Part shown: piece by piece, positions 1 to 39,103 of the stretch | Layout of the letters: each line of letters begins with the position of its first letter | Position numbering within the stretch: the first letter of the stretch is position 1 | Source of the DNA: Planctomycetota bacterium | Lineage (GTDB): Bacteria > Planctomycetota > Phycisphaerae > Sedimentisphaerales > Anaerobacaceae | Direction: 5' to 3' | NCBI GenBank assembly: GCA_014384025.1 | Contig: JACNGQ010000134.1 | Location: 1-39,103 of the forward strand | Length of the DNA: 39,103 nucleotides | The notes under the pieces: model-generated | The model's input: the letters and a program-made list of their open reading frames with translations, nothing else | Told to the model about the DNA's origin: nothing | Database searches by the model: none | Made by a program: the position numbers and the translations under genes

Positions 1-369
1 ACCATAGCCCACGGCGTTTTTAACCGGCACCCGCAGCGCCATGTCATCTAACGGCGCCAGAACAATCCCCGATACGCCGCGAGTTACAAAATCTTCTATA
101 ACTCTGATTTGCGATTCCCTGTCGTCTTCCTTCAGCGGTCCTTTCCAGATAATTTCCACATCAACACCCGCGCCTTTCAACTCCTGTTCCGCTTTGACAG
201 CACCGGCATGAATTGATTTCCAGAAAATGTGCGTCGTGCCCTTGGGAATTACGGCTATGCTATACTTGTTTTCGCCCTTTTCTTTGCTTTTTTCTTTTTG
301 CTTACAGCCGAGTGCGATGAAAACAACCAAAACCGCGACAAATACAATTACCGGTAATAACTTTTTCAT
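1..369 (-). CDS. Sugar ABC transporter substrate-binding lipoprotein (5' part, cut by window edge)
   Basis: Translation of the minus strand from the ATG at 369 gives 123 residues that run off the window at position 1. The N-terminus is a lipoprotein signal: MKK, a hydrophobic stretch, then a lipobox ending IALGC with the acceptor Cys at residue 22. A short Lys/Glu-rich linker follows. Then come the opening strands of a type 1 periplasmic binding fold of the RbsB kind, including YSIAVIPKGTTHIFW, a conserved helix with AGAVKAEQEL, and GIVLAPLD. Proteins of this family capture a sugar or related ligand and hand it to an ABC permease. A Shine-Dalgarno sequence GGGAG lies 8 nt before the ATG. The ligand and the partner permease genes cannot be seen because they would lie beyond the left edge. 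Confidence 0.85.
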   Translation of the reverse strand, partial: MKKLLPVIVFVAVLVVFIALGCKQKEKSKEKGENKYSIAVIPKGTTHIFWKSIHAGAVKAEQELKGAGVDVEIIWKGPLKEDDRESQIRVIEDFVTRGVSGIVLAPLDDMALRVPVKNAVGYG

Positions 370-403
370 AATTCTGGCTCCCTGAAATTATATTTTGATA
401 ACA

Positions 404-432
404 ATATTAAAAAGTCAACTTCCTTTAGTCAA
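404..432 (-). promoter_or_regulatory. Candidate sigma-70-type promoter for the sugar-binding protein
   Basis: On the minus strand TTGACT (432-427) is followed after 17 nt by TAATAT (409-404), about 35 nt before the start codon of the binding-protein gene. A second TTGACT and a TATAAT also occur nearby, but their spacing or distance to the start is less suitable. This is pattern matching only. Confidence 0.35.
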
Positions 433-523
433 GAAAGTATATCTGGTTTAGCGGTCATGACAACTCAAAACGGCCCTGTTTGCGTAATATAAGATAAAAA
501 GAAAATATTTCTGACAGACTTTG

Positions 524-552
524 TTGACAAGGCCCTTTTTAGTTTCTATGAT
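524..552 (+). promoter_or_regulatory. Strong sigma-70-type promoter upstream of kdsB
   Basis: TTGACA at 524-529 and TATGAT at 547-552 are separated by exactly 17 nt. This is a near-consensus sigma-70 promoter on the plus strand, with transcription expected to begin near 559. The roughly 105-nt leader before kdsB contains a small GC-rich hairpin, GCCGC (576-580) paired with GCGGC (590-594). It probably drives kdsB and the overlapping pseudopilin-like gene. The rest of the stretch 370-664 holds nothing else that I can recognise. Confidence 0.6.
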
Positions 553-664
553 AAGTACCCAGTTGGAATTTCGAAGCCGCACCGGCATCGCGGCATTTGT
601 GTTCCCTGTTTTGTTACTACTTGTCGGGAAGAAATATTAAATCAGCTTGAAAGTTTAGATTAGA

Positions 665-1552
665 GTGAACCCCATTAGAAATCGTATGAAAAGAAATGAT
701 ATGGTACAGAAAGGGAAAATTTCTAACGGGGTAAAAATATTAGCAGTTATACCGGCCCGGTTCAGTTCTACCAGATTCGCCGCTAAAGTTCTCGCTAAAG
801 ATACCGGCAAATTCCTCATCCAGCACACATACGAGCAGGCCTGCTTTGCTGAGCTGCCCGATAAGGTAATCATAGCGGCAGACGACGAAAAGGTTGTTGC
901 CGCAGCCAATACATTCGGCGCTGAATGTGTACTGACCTCTGTAGAGCACAAAAGCGGCACCGACCGCATCGCCGAAGCCGTAGCTGATCTTGATGTCGAT
1001 ATTATAGTTAACCTTCAGGCCGATGAGCCGGAAATCGACCCGGGCAATATTGACTATCTCGCCCGGCTTCTAATAGACAATCCGGATTATCCGATGGCAA
1101 CGCTTTGTGCTGATTTTCAGACTGCCGGGCAGGTAGCCGACCCTAATATTGTTAAGGTAATAGTATCGTCGTGCGTCGTGCGTGATGAGTATTGCGACCA
1201 GGAACAAGTGGATTCTTGCTTTCGCAGGAATGACAGTATGCAAAACAAAATCGGCAGGGCGATTTACTTTTCACGTTTACCTATACCTTATGACAGGGAT
1301 AAATCCGGCGTAGGAAATATCGGGCAGTATCAGCGGCATCTTGGTATTTACGCTTATCGCAAAGAATTCTTACTGAAAATTACAAAATTGTCACAGACGC
1401 CGCTGGAAAAAATAGAAAAGCTCGAACAGTTGCGAGTAATTGAAAATGGCTATAATATCCTCGTCGGCAAGGTCGAGCACACCTGCAACGGCATAGATAC
1501 GCCGGAGCAATACGCTGAATTCGTTGAAAGATATACAAATGAACAGAAATAA
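665..1552 (+). CDS. kdsB: 3-deoxy-manno-octulosonate cytidylyltransferase (CMP-KDO synthetase), with an in-frame insert
   Basis: KdsB activates KDO with CTP to make CMP-KDO for the inner core of lipopolysaccharide in the cytoplasm. The family signatures are present: AVIPARFSSTRFAAKVL near the N-terminus, HKSGTDRIAEAV, NLQADEPEI, YFSRLPIPYDRD, RHLGIYAYR and LEKIEKLEQLRVIE. The enzyme therefore supports a Gram-negative outer membrane. The start drawn is a GTG at 665; ATG codons at 686 and 701 are equally possible because none has a clear ribosome binding site. The protein is longer than the usual ~245-250 residues partly because about 26 extra residues, within residues 167-197, lie between the VKVI strand and the YFSR strand. 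This segment is coded by a palindromic repeat-like sequence (separate entry). The reading frame stays open through it, so the enzyme may still work. Confidence 0.93.
   Translation: MNPIRNRMKRNDMVQKGKISNGVKILAVIPARFSSTRFAAKVLAKDTGKFLIQHTYEQACFAELPDKVIIAADDEKVVAAANTFGAECVLTSVEHKSGTDRIAEAVADLDVDIIVNLQADEPEIDPGNIDYLARLLIDNPDYPMATLCADFQTAGQVADPNIVKVIVSSCVVRDEYCDQEQVDSCFRRNDSMQNKIGRAIYFSRLPIPYDRDKSGVGNIGQYQRHLGIYAYRKEFLLKITKLSQTPLEKIEKLEQLRVIENGYNILVGKVEHTCNGIDTPEQYAEFVERYTNEQK
1163..1255 (+). repeat. In-frame repeat-like insertion inside kdsB, with a dRS3-like palindrome
   Basis: Compared with known KdsB proteins, this 93-nt stretch replaces a linker of about five codons. It starts with a 7-bp tandem duplication (TCGTGCG at 1169-1175 and 1176-1182). 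It contains the palindrome ATTCTTGC-TTTC-GCAGGAAT at 1212-1231, whose arms pair with one T:G mismatch, followed by GACA. Sequences of the form GGATTC-tgc-tttcgca-GGAATGAC are familiar as dispersed intergenic repeats in many bacteria (for example the neisserial dRS3 type). I see only this copy in the window, so its repeat nature is inferred. Its ends are approximate. Confidence 0.6.
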
Positions 1553-2366
1553 AACAATAATCTTAATCGTTGTTATGTTCATTGTTATTTCTGGTATCGT
1601 TATTTGTGTACAGGCTTATAATAGCCTCAAGACGGCCGTAAAAAAAAATTATCAACATTACCAGTTTAATTACATTCAGGCCGCTATAGAATTATTTAAC
1701 AATGAATTAGGTTATTATCCACCCTCCTCTGCCTTTGATGGGGCTGGACAACACTACTGTGGTGCGATGAAATTATCTGAGGCTTTGATAGGAAGGGATT
1801 TGAAAGGGTTTCATAAAGAATCGGTATTTAGAAGCGACGGAATGAATGAATCAGGGACAAATAAACTATATGGAGAAGATGTTGTATATGACCCCAATGT
1901 CAGGATGGATTCGTTGTTGTTCGATGAAAATGTTAATGCGTGTCGCCTTAACGAGATATATAATGATGTTGGTCCGTTCGATGGTAACAATTACGTATTA
2001 TGTGATATGTATTTAAAGAAACGCCACTCGGGTAAAAAAATTGGTATGCCCATCCTTTATTATAGGGCAGATACGACGAAAACCTTGCACGATCCTAATA
2101 CCTCACCAACACCTTCGGACAGTATGGGTAATATCTACAATTACTGGGATAATCACGAATTGGTCAAGCTCGGAAGGCCGGGCAAGGGTTCAGCACATAG
2201 CCTTGCAGACCCGGTAAGATTTTATAGGAATACAGAGATTAGTTATTTTACGAAAGAAAACAGACCTGACCGACCTGATTCGTTCCTTCTGATTTCAGCG
2301 GGTTATGATGGGCAGTACGGTACGACGGATGATATTTGTTATTTTCCATGGCAATATAGAGAGTAG
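1539..2366 (+). CDS. Pseudopilin-like (type II secretion GspG-type) protein
   Basis: This 275-residue protein has one N-terminal membrane segment (about residues 6-27, IILIVVMFIVISGIVICV) followed by an extracytoplasmic domain. The helix with YIQAAIELFNNELGYYPPS and the C-terminal LLISAGYDGQYGTTDDI are typical of GspG-like pseudopilins found in many copies in planctomycetes; the late Asp-rich loop usually binds calcium. The classical prepilin cleavage motif (G-F-x-x-x-E) is not visible before the membrane segment, so processing by prepilin peptidase is doubtful. The ATG at 1539 overlaps the end of kdsB by 14 nt and has GAAAG 8 nt upstream; a TTG at 1524 is the alternative start. The overlap suggests translational coupling with kdsB. 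The specific function is unknown. Confidence 0.7.
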   Translation: MNRNKTIILIVVMFIVISGIVICVQAYNSLKTAVKKNYQHYQFNYIQAAIELFNNELGYYPPSSAFDGAGQHYCGAMKLSEALIGRDLKGFHKESVFRSDGMNESGTNKLYGEDVVYDPNVRMDSLLFDENVNACRLNEIYNDVGPFDGNNYVLCDMYLKKRHSGKKIGMPILYYRADTTKTLHDPNTSPTPSDSMGNIYNYWDNHELVKLGRPGKGSAHSLADPVRFYRNTEISYFTKENRPDRPDSFLLISAGYDGQYGTTDDICYFPWQYRE

Positions 2367-2433
2367 AAAATCCCGGTAAAACCGAAGATTAATTTGATGG
2401 CAAAATGTTAAAGAAATAAAAAGGCTATAAATT

Positions 2434-4194
2434 ATGTCGAATGATAATGATTTGTTGGCGTCTGTAAGTGATACTTCGACTGAGAGTGAGTTTTTCTCAC
2501 CTATGCCGGAAGGTTATAAAAAGGGTAAGGCCCGCTATTGTTTTGTGTTGGGTACTGTTATGAGCGGCCTGGGCAAGGGGATATTTTCTTCCTGCCTTGC
2601 AAAGCTGATGCAGGACAAAGGCCTTAAAGTTGCTCCTATCAAGCTCGAAGGTTATTTGAATATAGATTCCGGCACTCTTAATCCGTTCCGGCACGGCGAG
2701 GTGTTTGTGCTCGATGATGGTATGGAGTGCGATATGGATTTGGGCACTTACGAGAGGATGCTCGATCAGAATTTGAGCAAGGCGAATTTCACTACGAGCG
2801 GACAGATATTCAGCGCCATCCTGAATAAGGAACGTCATGGCGACTATCTCGGCAGGGACGTCCAGATGATTCCTCACGTTACCGGCGAGGTAAAAATGAA
2901 ACTGCGTCAATTGGCGATGGAATCCGATGCCGATATCGTCTTCGTTGAAATTGGCGGGACCGTCGGCGATTTGGAAAATGCCTACTATATCGAGGCGATG
3001 CGCGAGCTGGCATACGAGGAGGGGCCTAACAGTTGTTGCTTCGTAGCCTTGACCTATATACTGGAGCCAAAAACACTCGGCGAACAGAAATCGAAGGCGG
3101 CACAGCTTGGAATCAAACAGCTTATGCAGTTAGGTATTCAGCCGGATATCATTGCCTGCAGGGCAACCAACCCGACCACGGACAAGGTACGGCAGAAAAT
3201 AAGCGTTTATAGCAATGTTCCGTTTGAAAGGGTCATAAGTCTGCCGGATACGGCCAGTATATATATGATACCGGCTATGCTTAGAGAGGTCGGAATGGAT
3301 TTCGAGGTTGCCAGGCTGCTCAAAATAGACGACAGAATTAGGCTCCGCCAGGAACGCAAGGCGTGGGCAAAATGGTGCGATTTCACGGACAGAATCGGCA
3401 CTGCCAAAAGACAGATTACCATCGGCATAACAGGGAAATATACATCAGTTCGTGACAGCTATGCCTCGATTATCAACGCCCTCGAACACGCGGGTATTGC
3501 TTTGGCCGCCGACGTCAAAATCAAATGGATTGAAACGACCTCAATTACCGATGAAAACGCGGCGGACAATATGGCGGACGTTGATGGAATTATTGTCCCG
3601 GGCGGCTTCGGAACCAGAGGGGCCGAAGGAAAAATAACCTGTATAAAATATGCCAGAGAAAATAATCTGCCATATCTCGGATTATGCTTCGGTTTTCAAA
3701 TGGCTGTTATAGAATTTGCACGTAACGTTTGCGGGTTGCCTGAGGCCAACAGCACCGAGATTGAGCCGGATTGCTCAGAGCCTGTAATCGATATACTGCC
3801 GGAGCAGAAAAAAATAGAAGGTCTGGGTGGCAATATGCGGCTTGGCGGAAGGGACATAGAAATGAAACCTCAGACGCTGGCCTGGGAGCTTTTTGGCAAA
3901 ACAAATTCGGTGAGAATGCGATTCAGGCACCGTTACGAAGTTGATCCTCGCTATATCGAACAACTGGAGCAGAGCGGCCTTGTCTTTTCCGGAAAAGCAC
4001 CCAATCACCCGATTATGCAGATACTTGAGCTTCCATCCCATCCATATTTCATGGGTACTCAGGCGCATCCATGCCTTACTTCGAGACCACTCAAACCACA
4101 GCCGATGTTCGTTGGACTTGTCGCAGCGGCAATGCAAAGGCATTACCCAGACGAAAAACTGCCCGATTGCATAAGGGCGGTTCAAAAGGTATGA
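2434..4194 (+). CDS. pyrG: CTP synthase, with a substituted glutaminase triad residue
   Basis: PyrG makes CTP from UTP, ATP and glutamine. The synthetase domain has the P-loop region GTVMSGLGKGI (residues 40-50), the metal-site DMDLG and VEIGGTVGD. The class I glutaminase domain has PGGFGTRGAEGK and the nucleophile Cys418 in YLGLCFGFQ. The catalytic His545 lies in TQAHPCLTSRP. At 586 residues it is some 40-50 longer than usual, with a ~30-residue N-terminal extension. Oddities: the family motif H-P-E reads H-P-C, so the third triad residue (Glu517 in E. coli) is Cys547. The usual KLDPYINVDPGTMSP also reads KLEGYLNIDSGTLNP, and CLG reads CFG. It is clearly a CTP synthase homologue but from a divergent branch. 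Its stop overlaps an ATG of the next frame (ATGA). It has only a weak Shine-Dalgarno. Confidence 0.93.
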   Translation: MSNDNDLLASVSDTSTESEFFSPMPEGYKKGKARYCFVLGTVMSGLGKGIFSSCLAKLMQDKGLKVAPIKLEGYLNIDSGTLNPFRHGEVFVLDDGMECDMDLGTYERMLDQNLSKANFTTSGQIFSAILNKERHGDYLGRDVQMIPHVTGEVKMKLRQLAMESDADIVFVEIGGTVGDLENAYYIEAMRELAYEEGPNSCCFVALTYILEPKTLGEQKSKAAQLGIKQLMQLGIQPDIIACRATNPTTDKVRQKISVYSNVPFERVISLPDTASIYMIPAMLREVGMDFEVARLLKIDDRIRLRQERKAWAKWCDFTDRIGTAKRQITIGITGKYTSVRDSYASIINALEHAGIALAADVKIKWIETTSITDENAADNMADVDGIIVPGGFGTRGAEGKITCIKYARENNLPYLGLCFGFQMAVIEFARNVCGLPEANSTEIEPDCSEPVIDILPEQKKIEGLGGNMRLGGRDIEMKPQTLAWELFGKTNSVRMRFRHRYEVDPRYIEQLEQSGLVFSGKAPNHPIMQILELPSHPYFMGTQAHPCLTSRPLKPQPMFVGLVAAAMQRHYPDEKLPDCIRAVQKV

Positions 4195-4256
4195 AATCTG
4201 ATGGCAAATGTGCTATTATAGTTGCCGCTAAAACCGGCCATTTAAGGACCGATTCT

Positions 4257-4526
4257 ATGAAACAATTATCCACAAAAGATCTGGAACAAATCCCCGGCGT
4301 GGGTAAAAGAATTGCTCAGGAAATGCAAAATATCGGTATTCGCTCTGTTGGTCAGCTCAAAGGAAAGGAACCCGAGAAACTTTATCAAAAACTTGTCGAT
4401 TTTAAGGCGACTCCGGTTGACAGATGTATGCTGTATGTACTGCGCTGCGCGGTGTACTACGCCTCAAACAGCAAGCATGACCCGGAGCTATTAAAATGGT
4501 GGAATTGGAAAGACAAGAACTGTTGA
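4257..4526 (+). CDS. Small helix-hairpin-helix protein of the Cdd1 ('pathogenicity locus') family
   Basis: The 89-residue product contains a helix-hairpin-helix, LEQIPGVGKRIAQEMQNIGI (residues ~10-29), followed by the Cdd1-family block SVGQLKGKEPEKLYQKL and PVDRCMLYVLRCAVYYAS. Helix-hairpin-helix motifs contact the DNA backbone without sequence specificity; the cellular role of Cdd1 proteins is not established. I chose the ATG at 4257 because AAGGA lies 8 nt upstream and the length then fits the family. An in-frame ATG at 4191 overlaps the pyrG stop codon and would add 22 residues that do not resemble the family. It probably shares a transcript with pyrG. Confidence 0.8.
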   Translation: MKQLSTKDLEQIPGVGKRIAQEMQNIGIRSVGQLKGKEPEKLYQKLVDFKATPVDRCMLYVLRCAVYYASNSKHDPELLKWWNWKDKNC

Positions 4527-4618
4527 GTTTGGAGCTATACAAGCAAATCTGAGCGGCAGAGTCGGATTCATTCGGGGAAGTACTCAAAATCAAGCCAGCG
4601 AGAAACTTTCCTGATTTT

Positions 4619-5710
4619 TTATTTCTCACAATTTGCCAGTTCAGATGACACCATAATCGGCAGGCGCACTGTAAAGTTAGTGCCGGAGCCTTTTGTGCTT
4701 TCAGCGCTGACAGTTCCATTGTGCTGTAATACAACCTGGCGAGCTATGGCGAGGGACAATCCATGACCTTCCGAATGATGAGCAACATCAGGGTCAGAAA
4801 GCTCCTCAAACACGTATGGCAGATAATCCGAGTCGATACCTTCCCCCTGATCGTTCACACTCAGACGAACATCTTCGTTATTGCTGGAAATGCCGACTGT
4901 TACACTGCCATCCGACGGGCTAAATCGAATCGCATTATCTAATATCATCGTAACGACATTCTTGATTTCATTTTTGTCTAAATGAACAGTTGGGCCGGCA
5001 TCAAACTGCTCCTCAATCTTAACGTTCCGTTCCGCTGCTTTCAGCGCAACCTCACAAATTGCCTCACGGACAACTTCACACAGTTCAGCCGGTTCCATAT
5101 TAAACTGTTGCTTTCTTGATTTCAGCAAACTGAGCAGCATCACCTTTTCAAAGAGGCTGTGCAGACGCTTGGCACTATTATACACCATTACCATAAAGAG
5201 CTTTTGCTCTTCGGCGTCGATATTTTCCTCTGACATCAGCATCTCAGCCGACCCGATAAGGCTGGTGAGTGGCGTACGTGTTTCATGCCCCAGCAGAGTC
5301 AGAACATTGGTCTTGAACTGGTCGACCTCTTCAACCGATTTCAAACGCAGATATACACGTATCTTCGCTAATAACTCGTCTTCATCGAAGGGCTTGGTAA
5401 TATAATCATCCGCTCCCGCTTCATAAGCTTCAATCCGCTCCGAAGCCATAGTCTTGCCGGATATCATGATAATCTTGGTATGCCGAAGCCGCGAGTCCGC
5501 TCGTATCTGCTGACACACTTCTCCTCCATCCATACCAGGCAACATATTGTCGAGTAAGATAATATCAGGTTGAAAATCCGTTGCTATCTCAAGAGCCTGC
5601 TCACCTGTTGAGGCCGTCCTGAACTCGAAATTTCGGCCCAAGAGCTTTTCAATAATCCTGATATCCACGATATCGTCATCGACTGCTAAAATTTTATCCC
5701 GCGATTGCAT
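4619..5710 (-). CDS. Response-regulator/histidine-kinase hybrid (REC-HisKA-HATPase)
   Basis: A soluble 363-residue signalling protein with an N-terminal receiver followed by a kinase. The receiver has the acidic cluster D11-D13, the phospho-acceptor Asp54 in IILLDNMLPGMDG and Lys106 in TKPFDEDEL. A short helical linker leads to the dimerisation/phosphotransfer domain with His142 in LLGHETRTPLTSLIG. The ATP-binding domain shows the N box (LDNAIRFS), G1 (DQGEGID) and G2 (GHGLSLAIA). There is no membrane segment or other sensor domain, so it is probably controlled through phosphorylation of its own receiver by another kinase. It stands alone, convergent with the Cdd1 gene, and no cognate output regulator is in the window. 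The downstream gap (4527-4618) shows no clear terminator. Confidence 0.92.
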   Translation of the reverse strand: MQSRDKILAVDDDIVDIRIIEKLLGRNFEFRTASTGEQALEIATDFQPDIILLDNMLPGMDGGEVCQQIRADSRLRHTKIIMISGKTMASERIEAYEAGADDYITKPFDEDELLAKIRVYLRLKSVEEVDQFKTNVLTLLGHETRTPLTSLIGSAEMLMSEENIDAEEQKLFMVMVYNSAKRLHSLFEKVMLLSLLKSRKQQFNMEPAELCEVVREAICEVALKAAERNVKIEEQFDAGPTVHLDKNEIKNVVTMILDNAIRFSPSDGSVTVGISSNNEDVRLSVNDQGEGIDSDYLPYVFEELSDPDVAHHSEGHGLSLAIARQVVLQHNGTVSAESTKGSGTNFTVRLPIMVSSELANCEK

Positions 5711-5872
5711 TGTCTTATGTCTATCGGACAGAAGCTTACGCTATTTTAGATATTTTTCGAGCCTGTGGGCAAACTATTTTATCGGATCATATCTACAAAA
5801 ATTGAGTCTGATAGCGCATAGAATAGCCCTTTATATTGAGAAAAATTTCCTCTGCAATCTTTATGACTAAGA

Positions 5873-6769
5873 TTATTTTCTCAGCTCCGGCGTATCCGGC
5901 TCAATGTGTACTGTGATGTTTACCGGACGAGAGATCTCTTTATCCAGAGCATTCTCCAGCCTTTCAGCGATTTCGTGGGCTGCGGCAATATTCAACTTCG
6001 GATCAACAAGGATATGAAGGTCCAGAAAAACTTCTCTACCGACCGTGCGAGTCCGAAGCTTGTGCCAATGCCGTATCGAAGAATCAGAGTTGATTATCTT
6101 TTTGATATGTTCGATTGTATCCGTATCGATAGCGCTTTCTGCCAACTCTCGCATACAATCACCGATTACACGAACACCTACAAAAATTATCATAAGACCA
6201 ACAGCAACCGCCGCTGTCTGGTCGCCATGGCCAAAACCAAATTTAAGTGATATGAATCCTATCACAACCGCTATCGAACTAAAAGCATCGCTGCGATGAT
6301 GCCAGGCATTAGCGTAAAGTGCAGGGCTATTAGAGCGAATTGCGACTTTTTGTGTGACTCTATAGAGCCATTCTTTTGCGGCAATTGAAAACATTGCAGC
6401 TATGAGAACTCCGATCCGAGGGGTGGTCATTTCATCTCTGGCTATAGCCATAGTGGCATAGTAAATCATTGCCCCCCCAACCACAATTAAAACCAACGCG
6501 ACCAGGCCGGCTGAAAAAGTCTCCGCTCGTCCATGGCCGTAGGGATGGCTCTGGTCAGGTTCTTTCGAACTCAAACGCAAGCCCAACAGCACAACAGCAT
6601 CAGTGGCTATATCAGAAAGTGAATGTATGCCGTCGGCTAACAGTGCCAGTGAACCCGATAACAAACCTATAACAACCTTAACGACTGTCAGGGCAACATT
6701 TATCACAATGCCAAGATATGTGACAGATTTTATTTGCCTTCCGGCAATTATTTGCTTATTGTTGCCCAT
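5873..6769 (-). CDS. Cation diffusion facilitator family transporter
   Basis: A 298-residue CDF protein of the usual length that should export divalent metal ions (Zn2+, Fe2+, Mn2+ or Cd2+) in exchange for protons. About six membrane segments fill residues 15-210. The transport-site residues are His49/Asp53 in DGIHSLSD (helix 2) and His157/Asp161 in WHHRSD (helix 5). The linking loop has HPYGHGRAE, and a cytoplasmic dimerisation domain with ILVDPKLNIAAAHEIAERLE follows. The His-Asp/His-Asp site resembles zinc-type members rather than the Asp-rich FieF site, but substrate choice cannot be settled. It begins 7 nt after the glmM stop without a good Shine-Dalgarno, so it is probably translated by coupling within the serA-glmM transcript. 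No metal regulator gene adjoins it. Confidence 0.92.
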   Translation of the reverse strand: MGNNKQIIAGRQIKSVTYLGIVINVALTVVKVVIGLLSGSLALLADGIHSLSDIATDAVVLLGLRLSSKEPDQSHPYGHGRAETFSAGLVALVLIVVGGAMIYYATMAIARDEMTTPRIGVLIAAMFSIAAKEWLYRVTQKVAIRSNSPALYANAWHHRSDAFSSIAVVIGFISLKFGFGHGDQTAAVAVGLMIIFVGVRVIGDCMRELAESAIDTDTIEHIKKIINSDSSIRHWHKLRTRTVGREVFLDLHILVDPKLNIAAAHEIAERLENALDKEISRPVNITVHIEPDTPELRK

Positions 6770-6776
6770 GAGTATA

Positions 6777-8150
6777 TTAATCCAATACTTCCCTGCGTAT
6801 CCTCAAAACTGTATCTACATATTGTTTAGCAGTACGCCGGTCCCTTGCCTCAACAATGATTCTTATGACAGGTTCGGTATTACTGGCCCTCAGGTGCAAC
6901 CAGCCATCTTCAAAATCGAATCTACATCCGTCTGTTGTATCGAGTTTTGCATCAGCGAAGGCCTTCTTTACTAAATTAAAGATTTGTTGCGCCTGTGAGG
7001 TATCGGCTGTGAATTTGTCTTTTTTCATATAATAGCCGCCAATCTCATCGACCAATTGGCTTGTCGTTTTTCCCGTTTCAGCCATCAATTGCAGGACAAG
7101 TGCAATACCCACAAGACTGTCTCGGATCGGCCCTACCCGCAAATCAATCACACCCCCGTTACCCTCCCCTCCGATGATGCAATTGTGCTCGAACATGGCC
7201 GCTGCTACATGAGCTTCACCAACGGCAGTTCGGATAACCTGGCCGCCAACCTTCTGGGCTATATCGTCAATCATCCTCGAAGTTGAAAGATTCGTAGCCG
7301 CTTTCCCCGTTTTTTTGCTGAAAATATATTTTGCAGAGAAAGCAAGTGAATACTCTTCGCTGATATAGCTTCCTTTTTCGTCAACAATTGCCAATCTGTC
7401 GGCGTCCGGGTCCTGAGCAAAACCGATATCAGCTCCTTCGGTCTTTACTATTTCACAAAGGCCCTTTAAGTTCTCAGAAATCGGTTCAGGTGCGTGAGCA
7501 AACAAGCCGGTAGGCTCGTCGTTTATTGCAAAAACTTCACAGCCAAGCTCGGCTAACAATTTTTTTGTTATCCGCCCACCCGCCCCGTTGACGCTGTCCA
7601 GAATAACTTTGAAATTTTTCGCTGCGATTTTGTCTCTGTCAATAATTGCTAAAACCTTGTTGACGTGAGTAATATCGGTCTGTTCGCTGGACGTTATTTT
7701 GCCACAATCGGATGAATCTTCTAAATCAAAATGTTTGTCGAAATAATATTGCCTGATTTGTTTTGCAGAATCGCTCGTGGGAGCAACGCCGTTGCCAAGC
7801 AGCAGCTTGATGCCATTGTATTGGCCCGGATTATGCGAAGCCGTTATAACCACACCGCCTGCACAGCCAAGCTCCCTTAACATAATCCCTACGCTTGGCG
7901 TAGTTGCAATCCCCAAATCAATCACGTCAATTCCAACACTACACAATCCTTCTGCAACCGCGGACAAAAGCTGTTTACCGCTGGGCCGTGAATCCCTCCC
8001 TGTAGAAACTGAAAGTTTCTTTTTTTCCGTGCAACTCTCTTTTAAAAAAGTCCCGAACGCACGGCCGTAGTCAGCGGCGACAGAATCAGTAAGGTTTTCC
8101 CCTACGATACCCCTCATTCCACTGACACTAATTATTAACTGTTCAGCCAA
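6777..8150 (-). CDS. glmM: Phosphohexomutase, probably phosphoglucosamine mutase
   Basis: This 457-residue alpha-D-phosphohexomutase has all four family sites: the phosphoserine loop GVVITASHNP (Ser105), the metal loop DPDADR (residues 247-252), the sugar-binding loop GGEGNGG (~327-333) and the phosphate-binding RASNTEPVIRI near the C-terminus. GlmM converts glucosamine-6-phosphate to glucosamine-1-phosphate for peptidoglycan and lipid A. The start reads SVSGMRGIVG rather than the FGTDGIRG of typical bacterial GlmM. It is therefore closer to the archaeal/Bacteroidetes-like subgroup, and a phosphomannomutase/phosphoglucomutase role is possible. Translation begins at a TTG (8150) supported by GGAG 8 nt upstream. 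It lies 35 nt after serA and 7 nt before the CDF gene. Confidence 0.8.
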   Translation of the reverse strand: MAEQLIISVSGMRGIVGENLTDSVAADYGRAFGTFLKESCTEKKKLSVSTGRDSRPSGKQLLSAVAEGLCSVGIDVIDLGIATTPSVGIMLRELGCAGGVVITASHNPGQYNGIKLLLGNGVAPTSDSAKQIRQYYFDKHFDLEDSSDCGKITSSEQTDITHVNKVLAIIDRDKIAAKNFKVILDSVNGAGGRITKKLLAELGCEVFAINDEPTGLFAHAPEPISENLKGLCEIVKTEGADIGFAQDPDADRLAIVDEKGSYISEEYSLAFSAKYIFSKKTGKAATNLSTSRMIDDIAQKVGGQVIRTAVGEAHVAAAMFEHNCIIGGEGNGGVIDLRVGPIRDSLVGIALVLQLMAETGKTTSQLVDEIGGYYMKKDKFTADTSQAQQIFNLVKKAFADAKLDTTDGCRFDFEDGWLHLRASNTEPVIRIIVEARDRRTAKQYVDTVLRIRREVLD

Positions 8151-8185
8151 ATCGAAAACTCCGTGCGAACATCAAGCATCGAAAA

Positions 8186-9775
8186 TTAGTCCAGTTTGCA
8201 AACATACATCTCATTCACAAACTCAAGTTTGCCGAGCTCTTCAATCGCTTTTGAGTCGGGTTCCTTGTCAAGACTGACGGCGAGAATAGCTTGTCCCTCC
8301 GCCGGCTTTTGTCCAACGCCCATAGTGCAGATGTTGATATTATGCCTGCCGCAGAGCATGCCAACCGCCCCAATAACGCCGGGCTTGTCGTCGTTAAATA
8401 TAACCAGAACCGCCCCACGCGGAGTCATTTCTATATTAAATCCGTCGATTTCAATAATCCGCAAAAGCGTTCCCCCGAAGACCGAGCCAGTCACTGTGTG
8501 CGTAACCTTATCCGTAACGACTTTGGCGCTAAAACTCGAAGCGACGTCTTTAGCCTCGGGATTTTTAGTCTGGTCTATGCTTATGCCGCGTTCCTTAGCC
8601 AAAACCGGAGTGTTGACCATATTCAACGGCATTTCAAAGTGTTTCTGCAATAAACCTATCGCAAAATTAAGCGTAACCTGTTCGACCGCCATTTCGGCAA
8701 TCGAGCCGCGGTACTGCACCTCAATAGTCTTGATTTGTCCAGGCCCAATCGTGCTGATAACTGTCCCGATTCGACGAGCAAGTTCTGCATACTGGCTCAC
8801 TATTGGCGGCACAGTCCCTGAAGTAGATGGTGCATTAAGGGCGTTCTTGACCGGGCCGCCTTTGATAGCATCGACAATGATTTGAGCAGCTTCGAGAGCA
8901 ACTTCGATTTGAGCTTCGCTGGTACTGGCACCTAAATGCGGCGTAACAACGCAATTCTCAGACTCGGCAAAACGTGTATTCTCGGGCGGCTCTTTTGGAT
9001 AAACGTCGAGAGCGGCACCGGCGATACGTTTGGCGGCAAGGGCATCATAGAGTGCATCTTCGTTAATAATACCCCCACGTGCGCAGTTGACTAACCGAAC
9101 TGTGGGTTTCATCTTTTGTATCTGTTCTGCGCCAATCATATTTAACGTCTGCTCATTCCTCGGCACGTGAACACTGATAAAGTCTGCTTCGGTGAAGATT
9201 TGCTCTACGTTATGGCAGATTTCGACCCCTTTTGTTACCGCATCAGGGGGTGCAGCCAACGGGTCAAAGCCCAATATTTTCATATTGAAACCTTTTGCCA
9301 TTTCCGCCACAGCCATACCTATCCTGCCTAATCCTATCAAACCAAGCACTTTGTTGTTCAACTGGTTGCCCATGTATTTTTTTCTGTCCCAGGCACCCCC
9401 TTTTAAACTGACACAGGCCGGCACAACGTTTCGGCTCATCGCAAGAATTAACGCCATCGTATGTTCTGCAGCACTGAGAGTATTTCCCCCGGGCGTATTC
9501 ATGACAATAATTCCTTTTCTTGTAGCCTCAGGAACATCGATGTTATCCACGCCGACTCCTGCTCGGGCGATCGCCTTTAATTTGCCGGGATTACTCAGAA
9601 CTTTTGCAGTAACCTTCGTAGCGCTTCGGATGATTAAGCCATCGTGCTGGCCGATAATTTCGGCTAATTCGTCTTCGCTTATACCGGTTTTGACGACAGC
9701 CTCAACACCTTCTGTCGAATTAAGCAAGTCAATTCCTTCCTGTGCAAGCTTGTCTGTAATAAGAACTTTAATCAT
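8186..9775 (-). CDS. serA: D-3-phosphoglycerate dehydrogenase, long ACT-domain form
   Basis: SerA performs the first step of serine synthesis, NAD-dependent oxidation of 3-phosphoglycerate. The 529-residue protein matches the long bacterial form. It has a Rossmann nucleotide-binding domain with GLGRIG (148-153) and active-site Arg233 (NCARGG), Glu262 (YPKEPPEN) and His280 (TPHLGAST). An intervening domain covers residues ~315-450, and a C-terminal ACT domain has PGVIGAVGMLCGRHNINI, which usually mediates serine feedback. The ATG at 9775 has GGAG 7 nt upstream. It is the first gene of a probable serA-glmM-CDF operon. A bulged palindrome (ACACT-t-GTT-tg-AAC-AGTGT, 9928-9946) lies about 155 nt upstream and could be an operator, but nothing confirms that. 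Confidence 0.96.
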   Translation of the reverse strand: MIKVLITDKLAQEGIDLLNSTEGVEAVVKTGISEDELAEIIGQHDGLIIRSATKVTAKVLSNPGKLKAIARAGVGVDNIDVPEATRKGIIVMNTPGGNTLSAAEHTMALILAMSRNVVPACVSLKGGAWDRKKYMGNQLNNKVLGLIGLGRIGMAVAEMAKGFNMKILGFDPLAAPPDAVTKGVEICHNVEQIFTEADFISVHVPRNEQTLNMIGAEQIQKMKPTVRLVNCARGGIINEDALYDALAAKRIAGAALDVYPKEPPENTRFAESENCVVTPHLGASTSEAQIEVALEAAQIIVDAIKGGPVKNALNAPSTSGTVPPIVSQYAELARRIGTVISTIGPGQIKTIEVQYRGSIAEMAVEQVTLNFAIGLLQKHFEMPLNMVNTPVLAKERGISIDQTKNPEAKDVASSFSAKVVTDKVTHTVTGSVFGGTLLRIIEIDGFNIEMTPRGAVLVIFNDDKPGVIGAVGMLCGRHNINICTMGVGQKPAEGQAILAVSLDKEPDSKAIEELGKLEFVNEMYVCKLD

Positions 9776-9966
9776 TGTCCAACTCCAAAAATAATATTTT
9801 TACTTTTCAAGACTCGATGTTGCATTTTAGCCGGACTTCCAACAAATAGCAAGCGCAGAAATAAGCGACTCATATACAAATCTCATATCTTATTACAAAC
9901 CGAAACGTTCTATGTTCCGCGTTGCAAACACTTGTTTGAACAGTGTAATCTCTGCAATAACGAATG

Positions 9967-10005
9967 AAAAAAGGGGCCTATACCGAATCAAACAGTATAA
10001 GCCCC
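9967..10005 (-). terminator. Intrinsic terminator after LamG protein 1
   Basis: On the minus strand GGGGCTTATAC pairs with GTATAGGCCCC over 11 bp (one G:U pair) across an 11-nt loop, followed directly by six T. It starts 48 nt after the stop codon of the LamG gene, which is the right place for its terminator. It should also insulate the serA operon downstream. Confidence 0.85.
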
Positions 10006-10053
10006 AAATTGACACAAATCTGTTATCTTAAGCAGACAATCAACTGTTGCCGA

Positions 10054-12147
10054 TTATTGAACGTATAAACGGATGTCATCGAAGTGCATAATGCCTGAGC
10101 CGCCGGCGACCGGATTATTTCTGCGGCCGAGACCAAGAGTAATCGAATTGACATTGGCAAGATTCACTCCCTGATCTACAAATGTCTGCAAGTCGATATT
10201 CCATTGGGTCCAAAAGCCTATTTTTGCTGCGTCTGGATTATCATGATTGACCACGGCATTGCCGTTAAGAACAACAAACATCGGTTCGGCAGCATTAGCC
10301 GAATTACCCCTGAACCAGATTGTTAATCTGTCGACACCTTTTTCAGTCCAGTCACGGGGATAAGTCAATGTTAAAGTGGCCTCAGAATTCCCAACGGCGT
10401 TGTTGTAAGCAAATGGCATTGACTGATAGCCACTGTGAACAATAGTCTGCTCGGCAAACGGGAAATTAGGGTAACCAACTACGGATCCATTTGCCGGGTC
10501 GTCGAATCCGTCCACCCAGGCAAGGTATATCCTGTTGCTCCCGGGTTCAGCAGGATCGAGGTCATTGTAGCTCTCGAAATCATCTACAATAAGGAAGTTT
10601 GCCGTTGTAAAGCTCCAAACCGGACCTATCCACGGGCTGTCGGCGTTGGCGTTATTGACCTCATCTACCCGCCAGTAGTAGGTAGTATCCCATTCAAGTT
10701 TTCCGGGGTCATAGCTTTCTGAACCAAGGTCCCTGTCACCTTTATACTCCGGGGAACTGGTATCTGCATCTCGCAGTGCAACTTTATCAGTACCGAAATA
10801 AACCTGATGCGAAGCAGCATGATCCGACGGTGACCAGCTAAGAACGGCTTTTTGCGTTACATCCATAGCTCCGTTAGACGGATTCAGGCTTTCAACGGCA
10901 CCCTGAGTGGTAAAACTCCAGACATTGCCTTTATTCGTATTGACTGTATCAAACTCATCAACTCGCCAATAGTAAGTCTTGCCTGGTTTAAGCAGGTCTG
11001 GTTTATGGGTTGTAGGTCCCTGAGGAAATCCACCGGAGGCATTGTTCACATCGTGAAAGTTTTCTTCAAAATATACCGTGTGCAGTTTCGCACCGAAACC
11101 CGGCGTCCAGGTAAGGATGCTAACGGGACTTATAAACTCGGCACCATCAGCAGGGTCGGGGTTGTAGGCGATTTTGGATGGGATGGTAAGGCTCCAGACA
11201 TCTCCTTTGTGTTTTGTTATACCATCGGCCTGGACTTCGTCAATCCGCCAGTAGTAGGTTGTGCCCGGAACAAGACCGTCCGGAGATGGAGAGTCGGGAA
11301 GGCCGGCGATGAAATACTCTTCGGTTTGGTTGCCCTTAAAAGTTTCTGGGACGCCATCGTTAACATCAGTGAAATTTTCACCGAAATAAACATCGTGCGA
11401 GACAGCAGAATTTCCGGGCAACCAGCCCATACTCACCCATTTATCGAAGTACAGAACACCATCGGCTGGAGTGGGGTCGTATGCTCTTGAACCAGCCATC
11501 AGTTTTTTTATCTCAGTTAACGTCAGTGCCGTATTGTAGATTCGTACATCGTCAATGAGGCCCGGGAAGTAATTGGAGGTACTGAGCCTTGCGCCTATTC
11601 TCACCCGGTCAATTGTCCCTACTTCTCCATCGAGGCTGTCAACAAGCTGGCCATCGAGATACCAGCTACCTCCTGCTCCAGTATATGTTAAAGCAAAATG
11701 GTGCCATTGCGTATCGACAGGAATGAATATAGATCCCCAGCCCCCCACGAAGACAATATAATTGCCTGCATCGTCCACCTCAATATCGTAATAAGTGTAA
11801 TCTGTATCGCCATCCGGGACGAAGCCGAAGACGCTTGTCCAGGGTGGTATGTCTGTGGTACTTGCCTTTGCCCAGCCGGCCATTGTCCTTTGATCAACTC
11901 CGCTTATTCCCACACTGCCGACATCCACGTAATCGCCGTCACCGTCGAGCAGAATCGCACCGCCAATCCTGCCAGCCACCCATTGTGGGTCGCCTTTTAA
12001 GGTGCCGTTGTTACCATTGCCGGATGCATCATTCGCCACGCTGCCGGAAGTTTCATCGAACTGCCAGTGAGCTATGAGGTCGGCGGAGGCGTTAGCGGCC
12101 ATGCTCAGAACCAAAAGAATGAGTAAATAAGTCAATTTCTTAGACAT
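10054..12147 (-). CDS. Secreted LamG-domain protein with three fibronectin-like repeats (LamG protein 1)
   Basis: A 697-residue exported protein. Residues 1-22 are a Sec signal peptide. Residues 23-218 form a LamG/concanavalin A-like domain, from LIAHWQFDETSG to FPGLIDDVRIYNTAL. Three repeats follow at about 220-325, 326-417 and 418-517. Each carries P-x-D/N-G, a VYFG or VYFE strand and YYWRVDE, and ends VWSLT or VWSFTT, which suggests beta-sandwich modules. A C-terminal module at ~518-697 starts LIVDDFESYND and ends FDDIRLY. No sorting signal such as PEP-CTERM or dockerin is visible, and no catalytic site either, so glycan or surface binding is an inference. The ATG at 12147 has AAGGAG 7 nt upstream. 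A promoter, a ~195-nt leader and a terminator are present. Confidence 0.88.
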   Translation of the reverse strand: MSKKLTYLLILLVLSMAANASADLIAHWQFDETSGSVANDASGNGNNGTLKGDPQWVAGRIGGAILLDGDGDYVDVGSVGISGVDQRTMAGWAKASTTDIPPWTSVFGFVPDGDTDYTYYDIEVDDAGNYIVFVGGWGSIFIPVDTQWHHFALTYTGAGGSWYLDGQLVDSLDGEVGTIDRVRIGARLSTSNYFPGLIDDVRIYNTALTLTEIKKLMAGSRAYDPTPADGVLYFDKWVSMGWLPGNSAVSHDVYFGENFTDVNDGVPETFKGNQTEEYFIAGLPDSPSPDGLVPGTTYYWRIDEVQADGITKHKGDVWSLTIPSKIAYNPDPADGAEFISPVSILTWTPGFGAKLHTVYFEENFHDVNNASGGFPQGPTTHKPDLLKPGKTYYWRVDEFDTVNTNKGNVWSFTTQGAVESLNPSNGAMDVTQKAVLSWSPSDHAASHQVYFGTDKVALRDADTSSPEYKGDRDLGSESYDPGKLEWDTTYYWRVDEVNNANADSPWIGPVWSFTTANFLIVDDFESYNDLDPAEPGSNRIYLAWVDGFDDPANGSVVGYPNFPFAEQTIVHSGYQSMPFAYNNAVGNSEATLTLTYPRDWTEKGVDRLTIWFRGNSANAAEPMFVVLNGNAVVNHDNPDAAKIGFWTQWNIDLQTFVDQGVNLANVNSITLGLGRRNNPVAGGSGIMHFDDIRLYVQ

Positions 12148-12247
12148 AATAGAACTCCTTCGAATAAGGCGGATAAGGTGTTAATTGGAATGTAAAAAAA
12201 TGTAGCCACCATGCACAACGATTTCGCTGCAACTTTGTACATTGCAT
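12140..12247 (-). CDS. Possible 35-residue leader ORF overlapping the start of LamG protein 1
   Basis: Within the leader of the LamG gene, GAGGAGGAG lies 5 nt before an ATG that opens a 35-codon frame. The stop (12140-12142) lies just inside the LamG coding sequence, so the two frames overlap by 8 nt. The predicted peptide is rich in aromatic residues: Trp13-Trp14, Phe17-Phe18, Tyr33-Tyr34 and four others. A T7 run (12200-12194) codes Phe17-Phe18. A second ATG, at 12242 in another frame, could use the same Shine-Dalgarno at 10-nt spacing and would give a 36-residue hydrophobic peptide. The site is unusually strong, but coding is unproven; it might instead reflect leader control or chance. Confidence 0.35.
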   Translation of the reverse strand: MQCTKLQRNRCAWWLHFFTFQLTPYPPYSKEFYYV

Positions 12248-12349
12248 AATAACTCCTCCTCAATTTGGAAAAATACTGGAATTGCGTTCGCATGATGATG
12301 AAAAACAACAGATGTGTGCACTGCGCGAACACATCCCTTTCCTGAGTAT

Positions 12350-12379
12350 TTTATACCAAATCAGTCACTATCCAGTCAA
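12350..12379 (-). promoter_or_regulatory. Promoter of LamG protein 1
   Basis: On the minus strand TTGACT (12379-12374) is followed after 18 nt by TATAAA (12355-12350), with TGG just before it acting as an extended -10 element. Transcription would start near 12343, leaving a leader of about 195 nt before the LamG start codon. The leader contains the Shine-Dalgarno-led small ORF. A long-range inverted repeat (GTTCGC with GCGAAC) lies upstream of that ORF. Confidence 0.6.
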
Positions 12380-12423
12380 GGAAAATCCCTCGACTTGCGC
12401 ATAATTCAGTTTTAAGACTCAAG

Positions 12424-12442
12424 CCGGCATAAGCAATGCCGG
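12424..12442. other. Perfect hairpin in the divergent intergenic region
   Basis: CCGGCAT (12424-12430) and ATGCCGG (12436-12442) form a perfect 7-bp stem with a 5-nt loop. It lies between the divergent promoters of the LamG and CotH genes (intergenic 12148-12614). It has no T tract, so it is not a terminator; an operator or repeat remnant is possible. A weaker inverted repeat, TAGTCC (12472-12477) with GGACTA (12497-12502), abuts the CotH -35 element. Confidence 0.4.
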
Positions 12443-12502
12443 GGAAACTGCTGTATCGGACATCATTTGGTTAGTCCTTTAGCTTGGCCTATATAGGGAC
12501 TA

Positions 12503-12531
12503 TTGTAAAATATAGTAAGATATGTTATAAT
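12503..12531 (+). promoter_or_regulatory. Promoter of the CotH/lamin-tail gene
   Basis: TTGTAA (12503-12508) and a consensus TATAAT (12526-12531) are spaced 17 nt apart, with TGT immediately before the -10 as an extended element. Transcription should begin near 12538. AAGGAGG follows at 12597-12603, 11 nt before the ATG. It is one of the best-formed promoters in the window. Confidence 0.65.
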
Positions 12532-12614
12532 ATTTTGTGTTGTTATAAAGCTTATCGGCAGTGGAAAGCGGTGCTTTATAGTTTGCTGGTCTGAACAAGG
12601 AGGATGCTGTTCTT

Positions 12615-15602
12615 ATGAAATATCCGTTGGCTCTTTTTTTTCTCGTTATATTCAATCTTACCATCAACTTTTCAACTATGGTCCGGGCACAGGAGCTAAT
12701 CCGGATAAACGAATTCATGGCCGTGAATAATAATGGGCTTGATGATGAGGATCGGGATGAATCGGACTGGATCGAGCTCTACAATGCCGGAATGAACCCG
12801 GTCAACCTGGATGGGTGGTATCTGACGGATGACGTAAATAACCTAACGCAGTGGGCATTTCCGGAGGTAATAATCGATCCTGATGCATATTTGGTTGTTT
12901 TTGCCTCGGGAAAAAATCGGAGAGATCCTCTGGGAGTATTACACACCAATTTTAGACTAAACGGCAGTGGTGAGTATCTGGGATTAATCCATCCGGACGG
13001 TGAGACTGTGGCCTGGGAGTTCTTTCCGGGGTATCCAAGACAGGCCCCCGATATTTCATACGGTCCAGTCAGCAGTACCATGGAAACAGCGTTCTTAATG
13101 CCTGGGGCCCCGGCCAAGGCCCTGGTGCCCAGTAACGATTCCCTGGAGCCTGCCTCAGAACTTTCGGAGACGCAGCGTCCGTGGACGCAGGAAGGCCCGG
13201 AGGTATTAAGATGGCAAACTGGCACAACCGGTGTCGGTTATGATTATGGTGAACTGGTCGGTTTGGATGTTTCGGGGATGCTCAATGTCAATACCACAGT
13301 GTATATTCGTGTGCCCTTTGTTGTGGATGATCCATCATCGATACAAAGCCTGACCTTACGTATGCGTTTTGACGATGGGATAATAATCTATATTAACGGC
13401 CAAGAGGTGGCACGTAATAATGCTCCAGTACCAGGCGAAGAGACATGGAACTCAGTTGCATTAGTTAGCCGACCCGACAGCATCGCTGTTAATCCGGTTG
13501 ATTTTGCTATTCCGCAATTCGATTTTCTCCATGTTGGGGCCAACCTGCTGGCCGTACAGGGACTGAACCATCGGGTCGGTAGTTCTGACCTGCTGATTAT
13601 TCCCGAGCTGCTGGCCACAATTGATACAGTGGACGGATTGTCACATCAGTATTTCCCGACACCGACACCTGGCAAGCCGAACAACGACGGTGTTGATATT
13701 TTGGGGCCAATAATTTCTGATTCGGACCATTATCCGCTTATACCTACTGAAAATGAGGACCTGCAGATCGTGGCCCGGATCGAGCCGTCCTTCGATCCGA
13801 TTGATGACGTCAAGTTATACTATCGTGTCATGTTTAATCGCGAGGTAAGCGTACCGTTACTGGATGATGGTACCGGCGGCGATAGAGAAGGCGGAGACGG
13901 GCTCTATACTGTGCGAATTCCGTCTTACAGGTTTAAAACAGGTGAGATGGTCCGCTGGTTCATTGCGGCCACAGACACTGCCGGGCGCAGATCACGTTTC
14001 CCGGCCTATATAGATGAGCTAAATTCTCCTCAGTATTTCGGGACAATAGTGGAGAATCCGAACCTGACTAATCCGCTACCGGTACTACATTGGTTTATCC
14101 GAACACCGAACGCCGCGAACTCCGATGCAGGAACTCGTTGTTCGCTCTTCTATGATGGAGAGTTCTACGACAATGTTGGGATCAATATTCACGGCCAATC
14201 CAGCCGCGGATTTCCGAAAAAGAGCTACGATATTGATTTTCATCCCGGGTTTAACTTCAAGTGGGCGCCGGGCCAGCCACGCGCCGATGATATAAACCTG
14301 ATGACGACCTATCCGGATAAGGCGCAGATGCGTAATATTCTGTCCTATGAAATATATCGGGATGCGGGTTGTCCCTACCACTGGGTTTTTCCTGTACGAG
14401 TCCAACAAAACGGGGCCTTTTGGGGCACAGCTCATGTGATGGAAAACGGTGATGAAGATTGGCTGATTCGGATGGGCTTGAATGCAGAGGGGGCCCTTTA
14501 CAAGATGTACAACACATTTACCAGTTCGAGCAACGCCAATAGTGGCGCCGAGAAGAAGACACGCAAATATGAAGACAACGCGGATTTGTTGGCTCTCTAC
14601 AATGGTGTTAGCCTCTCGGGCGAAGCACGTCGCCGATATCTTTATGACAATATGGATGTCGCGCAGGTTGTGAATTTTCTGGCGGCACGTGCACTTACGG
14701 GAGATACCGACTGTTGTCACAAAAACTACTACTTTTACCGTGATACGGGTATCAGTAATGAATGGCAGATGTGGCCATGGGACGTGGATTTGAGCTTTGG
14801 ACGAGTATGGAATTCTTCGGAAACTTACTGGAACGAAAATCTTGTTCCAAATACGCATCTGTTTGTCGGAAACAATAACCGTGTACCACAAGCCTTCTTT
14901 AACACACCGGAAATACGGCAAATGTATTTACGCCGGATACGAACACTCATGGATGATTTTCTCAAGGCCCCGGACACGCCTGAGGATGAACAATATTTTG
15001 AGCCGCTTATTGATATGTGGGCGTCTCTTATTGCCCCGGATGCGGCCTTAGATGCTGCTAAATGGAACTCGCACGCCTGGGGTAATGGTTCGACGTCTTC
15101 TTGTTGTCCCCAATCTTTACAAGAAGCCGTCGATGAACTGAAGTATTCCTACCTGCCTGAGCGCCGGCGCCAACTATTCAACGGTTTGTCTTCCGGTTCT
15201 AATGAAATACCAGATGCCCAATTGGCCGGTACGGTTATTGACTTCGGTACGATTGATACTAATCCTGCCAGTGGTAACCTTGACGAGCAGTATATACAAC
15301 TACGTAATCCCAATTATTTTGCTGTAGATATTTCCGGCTGGACATTGAGTATTGGGCCAGATCAAGGTAAACATCTGTTTACTTTCAATGGCGGAACGGT
15401 CATCCCTTCAAATGGAACTCTTCACGTTGCCGCCGACCGTGTAGCTTTGCGCTCTCGAAATGCGTCTATCAGAGGCGGTCCAATATTGTTCATTGTTGGT
15501 GATTTCAGTGGCCGACTTGCAGATCGAGATGAAATCCTTCTTTTGACCGACCGGCAGCAAGAGGTAGTAAATTTTGTTATAACACAAGCCGGCAGGCGGT
15601 AA
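12615..15602 (+). CDS. Exported CotH-kinase protein with two lamin-tail domains
   Basis: A 995-residue secreted protein. After a signal peptide (cleavage near VRAQE, residue ~26) comes a lamin-tail domain, with INEFMAVNNNG, DWIELYN and LDGWYLTDD. A beta-rich region follows at ~190-345 (MRFDDGIIIYINGQEV, NLLAVQGLN). Next is an Ig-like segment with DDGTGGDREGGDGLYTVRIP. The CotH kinase domain covers ~490-830, with NIHGQSSRGFPKKSYDIDF (~525-540) and WQMWPWDVDLSFG (~715-728). A second lamin-tail domain at ~890-995 includes DEQYIQLRNPN and VDISGWTLS. CotH proteins are atypical kinases that phosphorylate secreted proteins (spore coat proteins in Bacillus). The conserved Lys and Asp segments suggest an intact fold, but substrates here are unknown. 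It has its own promoter and a full Shine-Dalgarno. Confidence 0.88.
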   Translation: MKYPLALFFLVIFNLTINFSTMVRAQELIRINEFMAVNNNGLDDEDRDESDWIELYNAGMNPVNLDGWYLTDDVNNLTQWAFPEVIIDPDAYLVVFASGKNRRDPLGVLHTNFRLNGSGEYLGLIHPDGETVAWEFFPGYPRQAPDISYGPVSSTMETAFLMPGAPAKALVPSNDSLEPASELSETQRPWTQEGPEVLRWQTGTTGVGYDYGELVGLDVSGMLNVNTTVYIRVPFVVDDPSSIQSLTLRMRFDDGIIIYINGQEVARNNAPVPGEETWNSVALVSRPDSIAVNPVDFAIPQFDFLHVGANLLAVQGLNHRVGSSDLLIIPELLATIDTVDGLSHQYFPTPTPGKPNNDGVDILGPIISDSDHYPLIPTENEDLQIVARIEPSFDPIDDVKLYYRVMFNREVSVPLLDDGTGGDREGGDGLYTVRIPSYRFKTGEMVRWFIAATDTAGRRSRFPAYIDELNSPQYFGTIVENPNLTNPLPVLHWFIRTPNAANSDAGTRCSLFYDGEFYDNVGINIHGQSSRGFPKKSYDIDFHPGFNFKWAPGQPRADDINLMTTYPDKAQMRNILSYEIYRDAGCPYHWVFPVRVQQNGAFWGTAHVMENGDEDWLIRMGLNAEGALYKMYNTFTSSSNANSGAEKKTRKYEDNADLLALYNGVSLSGEARRRYLYDNMDVAQVVNFLAARALTGDTDCCHKNYYFYRDTGISNEWQMWPWDVDLSFGRVWNSSETYWNENLVPNTHLFVGNNNRVPQAFFNTPEIRQMYLRRIRTLMDDFLKAPDTPEDEQYFEPLIDMWASLIAPDAALDAAKWNSHAWGNGSTSSCCPQSLQEAVDELKYSYLPERRRQLFNGLSSGSNEIPDAQLAGTVIDFGTIDTNPASGNLDEQYIQLRNPNYFAVDISGWTLSIGPDQGKHLFTFNGGTVIPSNGTLHVAADRVALRSRNASIRGGPILFIVGDFSGRLADRDEILLLTDRQQEVVNFVITQAGRR

Positions 15603-15751
15603 CTGCGAAGGAGAAATACATCTGCGCAGGTTACGTATTATGCGGGCTGTATAAAAAGAACGATAGCCAACATACAATCAGTAGGAACCTGAAAATATCT
15701 CAACATTATTTAAATATTCACAACCGACAAATATTAAGTAATCGCCCACTT

Positions 15752-17290
15752 TCAAACTGGTGCGCCGGTATCGTCTTGATATTTTTTGCGCAGTAGTTTA
15801 AGTTCGGCCTTCAATTCTGTAATAAGGCTTGAATTTGCTGGTTCGTTATAGATATTTTTCATTTCCTTCGGATCTTTTTTCAGGTCGTACAGCTCCCACT
15901 CGTCGATGTCGTTGTAGAAGTGTATCAGCTTGTAGCGTTTGGTGCGAATACCGTAATGTCGTTTTACACTGTGCACTGCGGGGTATTCGTAGTAGTGGTA
16001 GTACATCGATTTTCGCCAGTCTCCGGGGGTTTTGCCCTGAAGGATTTTGCGAATCGAGCGCCCCTGCATATCCGGGGGCGTTTGAACACCGGCGAAATCC
16101 AAAAACGTTGGTCCGAAATCCAGGTTCAAGACGATATCATTTTTGATAGAGCCGGGTTTTACTTCCTTAGGATAGCGGACAAGCAGCGGCATACGCAGTG
16201 ATTCCTCGTACATAAATCTCTTGTCAAACCAGCCGTGGTCGCCCAAGTAAAAGCCCTGGTCGGAGGTGTAAAAAACCACAGTATTCTTTGCCAGACCTGT
16301 TTGGTCCAGGTAATCCAATACCCGTCCGACATTCTCGTCAACCGAGGCGATACATCGCAGGTAATCTTTGATATACCTTTGATATTTCCAGCGAACCAGG
16401 TCTTTGCCCGTTAGATTTGCATTACGGAAAGTTTCGTTTTTAGGTTCGTATGTAGCATCCCAAAGCTCCTTTTGTTCGGCTGTAAGGTTCCTCGGGGGGA
16501 CGAGTTTAAGGTCTCTATCGGTCATCGTCTTTTCGATGCTCATATCCTGTTCCCTGGCGGCCCTCCCTCGGTTGGAGTAATCATCGAACAAGTTTTCCGG
16601 CTCAGGAATTTTAACATCATCGTACATTGTCAGATATTTGGGACCAGGCTCCCAGGATCTGTGCGGGGCCTTATGTTGGTACATCAGGCAGAATGGTTTT
16701 TCGCCGGTGCGTTCTTTGAGCCATTTGAGTGCATGGCCTGTCAGAATATCAGTAGTGTAGCCTGTATATTTTCTCTGCTGTCCCATCTCTTTCATAGCGG
16801 GATTATAATACGTTCCCTGTCCGGGCAGGACGTTCCAGTAATCAAAACCGGTCGGGTCTGTTTTGAGGTGCCATTTACCTATCATAGCGGTTTCGTAACC
16901 GACATTTTGGAGCAGTTTTGGGAAGGTCTGCTGGCTACCGTCAAACTTTTGTCTGTTATCAATGACGCCGTTGATATGGCTGTATTTGCCGGTCAGTATT
17001 ACAGCGCGGCAGGGGGCGCAGATTGAATTAGTGCAAAAGCTGTTGTTAAAGAGCATGCCTTCCCTGGCGAGACGGTCGAGGTTTGGTGTTTTATTGATTT
17101 TACTTCCATAACAGCTCATTGCATGTGAGGCGTGGTCATCCGTCATTATAAATATTATGTTTGGTCTTTTTGTAGAAATCCCTGCTGTTTTGCCAATGCT
17201 TTCGCAGCCTGGAAGTATCGATAGCGCTGAAGCTGAACCCGCCATAAAGCCGAGTGTTTTGAGAAATTCTCTCCTTGTTTGTCTTTTCAT
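15752..17290 (-). CDS. Tat-exported sulfatase with CAPCR active-site motif
   Basis: A 512-residue type I (formylglycine) sulfatase. The N-terminus carries a twin-arginine signal ([10 protein letters not shown]) ending in a lipobox-like LPGC, so export in folded form and perhaps lipid anchoring are likely. The metal ligands begin with MTDDHASH (Asp51, Asp52). The residue to be converted to formylglycine is Cys91 in [11 protein letters not shown], where the fourth motif position is Cys rather than the usual Ser. Further ligands lie in [16 protein letters not shown]. The [10 protein letters not shown] and [11 protein letters not shown] blocks resemble glycosaminoglycan-type exo-sulfatases, but the substrate is not assignable. 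The start has AAGGAA upstream. It follows the next sulfatase gene by only 30 nt, so the two are probably one operon. No maturase gene is in the window. Confidence 0.92.
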
Positions 17291-17320
17291 TTTGGTTCCT
17301 TTTATAAATATTTGTAATTG

Positions 17321-18727
17321 TTATTTATAATCTTTTCCCGCAAGACTGTCCTGGCATGATTTGCGCCACTTAATCAGCATTGTTTTCATTGATTTCAGAA
17401 TTTGCGGTTTTTTGGCAGCTAAATCTTTTGTCTCGCCCGGGTCTTCGGTCAGGTCAAAGAGCATAAAGGTCTTGCCCTTATCACTGCTGTATATTTTGTA
17501 CTGGTTGTCCGTTAGTGAAAGCTGGTTGGCGGATTCAAATCCTATTGGCATCGGGCGCCTTTTCATTTTACCGTTAATTAACGGCAGAAGGCTTATGCCG
17601 TCAACAGGCTCAGGCCGGCCTTTTATCTCAAATCCGAGTATGTCCATAACTGTCGGGAAATAGTCGGAGGTTGAGCAGGGAATATCGGTTACCTGTCCGG
17701 CTTTGATGCGGGCGGGCCACTCAAGCAGACCCGGTACGCGAACGCCGCCTTCGAGCAAACTGCGCTTTCGTCCGCGGAAAGGCCCGGCTGAGCCACGAGT
17801 TCGGCCTTGTTTGTCGTTTTTTCCTTCAGGGCCGTTATCACTGCAAAACCAAAACATAGTGTTATCAGCTATTCCAAGCTCTCTCAATTGAGTGCGAAGC
17901 CGTCCAATTTGGCCATCCAGAGCAGTAATACATCCATAGTAGTGCTGCTCATCTTCGGTGTATTGTGAATATATCTTTCTGTATTGTGGGCCTGTCAAAA
18001 CAGGTAAGTGGGGTGCATGAAACCATATAACTGCGAAGAAAGGCTCGCTTTTGTCTGCGGCATTTTGGATAAATGGAACAACACGGTCCATAATGACCCT
18101 GGAGTCATCACCCTGGAGATTCTCGGTTACTTTTGTACTGTCTTGTATCCAATAGTAAGTTCCATAAGGCTTGTTCGTATCGGGATTTTCCATAGGATTC
18201 CACGTGGGTACTTTTGCCTCTGTAGAGAAGCATACGTCGAACCCATTCTTCCATGGTGGTGAGTAGTGCTTGGCACCTTTTGGGCCGCCGCGGTTGGAAT
18301 CCTTTTCTTTTGTAGTAAGTGTTCCAAGGTGCCATTTGCCGAAATGGCCTGTTGTGTATCCTTGTGTTTTCAAAGCTTCCGCTAAAGTAATTTCCTCTTT
18401 GGGCATATGGCCAGTGTTTGCGAAAAAGATTCCATATCGATACGGATGCCGGCCTGTAAGGCAGCTTCCACGAGTAGGCGAACATACCGGTGCGCCAGAA
18501 TAAAAACGCGTAAACCGCATTCCGGCTTTGGCCATTGCATCCAGATTGACGGTTTTGATAATCTTATTGCCGTTGAATCCCGGATCACCCCAGCCCATGT
18601 CATCCGCCATGCACAGGATGATGTTCGGTTTCTCTGTCTCGGTGGTTTTTGAAAAGAGAGCCTTCGGCAAGCTTAAAACTAAAGCACCTGATGCGACAGA
18701 ACGGATGAAGTCTCTTCTGTTAACCAT
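17321..18727 (-). CDS. Tat-exported arylsulfatase-type sulfatase with CSPTR motif
   Basis: A 468-residue sulfatase hydrolysing sulfate esters in the periplasm. The twin-arginine signal NRRDFIRSVASGALVLSL opens the protein. ADDMGWGDPG holds metal ligands Asp42 and Asp43. Cys82 in CSPTRGSCLTGRHPYRYG is the canonical formylglycine site. SDNGPEGK and LEGGVRVPGLLEWP are typical of the arylsulfatase A-like group. A C-terminal subdomain ends with the common DLTEDPGETKDLA. The ATG at 18727 has GAGG about 9-10 nt upstream. It is the first gene of a probable two-sulfatase operon, divergent from the APC transporter gene. Substrate unknown; a sulfated polysaccharide is the likely source given the neighbours. 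Confidence 0.93.
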   Translation of the reverse strand: MVNRRDFIRSVASGALVLSLPKALFSKTTETEKPNIILCMADDMGWGDPGFNGNKIIKTVNLDAMAKAGMRFTRFYSGAPVCSPTRGSCLTGRHPYRYGIFFANTGHMPKEEITLAEALKTQGYTTGHFGKWHLGTLTTKEKDSNRGGPKGAKHYSPPWKNGFDVCFSTEAKVPTWNPMENPDTNKPYGTYYWIQDSTKVTENLQGDDSRVIMDRVVPFIQNAADKSEPFFAVIWFHAPHLPVLTGPQYRKIYSQYTEDEQHYYGCITALDGQIGRLRTQLRELGIADNTMFWFCSDNGPEGKNDKQGRTRGSAGPFRGRKRSLLEGGVRVPGLLEWPARIKAGQVTDIPCSTSDYFPTVMDILGFEIKGRPEPVDGISLLPLINGKMKRRPMPIGFESANQLSLTDNQYKIYSSDKGKTFMLFDLTEDPGETKDLAAKKPQILKSMKTMLIKWRKSCQDSLAGKDYK

Positions 18728-18813
18728 TTTACTTGCCCTCTCAAGCCTAATGTGATTTTAATATCCAATACCTTACCTTGAAACAATACTACAAATCGAA
18801 TTTATGAATTATA

Positions 18814-18839
18814 ATAAAAAAAGTGGACGACTTTGTCCA
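18814..18839 (-). other. Terminator-like hairpin in the sulfatase leader region
   Basis: On the minus strand TGGAC pairs with GTCCA across a 6-nt loop, followed by C and seven T, about 85 nt before the sulfatase start codon. No minus-strand gene lies upstream for it to terminate, so it might be an attenuator in the sulfatase leader, or an operator dyad. The stem is only 5 bp. It lies within intergenic 18728-18966. Confidence 0.25.
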
Positions 18840-18855
18840 ATGATTAGTATTTCTG

Positions 18856-18882
18856 TTGAAAACTATGTCGTGGTGGTATAAT
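18856..18882 (+). promoter_or_regulatory. Promoter of the APC-EIIA transporter gene
   Basis: A consensus TATAAT (18877-18882) is preceded by TGG, giving an extended -10 element. TTGAAA at 18856-18861 is a good -35 hexamer, but the spacing is short (15 nt). Transcription would begin about 78 nt before the GTG start. Confidence 0.5.
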
Positions 18883-18966
18883 GCGGAATAAGAGCATATT
18901 TACTTTTGTTCTTATAGAATATGTGATGTTGATAGAAGGTGCGAGCAATAACAGGGATGTTTTAAG

Positions 18967-20841
18967 GTGATTAAGCTCAGTAAACAGCTTGGTGCTCTTG
19001 ACGTATTTGCAGTAGCGGCCGGGGCAATGATAAGCTCAGGTTTGTTTGTTCTGCCGGCTTTAGCATTTCAAAAGTCAGGACCTGCTGTTATCTTATCCTA
19101 TCTTTTCGCATCGTTCCTGATAATTCCCAGTGTCCTCAGCAAAGCTGAACTTTCCACGGCAATGCCGAGAGCGGGAGGGACATATTTTTTTGTTGAGCGG
19201 AGTTTAGGTCCGATCTGGGGGGTGTTCAGCGGCCTGGCAAGCTGGTTTTCGTTGGCCCTGAAGAGCGCTTTTGCTGTTGTCGGAATGGCTGTTCTCATTG
19301 AGATTGTAGTGCATATGGTCTTATCCATACAGCTTGAACCGTGGCATCTAAAGGTAATAGTGGCCTTTTGCTGTATTGGATTTACAGTGCTTAATATTGT
19401 AAGCGTCAAACTGACAAGCAGATTTCAGGTTTTGCTTGTTGGGATACTACTGGCGATACTGGCCTTTTTTGTTCTTTTTGGCAGCGGGTCTGTTGAAGCT
19501 GTTCGATTCAAGGGATTTATGGGAAAAGGCTGGTCGGCAGTGTTTGCAACTGCGGGTCTGGTTTTTATTAGTTTTGGGGGTTTGACTAAAGTTGCCAGCA
19601 TTGCTGAAGAGGTAAAACACCCCGGTAGGAACCTTCCTTTCGGAATGGTCATGGCTTGGTTTGTCGTAACCGTGTTTTATATCAGTGTAATCATAATTAC
19701 GGTTGGTGTTGTGGATGGTAAGGAACTGGCTGTTAACTATGCGCCTATATCCCTGGCGGCCAGTAAATTTATGGGTTTGCCCGGTTTTGTAATCCTGGCT
19801 CTCGCCGCTGTCGCGGCTTTTGTTACCACAGCAAATGGGGGCATACTCGCAGCATCCCGGTCACCTATGGCCATGAGCAGGGACCAATTGCTTCCGCCGC
19901 TTTTGTCTCGCGTAAGCAGCAGATTCAAGACACCTCATATCAGCATATTGCTCACGGGCGGATTTATGATTACTGCGATTGTTTTTCTCGAACTCGAAGT
20001 ATTGGTGAAAACCGCCTCAACCTTAATGTTAATACTTTTCATTTTAGATAATGCCAGCGTAATTATAATGCGCGAGAGCAGAATACAGAGCTATCGGCCG
20101 AGGTTCAAGTCACCGTTATATCCCTATGTTCATATTGCCGCCATTGTTGCTTACAGCGCTTTAATAATTGATATGGGCACTGTGCCGTTGATGATTACAG
20201 CTTGCTTTATAGGTTTGAGCGCTGCCTGGTACTGGCTTTATGTTTGCAGACGGGTCAGCAGGGCCTCGGCGGTTATGCACATTGTAGAGCGAGTTACCGA
20301 CAGAGAGCTTAAAACCGTTACGCTCGAGGACGAGCTTCGGGATATTCTGCTCGAAAGAGACAATATAATCGAGGACAGGTTCGATGAGCTTATAAGAGGA
20401 TGTGAAGTCCTGGATATTCAGGGCGAAGAAAAAGCTGAAAAAATCTTCCGGCAGGTCTCGGCCATTTTGGCCAAGAGGTTGGGGACAAATGAGTACGTAC
20501 TGTTCGAGAAGTTCCTCCATCGTGAAGCAGAGGGCGGGACAGTAGTTCAGCCGGGCTTTGCCATACCACATATAGTCGTGGAGGGTAAAAACAAATTCGA
20601 TATTCTGCTTGTTCGTGCGCGTGAGGGCATCATCTTTCCTCATGCTCCGGACCCTGTCAGGATAATGTTTGTTCTGGCAGGCAGTAAAGACGAGCGTAAT
20701 TATCACCTCAGAGCCTTGATGGCCATAGCTCAGATTGCACAGGAAAAGCATTTCGAGCAGCGATGGTTTGCCGCCAGAGATACTCAGGGATTAATGAATT
20801 TGATTCTTCTATCCACACGAAAAAGAGACACGAAACCATAA
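18967..20841 (+). CDS. APC-family amino-acid transporter fused to a PTS EIIA type-2-like domain
   Basis: A 624-residue fusion. Residues ~1-430 are an amino acid-polyamine-organocation transporter with about 12 membrane helices. The substrate-site break in helix 1 is AGAMISSGLFVLPA (residues 18-31), and other family blocks are PRAGGTYFFVERSLGP and IAEEVKHPGRNLP. A helical linker (~440-505) leads to a cytoplasmic domain (~510-620) resembling EIIA of the PtsN/fructose type. In it GFAIPH places His535 at the position of the phosphorylated histidine, and DPVRIMFVLAGSK and HLRALMAIAQI follow. The EIIA part could let phosphorelay state or nitrogen status gate uptake, but this is inference; no PTS enzyme I or HPr gene is in the window. 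Translation starts at GTG 18967 with AGGG about 11 nt upstream. It has its own promoter. Confidence 0.9.
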   Translation: MIKLSKQLGALDVFAVAAGAMISSGLFVLPALAFQKSGPAVILSYLFASFLIIPSVLSKAELSTAMPRAGGTYFFVERSLGPIWGVFSGLASWFSLALKSAFAVVGMAVLIEIVVHMVLSIQLEPWHLKVIVAFCCIGFTVLNIVSVKLTSRFQVLLVGILLAILAFFVLFGSGSVEAVRFKGFMGKGWSAVFATAGLVFISFGGLTKVASIAEEVKHPGRNLPFGMVMAWFVVTVFYISVIIITVGVVDGKELAVNYAPISLAASKFMGLPGFVILALAAVAAFVTTANGGILAASRSPMAMSRDQLLPPLLSRVSSRFKTPHISILLTGGFMITAIVFLELEVLVKTASTLMLILFILDNASVIIMRESRIQSYRPRFKSPLYPYVHIAAIVAYSALIIDMGTVPLMITACFIGLSAAWYWLYVCRRVSRASAVMHIVERVTDRELKTVTLEDELRDILLERDNIIEDRFDELIRGCEVLDIQGEEKAEKIFRQVSAILAKRLGTNEYVLFEKFLHREAEGGTVVQPGFAIPHIVVEGKNKFDILLVRAREGIIFPHAPDPVRIMFVLAGSKDERNYHLRALMAIAQIAQEKHFEQRWFAARDTQGLMNLILLSTRKRDTKP

Positions 20842-20897
20842 CGGCTCATTTCCCTATTTAGAAATTTTCTGAACAAAGCTATCGTGTAAATTCTTAT

Positions 20898-23567
20898 TTA
20901 TGGTGCCGGACGATACAACCGAAAGTCGTCAAAATATACCAGACCTGAACCACCGACTACCGGATTGTTTCTGTTTCCGAAGCCAAGAGTAATCTTATTT
21001 ACTTTAGTAAGATTCACGCCGAATTCCTGCAAATCAATATTCCATTGGGTCCAGTTATCTATCTGTGCAGCATTAGGATTATCATGATTGACTACGGCAG
21101 TGCCATTTAGAGCTATGTACATAGGCTCTGCAGCATTAGAGGAGTCACCTCGGAACCACAGCGATAATACTCCAACGCTTTCTTCAGTCCAGTCACGGGG
21201 GTAAGTTAGTATTAAAGTCGCCTCGGATATGCCAACGGAGTTGTTATAGGAAAAAGGCATTGACTGAAAACCACCATGAACGATAGTTTGCTCAGCAAAA
21301 GGAGATACCGCATAGCCAACGATAGATCCGTTTATTGTTGGATTGTCAAATCCATCCACCCATGCATTAAATATCCTGTTACTATCGGGTTCATCGGGAT
21401 TAAGGTCATTGTAGGACTCAAAATCGTCCACGATGAGATAATCAGCTACTGAAAAGCCCCAAATCGCACCTTTTGTGATAGAGTTATCAGTATTATATTC
21501 GTCAATTCTCCAGTAGTAGGGACCGCTACCCCATTCAAGGACTTCAGGATGATCGTAGCTTGTAAGGTTCTGCCGGCCTTTATAAACACCGGTCATATCG
21601 GTTGTATCTGCATTAGTTACGGTTTCTTTATCTGTGCCGAAGTACACATCATGTTGCGAAGCATTTTCTCCCGGTGACCAGCTCAGGGATGTTGCTTCTG
21701 TAATGGATGGTGTCGAGCCGTTAGCCGGATTAGGGATTGCAGCAAGTAATGGATTACCCCGCATTATCTTCATAATCTCATTTTTTATCAACGCTGTGTT
21801 GTAAAGACGAACATCGTCCATGACGCCATCGAAATTGTTCGAGCCGGTGTTAAAAGGCTCGCAACCAAGGTAAAAAGTTCCTGGTGAGGCACCGAGTTCT
21901 TCTGTTGTTACCAATTGTCTATCCATGTTTCCATTTACGTATGTCTTTATATTACCATCCTCTTGAGAATAGACACCGGCCACATGATACCAAGTATCCT
22001 CGATGAGTTCTGTGCCGCCGTTAACATTTCTGTTGAGAGTGGCTGAGTTGCCGGATGAGCGAATTTCAAATTCGACTTTGTTGTTACTGAATATGCCCAT
22101 CTTAAAACCACCGTTGGAACCATTCTGGTTGCCGCCAATTTTTTGATCAATATTCAGATTAGCAATTTTGACCCAGGCTGTTAATGATACTTCGCCTGAA
22201 ATCCTCAGGCTGGGATTGTCGCCGCAATCGAGACAGTCTCCAAAGCCATCGAATTCCAAGGCATTTCCGTCATAGCCTGTTACCCACTGTGGATTTCCAA
22301 CAAAGTGTCCATGATTACCGTAGCCGGAATTATCGAGCGTAATGGTTCCATAACCCTCATCGAACTTCCAAAAGCCGACAAGGCTGAGATTATCCAAGGG
22401 CATATCCGGAGGTGTTTTGAAGCTCCAGATGCCGCCTTTATGTGTTGTTAAGGCATCAAGCTCATCGACCCGCCAAAAGTATGTTTTGTCCGGCTCAAGG
22501 GTATCGAGAGAATAGATAGTATCTGACTGGGGGATTCCGCCTGTGGCATTATTTACATCGTCAAAATTATCACCTAAATAAACGATGTGTAATTTCGCAT
22601 CAACACCCGGCATCCAGCTTAGATCCAAATCCATGTCGGTAAATTCGGCGCCATCAGCGGGGGTGGGTCCATAAGCGATTTTTGAAGGAATAATGAAGCT
22701 CCAGACGGGACCTTTGTGTATCATAGTGCCGTCGGCTTCAACCTGGTCTATACGCCAGTAATATGTCTGTTCCGGTATAAGGCCCTCCGGTAAAAAATAT
22801 CCTGGAAAGCCGACGACAAAAGATGAGTGGGCCTTGTTGCCCTGGAACGTGCCTTTGGTACCAAGATTAACATCCTCAAAATTATCGCCGAAGTACACAT
22901 CATGTGAAGCTGTCGTATCTCCCGAAGTCCAGACAAGGTTTGCCCATGAAAATGGATGATATGCACCGTCAGATGGCTTGGGATTGTAGGCGATTGGTGT
23001 CATCCCTAATAGTTCAACTTCGGATATCTGCATGCTATTGACAGAACCACCTACCGGGCCGCGTATGGCAGTGAATAAAAGTTGATAGTGGTCGTATGGC
23101 TGGTCATTATCAAACCTAATCTCAGTTTCGTTTATTGTGTGACGCGGCCATTCCACCGCCTGACTGAAATCTGATATATCGCCACTGGCAATCAGCGTAT
23201 AAGGTCCATCTATACTGAAATTAGAGCCATAGAGTTCAAATGCAACCGGATCTCGGCCCGGTACATCATTAGCCGTAGTTAAAGTCAATCCAGTAACAAT
23301 ATTCTGGTTAGTTGATGGTGTAACTCGGAATCCAGCGCCACCGGTCCCGGGATCGGGCTCAAAATCTCCTTTGAAATGCAGATACTTTGTCGAGGTGTTA
23401 TCATCAATCGCCAGGGGAGGCGCTTCGTTACCAGGCCAATCTGAATCGTTAGGAACGCCAAAGATTATATCCCCCGGTTTGGTGATATCAACCGGGGCGG
23501 CAATTGTAATTGTACTAAATAACAAAATTGAGACGACAATAACTATAATTAATAATTTGGAATACAT
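20898..23567 (-). CDS. Secreted LamG-domain protein with discoidin-like N-terminus (LamG protein 2)
   Basis: An 889-residue exported protein and partial paralogue of the protein coded at 10054-12147. A signal peptide (to about residue 23) precedes an F5/8 type C-like beta-sandwich (~24-190, with IDDNTSTKYLHFKGD, VAFELYGSN and ISEVELLGM). Two fibronectin-like repeats follow (each with DVYFGDNF or IVYLGDNF, YYWRID or YFWRVDE, and VWSF or IWSF). Then come a LamG domain (LVGFWKFDEGYG to FDGVMDDVRLYNTAL), a third repeat, and the C-terminal module LIVDDFESYND to FDDFRLY. That module is almost the same as in LamG protein 1. No anchor or enzyme motif is seen. The F5/8-like plus LamG combination suggests carbohydrate or surface binding. 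The Shine-Dalgarno is weak. It is convergent with the APC-EIIA gene. Confidence 0.87.
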   Translation of the reverse strand: MYSKLLIIVIVVSILLFSTITIAAPVDITKPGDIIFGVPNDSDWPGNEAPPLAIDDNTSTKYLHFKGDFEPDPGTGGAGFRVTPSTNQNIVTGLTLTTANDVPGRDPVAFELYGSNFSIDGPYTLIASGDISDFSQAVEWPRHTINETEIRFDNDQPYDHYQLLFTAIRGPVGGSVNSMQISEVELLGMTPIAYNPKPSDGAYHPFSWANLVWTSGDTTASHDVYFGDNFEDVNLGTKGTFQGNKAHSSFVVGFPGYFLPEGLIPEQTYYWRIDQVEADGTMIHKGPVWSFIIPSKIAYGPTPADGAEFTDMDLDLSWMPGVDAKLHIVYLGDNFDDVNNATGGIPQSDTIYSLDTLEPDKTYFWRVDELDALTTHKGGIWSFKTPPDMPLDNLSLVGFWKFDEGYGTITLDNSGYGNHGHFVGNPQWVTGYDGNALEFDGFGDCLDCGDNPSLRISGEVSLTAWVKIANLNIDQKIGGNQNGSNGGFKMGIFSNNKVEFEIRSSGNSATLNRNVNGGTELIEDTWYHVAGVYSQEDGNIKTYVNGNMDRQLVTTEELGASPGTFYLGCEPFNTGSNNFDGVMDDVRLYNTALIKNEIMKIMRGNPLLAAIPNPANGSTPSITEATSLSWSPGENASQHDVYFGTDKETVTNADTTDMTGVYKGRQNLTSYDHPEVLEWGSGPYYWRIDEYNTDNSITKGAIWGFSVADYLIVDDFESYNDLNPDEPDSNRIFNAWVDGFDNPTINGSIVGYAVSPFAEQTIVHGGFQSMPFSYNNSVGISEATLILTYPRDWTEESVGVLSLWFRGDSSNAAEPMYIALNGTAVVNHDNPNAAQIDNWTQWNIDLQEFGVNLTKVNKITLGFGNRNNPVVGGSGLVYFDDFRLYRPAP

Positions 23568-23906
23568 AATAATTTTTCCACTAACCGAATTAAAGCAATT
23601 TTGGAGGCTTCTTTATGCTTTATAAATATATTCATTTTTTTTCCGATAAGCATCAAGAAAGCGCTTTTGCGGGATTGGCAAATTGACATTCAAAAATACT
23701 TTACGAGTTGATGCTGCCTCCTTCCATCGAAGGTCATCTTAATCAATATATATCATATTAACCGTCTTCTCGTCAAGTGAATATTTCCAGGGTTTAAAAT
23801 GGATGTTACAGTTTTCTTGCTATTCGTATCGAATTCAATATACTTTTCGACAAGGCTGTATTTTAAGAAGTTAAGCAAGAAATCCATAAAGAGGTAAGAT
23901 GATTAA
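23568..23906. other. 339-nt intergenic region between LamG protein 2 and pdxB
   Basis: It holds a possible pdxB promoter (TTGCTA 23817-23822, 16 nt, TATACT 23839-23844). It also holds a 23-codon plus-strand ORF (23615-23686), whose ATG follows GGAGG by 7 nt but has no convincing promoter. The rest is AT-rich. I see no RNA gene or known riboswitch. Confidence 0.4.
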
Positions 23907-25058
23907 ATGAAGATAATTGCAGATGCAAATATTCCGTTTGTGGCAGAGTGCTTTTCTTCTATCGGTGAGGTTATAACTGTTGGCGGTCGAGAGATAACAC
24001 GGGATATTATTGCTGATGTCGATGTTCTTTTGGTTCGCAGTATTACGCAGGTTAATGCGGATTTGCTGGCCGGCAGCAATGTGCGTTTTGCAGCTACAGC
24101 CACTATCGGTTTTGACCATGTCGATATTGACTTTCTGCGGCGGAACCATATCGGTTTTACGTCGGCGCCCGGATCGAATGCCAACTCGGCGGCGGAATAT
24201 GTTATTGCCGGACTGCTTGAAGCATGTCATAAATGTGATATTAATCTCGAAGATCAATCGATAGGCATTATAGGTGTTGGCAATGTCGGAAGCAGGGTGG
24301 CGAAAAAGTGTTCGGCTTTAGGGATGAGGGTTTATCTGAACGACCCACCGTTACGGAGACAAACTGGCGAGGTGAAATATCTGCCGTTAAAAGAGCTGTA
24401 TGATTGCGATTTTATAACTTTCCATACGCCATTGACATTCGAGGGTATTGATAAGACGTATCATTTGGCTGACGAGGGATTTTTCAAATCTCTTAAGAAA
24501 GGGTGTGTATTTGTTAATGCTTCTCGCGGCGGAGTGGTTGACAGTGAGGCATTGAAAACGGTGATACAGTCTGGGCGAATGAAAACTGTGGTGCTTGATG
24601 TTTGGGAAAACGAGCCGAATATCGATATGGAACTTTTGGAAATGGTTGATATCGGCACGCCGCATATTGCCGGCTATTCGCTGGACGGCAAGATTTCCGG
24701 TATGATTATGATTTATAAGGCGGTTTGTGAACATTTTGGACTTAGTCCCAAGTATGGTATAGAAGATTTTTTACCTGAACCTGTTATCAGTCAATTGAGA
24801 AGAGAACCGAGTACAGGTAATGAACAGAGGGCGTTACTTGATGCTGTGCGGAAGATTTACGATATCAGAGAAGATGATAACCGTCTCCGCCAGATTGCTG
24901 AGAAGCCTGAAGACAAAAGGGGGGAATATTTTGATGGGCTGCGGAAGAAGTATCACGTCCGCAGAGAATTTCAAAATACGAAGGTTTTTGTTGAAGACAG
25001 AAACAGTGCTTTAGCTAAAAAGTTGGAAGGAATCGGTTTCACAATGAGTGAAAAGTAA
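23907..25058 (+). CDS. pdxB: Erythronate-4-phosphate dehydrogenase
   Basis: PdxB oxidises 4-phospho-erythronate in the DXP-dependent route to pyridoxal phosphate. The 383-residue D-2-hydroxyacid dehydrogenase opens with MKIIADANIPFV and has VRSITQVNADLL and the TATIGFDHVD block that marks PdxB. The nucleotide loop is GVGNVG (123-128), and DPP follows the second strand. Catalytic residues are Arg207 (NASRGG), Glu236 (VWENEP) and His253 (IGTPHIAGYSLDGK). The IAGYSLDGK segment distinguishes it from SerA, and a C-terminal dimerisation region is present. Its ATG has GAGG about 12 nt upstream. The gene is 11 nt from folP, which suggests a cofactor-synthesis operon. Confidence 0.92.
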   Translation: MKIIADANIPFVAECFSSIGEVITVGGREITRDIIADVDVLLVRSITQVNADLLAGSNVRFAATATIGFDHVDIDFLRRNHIGFTSAPGSNANSAAEYVIAGLLEACHKCDINLEDQSIGIIGVGNVGSRVAKKCSALGMRVYLNDPPLRRQTGEVKYLPLKELYDCDFITFHTPLTFEGIDKTYHLADEGFFKSLKKGCVFVNASRGGVVDSEALKTVIQSGRMKTVVLDVWENEPNIDMELLEMVDIGTPHIAGYSLDGKISGMIMIYKAVCEHFGLSPKYGIEDFLPEPVISQLRREPSTGNEQRALLDAVRKIYDIREDDNRLRQIAEKPEDKRGEYFDGLRKKYHVRREFQNTKVFVEDRNSALAKKLEGIGFTMSEK

Positions 25059-25069
25059 AAACGTAAAAA

Positions 25070-25915
25070 ATGAAAAAACATTACGATAATATTGTTAAGT
25101 GGCCGAGAGGAAAGCTGGATTTTTCGGCGGGTTGTGTTGTGATGGGAGTTTTGAATGTTACTCCGGATTCATTCAGCGATGGCGGTCAGTTCTTCGATTT
25201 CGAAAGAGCGGTCAAGCGTGGTATGCAAATGGCAGTCGAAGGTGTTGCAGTAATAGATGTAGGCGGCGAATCGACCCGGCCGGGTTCTACGTCAGTTTCG
25301 GACGAAGAGCAGATAGAACGCGTAGTTCCTGCGATAAAGGCGCTATGTGAAAAGATAAATGTGCCGATCAGCATTGATACCTGCAAGTATGAAGTTGCCA
25401 AAGCAGCCTTTGAAGCAGGAGCGGGTATGCTGAACGATATAACTGCTTTGAGTGATGAGCGGATAGCTGAACTGGCGGCCAAGCACAATGTGCCGGTTGT
25501 CTTGATGCATATGCAGGGCACGCCTGCGACAATGCAGGTAGAGCCGAAGTACGAGGATGTGGTTAGTGAGGTTAAGGAATATCTGGTAGGTCGGGCCAAA
25601 CGAGCGGAGGATTTCGGAATTGCGAGGAATATGATTTTTATAGACCCCGGAATCGGCTTCGGTAAGACGTTAGAGCATAACCTTTTACTCTTGAAAAATA
25701 TCAGTAAATTCATCGGTACTGATTATCGAGTTCTGGCGGGAACAAGCCGGAAAAGCTTTATCGGAAAACTCACCGGGAGAGAGAAGCCATCAGAGAGAGT
25801 ATTCGGTACGGCCGCAACGGTTGCTCTTTGCGCTGCGGCAGGTGTTTCAATCGTACGAGTGCATGATGTAGCTGAAATGGTGGATGTGGTGAAGGTATCG
25901 AATAAGCTCAAATGA
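25070..25915 (+). CDS. folP: Dihydropteroate synthase
   Basis: FolP joins 6-hydroxymethyl-dihydropterin diphosphate with p-aminobenzoate to make dihydropteroate, the sulfonamide target in folate synthesis. The 281-residue TIM barrel contains both family signatures: GVLNVTPDSFSDGG (residues 26-39) and IDVGGESTRPGS (~62-73). It also has SIDTCK, LNDITAL, HMQGTPATMQ, the pterin-site IDPGIGFGKTLEHN, AGTSRKSFIG and the phosphate-binding IVRVHDVAEM near the end. All expected catalytic and pterin-contact regions look intact. It follows pdxB by 11 nt with only a weak Shine-Dalgarno and is followed within 7 nt by a Nudix gene, so the three are likely co-transcribed. Confidence 0.96.
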   Translation: MKKHYDNIVKWPRGKLDFSAGCVVMGVLNVTPDSFSDGGQFFDFERAVKRGMQMAVEGVAVIDVGGESTRPGSTSVSDEEQIERVVPAIKALCEKINVPISIDTCKYEVAKAAFEAGAGMLNDITALSDERIAELAAKHNVPVVLMHMQGTPATMQVEPKYEDVVSEVKEYLVGRAKRAEDFGIARNMIFIDPGIGFGKTLEHNLLLLKNISKFIGTDYRVLAGTSRKSFIGKLTGREKPSERVFGTAATVALCAAAGVSIVRVHDVAEMVDVVKVSNKLK

Positions 25916-25922
25916 ATACGTT

Positions 25923-26447
25923 ATGGGGCATTTTAGGGATATGAAAACATTTAACTATTGTCCTTCCTGCGGGGTGGGAGGCATACTTTTCGATGGCATT
26001 AAAGAGTTCAATTGTAAAGAGTGCTCCTTTACTTTTTATCAAAATATAGCTACAGCAGTTGCCGTAATATTGGAGTATGACAAGAAGATACTCTTAACCA
26101 AAAGAGGCGAAGAGCCGGGTAAGGGAAAACTGGATTTACCGGGAGGATTTGTAGATCCTAAAGAATCCGCAGAAGATGCGGTAAAGAGGGAGATAAGAGA
26201 GGAATTAAAAATAGAGATTGGAGCTCTGCAATATTTAGGCTCTTTCCCAAATATTTATGAATATAAAGATGTGATTTATAACGTTTGTGATTTGTTCTTT
26301 TATTCGAGAATTAAAACACTTCCCGCCGATTTTGACAGAGCTGAAATAGAGGAATTGATTTTGGTAAATCCTTCGGAGATTCCCATAGACAAATTTGCAT
26401 TCGAATCAACTCAGAAATGCCTTAGTCTTTTTTGTAATAGACAATAG
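25923..26447 (+). CDS. Nudix hydrolase with N-terminal zinc ribbon
   Basis: A 174-residue pyrophosphohydrolase. Cys13, Cys16, Cys31 and Cys34 (CPSC and CKEC) form a zinc ribbon. The Nudix box spans residues 74-96 as GGFVDPKESAEDAVKREIREEL, with the metal-binding REIREE core; the usual Gly near its end is Lys. Zinc-ribbon Nudix proteins often act on NADH or other nucleoside diphosphate derivatives. Its position directly after folP raises the possibility that it supplies the dihydroneopterin triphosphate pyrophosphatase step of folate synthesis, an inference from context only. The ATG at 25923 has no clear Shine-Dalgarno; an in-frame ATG at 25941 is preceded by AGGG at too short a distance. It is convergent with lon. 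Confidence 0.88.
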   Translation: MGHFRDMKTFNYCPSCGVGGILFDGIKEFNCKECSFTFYQNIATAVAVILEYDKKILLTKRGEEPGKGKLDLPGGFVDPKESAEDAVKREIREELKIEIGALQYLGSFPNIYEYKDVIYNVCDLFFYSRIKTLPADFDRAEIEELILVNPSEIPIDKFAFESTQKCLSLFCNRQ

Positions 26448-26506
26448 ATTCAGTTGATAAATACGGATAAACAGACTTATGCGTACAAGGAAATAATAGT
26501 GAATGT

Positions 26507-28951
26507 TTAGTCTGTGCCCAGAGCGAATTTGAGTGCATCATTGGTATTTTTAGCAAATTTGAACTGCAGGTTCTTTTTGGCTTCTTTGGGGACATCGGGA
26601 AGGTCTTTCTTGTTCCTTGCAGGGAGTATGACGGTTTTTATGCCGGCCTGTTGAGCCGCTAAGATTTTTTCTTTCAAACCGCCAATGGGCAAGACCAGTC
26701 CACGTAAGGTTATTTCGCCCGTCATTGCTACGTCCGGCCGGATTGGTTTGCCGAGAAGCAAACTGACCAATGATGTAAATATTGCTGTGCCGGCACTTGG
26801 ACCATCTTTGGGAATTGCTCCTGCGGGGACGTGAATGTGATAATCGAACTTTTTAAATTGGTCATCGTCAATATTTAGTTTTTTGGCATTTGCTTTTACA
26901 ATGGAAAAAGCGGCCTGTGCGCTTTCTTTCATAACGTCACCAATTTGTCCCGTAAGCTGCAGCTTACCCTGGCCCGGCATAGAGGCCGATTCGATAAAAA
27001 GCAGCTCTCCGCCAAAAGGTGTATAAGCCAGCGCGGTTGCGACGCCGGGTATTCCCGTTCTAAGTGCCAGTTCCGATTCGAATTGGGCAGGGCCTAAGAT
27101 TTTCGCGATGTCCTTCCTGCCGATGGTTGCTCGTCTTTTTTTGGCTTTGGCAATTTCCGTGGCGACGGACCTGCAGATAGCTGCGATATTTCTTTCGAGG
27201 TTTCGGACTCCCGCCTCGCGTGTATAGCCCTGAATTATCGCGAGAATTGCATCCTCTTTTATGATGCATCGGTTTTTGCTCAGGCCGTGCTCTTTAATCT
27301 GGCGAGGAACCAGATATTTTTTTGCTATGTTGAGTTTTTCATTTTCTGTGTAGCCGGGAAGTTCAATGACTTCCATTCTATCACGCAGTGCCGGTGGGAC
27401 AGGCTCGGTATAATTTGCAGTGCCAATGAACATTACGGTTGATAGATTAAAAGGCTGGTCGAGGTAATGGTCTGTAAAGCTGAAGTTTTGTTCCGGGTCA
27501 AGAACTTCCAGCAGCGCACTTGCGGGGTCGCCTCTGAAATCATTTCCGATTTTATCTAATTCATCGAGCATAAATACGGGATTTTTACTGCCGCACTTTC
27601 GCAGTTCCTGCAGTATTCTGCCGGGCAGAGCGCCGATGTAAGTCCTCCGATGTCCCCTGATGTCGGCTTCATCTCTTATTCCACCGAGCGATATACGAAC
27701 GAACTTTCTTCCCATAGCTCGTGCGATAGATTTACCGAGTGAAGTTTTACCTACGCCGGGCGGGCCGACAAAGCAAAGAATAGGGCTTTTGCCCGTTGGA
27801 TTTAATTTGCGAACAGCCAGGAATTCGAGGATACGTTTTTTTACCTTGCGCAAGTCAAAGTGGTCGGTGTTTAATATTCGCTGTGCCTTGTTGATGTCGA
27901 TTTGGTCGCTGGTTTGGATTGACCAGGGCAGCTCGCAGACCCAATCCAGATATGTGCGGATGACACTATATTCCGGTGATGCAGTAGGTATTTTACTCAA
28001 TCTGTCCAGTTCTCGAAGAGCCTCTTGCTCGACTATTTTGGGCATTTTAGCTTTTGTAATTTTTTTATCGATTTGTTTCAGCTCGTCAGTTCTGAGGTCC
28101 TTTTGGCCAAGCTCGGTCTGAATGGCTTTTAGCTGTTCTTGAAGATAATATTCCCGCTGATTTTTATCTATGGATTCTCTGACTCTGCCCTGGATTTTAT
28201 TGCTTAGCTCAAGAACTTCCAGTTGATTAGCTAGGATAACTGATATTTGTTTAAGTCTTTTGGCGGCGTCAAGCTCTTCGAGTAATTGCTGTTTAGTTGC
28301 AATGTCGATACTGAGATTGGCAGCCAAAAAATCAGCTAAGGCGGAAGGATTTTCGATATTTTCAAGCAGTACGGATGCCTCTTCAGGCACGTTGGGGCTT
28401 AGCTCAATGACTCGGTTGGCCGCATGGCGAACGCCGACTATGAGTGCCTGAAGATTTTTTGTCATTTTTACTTTAACATCAAGCGGTTTGATTTTGGCCT
28501 TTAAGTATGGCTTTGTGGCTATCTTTTTTATTACCTTGAAACGGCTTATTCCATGAACCACGACGTGCATCGAACCCTGGGGGAGTTTTATGACTTTGAG
28601 GATCGAGGCGGCGGTTCCGACCGAGTAGAGCTTTTCAAAATTCGGATTATCAGTATCAGGATTGCGCTGTGTGAGCAGTCCAATGATGGATTCGTTTGGT
28701 GTGGTGTCGGCGAGTAAGGCTTTGCTCCGCTGGCGGCCTATCGCTAACGGTGTTATCGTTCCCGGATAGGCAACTGCGTTTCGAATAGGCAGGATGCCAA
28801 TCACATCCGGTAGTTTAAATCCGTGGTCGTTCTCATTTAATTGGCTGTCCCCATTGTGCAGATACGTTTCAAGATTTACGGGATCTTCTTCAATTACTTC
28901 AACAAGCCAATTGCCTCCGAGAGGTAACAAGTTTTTAAGGTCGTTTGCCAT
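26507..28951 (-). CDS. lon: ATP-dependent Lon protease
   Basis: An 814-residue LonA-type protease that degrades damaged and regulatory proteins in the cytoplasm. The N-terminal substrate domain (LPDVIGILPIRNAVAYPG onward, ~46-240) is followed by a coiled-coil stretch with REYYLQEQLKAIQTELG. The AAA+ module has Walker A GPPGVGKT (396-403) and Walker B VFMLDELDKIG (~459-469). The protease domain has the catalytic dyad Ser719 in PKDGPSAGTA and Lys760 in PIGGLKEKILAA. Length and order match the family. A partial palindrome (CGTG-N7-CACG, 28982-28996) flanked by direct ATTAGA repeats lies about 30 nt upstream and may be an operator; it does not match CIRCE. It is convergent with the Nudix gene. 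Confidence 0.97.
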   Translation of the reverse strand: MANDLKNLLPLGGNWLVEVIEEDPVNLETYLHNGDSQLNENDHGFKLPDVIGILPIRNAVAYPGTITPLAIGRQRSKALLADTTPNESIIGLLTQRNPDTDNPNFEKLYSVGTAASILKVIKLPQGSMHVVVHGISRFKVIKKIATKPYLKAKIKPLDVKVKMTKNLQALIVGVRHAANRVIELSPNVPEEASVLLENIENPSALADFLAANLSIDIATKQQLLEELDAAKRLKQISVILANQLEVLELSNKIQGRVRESIDKNQREYYLQEQLKAIQTELGQKDLRTDELKQIDKKITKAKMPKIVEQEALRELDRLSKIPTASPEYSVIRTYLDWVCELPWSIQTSDQIDINKAQRILNTDHFDLRKVKKRILEFLAVRKLNPTGKSPILCFVGPPGVGKTSLGKSIARAMGRKFVRISLGGIRDEADIRGHRRTYIGALPGRILQELRKCGSKNPVFMLDELDKIGNDFRGDPASALLEVLDPEQNFSFTDHYLDQPFNLSTVMFIGTANYTEPVPPALRDRMEVIELPGYTENEKLNIAKKYLVPRQIKEHGLSKNRCIIKEDAILAIIQGYTREAGVRNLERNIAAICRSVATEIAKAKKRRATIGRKDIAKILGPAQFESELALRTGIPGVATALAYTPFGGELLFIESASMPGQGKLQLTGQIGDVMKESAQAAFSIVKANAKKLNIDDDQFKKFDYHIHVPAGAIPKDGPSAGTAIFTSLVSLLLGKPIRPDVAMTGEITLRGLVLPIGGLKEKILAAQQAGIKTVILPARNKKDLPDVPKEAKKNLQFKFAKNTNDALKFALGTD

Positions 28952-29166
28952 ATTGTTTTTTACGATATTTTCTCTATTAGACGTGAATAGTACACGATTA
29001 GAAGTAAAAACTAAAAGGTAAAAACCAGAAAAAAAGTAATCTTATAGGAATGCCCCCTACTTGATGTCTAAATGGCAACCTTTATCTTAGTCGAATAGGG
29101 GCTCGGCTAATGAAACTTATTCCGTCCATTTCTGCCAAATTTGCAATTTTAATCCCTCAATAAAGT
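28952..29166. other. Intergenic stretch between the PilX-like gene and lon
   Basis: An AT-rich stretch of 215 nt containing the dyad upstream of lon and a spaced inverted repeat (CCCCTA near 29053, TAGGGG near 29097). No convincing intrinsic terminator or gene is seen. Confidence 0.3.
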
Positions 29167-30549
29167 TTATTGTGGAAGCTCTTCATAAGAAGCCGGATTA
29201 TAAGTAAGTATGCGGTGAGTATCAAAGCCGGCAGGGACTGTGATATTGGCTGACCGGTCGAAATTCAGTGTTGCATTGCCTTCTATTACTGACGGATTGT
29301 CAGAGTAATTGAGAATCGTGCCTTCAATTAGAGCGCTGACGTTGCCGGAGAAGTGTACGCCGCTTACCGCCATAACTCCGCTTAAGGCGGAGAAATTGCC
29401 GGCGAAATCTACAGAAAACGCAGGGGCGAGTATCGAGGAACCTTCTTCCTGGCGAATCGCATCGAACTGAACTCCTGCTGGAACTGGATTAGTCGCAAAA
29501 TTACCAAGGAAGGAAATGCTGTTGTTTGGCCCGGCAAAATTCGGATCACCCTCAGCCACTATCATACCATTGGAGGCAACGTTTCTTTCGAAAGTAACTA
29601 CATTCGGCTGTTCGATATACAGAATCCCCTCTATTATGATATTTTCCTCAAAGTTAGGATTGGTTCCGGCTGCAATTGTTGCATTGGTTAAGGTCATGCT
29701 ACCGGTTATGTCTGTCGATGAATCAATCGTACTGCCTGTAGCATACTGCTGGAAATGCTGTGTATCGGGGATAGGGAATTGTGGAGGATCGGCGCCGATA
29801 TTGACATGGTTGTCTATGGCTGTCTGGCCCGTATCGCCGGCTATTTGTACGGCGCCCATAAGGGCAACATTTGCAATCGAATTGGCGACATTGATATTGC
29901 CGTCAAAGTTACAGTTGCCGGTAACAAGCATGGCGAGATTGTTATTATTACTTTCAATAAAGATATCTGCTTCGTCATTGGAATTTACGCCATTTACGGT
30001 TGGATTACCAAGAAAGTGTACAGGGCCTTTGGTTGCCAGTCCGAAGTCGAAGATAGGATATTCGTAGGGTTGAATATTGTATTGAACTCTTATAGTACGT
30101 GTTATGTCAGCACCGCCTATGGATGAAAGCTGCAAAATATCTGCGTTATTGGGATCGATAAGAATTTCGCTCTCAAAAGCTTGTCCGCTTGCAGAGTCCA
30201 GCGGAACAGGTGGTATTGTGCCGTTATTATAAACTGTGATATTTGTAATACTGTTGGCAGACAGGTCAGTTTGCAGGGTACTGACTATTTCGCCGAAATA
30301 ATTAGATGTTGGGGTCGAACTTGGAAATTCGACTCTGTTAAGCCAATATCTCATTGCTTCCAGGCCAGATTCGGTGCTGGCAATTGCAGAGCCAACCTTG
30401 TGCTGATTTGAGGCAAGCTGGACATTGGTGCCGGACATAGTGGCCATTGAGACGGCTAAAGCGGAAAATATAAGCACGAATATCATAGATATTATGAGTA
30501 CTGCGCCACGATTATCTTGTTGTGCTGATTTCTTTTTTGCAGGTGCCAT
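29167..30549 (-). CDS. PilX-like membrane-anchored protein with beta-helix-type repeats
   Basis: A 460-residue protein whose N-terminus (RGAVLIISMIFVLIFSALAVSM, shown here only by its ends at residues ~14-35) resembles PilX/GspK-type minor pilins. The usual Glu at position 5 of the mature protein is absent. A helix with ASTESGLEAMRYWLNRVE follows. From about residue 180 the sequence consists of short irregular repeats rich in G-N, such as FLGNPTVNG, FSGNVSAL and IEGNATL, which suggests a beta-solenoid exposed outside the membrane. The ATG at 30549 is preceded by GGGGGGAG 5 nt away, which decides the start over an upstream in-frame codon at 30594. No other pilus gene adjoins it. A role in surface structure is likely but unproven. 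Confidence 0.7.
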   Translation of the reverse strand: MAPAKKKSAQQDNRGAVLIISMIFVLIFSALAVSMATMSGTNVQLASNQHKVGSAIASTESGLEAMRYWLNRVEFPSSTPTSNYFGEIVSTLQTDLSANSITNITVYNNGTIPPVPLDSASGQAFESEILIDPNNADILQLSSIGGADITRTIRVQYNIQPYEYPIFDFGLATKGPVHFLGNPTVNGVNSNDEADIFIESNNNNLAMLVTGNCNFDGNINVANSIANVALMGAVQIAGDTGQTAIDNHVNIGADPPQFPIPDTQHFQQYATGSTIDSSTDITGSMTLTNATIAAGTNPNFEENIIIEGILYIEQPNVVTFERNVASNGMIVAEGDPNFAGPNNSISFLGNFATNPVPAGVQFDAIRQEEGSSILAPAFSVDFAGNFSALSGVMAVSGVHFSGNVSALIEGTILNYSDNPSVIEGNATLNFDRSANITVPAGFDTHRILTYNPASYEELPQ

Positions 30550-30720
30550 TTTTTCTCCCCCCGGAAAATACACTGCGTTTAAGAAATTGTACAAACTTCT
30601 CTTTAACCTGATTAAAGTATAAGAAATGTTGCAGATAAAGACAAGACGGCTGACCTGAATGATGGTGAAAATGCGTTTTTAATGTCCGATATAAACATCT
30701 ATATTGAAGTTGAAACGTGG

Positions 30721-31593
30721 CTATAAGGTGTGTTCCTGTTCCGCAAAGTACGAACTACGGGCGAACGGTGAAGATATAACCCAGCGAAATCCCAATTCTA
30801 TTGCTTTTCGCTTCCAGAGATCGAATTTGTCAGGTGTTATGTATTCAACAACCTCGAGTGAATTTTTTGATGGTTTTAGATATTGACCGATGGTAACTCT
30901 TTCACAGCCGACATTACCCAGATCTTTCAGTACTTGCTCGACCTCATCATCGGTTTCCCCTAATCCGAGCATAATTGAGGATTTTGTTTGGATATTATCG
31001 GAGCATTCTTTGGCCAGTTTGAGCAAATTAAGAGAACGCTGATAGTTTCCGCCGGTCCTGGCGATTTTGTACAGTGATGGAACTGTTTCAACATTGTGGG
31101 CGAAGACAAAAGGTGAAGCTGTACACAGGATTTTCAACGCCTGTCTTTGGCAATTAACAAAGTCGGGCGTTAGTATTTCGAATTTCATATCCAGACACTG
31201 TCGTCTTACTTCGTTAATACAATCGCGAAAGTGGCCTGCACCACCATCCGGTAAATCATCGCGGTTTACGCTGGTAATCACGATGTACTTCAACTTCATT
31301 TGCTTTGCCATCTGGGCCAGGCGAAGTGGCTCGGTAATATCCGGCGGTGTGGGCTTGCCGCAGGCTACGGAACAAAATTTGCAATTTCTCGTGCAGACTT
31401 TGCCTAAAATAAGGACAGTTGCTGTGCCTTTTGACCAGCACTGGCCTTGATTCGGGCAGTTTGCATTACTGCAAATAGTTTCCAGCCCCAGAGAGTCGAG
31501 AATCTTCCGGGTATGGTGGAAAGCGGCATCTGACGGCAGGGGCCTTCGCAACCAGGGGGGCAGTTTTCGATGCTTGGATTCGATATTCAGCAT
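30721..31593 (-). CDS. lipA: Lipoyl synthase
   Basis: LipA inserts two sulfur atoms into protein-bound octanoyl groups to form lipoyl cofactor. The 290-residue radical-SAM enzyme has the auxiliary cluster motif Cys41-x4-Cys46-x5-Cys52 (CSNANCPNQGQC). The radical-SAM motif is Cys67-x3-Cys71-x2-Cys74 (CTRNCKFC), and a Ser ligand lies in the C-terminal RSSY (279-282). Typical blocks include TSVNRDDLPDGGAGHF, HNVETVPSLY and KSSIMLGLGETDDEV. It starts 20 nt after lipB, which makes substrate for it, and forms a cassette with lpd. Confidence 0.97.
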   Translation of the reverse strand: MLNIESKHRKLPPWLRRPLPSDAAFHHTRKILDSLGLETICSNANCPNQGQCWSKGTATVLILGKVCTRNCKFCSVACGKPTPPDITEPLRLAQMAKQMKLKYIVITSVNRDDLPDGGAGHFRDCINEVRRQCLDMKFEILTPDFVNCQRQALKILCTASPFVFAHNVETVPSLYKIARTGGNYQRSLNLLKLAKECSDNIQTKSSIMLGLGETDDEVEQVLKDLGNVGCERVTIGQYLKPSKNSLEVVEYITPDKFDLWKRKAIELGFRWVISSPFARSSYFAEQEHTL

Positions 31594-31613
31594 TTTGTAT
31601 TTTTCTTTTTATG

Positions 31614-32288
31614 TTAAGAAAAATGCCTTATTAGTAGTTGAGACAATCTTTCTTTTGCCTGCTTCATTGAACAGTGTTTGCCGGTCTGTTTCAGCACCGA
31701 TGTCATTTCCACGCCGTCCAGGCCGCACGGGATAAGAAAATCAAAAATACTAAGGTCGTTTTTAATGTTTATTGCCATACCGTGATAGGTTATAAATTTA
31801 GATACACGTACGCCGATAGAGGCGATTTTTTTTTCACCAATCCATAGACCCGGCAAACCTTTCTTTCTTTCGGCATGGACACCGGATTGCTCTAATAATT
31901 CCGCACCTATTGATTCCAGCTTTCTGATATATTCGCTAATTCCGAGGTTAAGCTCCTGTAAATTTAATATCGGATAAAAGACCAACTGATCCGGATTGTG
32001 TGCTGTTGTACCGCCGCCCCTTCGTATATCGATGATGTCGATATGTTTTTGTGCTAAATCATCTCTGGTAGCTAATAGTTTATTTGCACTTTGCCGGGCG
32101 CCTAAAGTAATGACAGGAGGATGCTCAACTATTAGGACAGTGTTTTGTATTTCACCAAGGCGTCTTTTCTCTTGCATTTGGTGCTGTAGCTGCAGGATTT
32201 CTCTATAATCAGCAAGCCCGCAGTCAATAATACGAAGAGAATTTACGAATTTCGATTTACAAATCTCAGTTGTAAATTGTTCTAACAT
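31614..32288 (-). CDS. lipB: Octanoyl-[acyl-carrier-protein]:protein octanoyltransferase
   Basis: LipB moves octanoate from acyl carrier protein to lipoyl domains as the first step of lipoate synthesis. The 224-residue protein has HPPVITLGAR, the acyl-binding RGGGTTAHNPDQLVFYP (residues 90-106), the catalytic Lys154 in GEKKIASIGVR and the nucleophile Cys188 in IPCGLDG. The usual T-x-H-G-P-G-Q-L core reads T-A-H-N-P-D-Q-L, with two Gly replaced; the catalytic pair is intact, so activity is still expected. It lies 9 nt after lpd and 20 nt before lipA. Confidence 0.94.
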   Translation of the reverse strand: MLEQFTTEICKSKFVNSLRIIDCGLADYREILQLQHQMQEKRRLGEIQNTVLIVEHPPVITLGARQSANKLLATRDDLAQKHIDIIDIRRGGGTTAHNPDQLVFYPILNLQELNLGISEYIRKLESIGAELLEQSGVHAERKKGLPGLWIGEKKIASIGVRVSKFITYHGMAINIKNDLSIFDFLIPCGLDGVEMTSVLKQTGKHCSMKQAKERLSQLLIRHFS

Positions 32289-32297
32289 GCGTATCGT

Positions 32298-33683
32298 TTA
32301 TGCTTTTGGTGGATTGTGCAGGCTCAGGCCGAAGGCGTCTTCGGCGGCTTCTTTGAGCACCTCAGAAACGGTCGGATGAGGGAAGCTTATGTCAGTGATT
32401 TTTTCGGTACTGCCTATCAGTGTTCTTGCTGCGCCTATCATTTCTGTAACCATAGAGCCAACCATGGTAACACCGATGATTTTGTTGGTCGAATTGTCCC
32501 TTACAGCCCTTATTTCGCCGATTGTTTCATTGTGCGCCACACTTCGGCCGTTGGCTTTGAAGAACGACTTTCCGACAGATACATCGAGGCCCTGTTCTAT
32601 GCAGGTTTCTTCACTTTTGCCAACGGATGCAATTTCCGGGAATGTATAAACAGCGCGTGGTATAAGCGAATAGTCGGCTATATTTTCATCACCTCCCGTG
32701 GCATTGACTGCCGCAACCTCGGCCTCTGCGAAGGCGCCGTGGGCTAAATAGGTGGTGCCTACGGCATCGCCGATGGCATAAACGCCGGGGGCATTGGTTT
32801 CTAACTTTTTATTAACCGCAATAGCAGGGCCGTTCATCTGTAGATTCAGGGCCTGGACGGTTTCCTCGTCAACTACCGCTCTTCGTCCCACGGAGACGAG
32901 CACTTTTTCTGCGTCGATTGTTTGGCCGTTTTCTAGCATTACTCTTGCCGGTGTAACTGTCGTATCGACGGAAGTTACCTTCTGGCCTGTGTGCGAATCA
33001 ATACCGAGCTTTTTAAATTCACGTTCTATTAGCCGGCCCACCCACTGGTCCTCCATGGGAATCAATCTTGAAAGAGCTTCAACAATCGTTACTTTAGTTC
33101 CCATCGCGGCATAAACGCAGGCCATTTCACAGCCGATTACTCCGCCGCCTATGATTACCATTGAGCTGGGTATCTGCTGCAATCCGAGGGCTTCTTTACT
33201 GCTGATAACGGTTTGGCCATCGAAGGGAACTGTCGGGATTTGGCTTGGCTGTGAGCCGGTTGCCAGGATTATTTTGCCGGCCTGTACCTGCATTGGTACG
33301 GTTTCTGTTTCGACTTTAATTTGGTTAGGTTCTGTAACTACGGCCCGGCCCTGTAGTATTTCCACTTTGTGGCTTTTTATTAACCCTGTCAGACCTTTTC
33401 GAAAGCCGCCTACTACGGCATCCTTTCTTGCCTGGATTTTCGGCCAGTTGGCAGTGGCTGTATTGACGTCAATACCCATCATAGCGGCATGCTTAATCAT
33501 TAGCAGCGTGTGGGCCGAAGCAAGCAATGTCTTCGATGGGATACATCCGCAATTCAGGCATGTGCCGCCGATATCACCTTTTTCAACAACTGCTACCGAA
33601 GCACCCCTTTGTACACATCTTATAGCGGCGGCGTAACCGCCTGGGCCGCTGCCGATTACTACAACATCAAAACTTTCCGCCAT
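32298..33683 (-). CDS. lpd: Dihydrolipoyl dehydrogenase (E3)
   Basis: Lpd reoxidises dihydrolipoyl groups of 2-oxoacid dehydrogenase complexes or the glycine cleavage system with NAD+. The 461-residue flavoprotein shows the FAD loop GSGPGGYAAA, the redox-active Cys42 and Cys47 in GGTCLNCGCIPSK (with an extra Cys45), the NAD loop GGGVIGCE, the second FAD motif VYAIGDAVG and the catalytic His-Glu in FPHPTVSEVLKEA. AAGGAGC lies 7 nt before its ATG. The lpd-lipB-lipA order couples E3 to synthesis of its lipoyl substrate. No E1/E2 or gcv genes are in the window. It follows a sulfatase gene by 52 nt. Confidence 0.96.
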   Translation of the reverse strand: MAESFDVVVIGSGPGGYAAAIRCVQRGASVAVVEKGDIGGTCLNCGCIPSKTLLASAHTLLMIKHAAMMGIDVNTATANWPKIQARKDAVVGGFRKGLTGLIKSHKVEILQGRAVVTEPNQIKVETETVPMQVQAGKIILATGSQPSQIPTVPFDGQTVISSKEALGLQQIPSSMVIIGGGVIGCEMACVYAAMGTKVTIVEALSRLIPMEDQWVGRLIEREFKKLGIDSHTGQKVTSVDTTVTPARVMLENGQTIDAEKVLVSVGRRAVVDEETVQALNLQMNGPAIAVNKKLETNAPGVYAIGDAVGTTYLAHGAFAEAEVAAVNATGGDENIADYSLIPRAVYTFPEIASVGKSEETCIEQGLDVSVGKSFFKANGRSVAHNETIGEIRAVRDNSTNKIIGVTMVGSMVTEMIGAARTLIGSTEKITDISFPHPTVSEVLKEAAEDAFGLSLHNPPKA

Positions 33684-33735
33684 AATTTAAGCTCCTTTTT
33701 ACTACCGTATCTTTTTTGAAATATAAATGGATAGT

Positions 33736-35325
33736 CTAAGCAGGACGATAAGGGTTATTTTGAGGATTATACCATGCAAAGAGCCGGTCGTGCAATTGAT
33801 TTTGTACCTTTTTTAGAGCAGGATCGTTAATGCGATTTACGAATTCACCAGGGTCGGTTTCGTGGTCGTACAATTCATGTGTTGAGCCGTGATTGAAAAT
33901 GTACTTATAACGCCGAGTGCGAATCATATATTCACAGGTTCTGGTCCTTAAATTATATTCACTGAACGCCGCCGAAGGCCCATTCATATCAGGTTTGCGC
34001 AGAATATCGGCAAAACTGGCTGCATCCATCTTTTCAGGTGCGCCGGGTATGTCATGTATCGTTGTCTTTTCTGGTGGTTTTACGCTTGTCAACTCGACTA
34101 ATGTTGGGTATAGGCCGAAGTATTCAGTTAATGCTGCGGTTACTTTGTTTTGCGGTAGATTGTTCGGATAACTTACAATCAACGGCACTTTAACAGACGG
34201 CTCGAACAGACAAAACTTCTGGTATAACCCGTGGTCACCATCCATCTCGCCGTGGTCGGAAGTATATATAACTATGGTATTATTCAGAAGACCTTCTTTT
34301 ACTAGCGCCCTGTACACGTATCCTACACATGTATCAACAAAAGCGAGGTTGCCGAGGTAACCTGCTCGATGCGCCCGCTGGCGTTTTTGGCCCTGCGCTT
34401 GTGTATTTTTAATGCGCCGCTGGATGTGTGGTGGATATTTGGATATATCACCAACTTCCGGTAGTTTCATCTTATCGACGGGATATTTTTCGGCCCATTG
34501 TCTCGGAGGATAAAAAGGGGAATGCGGTTTCATAAAACTGGTTAGCAGAAAGAATGGCTGTCGGCGATATCTGGTTATAAATTTGGCCGCCTCGCGAGCT
34601 ATAAACATATCCAGATGGTCTTCGGCTTCAAGTTTTGAGGCCATGCTGTCAAAGTTGTATTTTTCGACATTGCCAACCCAGGGGCTACCCTTTGGCCACA
34701 ATCCGTCTAAATCAGGCAGGCCGGCTCCACTATCATCCACTGTTTTGAAAAAGTGCTGTCCCAGCGGATGATTGGCAATCTCATTGGCATAGTGCTGTAC
34801 TTTCGGGCCCAAATACATCAGCCAGTCGTTGATGGACATATAATATTCGAAGCCGTGATTGTGGGCATTTGCAAAGTGCATCTTGCCTATCAAGGCGGTT
34901 AGATAACCGTTTTCAGCAAAATGATGAGCCATAGTGCGGTAGCGCCAGTCAAGCTGGTTGGTATTGGTTATTGCGCCGGTGCTGTGTGCATAGAGCCCAG
35001 TCAGCAAAGCCATTCTTGAAGCGACACAGACAGGATAAGGACAATAAGCATTTGTAAACCGGATGCCACGTGAGGCAATCAGATCGATATTTGGTGTGGG
35101 AACCAGGTCTCTGCCTGCACAAGTCATCAGGTCTGCTCTATGCTGGTCGGTCATAATGAAAAGAATGTTAGGCTTGATAAGGTTTGAAGGTGAATAAGAA
35201 GCCGGAAGCTCTTTCGGAGAGTCAGATGTTTTAGTTTCTGCAACGTTACAGCCGAGTAACGCCGAAGCGGCTCCAAGTCCGGCGGCTCGCAGGAATTCCC
35301 TTCTCCTGAGTTTGTTTTTTTTCAT
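33736..35325 (-). CDS. Tat-exported sulfatase with CVASR motif
   Basis: A 529-residue type I sulfatase. The twin-arginine signal RRREFLRAAGLG runs into a lipobox-like SALLGC, so a lipoprotein is likely. FIMTDQHRADL supplies metal ligand Asp60. The formylglycine site is Cys100 in CVASRMALLTG, with Ala instead of the usual Pro at position three. The C-x-A-x-R form is known to be accepted by anaerobic radical-SAM maturases (anSME). TSDHGEMDGDHGLYQK resembles the choline-sulfatase/heparan-type groups, and FEPSVKVPLIVSYP continues the site. It follows the next sulfatase gene by 71 nt and precedes lpd by 52 nt. Substrate unknown. The start codon has no strong Shine-Dalgarno. Confidence 0.92.
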   Translation of the reverse strand: MKKNKLRRREFLRAAGLGAASALLGCNVAETKTSDSPKELPASYSPSNLIKPNILFIMTDQHRADLMTCAGRDLVPTPNIDLIASRGIRFTNAYCPYPVCVASRMALLTGLYAHSTGAITNTNQLDWRYRTMAHHFAENGYLTALIGKMHFANAHNHGFEYYMSINDWLMYLGPKVQHYANEIANHPLGQHFFKTVDDSGAGLPDLDGLWPKGSPWVGNVEKYNFDSMASKLEAEDHLDMFIAREAAKFITRYRRQPFFLLTSFMKPHSPFYPPRQWAEKYPVDKMKLPEVGDISKYPPHIQRRIKNTQAQGQKRQRAHRAGYLGNLAFVDTCVGYVYRALVKEGLLNNTIVIYTSDHGEMDGDHGLYQKFCLFEPSVKVPLIVSYPNNLPQNKVTAALTEYFGLYPTLVELTSVKPPEKTTIHDIPGAPEKMDAASFADILRKPDMNGPSAAFSEYNLRTRTCEYMIRTRRYKYIFNHGSTHELYDHETDPGEFVNRINDPALKKVQNQLHDRLFAWYNPQNNPYRPA

Positions 35326-35396
35326 TATGTTTTACTCTTACAGGATTTCATTATGATAAGCAAAACTTCAAGAAATTATTTACGCGATTACTTTCG

Positions 35397-36791
35397 TTAC
35401 CGACGGCCCCATTCGTGTGCCTTTGACGGGTCGTAATCCGGATTCGGTGTGGGCATTTTGGCATCAACCGAATCTCTCCAAGCGGCGAGTTTTTTCTGTA
35501 GCTGGGCAGATATTGCCGGATTTTTCATTGCAAGATTGTACTTTTCTGAGATGTCGCGTTTGAGATTATAAAGCTCGAGCCGGCCATCCTCAAAGAACTC
35601 AATTAGCTTGAAGTTTCCGTCTCGAATTGCTCCTGCGGGCCTGGAGTGATGATAATGGGGGTAGTGCCAGTATATCGCATTGCGTTTGAGTGTACCGGTT
35701 CGCCTGAGTAACGGCAGGATGCTTTCTCCGTCGAGTACATGCGATGGATTACCTTTGGCTCCAACAATCTCTAAAAAGGTCGGATAGAAATCGACGCTGG
35801 TAACCGGTGTGCTGCAGGAGGTTCCCGGTTTGACTACGCCTGGCCAGCGAACAATCAGCGGTTCGCGGATTCCACCTTCGTAAAGAGTTCCCTTTTCGCC
35901 GCGAAGCGGTTCGTTAGTTGAGACAGGCTCTCTGTTGCCCTGATAGCCGCCATAGGCCTGATATAATCCGCCGTTATCTGAGAAGAAAATTACAATGGTT
36001 CGGTCGGCAAGATTCAATTCGTCGAGCTTCTTTGTTATCCGGCCGATACTGTTGTCGAGGTGCTCGACCATAGCTGCATAGGTAGGATTATTGACGCCGG
36101 TTGGTGGTTTTGCTTTGTTTTGGTATTTGTCGATTAGTTCCTGTGGAGCTTCCAATGGGATATGCACTGTGTTGTGTGACAGATGGAGGAAAAACGGTTT
36201 ATCTGAGTTGGTCTGGATGAATTCTATGGCGCTGTCAGTGAAAGAAGTAACTCGTTTGTCGTTGCGATTGGTCCCTCCTTGAATGGCCATATCGAAGCCC
36301 TGGTTTTCAGGGAAATAGCCCCGTCCGCCGAGATGCCACTTGCCGATGTGGGCTGTGGTGTAGCCCTGTTCTTTAAGGGCTTCGGGGATAGTAATTGCTT
36401 CGAGCGGTAACTGCAACCTGTTCTGTGGTACAATTAGCTTTTCCCATGGCCGCCAATGTCCCGGTATAAAGTCAGTAATGCCTACTCGGGCTGGATACTG
36501 ACCGGCGATGATACTGGCGCGTGTTGGAGAGCAGACCGGGCAGGCGGCATATGCATTAGTGAAGTGCATCCCTTCTTTGGCTAATCGGTCGATATTGGGC
36601 GTTTCGTGAAACTCGCTGCCGTAGCAGCCTACATCTGTCCAGCCCATATCATCTATGAGTATGAAAACGATATTTGGTTTTTTATGTGCTTGAGGAACTT
36701 CTTTTAGCTGATTAGAGTTGGCTATGCAGCTCGGCAACGCCAGCGAAGCGATCCCTGACCCCATAGTTTTCAAAAAAACACGACGGTTCAT
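35397..36791 (-). CDS. Tat-exported arylsulfatase-type sulfatase with CSPTR motif
   Basis: A 464-residue sulfatase. The twin-arginine signal NRRVFLKTMGSGIASLALPSC may end in a lipobox (Cys22). Asp47 and Asp48 lie in LIDDMGWTDVGCYG. Cys87 in CSPTRASIIAGQYPARVG is the canonical formylglycine site, and KWHLGGRGYFPENQGFD and FSDNGGLYQAYGG are typical of the larger arylsulfatase subgroups. LYEGGIREPLIVRWPG completes the active-site set. GGAG lies 6-7 nt before the ATG. It begins 44 nt after lhgO and is followed by another sulfatase, suggesting co-transcription. The CSPTR motif is close to that of the 17321-18727 sulfatase, but the two proteins otherwise differ widely. Confidence 0.93.
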   Translation of the reverse strand: MNRRVFLKTMGSGIASLALPSCIANSNQLKEVPQAHKKPNIVFILIDDMGWTDVGCYGSEFHETPNIDRLAKEGMHFTNAYAACPVCSPTRASIIAGQYPARVGITDFIPGHWRPWEKLIVPQNRLQLPLEAITIPEALKEQGYTTAHIGKWHLGGRGYFPENQGFDMAIQGGTNRNDKRVTSFTDSAIEFIQTNSDKPFFLHLSHNTVHIPLEAPQELIDKYQNKAKPPTGVNNPTYAAMVEHLDNSIGRITKKLDELNLADRTIVIFFSDNGGLYQAYGGYQGNREPVSTNEPLRGEKGTLYEGGIREPLIVRWPGVVKPGTSCSTPVTSVDFYPTFLEIVGAKGNPSHVLDGESILPLLRRTGTLKRNAIYWHYPHYHHSRPAGAIRDGNFKLIEFFEDGRLELYNLKRDISEKYNLAMKNPAISAQLQKKLAAWRDSVDAKMPTPNPDYDPSKAHEWGRR

Positions 36792-36835
36792 AAAATTCTC
36801 CTTCCGACATGCTCAAAAAAAATAATACACTATTT

Positions 36836-38056
36836 TCAGAGCTTAAAATATTCTGTTGCTTTCTGGTTTATATAATCACCGATAGCAAGTGATGCAGTCG
36901 CGGCCGGCGAGGGTGCATTTAAAACATGGATACAATTTCTATGTCTTTCAATCCTGAAATCATCGATCAGTTCGCCGTTCGGCCCAAGGGCCTGGGCACG
37001 CACGCCTGACTTGCCGGGCTTTATATCATCGAGGCCAAGTGAAGGAATAAGTCTTTGCAATTGCTGAAGGAATGATTTTTTTGAGAACGTACGTTTGTAT
37101 TCTCCCAGCCCATATTTCCAATGCTCCCACAACATTTTCCAAAGACCGGGATAAGTTATAGCATCCCAGGTGTCTCTCAGGCTAAAATCTGTTTTGTTGT
37201 AACCTTCTCTTTTGAACGAAAAGACCGCATTTGGGCCGCATTCGACTTTGTCGTTAACCATCCGTGTAAAATGAACGCCCAAAAAGGGAAAATCCGGGTT
37301 TGGGACAGGATATATCAGGTTTTTGACTTTTTCTGAGGCCTCTTCCGTCAGCTCGTAATAATCACCACGGAAGGGAACTATCCTGACCGCAGTCTCTAAG
37401 ACGTCCATTTTTGCTATTCTGTCAGATTGAAGTCCCGCACAGTTGATAATATACTTTGTATCGAAAGCCTTTCTGTTTGTTACAACTTTTGTATAGAAGT
37501 CGTGTTTATCGAAGCCTATAACCTTATGCGATATCAGAACTTTGTTGTCTTGTCCCTTCTTCTCTACCAACTCGGCCAGCTTGTTTGCTACCCGGACGAA
37601 ATCAATAACTCCCGTGCAGGGCACTTGTATCCCTGCGATGCCGGAGCAGAACGGCTCAATTTGCTTTAATTCATCCGAGCCGATTTTTTCAATGCCTTCT
37701 ATGTTGTTCTTCTGGCCGTTTTGGAAAATCTTTTCGAGGCCGGGAAGCTCTTTTTCTTCTGTTGCTACTATTATTTTCCCGCAAATCTTGTAGGGGATTC
37801 GATATTTTTTTGCAAAAGCAACGAGTTCTTTCCGTCCTGCGGTGCATGTTTTTGCTTTATTTGAGCCGGGCTTATAGTACAGGCCCGAATGAATAACACC
37901 GGAGTTATGGCCTGTTTGATGAGCTGCTACCCTGTTTTCTTTTTCTAATACGGCAATACGAATATCAGGATGGTTCAGCGTAATCTTGTAGGCCGATGCC
38001 AGGCCGACAATCCCGCCTCCCACTACGATAATATCAAAATCAGTATTTCCCTTCAT
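36836..38056 (-). CDS. lhgO: L-2-hydroxyglutarate oxidase/dehydrogenase
   Basis: A 406-residue FAD-dependent oxidoreductase of the LhgO (YgaF)/L2HGDH family, which oxidises L-2-hydroxyglutarate to 2-oxoglutarate at the membrane. The FAD loop is DIIVVGGGIVGLASA. Next come VLEKENRVAAHQTGHNSGVIHSG (the Gln/His-rich segment of the family), YYKPGS, IINCAGLQSD, a long middle region with FPFLGVHFT and GPNAVFS, and the C-terminal GKSGVRAQALGPNGELIDDF. ATG 38056 is preferred over a TTG at 38074 because AAGGA lies 10 nt before it. It may be the first gene of the run with two sulfatases and lpd-lipB-lipA. Its link to sulfatases is not obvious. Confidence 0.92.
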   Translation of the reverse strand: MKGNTDFDIIVVGGGIVGLASAYKITLNHPDIRIAVLEKENRVAAHQTGHNSGVIHSGLYYKPGSNKAKTCTAGRKELVAFAKKYRIPYKICGKIIVATEEKELPGLEKIFQNGQKNNIEGIEKIGSDELKQIEPFCSGIAGIQVPCTGVIDFVRVANKLAELVEKKGQDNKVLISHKVIGFDKHDFYTKVVTNRKAFDTKYIINCAGLQSDRIAKMDVLETAVRIVPFRGDYYELTEEASEKVKNLIYPVPNPDFPFLGVHFTRMVNDKVECGPNAVFSFKREGYNKTDFSLRDTWDAITYPGLWKMLWEHWKYGLGEYKRTFSKKSFLQQLQRLIPSLGLDDIKPGKSGVRAQALGPNGELIDDFRIERHRNCIHVLNAPSPAATASLAIGDYINQKATEYFKL

Positions 38057-38099
38057 TAGATGCAAATCCTTCAATCCAACGTCAAATTTTCGAACTTAT

Positions 38100-38128
38100 A
38101 CAATAACGGCAACCCTCAAATCCGTCAA
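38100..38128 (-). promoter_or_regulatory. Candidate promoter of lhgO
   Basis: On the minus strand TTGACG (38128-38123) is followed after 17 nt by TATTGT (38105-38100), about 44 nt before the lhgO ATG. The -35 is good and the -10 only moderate. It lies after the terminator of the preceding gene, which makes a new transcript here sensible. Confidence 0.45.
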
Positions 38129-38180
38129 TCAAGAACCTTGTTCCTACAAAACTTATGAAATGCAGTGGAGGTTATAGTTG

Positions 38181-38215
38181 AAAAAATGATTAGAAGCTCT
38201 AAATAGCGTCTAATC
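38181..38215 (-). terminator. Intrinsic terminator after the hypothetical protein gene
   Basis: On the minus strand GATTAGACGC pairs with GCTTCTAATC (one mismatch) across an 8-nt loop, followed by A and six T. It lies 35 nt after the stop codon of the 38251-38931 gene and just upstream of the lhgO promoter. Confidence 0.75.
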
Positions 38216-38250
38216 GAAGCAGATTTATCCTGACGGGCGAATTACGATTA

Positions 38251-38931
38251 TTACATATCGGGTACGGTTTCAGGATAAACCTGACCTGTCGGACTTATCT
38301 TGAATATGTAAATAAGTCCTTTTGTAAGTCTTGTATAAACGGCGTTGCCATAGACGGCTTCAATGTCGTATTCTTTTAACTTCTTTGGGTCATTTGCCAG
38401 GTCCCAAATATTTGACCAGAACATTTGACTCTGTTTTATCGGCAAAGCTTTAAGCAGGTCTCTATATCGTTGAGGTTCGATGTCGGGCTGTTCTATGGCA
38501 AAGCCTTCTTCCGGAGTCATTTTCTCGCCATAGACTCTTCTCCAAAGGTATAGCGCCCTTGTCGTGCCATCCATGACCATTTTATTACCGAACTTTACAA
38601 TCAGGGCGTCAAAGTGGATTATGTCGCCTTCGATTGTGTATTCTTTTTCAAGAATCTTCTTTAGTTTATCGTCACGGGCGGTTTCAATAAATTTTATTGT
38701 GGTAAGAAGCTTATTGTCTATTTTTTGCTGGCTTATAACCTTAGCATAGCCTATTTGTTCCTCGTGTGTAAGATTTGTTATGGCCTGTTTGAGATGTTTG
38801 TTCTCTGCCAAAAGCTCATGTATTGTTTTTGCGCCGTAATAAAGCCCCCGTCCCAGATATGCCAAAGGCACAAGGCATATTCCAACTACAATATAAGCCA
38901 TTATGCTTGGTTTCTTCCGTTTCTCTTCCAT
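38251..38931 (-). CDS. Membrane-anchored protein of unknown function
   Basis: A 226-residue protein not recognised as any family. A positively charged start (EEKRKKPS) precedes one membrane segment (~10-31, IMAYIVVGICLVPLAYLGRGLYYG). A helical, possibly coiled-coil stretch (~34-66, HELLAENKHLKQAITNL) follows, then a mixed domain. Notable blocks are GDIIHFDALIVKFGNKMVMDGTTRALYLWRRV and NAVYTRLTKGLIYIFKISPTGQVYPETVPDM. The single anchor suggests that the C-terminal domain lies in the periplasm. There is no Shine-Dalgarno at the ATG at 38931; an internal ATG (residue 11) has GGAAG about 12 nt upstream. It has its own terminator, so it is transcribed apart from lhgO. Confidence 0.65.
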   Translation of the reverse strand: MEEKRKKPSIMAYIVVGICLVPLAYLGRGLYYGAKTIHELLAENKHLKQAITNLTHEEQIGYAKVISQQKIDNKLLTTIKFIETARDDKLKKILEKEYTIEGDIIHFDALIVKFGNKMVMDGTTRALYLWRRVYGEKMTPEEGFAIEQPDIEPQRYRDLLKALPIKQSQMFWSNIWDLANDPKKLKEYDIEAVYGNAVYTRLTKGLIYIFKISPTGQVYPETVPDM

Positions 38932-38959
38932 TTATAATTTTGTTGCAGAGCTGATTTAT

Positions 38960-39028
38960 CGTACCTAAGTACGTTTTTCCTTAAAAATTATCACCGATGC
39001 TTATAAGAAGCGCTTGAAGTATCATCGG
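38960..39028. other. Two dyads upstream of the hypothetical protein gene
   Basis: CGTAC-CTAA-GTACG followed by five T (38960-38978) looks like a short plus-strand terminator, although no plus-strand gene precedes it. Next, CCGATG (38994-38999) and CATCGG (39023-39028) flank the perfect palindrome AAGCGCTT (39008-39015) in a 35-nt imperfect hairpin. They may be leader or operator elements of the minus-strand gene. The remainder of 38932-39103 holds nothing recognisable. Confidence 0.3.
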
Positions 39029-39103
39029 CTGTGTGCAAGCATTGTCTTTAATTACTGCGGAAAAGTCAACCATTCGGTTAATCTTTTTATCTTATCTTCT
39101 GAG

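Follow-up and report, generated by a model that had tools for sequence, protein, structure and literature searches.

The window analysed here is a 39,103-nucleotide stretch of DNA from a planctomycete of the order Sedimentisphaerales. Its source genome is referred to as G000, and all other G-numbers denote the genomes of relatives. Near its left end lies kdsB, which is interrupted in frame by repeat-like DNA, and the features of the locus are as follows.

686..1552, plus strand: kdsB, 3-deoxy-manno-octulosonate cytidylyltransferase, starting at ATG 686 or 701 (Pfam and structure matches).
1160..1258, plus strand: expanded beta-hairpin loop of 33 codons (canonical 7), a net in-frame gain of 78 bp (comparison with relatives; dN/dS).
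1166..1201, plus strand: 7-bp-periodic dispersed module TCGTCGTGCGTCGTGCGTGATGAGTATTGCGACCAG, encoding SSCVVRDEYCDQ (TRF array; copies in relatives; in-frame copies in other genes).
1208..1235, minus strand: CGTC-1-type REP, with tag TGTC at 1232-1235, stem arms at 1224-1231 and 1212-1219, loop GAAA at 1220-1223 and tail CCA at 1209-1211 (pattern search; features compared with PMC3733652).
1235..1258, plus strand: right-hand flank, in which an inverted arm of the 7-bp module has probably decayed (inference).

The kdsB reading frame is free of stop codons across 665-1552 and its product matches PF02348 (E 4e-45), the nearest solved structures all being CMP-Kdo synthetases. The CTP-loop and metal residues of the Aquifex enzyme, R10, R15, K19, D95 and D219 (PMC3149649), match by position R23, R28, K32, D111 and D269 of the window KdsB, which are invariant in a 51-row alignment; the protein has the cytidylyltransferase fold together with its CTP-loop and metal residues. 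Between kdsB and pyrG we also noted a membrane-anchored ORF (1524-2366) that is pseudopilin-like by eye and has no Pfam match.

When KdsB was aligned with solved chains using phmmer, the alignments were interrupted from query residue 158-160 to 185-189, which is the place between VKVI and YFSR where a first-pass annotation of this DNA had put extra residues. The loop running from VKV to AIYFSR comprises 33 residues in the window protein, compared to 6-7 in 40 of the 64 family members placed on a tree (see below), and the earlier figure of about 26 extra residues agrees with the net gain of 26 residues, with the frame open on both sides. In a structure model, the insert is bordered by strands 155-159 and 187-194, and its pLDDT is ~50, compared to a mean of 89 for the model.

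Closer inspection showed that two unrelated dispersed repeats make up the insert, namely the 7-bp-periodic module and the palindrome. The tandem duplication of 7 bp noticed previously was recovered by TRF as 2.4 copies of CGTCGTG at 1167-1183. The palindrome, described as ATTCTTGC-TTTC-GCAGGAAT, is indeed present at 1212-1231 but is imperfect in G000, where one arm carries a T in place of the genome consensus C, resulting in a T:G mismatch (or a G-U pair in RNA). In G060 the palindrome is perfect, and the flank corresponding to 1235-1258 is better preserved and pairs with the left arm. The REP is read on the plus strand as VDSCFRRNDS. The RNA fold of the G000 insert was no better than that of shuffled sequences (z +0.3), which rules out a folding advantage for this copy, and we therefore regard it as partly decayed.

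The comparison of the palindrome with dRS3 proved apt. In the definition of Di Nocera et al. (2013, PMC3733652), CGTC-1 REPs have an unpaired terminal tag, which is CGTC but often TGTC or CCTC, followed by an 8-bp stem whose first two positions are A-T, a loop of 4 nt and a CCA tail; the family includes Neisseria dRS3 and Rickettsia conorii RPE-6, and CGTC REPs lack a dedicated transposase (PMC3733652). On its minus strand, the kdsB element displays a TGTC tag, an 8-bp stem starting with AT (ATTCCTGC/GCAAGAAT, with one mismatch that is absent from G060), the 4-nt loop GAAA and the CCA tail. An extended pattern that included the flanks matched 23 times in G000, compared to no match for the reversed-pattern control, a number well above that expected by chance. 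The 22 copies besides kdsB bear out the expectations that the palindrome has copies elsewhere in the genome and that it is usually intergenic, as none of them lies in a credible gene; no longer flanking sequence was common to these copies. Across the family, 75 of 89 genomes contain the palindrome, with a maximum of 229 copies, and the control pattern matched in no genome. In G067, copies are arranged head to head as dimers of 71-117 bp. Like other CGTC-1 REPs, it is thus numerous, mostly intergenic and partly dimeric, with some copies within ORFs and no dedicated transposase found. Unlike them, it resides in an uncultured Phycisphaerae lineage, and the kdsB copy is nested in a second, 7-bp-periodic repeat at a recurrent site of one enzyme.

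We also looked for a mobiliser. Among 31 Y1 transposase loci of the family, 30 had no ATTCC palindrome nearby and one had a copy ~950 bp from the gene; since the palindrome does not closely flank these transposases, mobilisation by a RAYT was rejected. The kdsB palindrome likewise lacks the GTAG tag and the neighbouring RAYT gene of GTAG REPs. The sole Y1 transposase of G000 has another palindrome, GTAGGGTGGGGCC, on its flanks, and no mobiliser of either repeat, nor any excision or transposition event, was found. Judging from their dispersal and from their presence or absence in relatives, the repeats probably moved into place. This single Y1 transposase gene of G000, which is RAYT-like (L053:1459-2007, contig C292), has GTAGGGTGGGGCCTGCCCCACC palindromes on both sides in the classic GTAG REP layout.

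Dispersal was also evident for the 7-bp module. Allowing at most one mismatch, GTGCGTNRTGCGTNNTGCGANNA was found at 20 places in G054, 8 in G007, 8 in G075 and 1 in G000, the latter being kdsB, compared to 4, 0, 1 and 0 control matches, respectively; for G000, the survey covered 0.67 Mb of samples and whole-genome searches. More generally, arrays with a period of 7 bp were in excess over shuffled sequence, with 63 versus 6 in 400 kb of G054 and 32 versus 5 in 307 kb of G072. In-frame arrays occur in genes with firm Pfam matches, namely TruA, YbeY, RecO and RsmB in G054, and MurE, MurF, LexA, RlmN, a pyruvate:ferredoxin oxidoreductase subunit and KdsB in G072. The window's own module lies in frame in TruA (SSSCIARDASCEKE), in LigA of G031 (VVRRASCEG, where it splits the Pfam adenylation-domain match), in the phosphatidylserine decarboxylase Psd of G075 and in a debranching enzyme (GDE) of G035, while in the RNase P protein (RnpA) of G054 and G075 it is translated in another frame. 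A dispersed repeat is therefore part of the reading frames of unrelated genes, KdsB, TruA, LigA, RnpA, Psd and GDE, as is the case for the Rickettsia elements. Orthologues lacking the segment were sought for YbeY, RecO and Psd, and the Psd of G000 is without the segment found in that of G075. A search of the literature on heptamer repeats in Planctomycetes found nothing relevant.

Several further repeat-like stretches were seen in the same proteins. The Psd gene of G000 (L025 ~1500, contig C23) contains an in-frame palindrome, TTCTTGC-GAAA-GCAAGAA (PAFLRKQEG), which is probably what remains of a REP of the same kind after decay. A segment of the G000 RecO, SRDTEPVLSAVEGTHE (L179:11378-12148, contig C58), resembles two further in-frame repeats, CGAGATACGGAG and GTCCTGAGCGCAGTCGAAGG, and different repeat pieces occupy the site of this segment in the RecO of G054. 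In G035, one glycogen debranching enzyme (L385:354-2654) has three repeat-like in-frame stretches, KFQISNSKFQSKKF, SSCVVRDAYREKENTQYEYR and DRGQKTENRGQRTE.

We then compared the kdsB hairpin among relatives. The same insert, equal in length and free of indels, is present in G060, an independent assembly from the same genus. By contrast, two other members of the genus, G058 and G035, have a plain 7-residue hairpin (VKVVTDGNNSAIYFSR and VKVITDCNNSAIYFSR, respectively), which confirms that some close relatives lack the segment; the G058 and G000 proteins are ~89% identical. In total, 26 of 77 family kdsB genes are expanded at the hairpin, in 14 genera, 9 of which also have short-loop members, and every expanded loop except that of G075 is in frame. 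In G075 a further intergenic repeat (FEKTKPIQSQ) at the kdsB site leads to a stop near a contig end (L102:1-140, minus strand), so that either this kdsB may be broken or the contig may end in the repeat. It is very improbable that kdsB is degenerating as a pseudogene or that the locus is a chimeric artefact of assembly. The data do come from metagenome-assembled genomes and include the G075 gene with its nearby stop, but the insert recurs in the independent assembly, the frame is kept in all other expanded loops, and the KdsB core is under strong purifying selection (dN/dS 0.05-0.06, G000 versus G060).

The contents of the expanded hairpins differ widely. They include arrays of the 7-bp units GAGTCAC, GAGGGAC, CAGAACG and AAAACTC (the last in G005 and G049), inverted arrays in G072 (AGCGGAC...GTTCGCT), GTAG-type palindromes in G063 and G086, a CCGCCC palindrome in G031 and the CGTC-1 REP in G000, G060 and G027. 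Two other KdsB loops have also received inserts, in ~8 genomes each. Outside the family, among other families of the class, all 28 readable kdsB genes have the short loop. A KdsB paralogue in the same genomes showed no expansion, with HSP gaps of 9-12 nt where both halves matched, and pyrG and folP, surveyed in ~70 genomes each, carry no such inserts, which, as judged by these two genes, rules out a tendency shared by every gene of these genomes. A Fisher test of 27/77 against 0/70 gave p ~2e-9, a value that predates the later count of 26 and treats related genomes as independent, which they are not. In G005 we noted pyrG in two pieces in different frames (contig C34:18950-20633), reflecting a frameshift or a sequencing error.

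To follow the history of the hairpin, a tree of 64 family members was built leaving out the loop. It requires 17 changes between short and long loops, 12 of them forced by well-supported branches, and this number is near that obtained with shuffled labels, ruling out a single long-loop clade. We considered it possible, but rather unlikely, that one ancient insertion occurred early in the family, that its units drifted or were homogenised, and that the short loops are returns by recombination with short-loop alleles. Such a history would account for the left module VSSC..RD.YC common to G000, G060, G007, G027 and G075, which belong to three genera, and for the similar 14-residue stretch of fixed length at the end of many long loops. 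Moreover, the short loops of G058 and G035 both read TD.NNS and look identical by descent, and allele exchange is therefore plausible. However, the inserts differ in kind, from palindromes of the GTAG and CCGCCC types to direct and inverted arrays, and inserts also entered the other kdsB loops. Nor did identity between G000 and G058 drop near the loop, which rules out a recombination tract around it in G058. While the left module shows that part of the long loops was inherited or exchanged, the variety of contents favours many insertions over one old insertion followed by allele exchange.

We likewise considered whether the loop is a functional extension maintained by selection, such as a segment used for binding, or a hairpin in the mRNA that regulates kdsB. 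The expansion of one hairpin in 14 genera and never outside the family would fit this, as would the inserts that fold better than shuffled sequences (G072, z -5.0; G031, -4.2; G086, -3.5; G007, -3.3). We nevertheless judge it improbable. Insert sequences are unrelated between genera, over half of the tested inserts, that of G000 included, show no unusual fold, and sister species do without any insert. In addition, dN/dS within the insert is 0.46 (G000 versus G060), compared to ~0.05 outside it, the former value being uncertain because it derives from just 33 codons. As the C-terminal domain of KdsB serves Kdo binding and dimerisation (PMC3149649), an effect of the insert on the enzyme is possible. 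On balance, KdsB probably stays active despite the insert, whose own function is likely to be nil or minor.

Taken together, these results make it very probable that the KdsB segment is repeat-derived protein, formed from two dispersed non-coding repeats in frame. The suggestion that a repeat became protein here, much as in Rickettsia, is upheld by the 22 other copies of the palindrome and by the relatives without the segment. What goes beyond the earlier account is the composite make-up of the insert, the recurrent use of the hairpin as an acceptor of repeats across the family and the presence of the module in other genes. We propose that repeats reach genes often and that most arrivals are lost, the survivors being those that have a length of 3n, stay in frame, contain no stop and fall at tolerant turns. 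In kdsB, a CGTC-1 REP and a hairpin module with a 7-bp period would have come into the turn that best tolerates extra residues. They would be translated as a surface loop that is flexible and under weak constraint, because selection on an important enzyme spared only stop-free events of length 3n, the catalytic core remaining under strong purifying selection. The same kind of event may have occurred many times in this Sedimentisphaerales/Phycisphaerae family, both at the KdsB hairpin and in housekeeping proteins other than KdsB, again in loops. In relatives, different repeats occupy the corresponding position of KdsB and are also present in further housekeeping enzymes, which would make the conversion of repeats into protein a process of the whole family. 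The broader proposition, for which we consider the case evenly balanced, is that short hairpin repeats with a 7-bp period, two of whose three forward frames are open, have spread genome-wide and been recruited repeatedly as loops of many core enzymes, with the KdsB hairpin as a preferred acceptor. Such repeats would continually supply new protein sequence, on a scale similar to that in Rickettsia and perhaps exceeding it.

Among the closest parallels are the Rickettsia palindromic elements (RPE-1 and others), in which a dispersed repeat is also translated in unrelated housekeeping proteins that probably remain functional, although here several repeat types meet at one acceptor hairpin. The left module consists of 7-bp units and is probably unlike RPE-1. 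The conversion of repeats into protein is best known from Rickettsia, a reduced obligate intracellular bacterium in which relaxed selection offers a ready explanation. In the present cases the outcome is the same, but the hosts are uncultured Planctomycetota whose genomes are larger (up to ~8 Mb), the enzymes are of the essential type, and there are sister species without the insert. Heptanucleotide short tandem repeats of cyanobacteria share the 7-bp unit and the mainly intergenic location, whereas the repeats described here also form inverted arrays and are translated in enzyme loops. In Xanthomonas campestris and X. oryzae, REPs lie at about the same recB site (PMC3733652); there too, different REPs occupy nearly one site of one gene in related species, but the kdsB case extends over 14 genera and several repeat types.

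Natural pairs of KdsB with and without an insert offer a means to determine the cost of a random translated repeat to an enzyme, and they reveal which hairpins accept extra sequence. For annotation, stretches such as SSCVVRDAYCEKE, TSHESRATSHE and KTQNSKL in Phycisphaerae proteins should be read as translated repeats, not as domains. Among the arrays we encountered, two neighbouring MurE- and MurF-like genes of G072 (L370:15679-18584) both carry an in-frame ACGAGCC array near their N termini, translated as TSHEPRATS and ASHEPRVTS.

Follow-up and report, generated by a model that had tools for sequence, protein, structure and literature searches.

The gene at positions 18967–20841 (+) of the window, the 39,103-nucleotide stretch of a Planctomycetota contig analysed here, encodes an APC permease joined through a linker to a PTS EIIA domain of type 2. 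We consider it probable that this EIIANtr-like domain is a regulatory switch acting in cis on an amino acid transporter and set by phosphorylation of His535. The histidine is kept in the bacterial relatives examined and lost in a group of archaea in which the relay is mostly missing, a pattern across sequences that suggests a relay-set switch.

Domain composition and predicted structure of the fusion

The open reading frame, which begins with GTG and includes its stop codon, codes for 624 amino acids. Pfam placed AA_permease_2 at residues 8–399 (9.1e-46, 157.1 bits vs. a cut-off of 27) and PTS_EIIA_2 (PF00359) at residues 489–613 (2.3e-21, 76.7 bits vs. a cut-off of 27). The reading frame and these two matches bear out the earlier note, which had described an APC permease fused to a cytoplasmic EIIA domain resembling type 2. 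The APC transporter domain, of LeuT fold, spans residues 8–429 (18988–20253, +), as delimited by the Pfam match and by a fold match to 6f34. It is followed by a conserved, helix-containing linker at residues 430–477 (20254–20397, +), marked in the alignment and the AF2 model by E456-L457, R464-D465, and F472. The EIIANtr-like PTS_EIIA_2 domain occupies residues 478–614 (20398–20808, +), as supported by Pfam, by its closest solved relative in sequence, and by the AF2 model. That relative was E. coli EIIANtr (1a6j). In the phmmer alignment, the GFAIPH motif, whose histidine is residue 535, aligned with GIAIPH of E. coli EIIANtr, and YHLRAL, which contains His580, aligned with THLHTL. Based on conservation across rows, His535 (codon CAT, 20569–20571, +) is the predicted phospho-acceptor and His580 (codon CAC, 20704–20706, +) a second conserved histidine. 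The further claim that His535 is retained within GFAIPH likewise held, given its alignment with the EIIANtr histidine and its conservation in bacterial rows.

No EIIB or EIIC domain was present among the Pfam matches of the fusion protein. The fused EIIA missed the PtsN equivalog cut-offs (44.8 vs. 138.7 bits for TIGR01419; 38.6 vs. 221 bits for NF008145), and none of the NCBIfam APC models exceeded its curated cut-off among the best 25 of 30 matches, the top one being TIGR00909 (2A0306) with 200.1 vs. 556.8 bits. Because the NCBIfam matches listed were below their cut-offs, neither substrate nor PtsN orthology can be read from the model names.

The AF2 model, built with 16 aligned homologues (mean pLDDT 86.5, pTM 0.83), showed a helical transporter, short linker helices (residues 435–444, 452–464, and 471–477), and an alpha/beta EIIA domain; it is in this predicted model only that TMD, linker, and EIIA are seen joined. 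The permease part best matched 6f34 (Foldseek 3.1e-22; VIA Z 44.4, rmsd 2.2 over 424 residues, 24% identity), which we take, together with 5oqt, to be GkApcT. The Foldseek and VIA match lists were taken up by the TMD; for the EIIA part, comparison with solved structures was at the sequence level. Lys99, which the model places in TM3, was invariant in 16/16 rows. In the best explanation, the permease is a secondary amino acid transporter of the CAT/GkApcT-like APC type, an assignment that we regard as reasonably likely.

The host PTS and the spread of the fusion

On contig C94 of the host genome (G000; 6.69 Mb, 448 contigs, completeness 95.44), the genes for EIIA, HPr, and EI adjoin one another, and contig C128 carries a gene for GAF-EI. 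HPr contains GLHMRPA, EI contains GRTSHAAIVAR, and GAF-EI contains TSHLSILAR, which are presumably the respective active sites. A single HPr match was found, along with six EIIA domains: that of the window fusion and five others, namely a second APC-EIIA protein on C117 that is cut by the contig end, one EIIA on C94, a stand-alone EIIA on C392, and one each on C149 and C72. On C149, genes for EIIA and a universal stress protein (Usp) follow genes of V/A-type ATPase A-, B-, and D-type on the same strand (L079:136-4223), the A-type reading frame being short (347 aa); PTS control of an ion pump is a possible meaning of this arrangement. On C72, the gene for a 269-aa EIIA protein adjoins a Na+/H+ exchanger gene on the same strand (L078:3148-5329). 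N- and C-terminal parts of more APC-EIIA copies lie at contig ends of this genome (L077:5958-6398 and L076:6264-7640 (−), respectively) and may be one split gene.

The EIIC search, which covered the PTS_EIIC family, gave no match in the host genome. The family matched in 6 of 119 phylum genomes (113 without), five of them over the cut-off, and none of the six was among the 17 genomes with the fusion. With EI, GAF-EI, HPr, and EIIAs present but PTS_EIIC without a match, the host PTS looks regulatory, with its outputs at membrane transport. An earlier survey describes Planctomycetes with EI and without PTS transporters, and screened Archaea without a PTS except for Haloarcula marismortui (PMC2405797). 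The earlier note had called for a search of the host for phosphoryl donors and had named their absence, together with non-conservation of His535, as the finding that would speak against its proposal. EI, GAF-EI, HPr, and further EIIA domains were all found; since the genome has phosphoryl donors and the EIIANtr-like domain keeps its conserved histidine, this objection falls away.

Within the phylum, the APC-EIIA arrangement occurred in 17/119 genomes at E ≤ 1e-20, in some cases with extra sequence after EIIA. Residues 535 and 580 were both histidine in 27/27 rows of the phylum alignment, from which L077 and L026 were left out. Of the 17 genomes, 16 had EI and 15 had HPr; G041 (83% complete) was without either and G093 was without HPr. 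TrkA_C followed EIIA in the two longer fusions scanned, L017 and L019. A further group (L024, L025, and L027–L029) consists of APC permeases in which a long middle region precedes an EIIA that keeps both histidines; among the three scanned, L025 and L028 matched Usp there over the cut-off but none of their individual stretches passed, and L024 had no match. The linker-EIIA module was also found on a ClC channel (L030:27-2024) and on an MnhG-type subunit (L082:605-1516, −), and a CPA-type antiporter (L036:1495-3459, −), truncated where the fetched sequence stops, carries TrkA_N and two EIIA stretches. These three are among the 27 phylum rows with both histidines. Searched alone at E ≤ 1e-20, the linker-EIIA module was present in 17/119 genomes, with matches that include rows of its own model; this set differs from the 17 APC-EIIA genomes.

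The fusion is widespread across many phyla, with at least 80 loci. The best 80 loci of a public genome scan came from Planctomycetota, Cloacimonadota, Omnitrophota, Spirochaetota, Neomarinimicrobiota, and others, plus four Thermoplasmata archaea. All of their matches run from the permease into EIIA, which, together with the recurrence in 17 genomes of the phylum, indicates that the fusion is not a product of chance. In this second set, which had 81 rows including the window protein, 76 rows had H at residue 535 and one was masked there; the remaining four, with S at 535 and Y at 580, were exactly the four archaea. Three bacterial proteins (L137, L151, and L163) have Tyr580 and keep His535; the L137 and L163 genomes gave HPr matches weaker than most (1.8e-14 and 1.2e-17), and the L151 genome gave a strong one.

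Donors were searched in 50 of the 80 genomes. EI was detected in 42/50 and HPr in 43/50, and all four archaea were without both. With the masked row set aside, 43/45 genomes with His535 had EI or HPr and 40/45 had both, as against 0/4 genomes (all archaeal) without His535; the Fisher value for this tie, 7e-5, ignores that the archaeal loss is one event. His535 was kept with neither EI nor HPr detected in G119 and G123, as in G041, and with one of the two missing in G122, G131, and G155, as in G093. Some of these genomes may be incomplete.

A hint at the substrate from an operon was sought and not found: both genes flanking the fusion lie on the opposite strand. Among families common to at least five loci within 3 kb of the 80 named loci, mainly Cloacimonadota and Neomarinimicrobiota-type loci, none hinted by eye at a substrate. 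A promoter and terminator scan performed no better than shuffles, and Rfam gave no match over the gathering score within the window. Elsewhere in the window, a PdxB-like 4-phosphoerythronate dehydrogenase with DUF3410 (23907–25058; 432.4 bits vs. a cut-off of 434) is encoded upstream of genes for dihydropteroate synthase and a NUDIX protein. Three sulfatases, two LamG proteins, and one CotH protein are encoded near the transporter (10054–18727, 20898–23567, and 33736–35325), perhaps a polysaccharide-degrading neighbourhood; no tie between the transporter and these genes was seen.

Loss of the histidines and continued constraint in Thermoplasmatota

The archaeal search covered 194 genomes of Thermoplasmatota, drawn from a larger group, with fusion matches taken at 1e-30. 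His535 and His580 were absent in all 29 fetched archaeal loci that reach EIIA; the thirtieth is an N-terminal piece. EI exceeded its cut-off in 2/194 genomes and HPr in 2/194, these being the same two genomes, and the fusion had no match at 1e-30 in either. One fusion carrier of the archaeal set (G280) had an HPr match that was below the cut-off and had a stop inside. For the copy in G292, misbinning is unlikely given its location at position 1,586,797 of a single contig.

The merged alignment comprised 89 rows from bacteria and 32 from archaea, the archaeal ones including three duplicates (L142, L158, and L166). Left out of it were L127, L133, L119, L195, L196, and the phylum loci L020, L023–L029, L030, L036, L082, and L006; of these, L195 is also without both histidines and L196 is an N-terminal piece. 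His535 was present in 89/89 bacterial and 0/29 distinct archaeal rows, and His580 in 86/89 and 0/29, respectively. Bacterial rows also conserved P534 (89/89), T525 (88/89), and A532 (88/89), positions that are changed or loosened in archaea.

In a TMD-only tree of 118 rows (a quick tree with a midpoint root, in which 38/115 inner branches had support below 80), the 29 archaeal rows formed one clade (SH-aLRT 92) nested among bacteria. This clade is joined by the bacterial L116 (support 95), whose genome has EI and HPr and whose protein keeps His535. The simplest history is a single transfer from bacteria to archaea, after which the active site was lost once. Because the archaeal rows form one clade, the histidine loss is treated as one event, and p-values that count sequences therefore overstate the tie between donors and histidine. 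The earlier note had proposed that the domain senses the phosphorelay; that Thermoplasmatota carriers are without both His535 and PTS donors supports that part of its proposal, with the weight of one evolutionary event.

The domain left behind is not degenerating. Relative to the TMD, EIIA does change a little more quickly in archaea (divergence ratio 1.42; 32 rows, three of them duplicates) than in bacteria (1.14). Rough dN/dS estimates, several with dS values above 1, were 0.06–0.16 for EIIA and 0.06–0.20 for the TMD in seven overlapping archaeal pairs; for bacterial EIIA they were 0.06–0.12 in five of six pairs and 0.34 in the sixth, where dS was 0.04. Certain positions of the linker and the C-terminal part are invariant in the archaea as well, and M585 and W586 are fixed there. 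An AF2 model of an archaeal protein (mean pLDDT 79.5, pTM 0.66) kept the strands and helices of EIIA, with an uncertain linker. Judged from these comparisons, the archaeal EIIA is under purifying selection rather than decaying, and it is the active-site region that relaxed. Since EIIA is constrained without its histidine, the domain appears to have a phosphate-independent job, and the fused EIIA may not be only a phosphate sensor. Taken with its other transporter partners, the linker-EIIA unit could be a mobile module that brings several kinds of bacterial membrane transporter (amino acid permease, ClC channel, and Na+/H+ antiporter parts) under the direct control of a purely regulatory PTS, one copy of which Thermoplasmatota acquired, stripped of its phosphosite, and kept as a phosphate-independent control element. 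We offer this broader picture tentatively, as finely balanced but leaning slightly to the doubtful side.

Proposed mechanism, alternatives, and related systems

In our best reading, the EIIANtr-type module would tune transport through phosphorylation by HPr~P and would also have a phosphate-independent role. When PEP and EI inputs favour it, phosphate would pass from PEP through EI (or GAF-EI) and HPr to His535, this phosphorylation being itself a predicted step. Once phosphorylated, EIIA is expected to pack differently on the cytoplasmic side of the permease, with the conserved linker mediating the contact, and the changed packing would set transport activity. Since the archaeal form, without the histidine or detected donors, is still selected, absence of the phosphate probably does not just turn the transporter "off", and the unphosphorylated state can probably transport; we lean modestly toward unphosphorylated as the permissive state. 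Given the host GAF-EI, a nitrogen signal, as the earlier note proposed, is possible. Nitrogen shortage phosphorylates the relay in E. coli, through EINtr; if it did so here, a permissive unphosphorylated state would run counter to the simplest form of nitrogen-driven uptake.

Other roles for the domain were weighed against this switch. EIIA might be mainly structural or ligand-sensing, serving oligomerisation, folding, or the binding of another cytosolic signal, with His535 phosphorylation minor or a by-product of ancestry. In favour of such a role, EIIA persists in Thermoplasmatota without His535 and His580, with purifying selection acting on it much as on the TMD and with M585 and W586 fixed. 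It fits poorly, however, with the bacterial conservation of P534 and His535 (89/89), T525 and A532 (88/89), and His580 (86/89), and with the change or loosening of these positions in the archaea, whose phylum mostly lacks the relay, and we regard it as unlikely. The fused EIIA could instead act outward, as a membrane-anchored reporter of substrate transport to the PTS or as a phosphate sink that competes for HPr~P; the transporter would then regulate the relay (a transceptor). With six host EIIAs, one HPr match, and no PTS_EIIC match, EIIA outputs could compete for one HPr, and the histidines are intact. Outward action alone leaves unexplained both the module on a ClC channel, an MnhG-type subunit, and a CPA antiporter and the constraint in genomes without a detected relay; it seems to us more improbable still.

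EIIA domains of the sugar PTS pass phosphate to EIIB, and by this established precedent the fused domain might hand phosphate to the transported molecule or the permease, as in group translocation. The protein has no EIIB or EIIC among its Pfam matches, the genome has no PTS_EIIC match, and the APC fold is one of secondary transporters. Group translocation by a sugar PTS permease was therefore rejected as nearly excluded.

The proposed relay-set switch in cis is of interest because regulator and transporter form a single chain, which makes cause and target one molecule, and because forms that have the phosphorylation site and forms that lack it occur in one family; together these make the effect of histidine phosphorylation on a LeuT-fold transporter directly testable. 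The setting is a group of genomes whose PTS has no evident role in sugar transport. In Proteobacteria, PTSNtr is known to control transporters through EIIANtr proteins that are not fused to them, and a review reportedly covers PTS domain fusions. A search of open-licence literature, mostly judged by listing, found no description of the APC-EIIA fusion. The domain combination itself is findable by any profile search; what is new here is that missing donors go together with a missing histidine, that the form without the histidine is constrained, and that other transporters carry the shared module.

Several known systems share parts of this design. GkApcT (6f34, 5oqt) and CAT-type APC transporters have the transporter fold in common with the window protein, whereas the solved chains cover only the permease part of the fusion, and the TM5 Lys of 6f34, which we take to be the coupling residue, aligned with Leu161 of the window protein. 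KimA (8b70 and 8b71, c-di-AMP bound) is a further LeuT-type fold match (8b71, Z 38.0). The cytoplasmic domain of KimA binds c-di-AMP, so both systems would be controlled by a cytosolic signal, a second messenger in KimA vs. a predicted phosphohistidine here; the likeness is one of fold and type of control. Within Planctomycetota, the APC-Usp-like-EIIA and APC-EIIA-TrkA_C proteins resemble the window protein in having a C-terminal EIIA with both histidines but differ in a Usp-like region ahead of EIIA or TrkA_C behind it, respectively, and in their lower identity to it. A precedent in trans comes from E. coli, where PtsN that carries no phosphate attaches to YcgO, a K+/H+ antiporter, at its C-terminal region and inhibits it, an interaction that phosphorylation of PtsN weakens (PMC11808508). 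In that system, an EIIA of type 2 from the PTSNtr relay has its binding to a transporter's cytoplasmic C-terminal region set by its phosphorylation state. PtsN is a separate protein acting on a CPA1 antiporter, whereas the window EIIA is covalently part of an APC amino acid permease; by this analogy, the fusion would be the PtsN–YcgO logic in cis.
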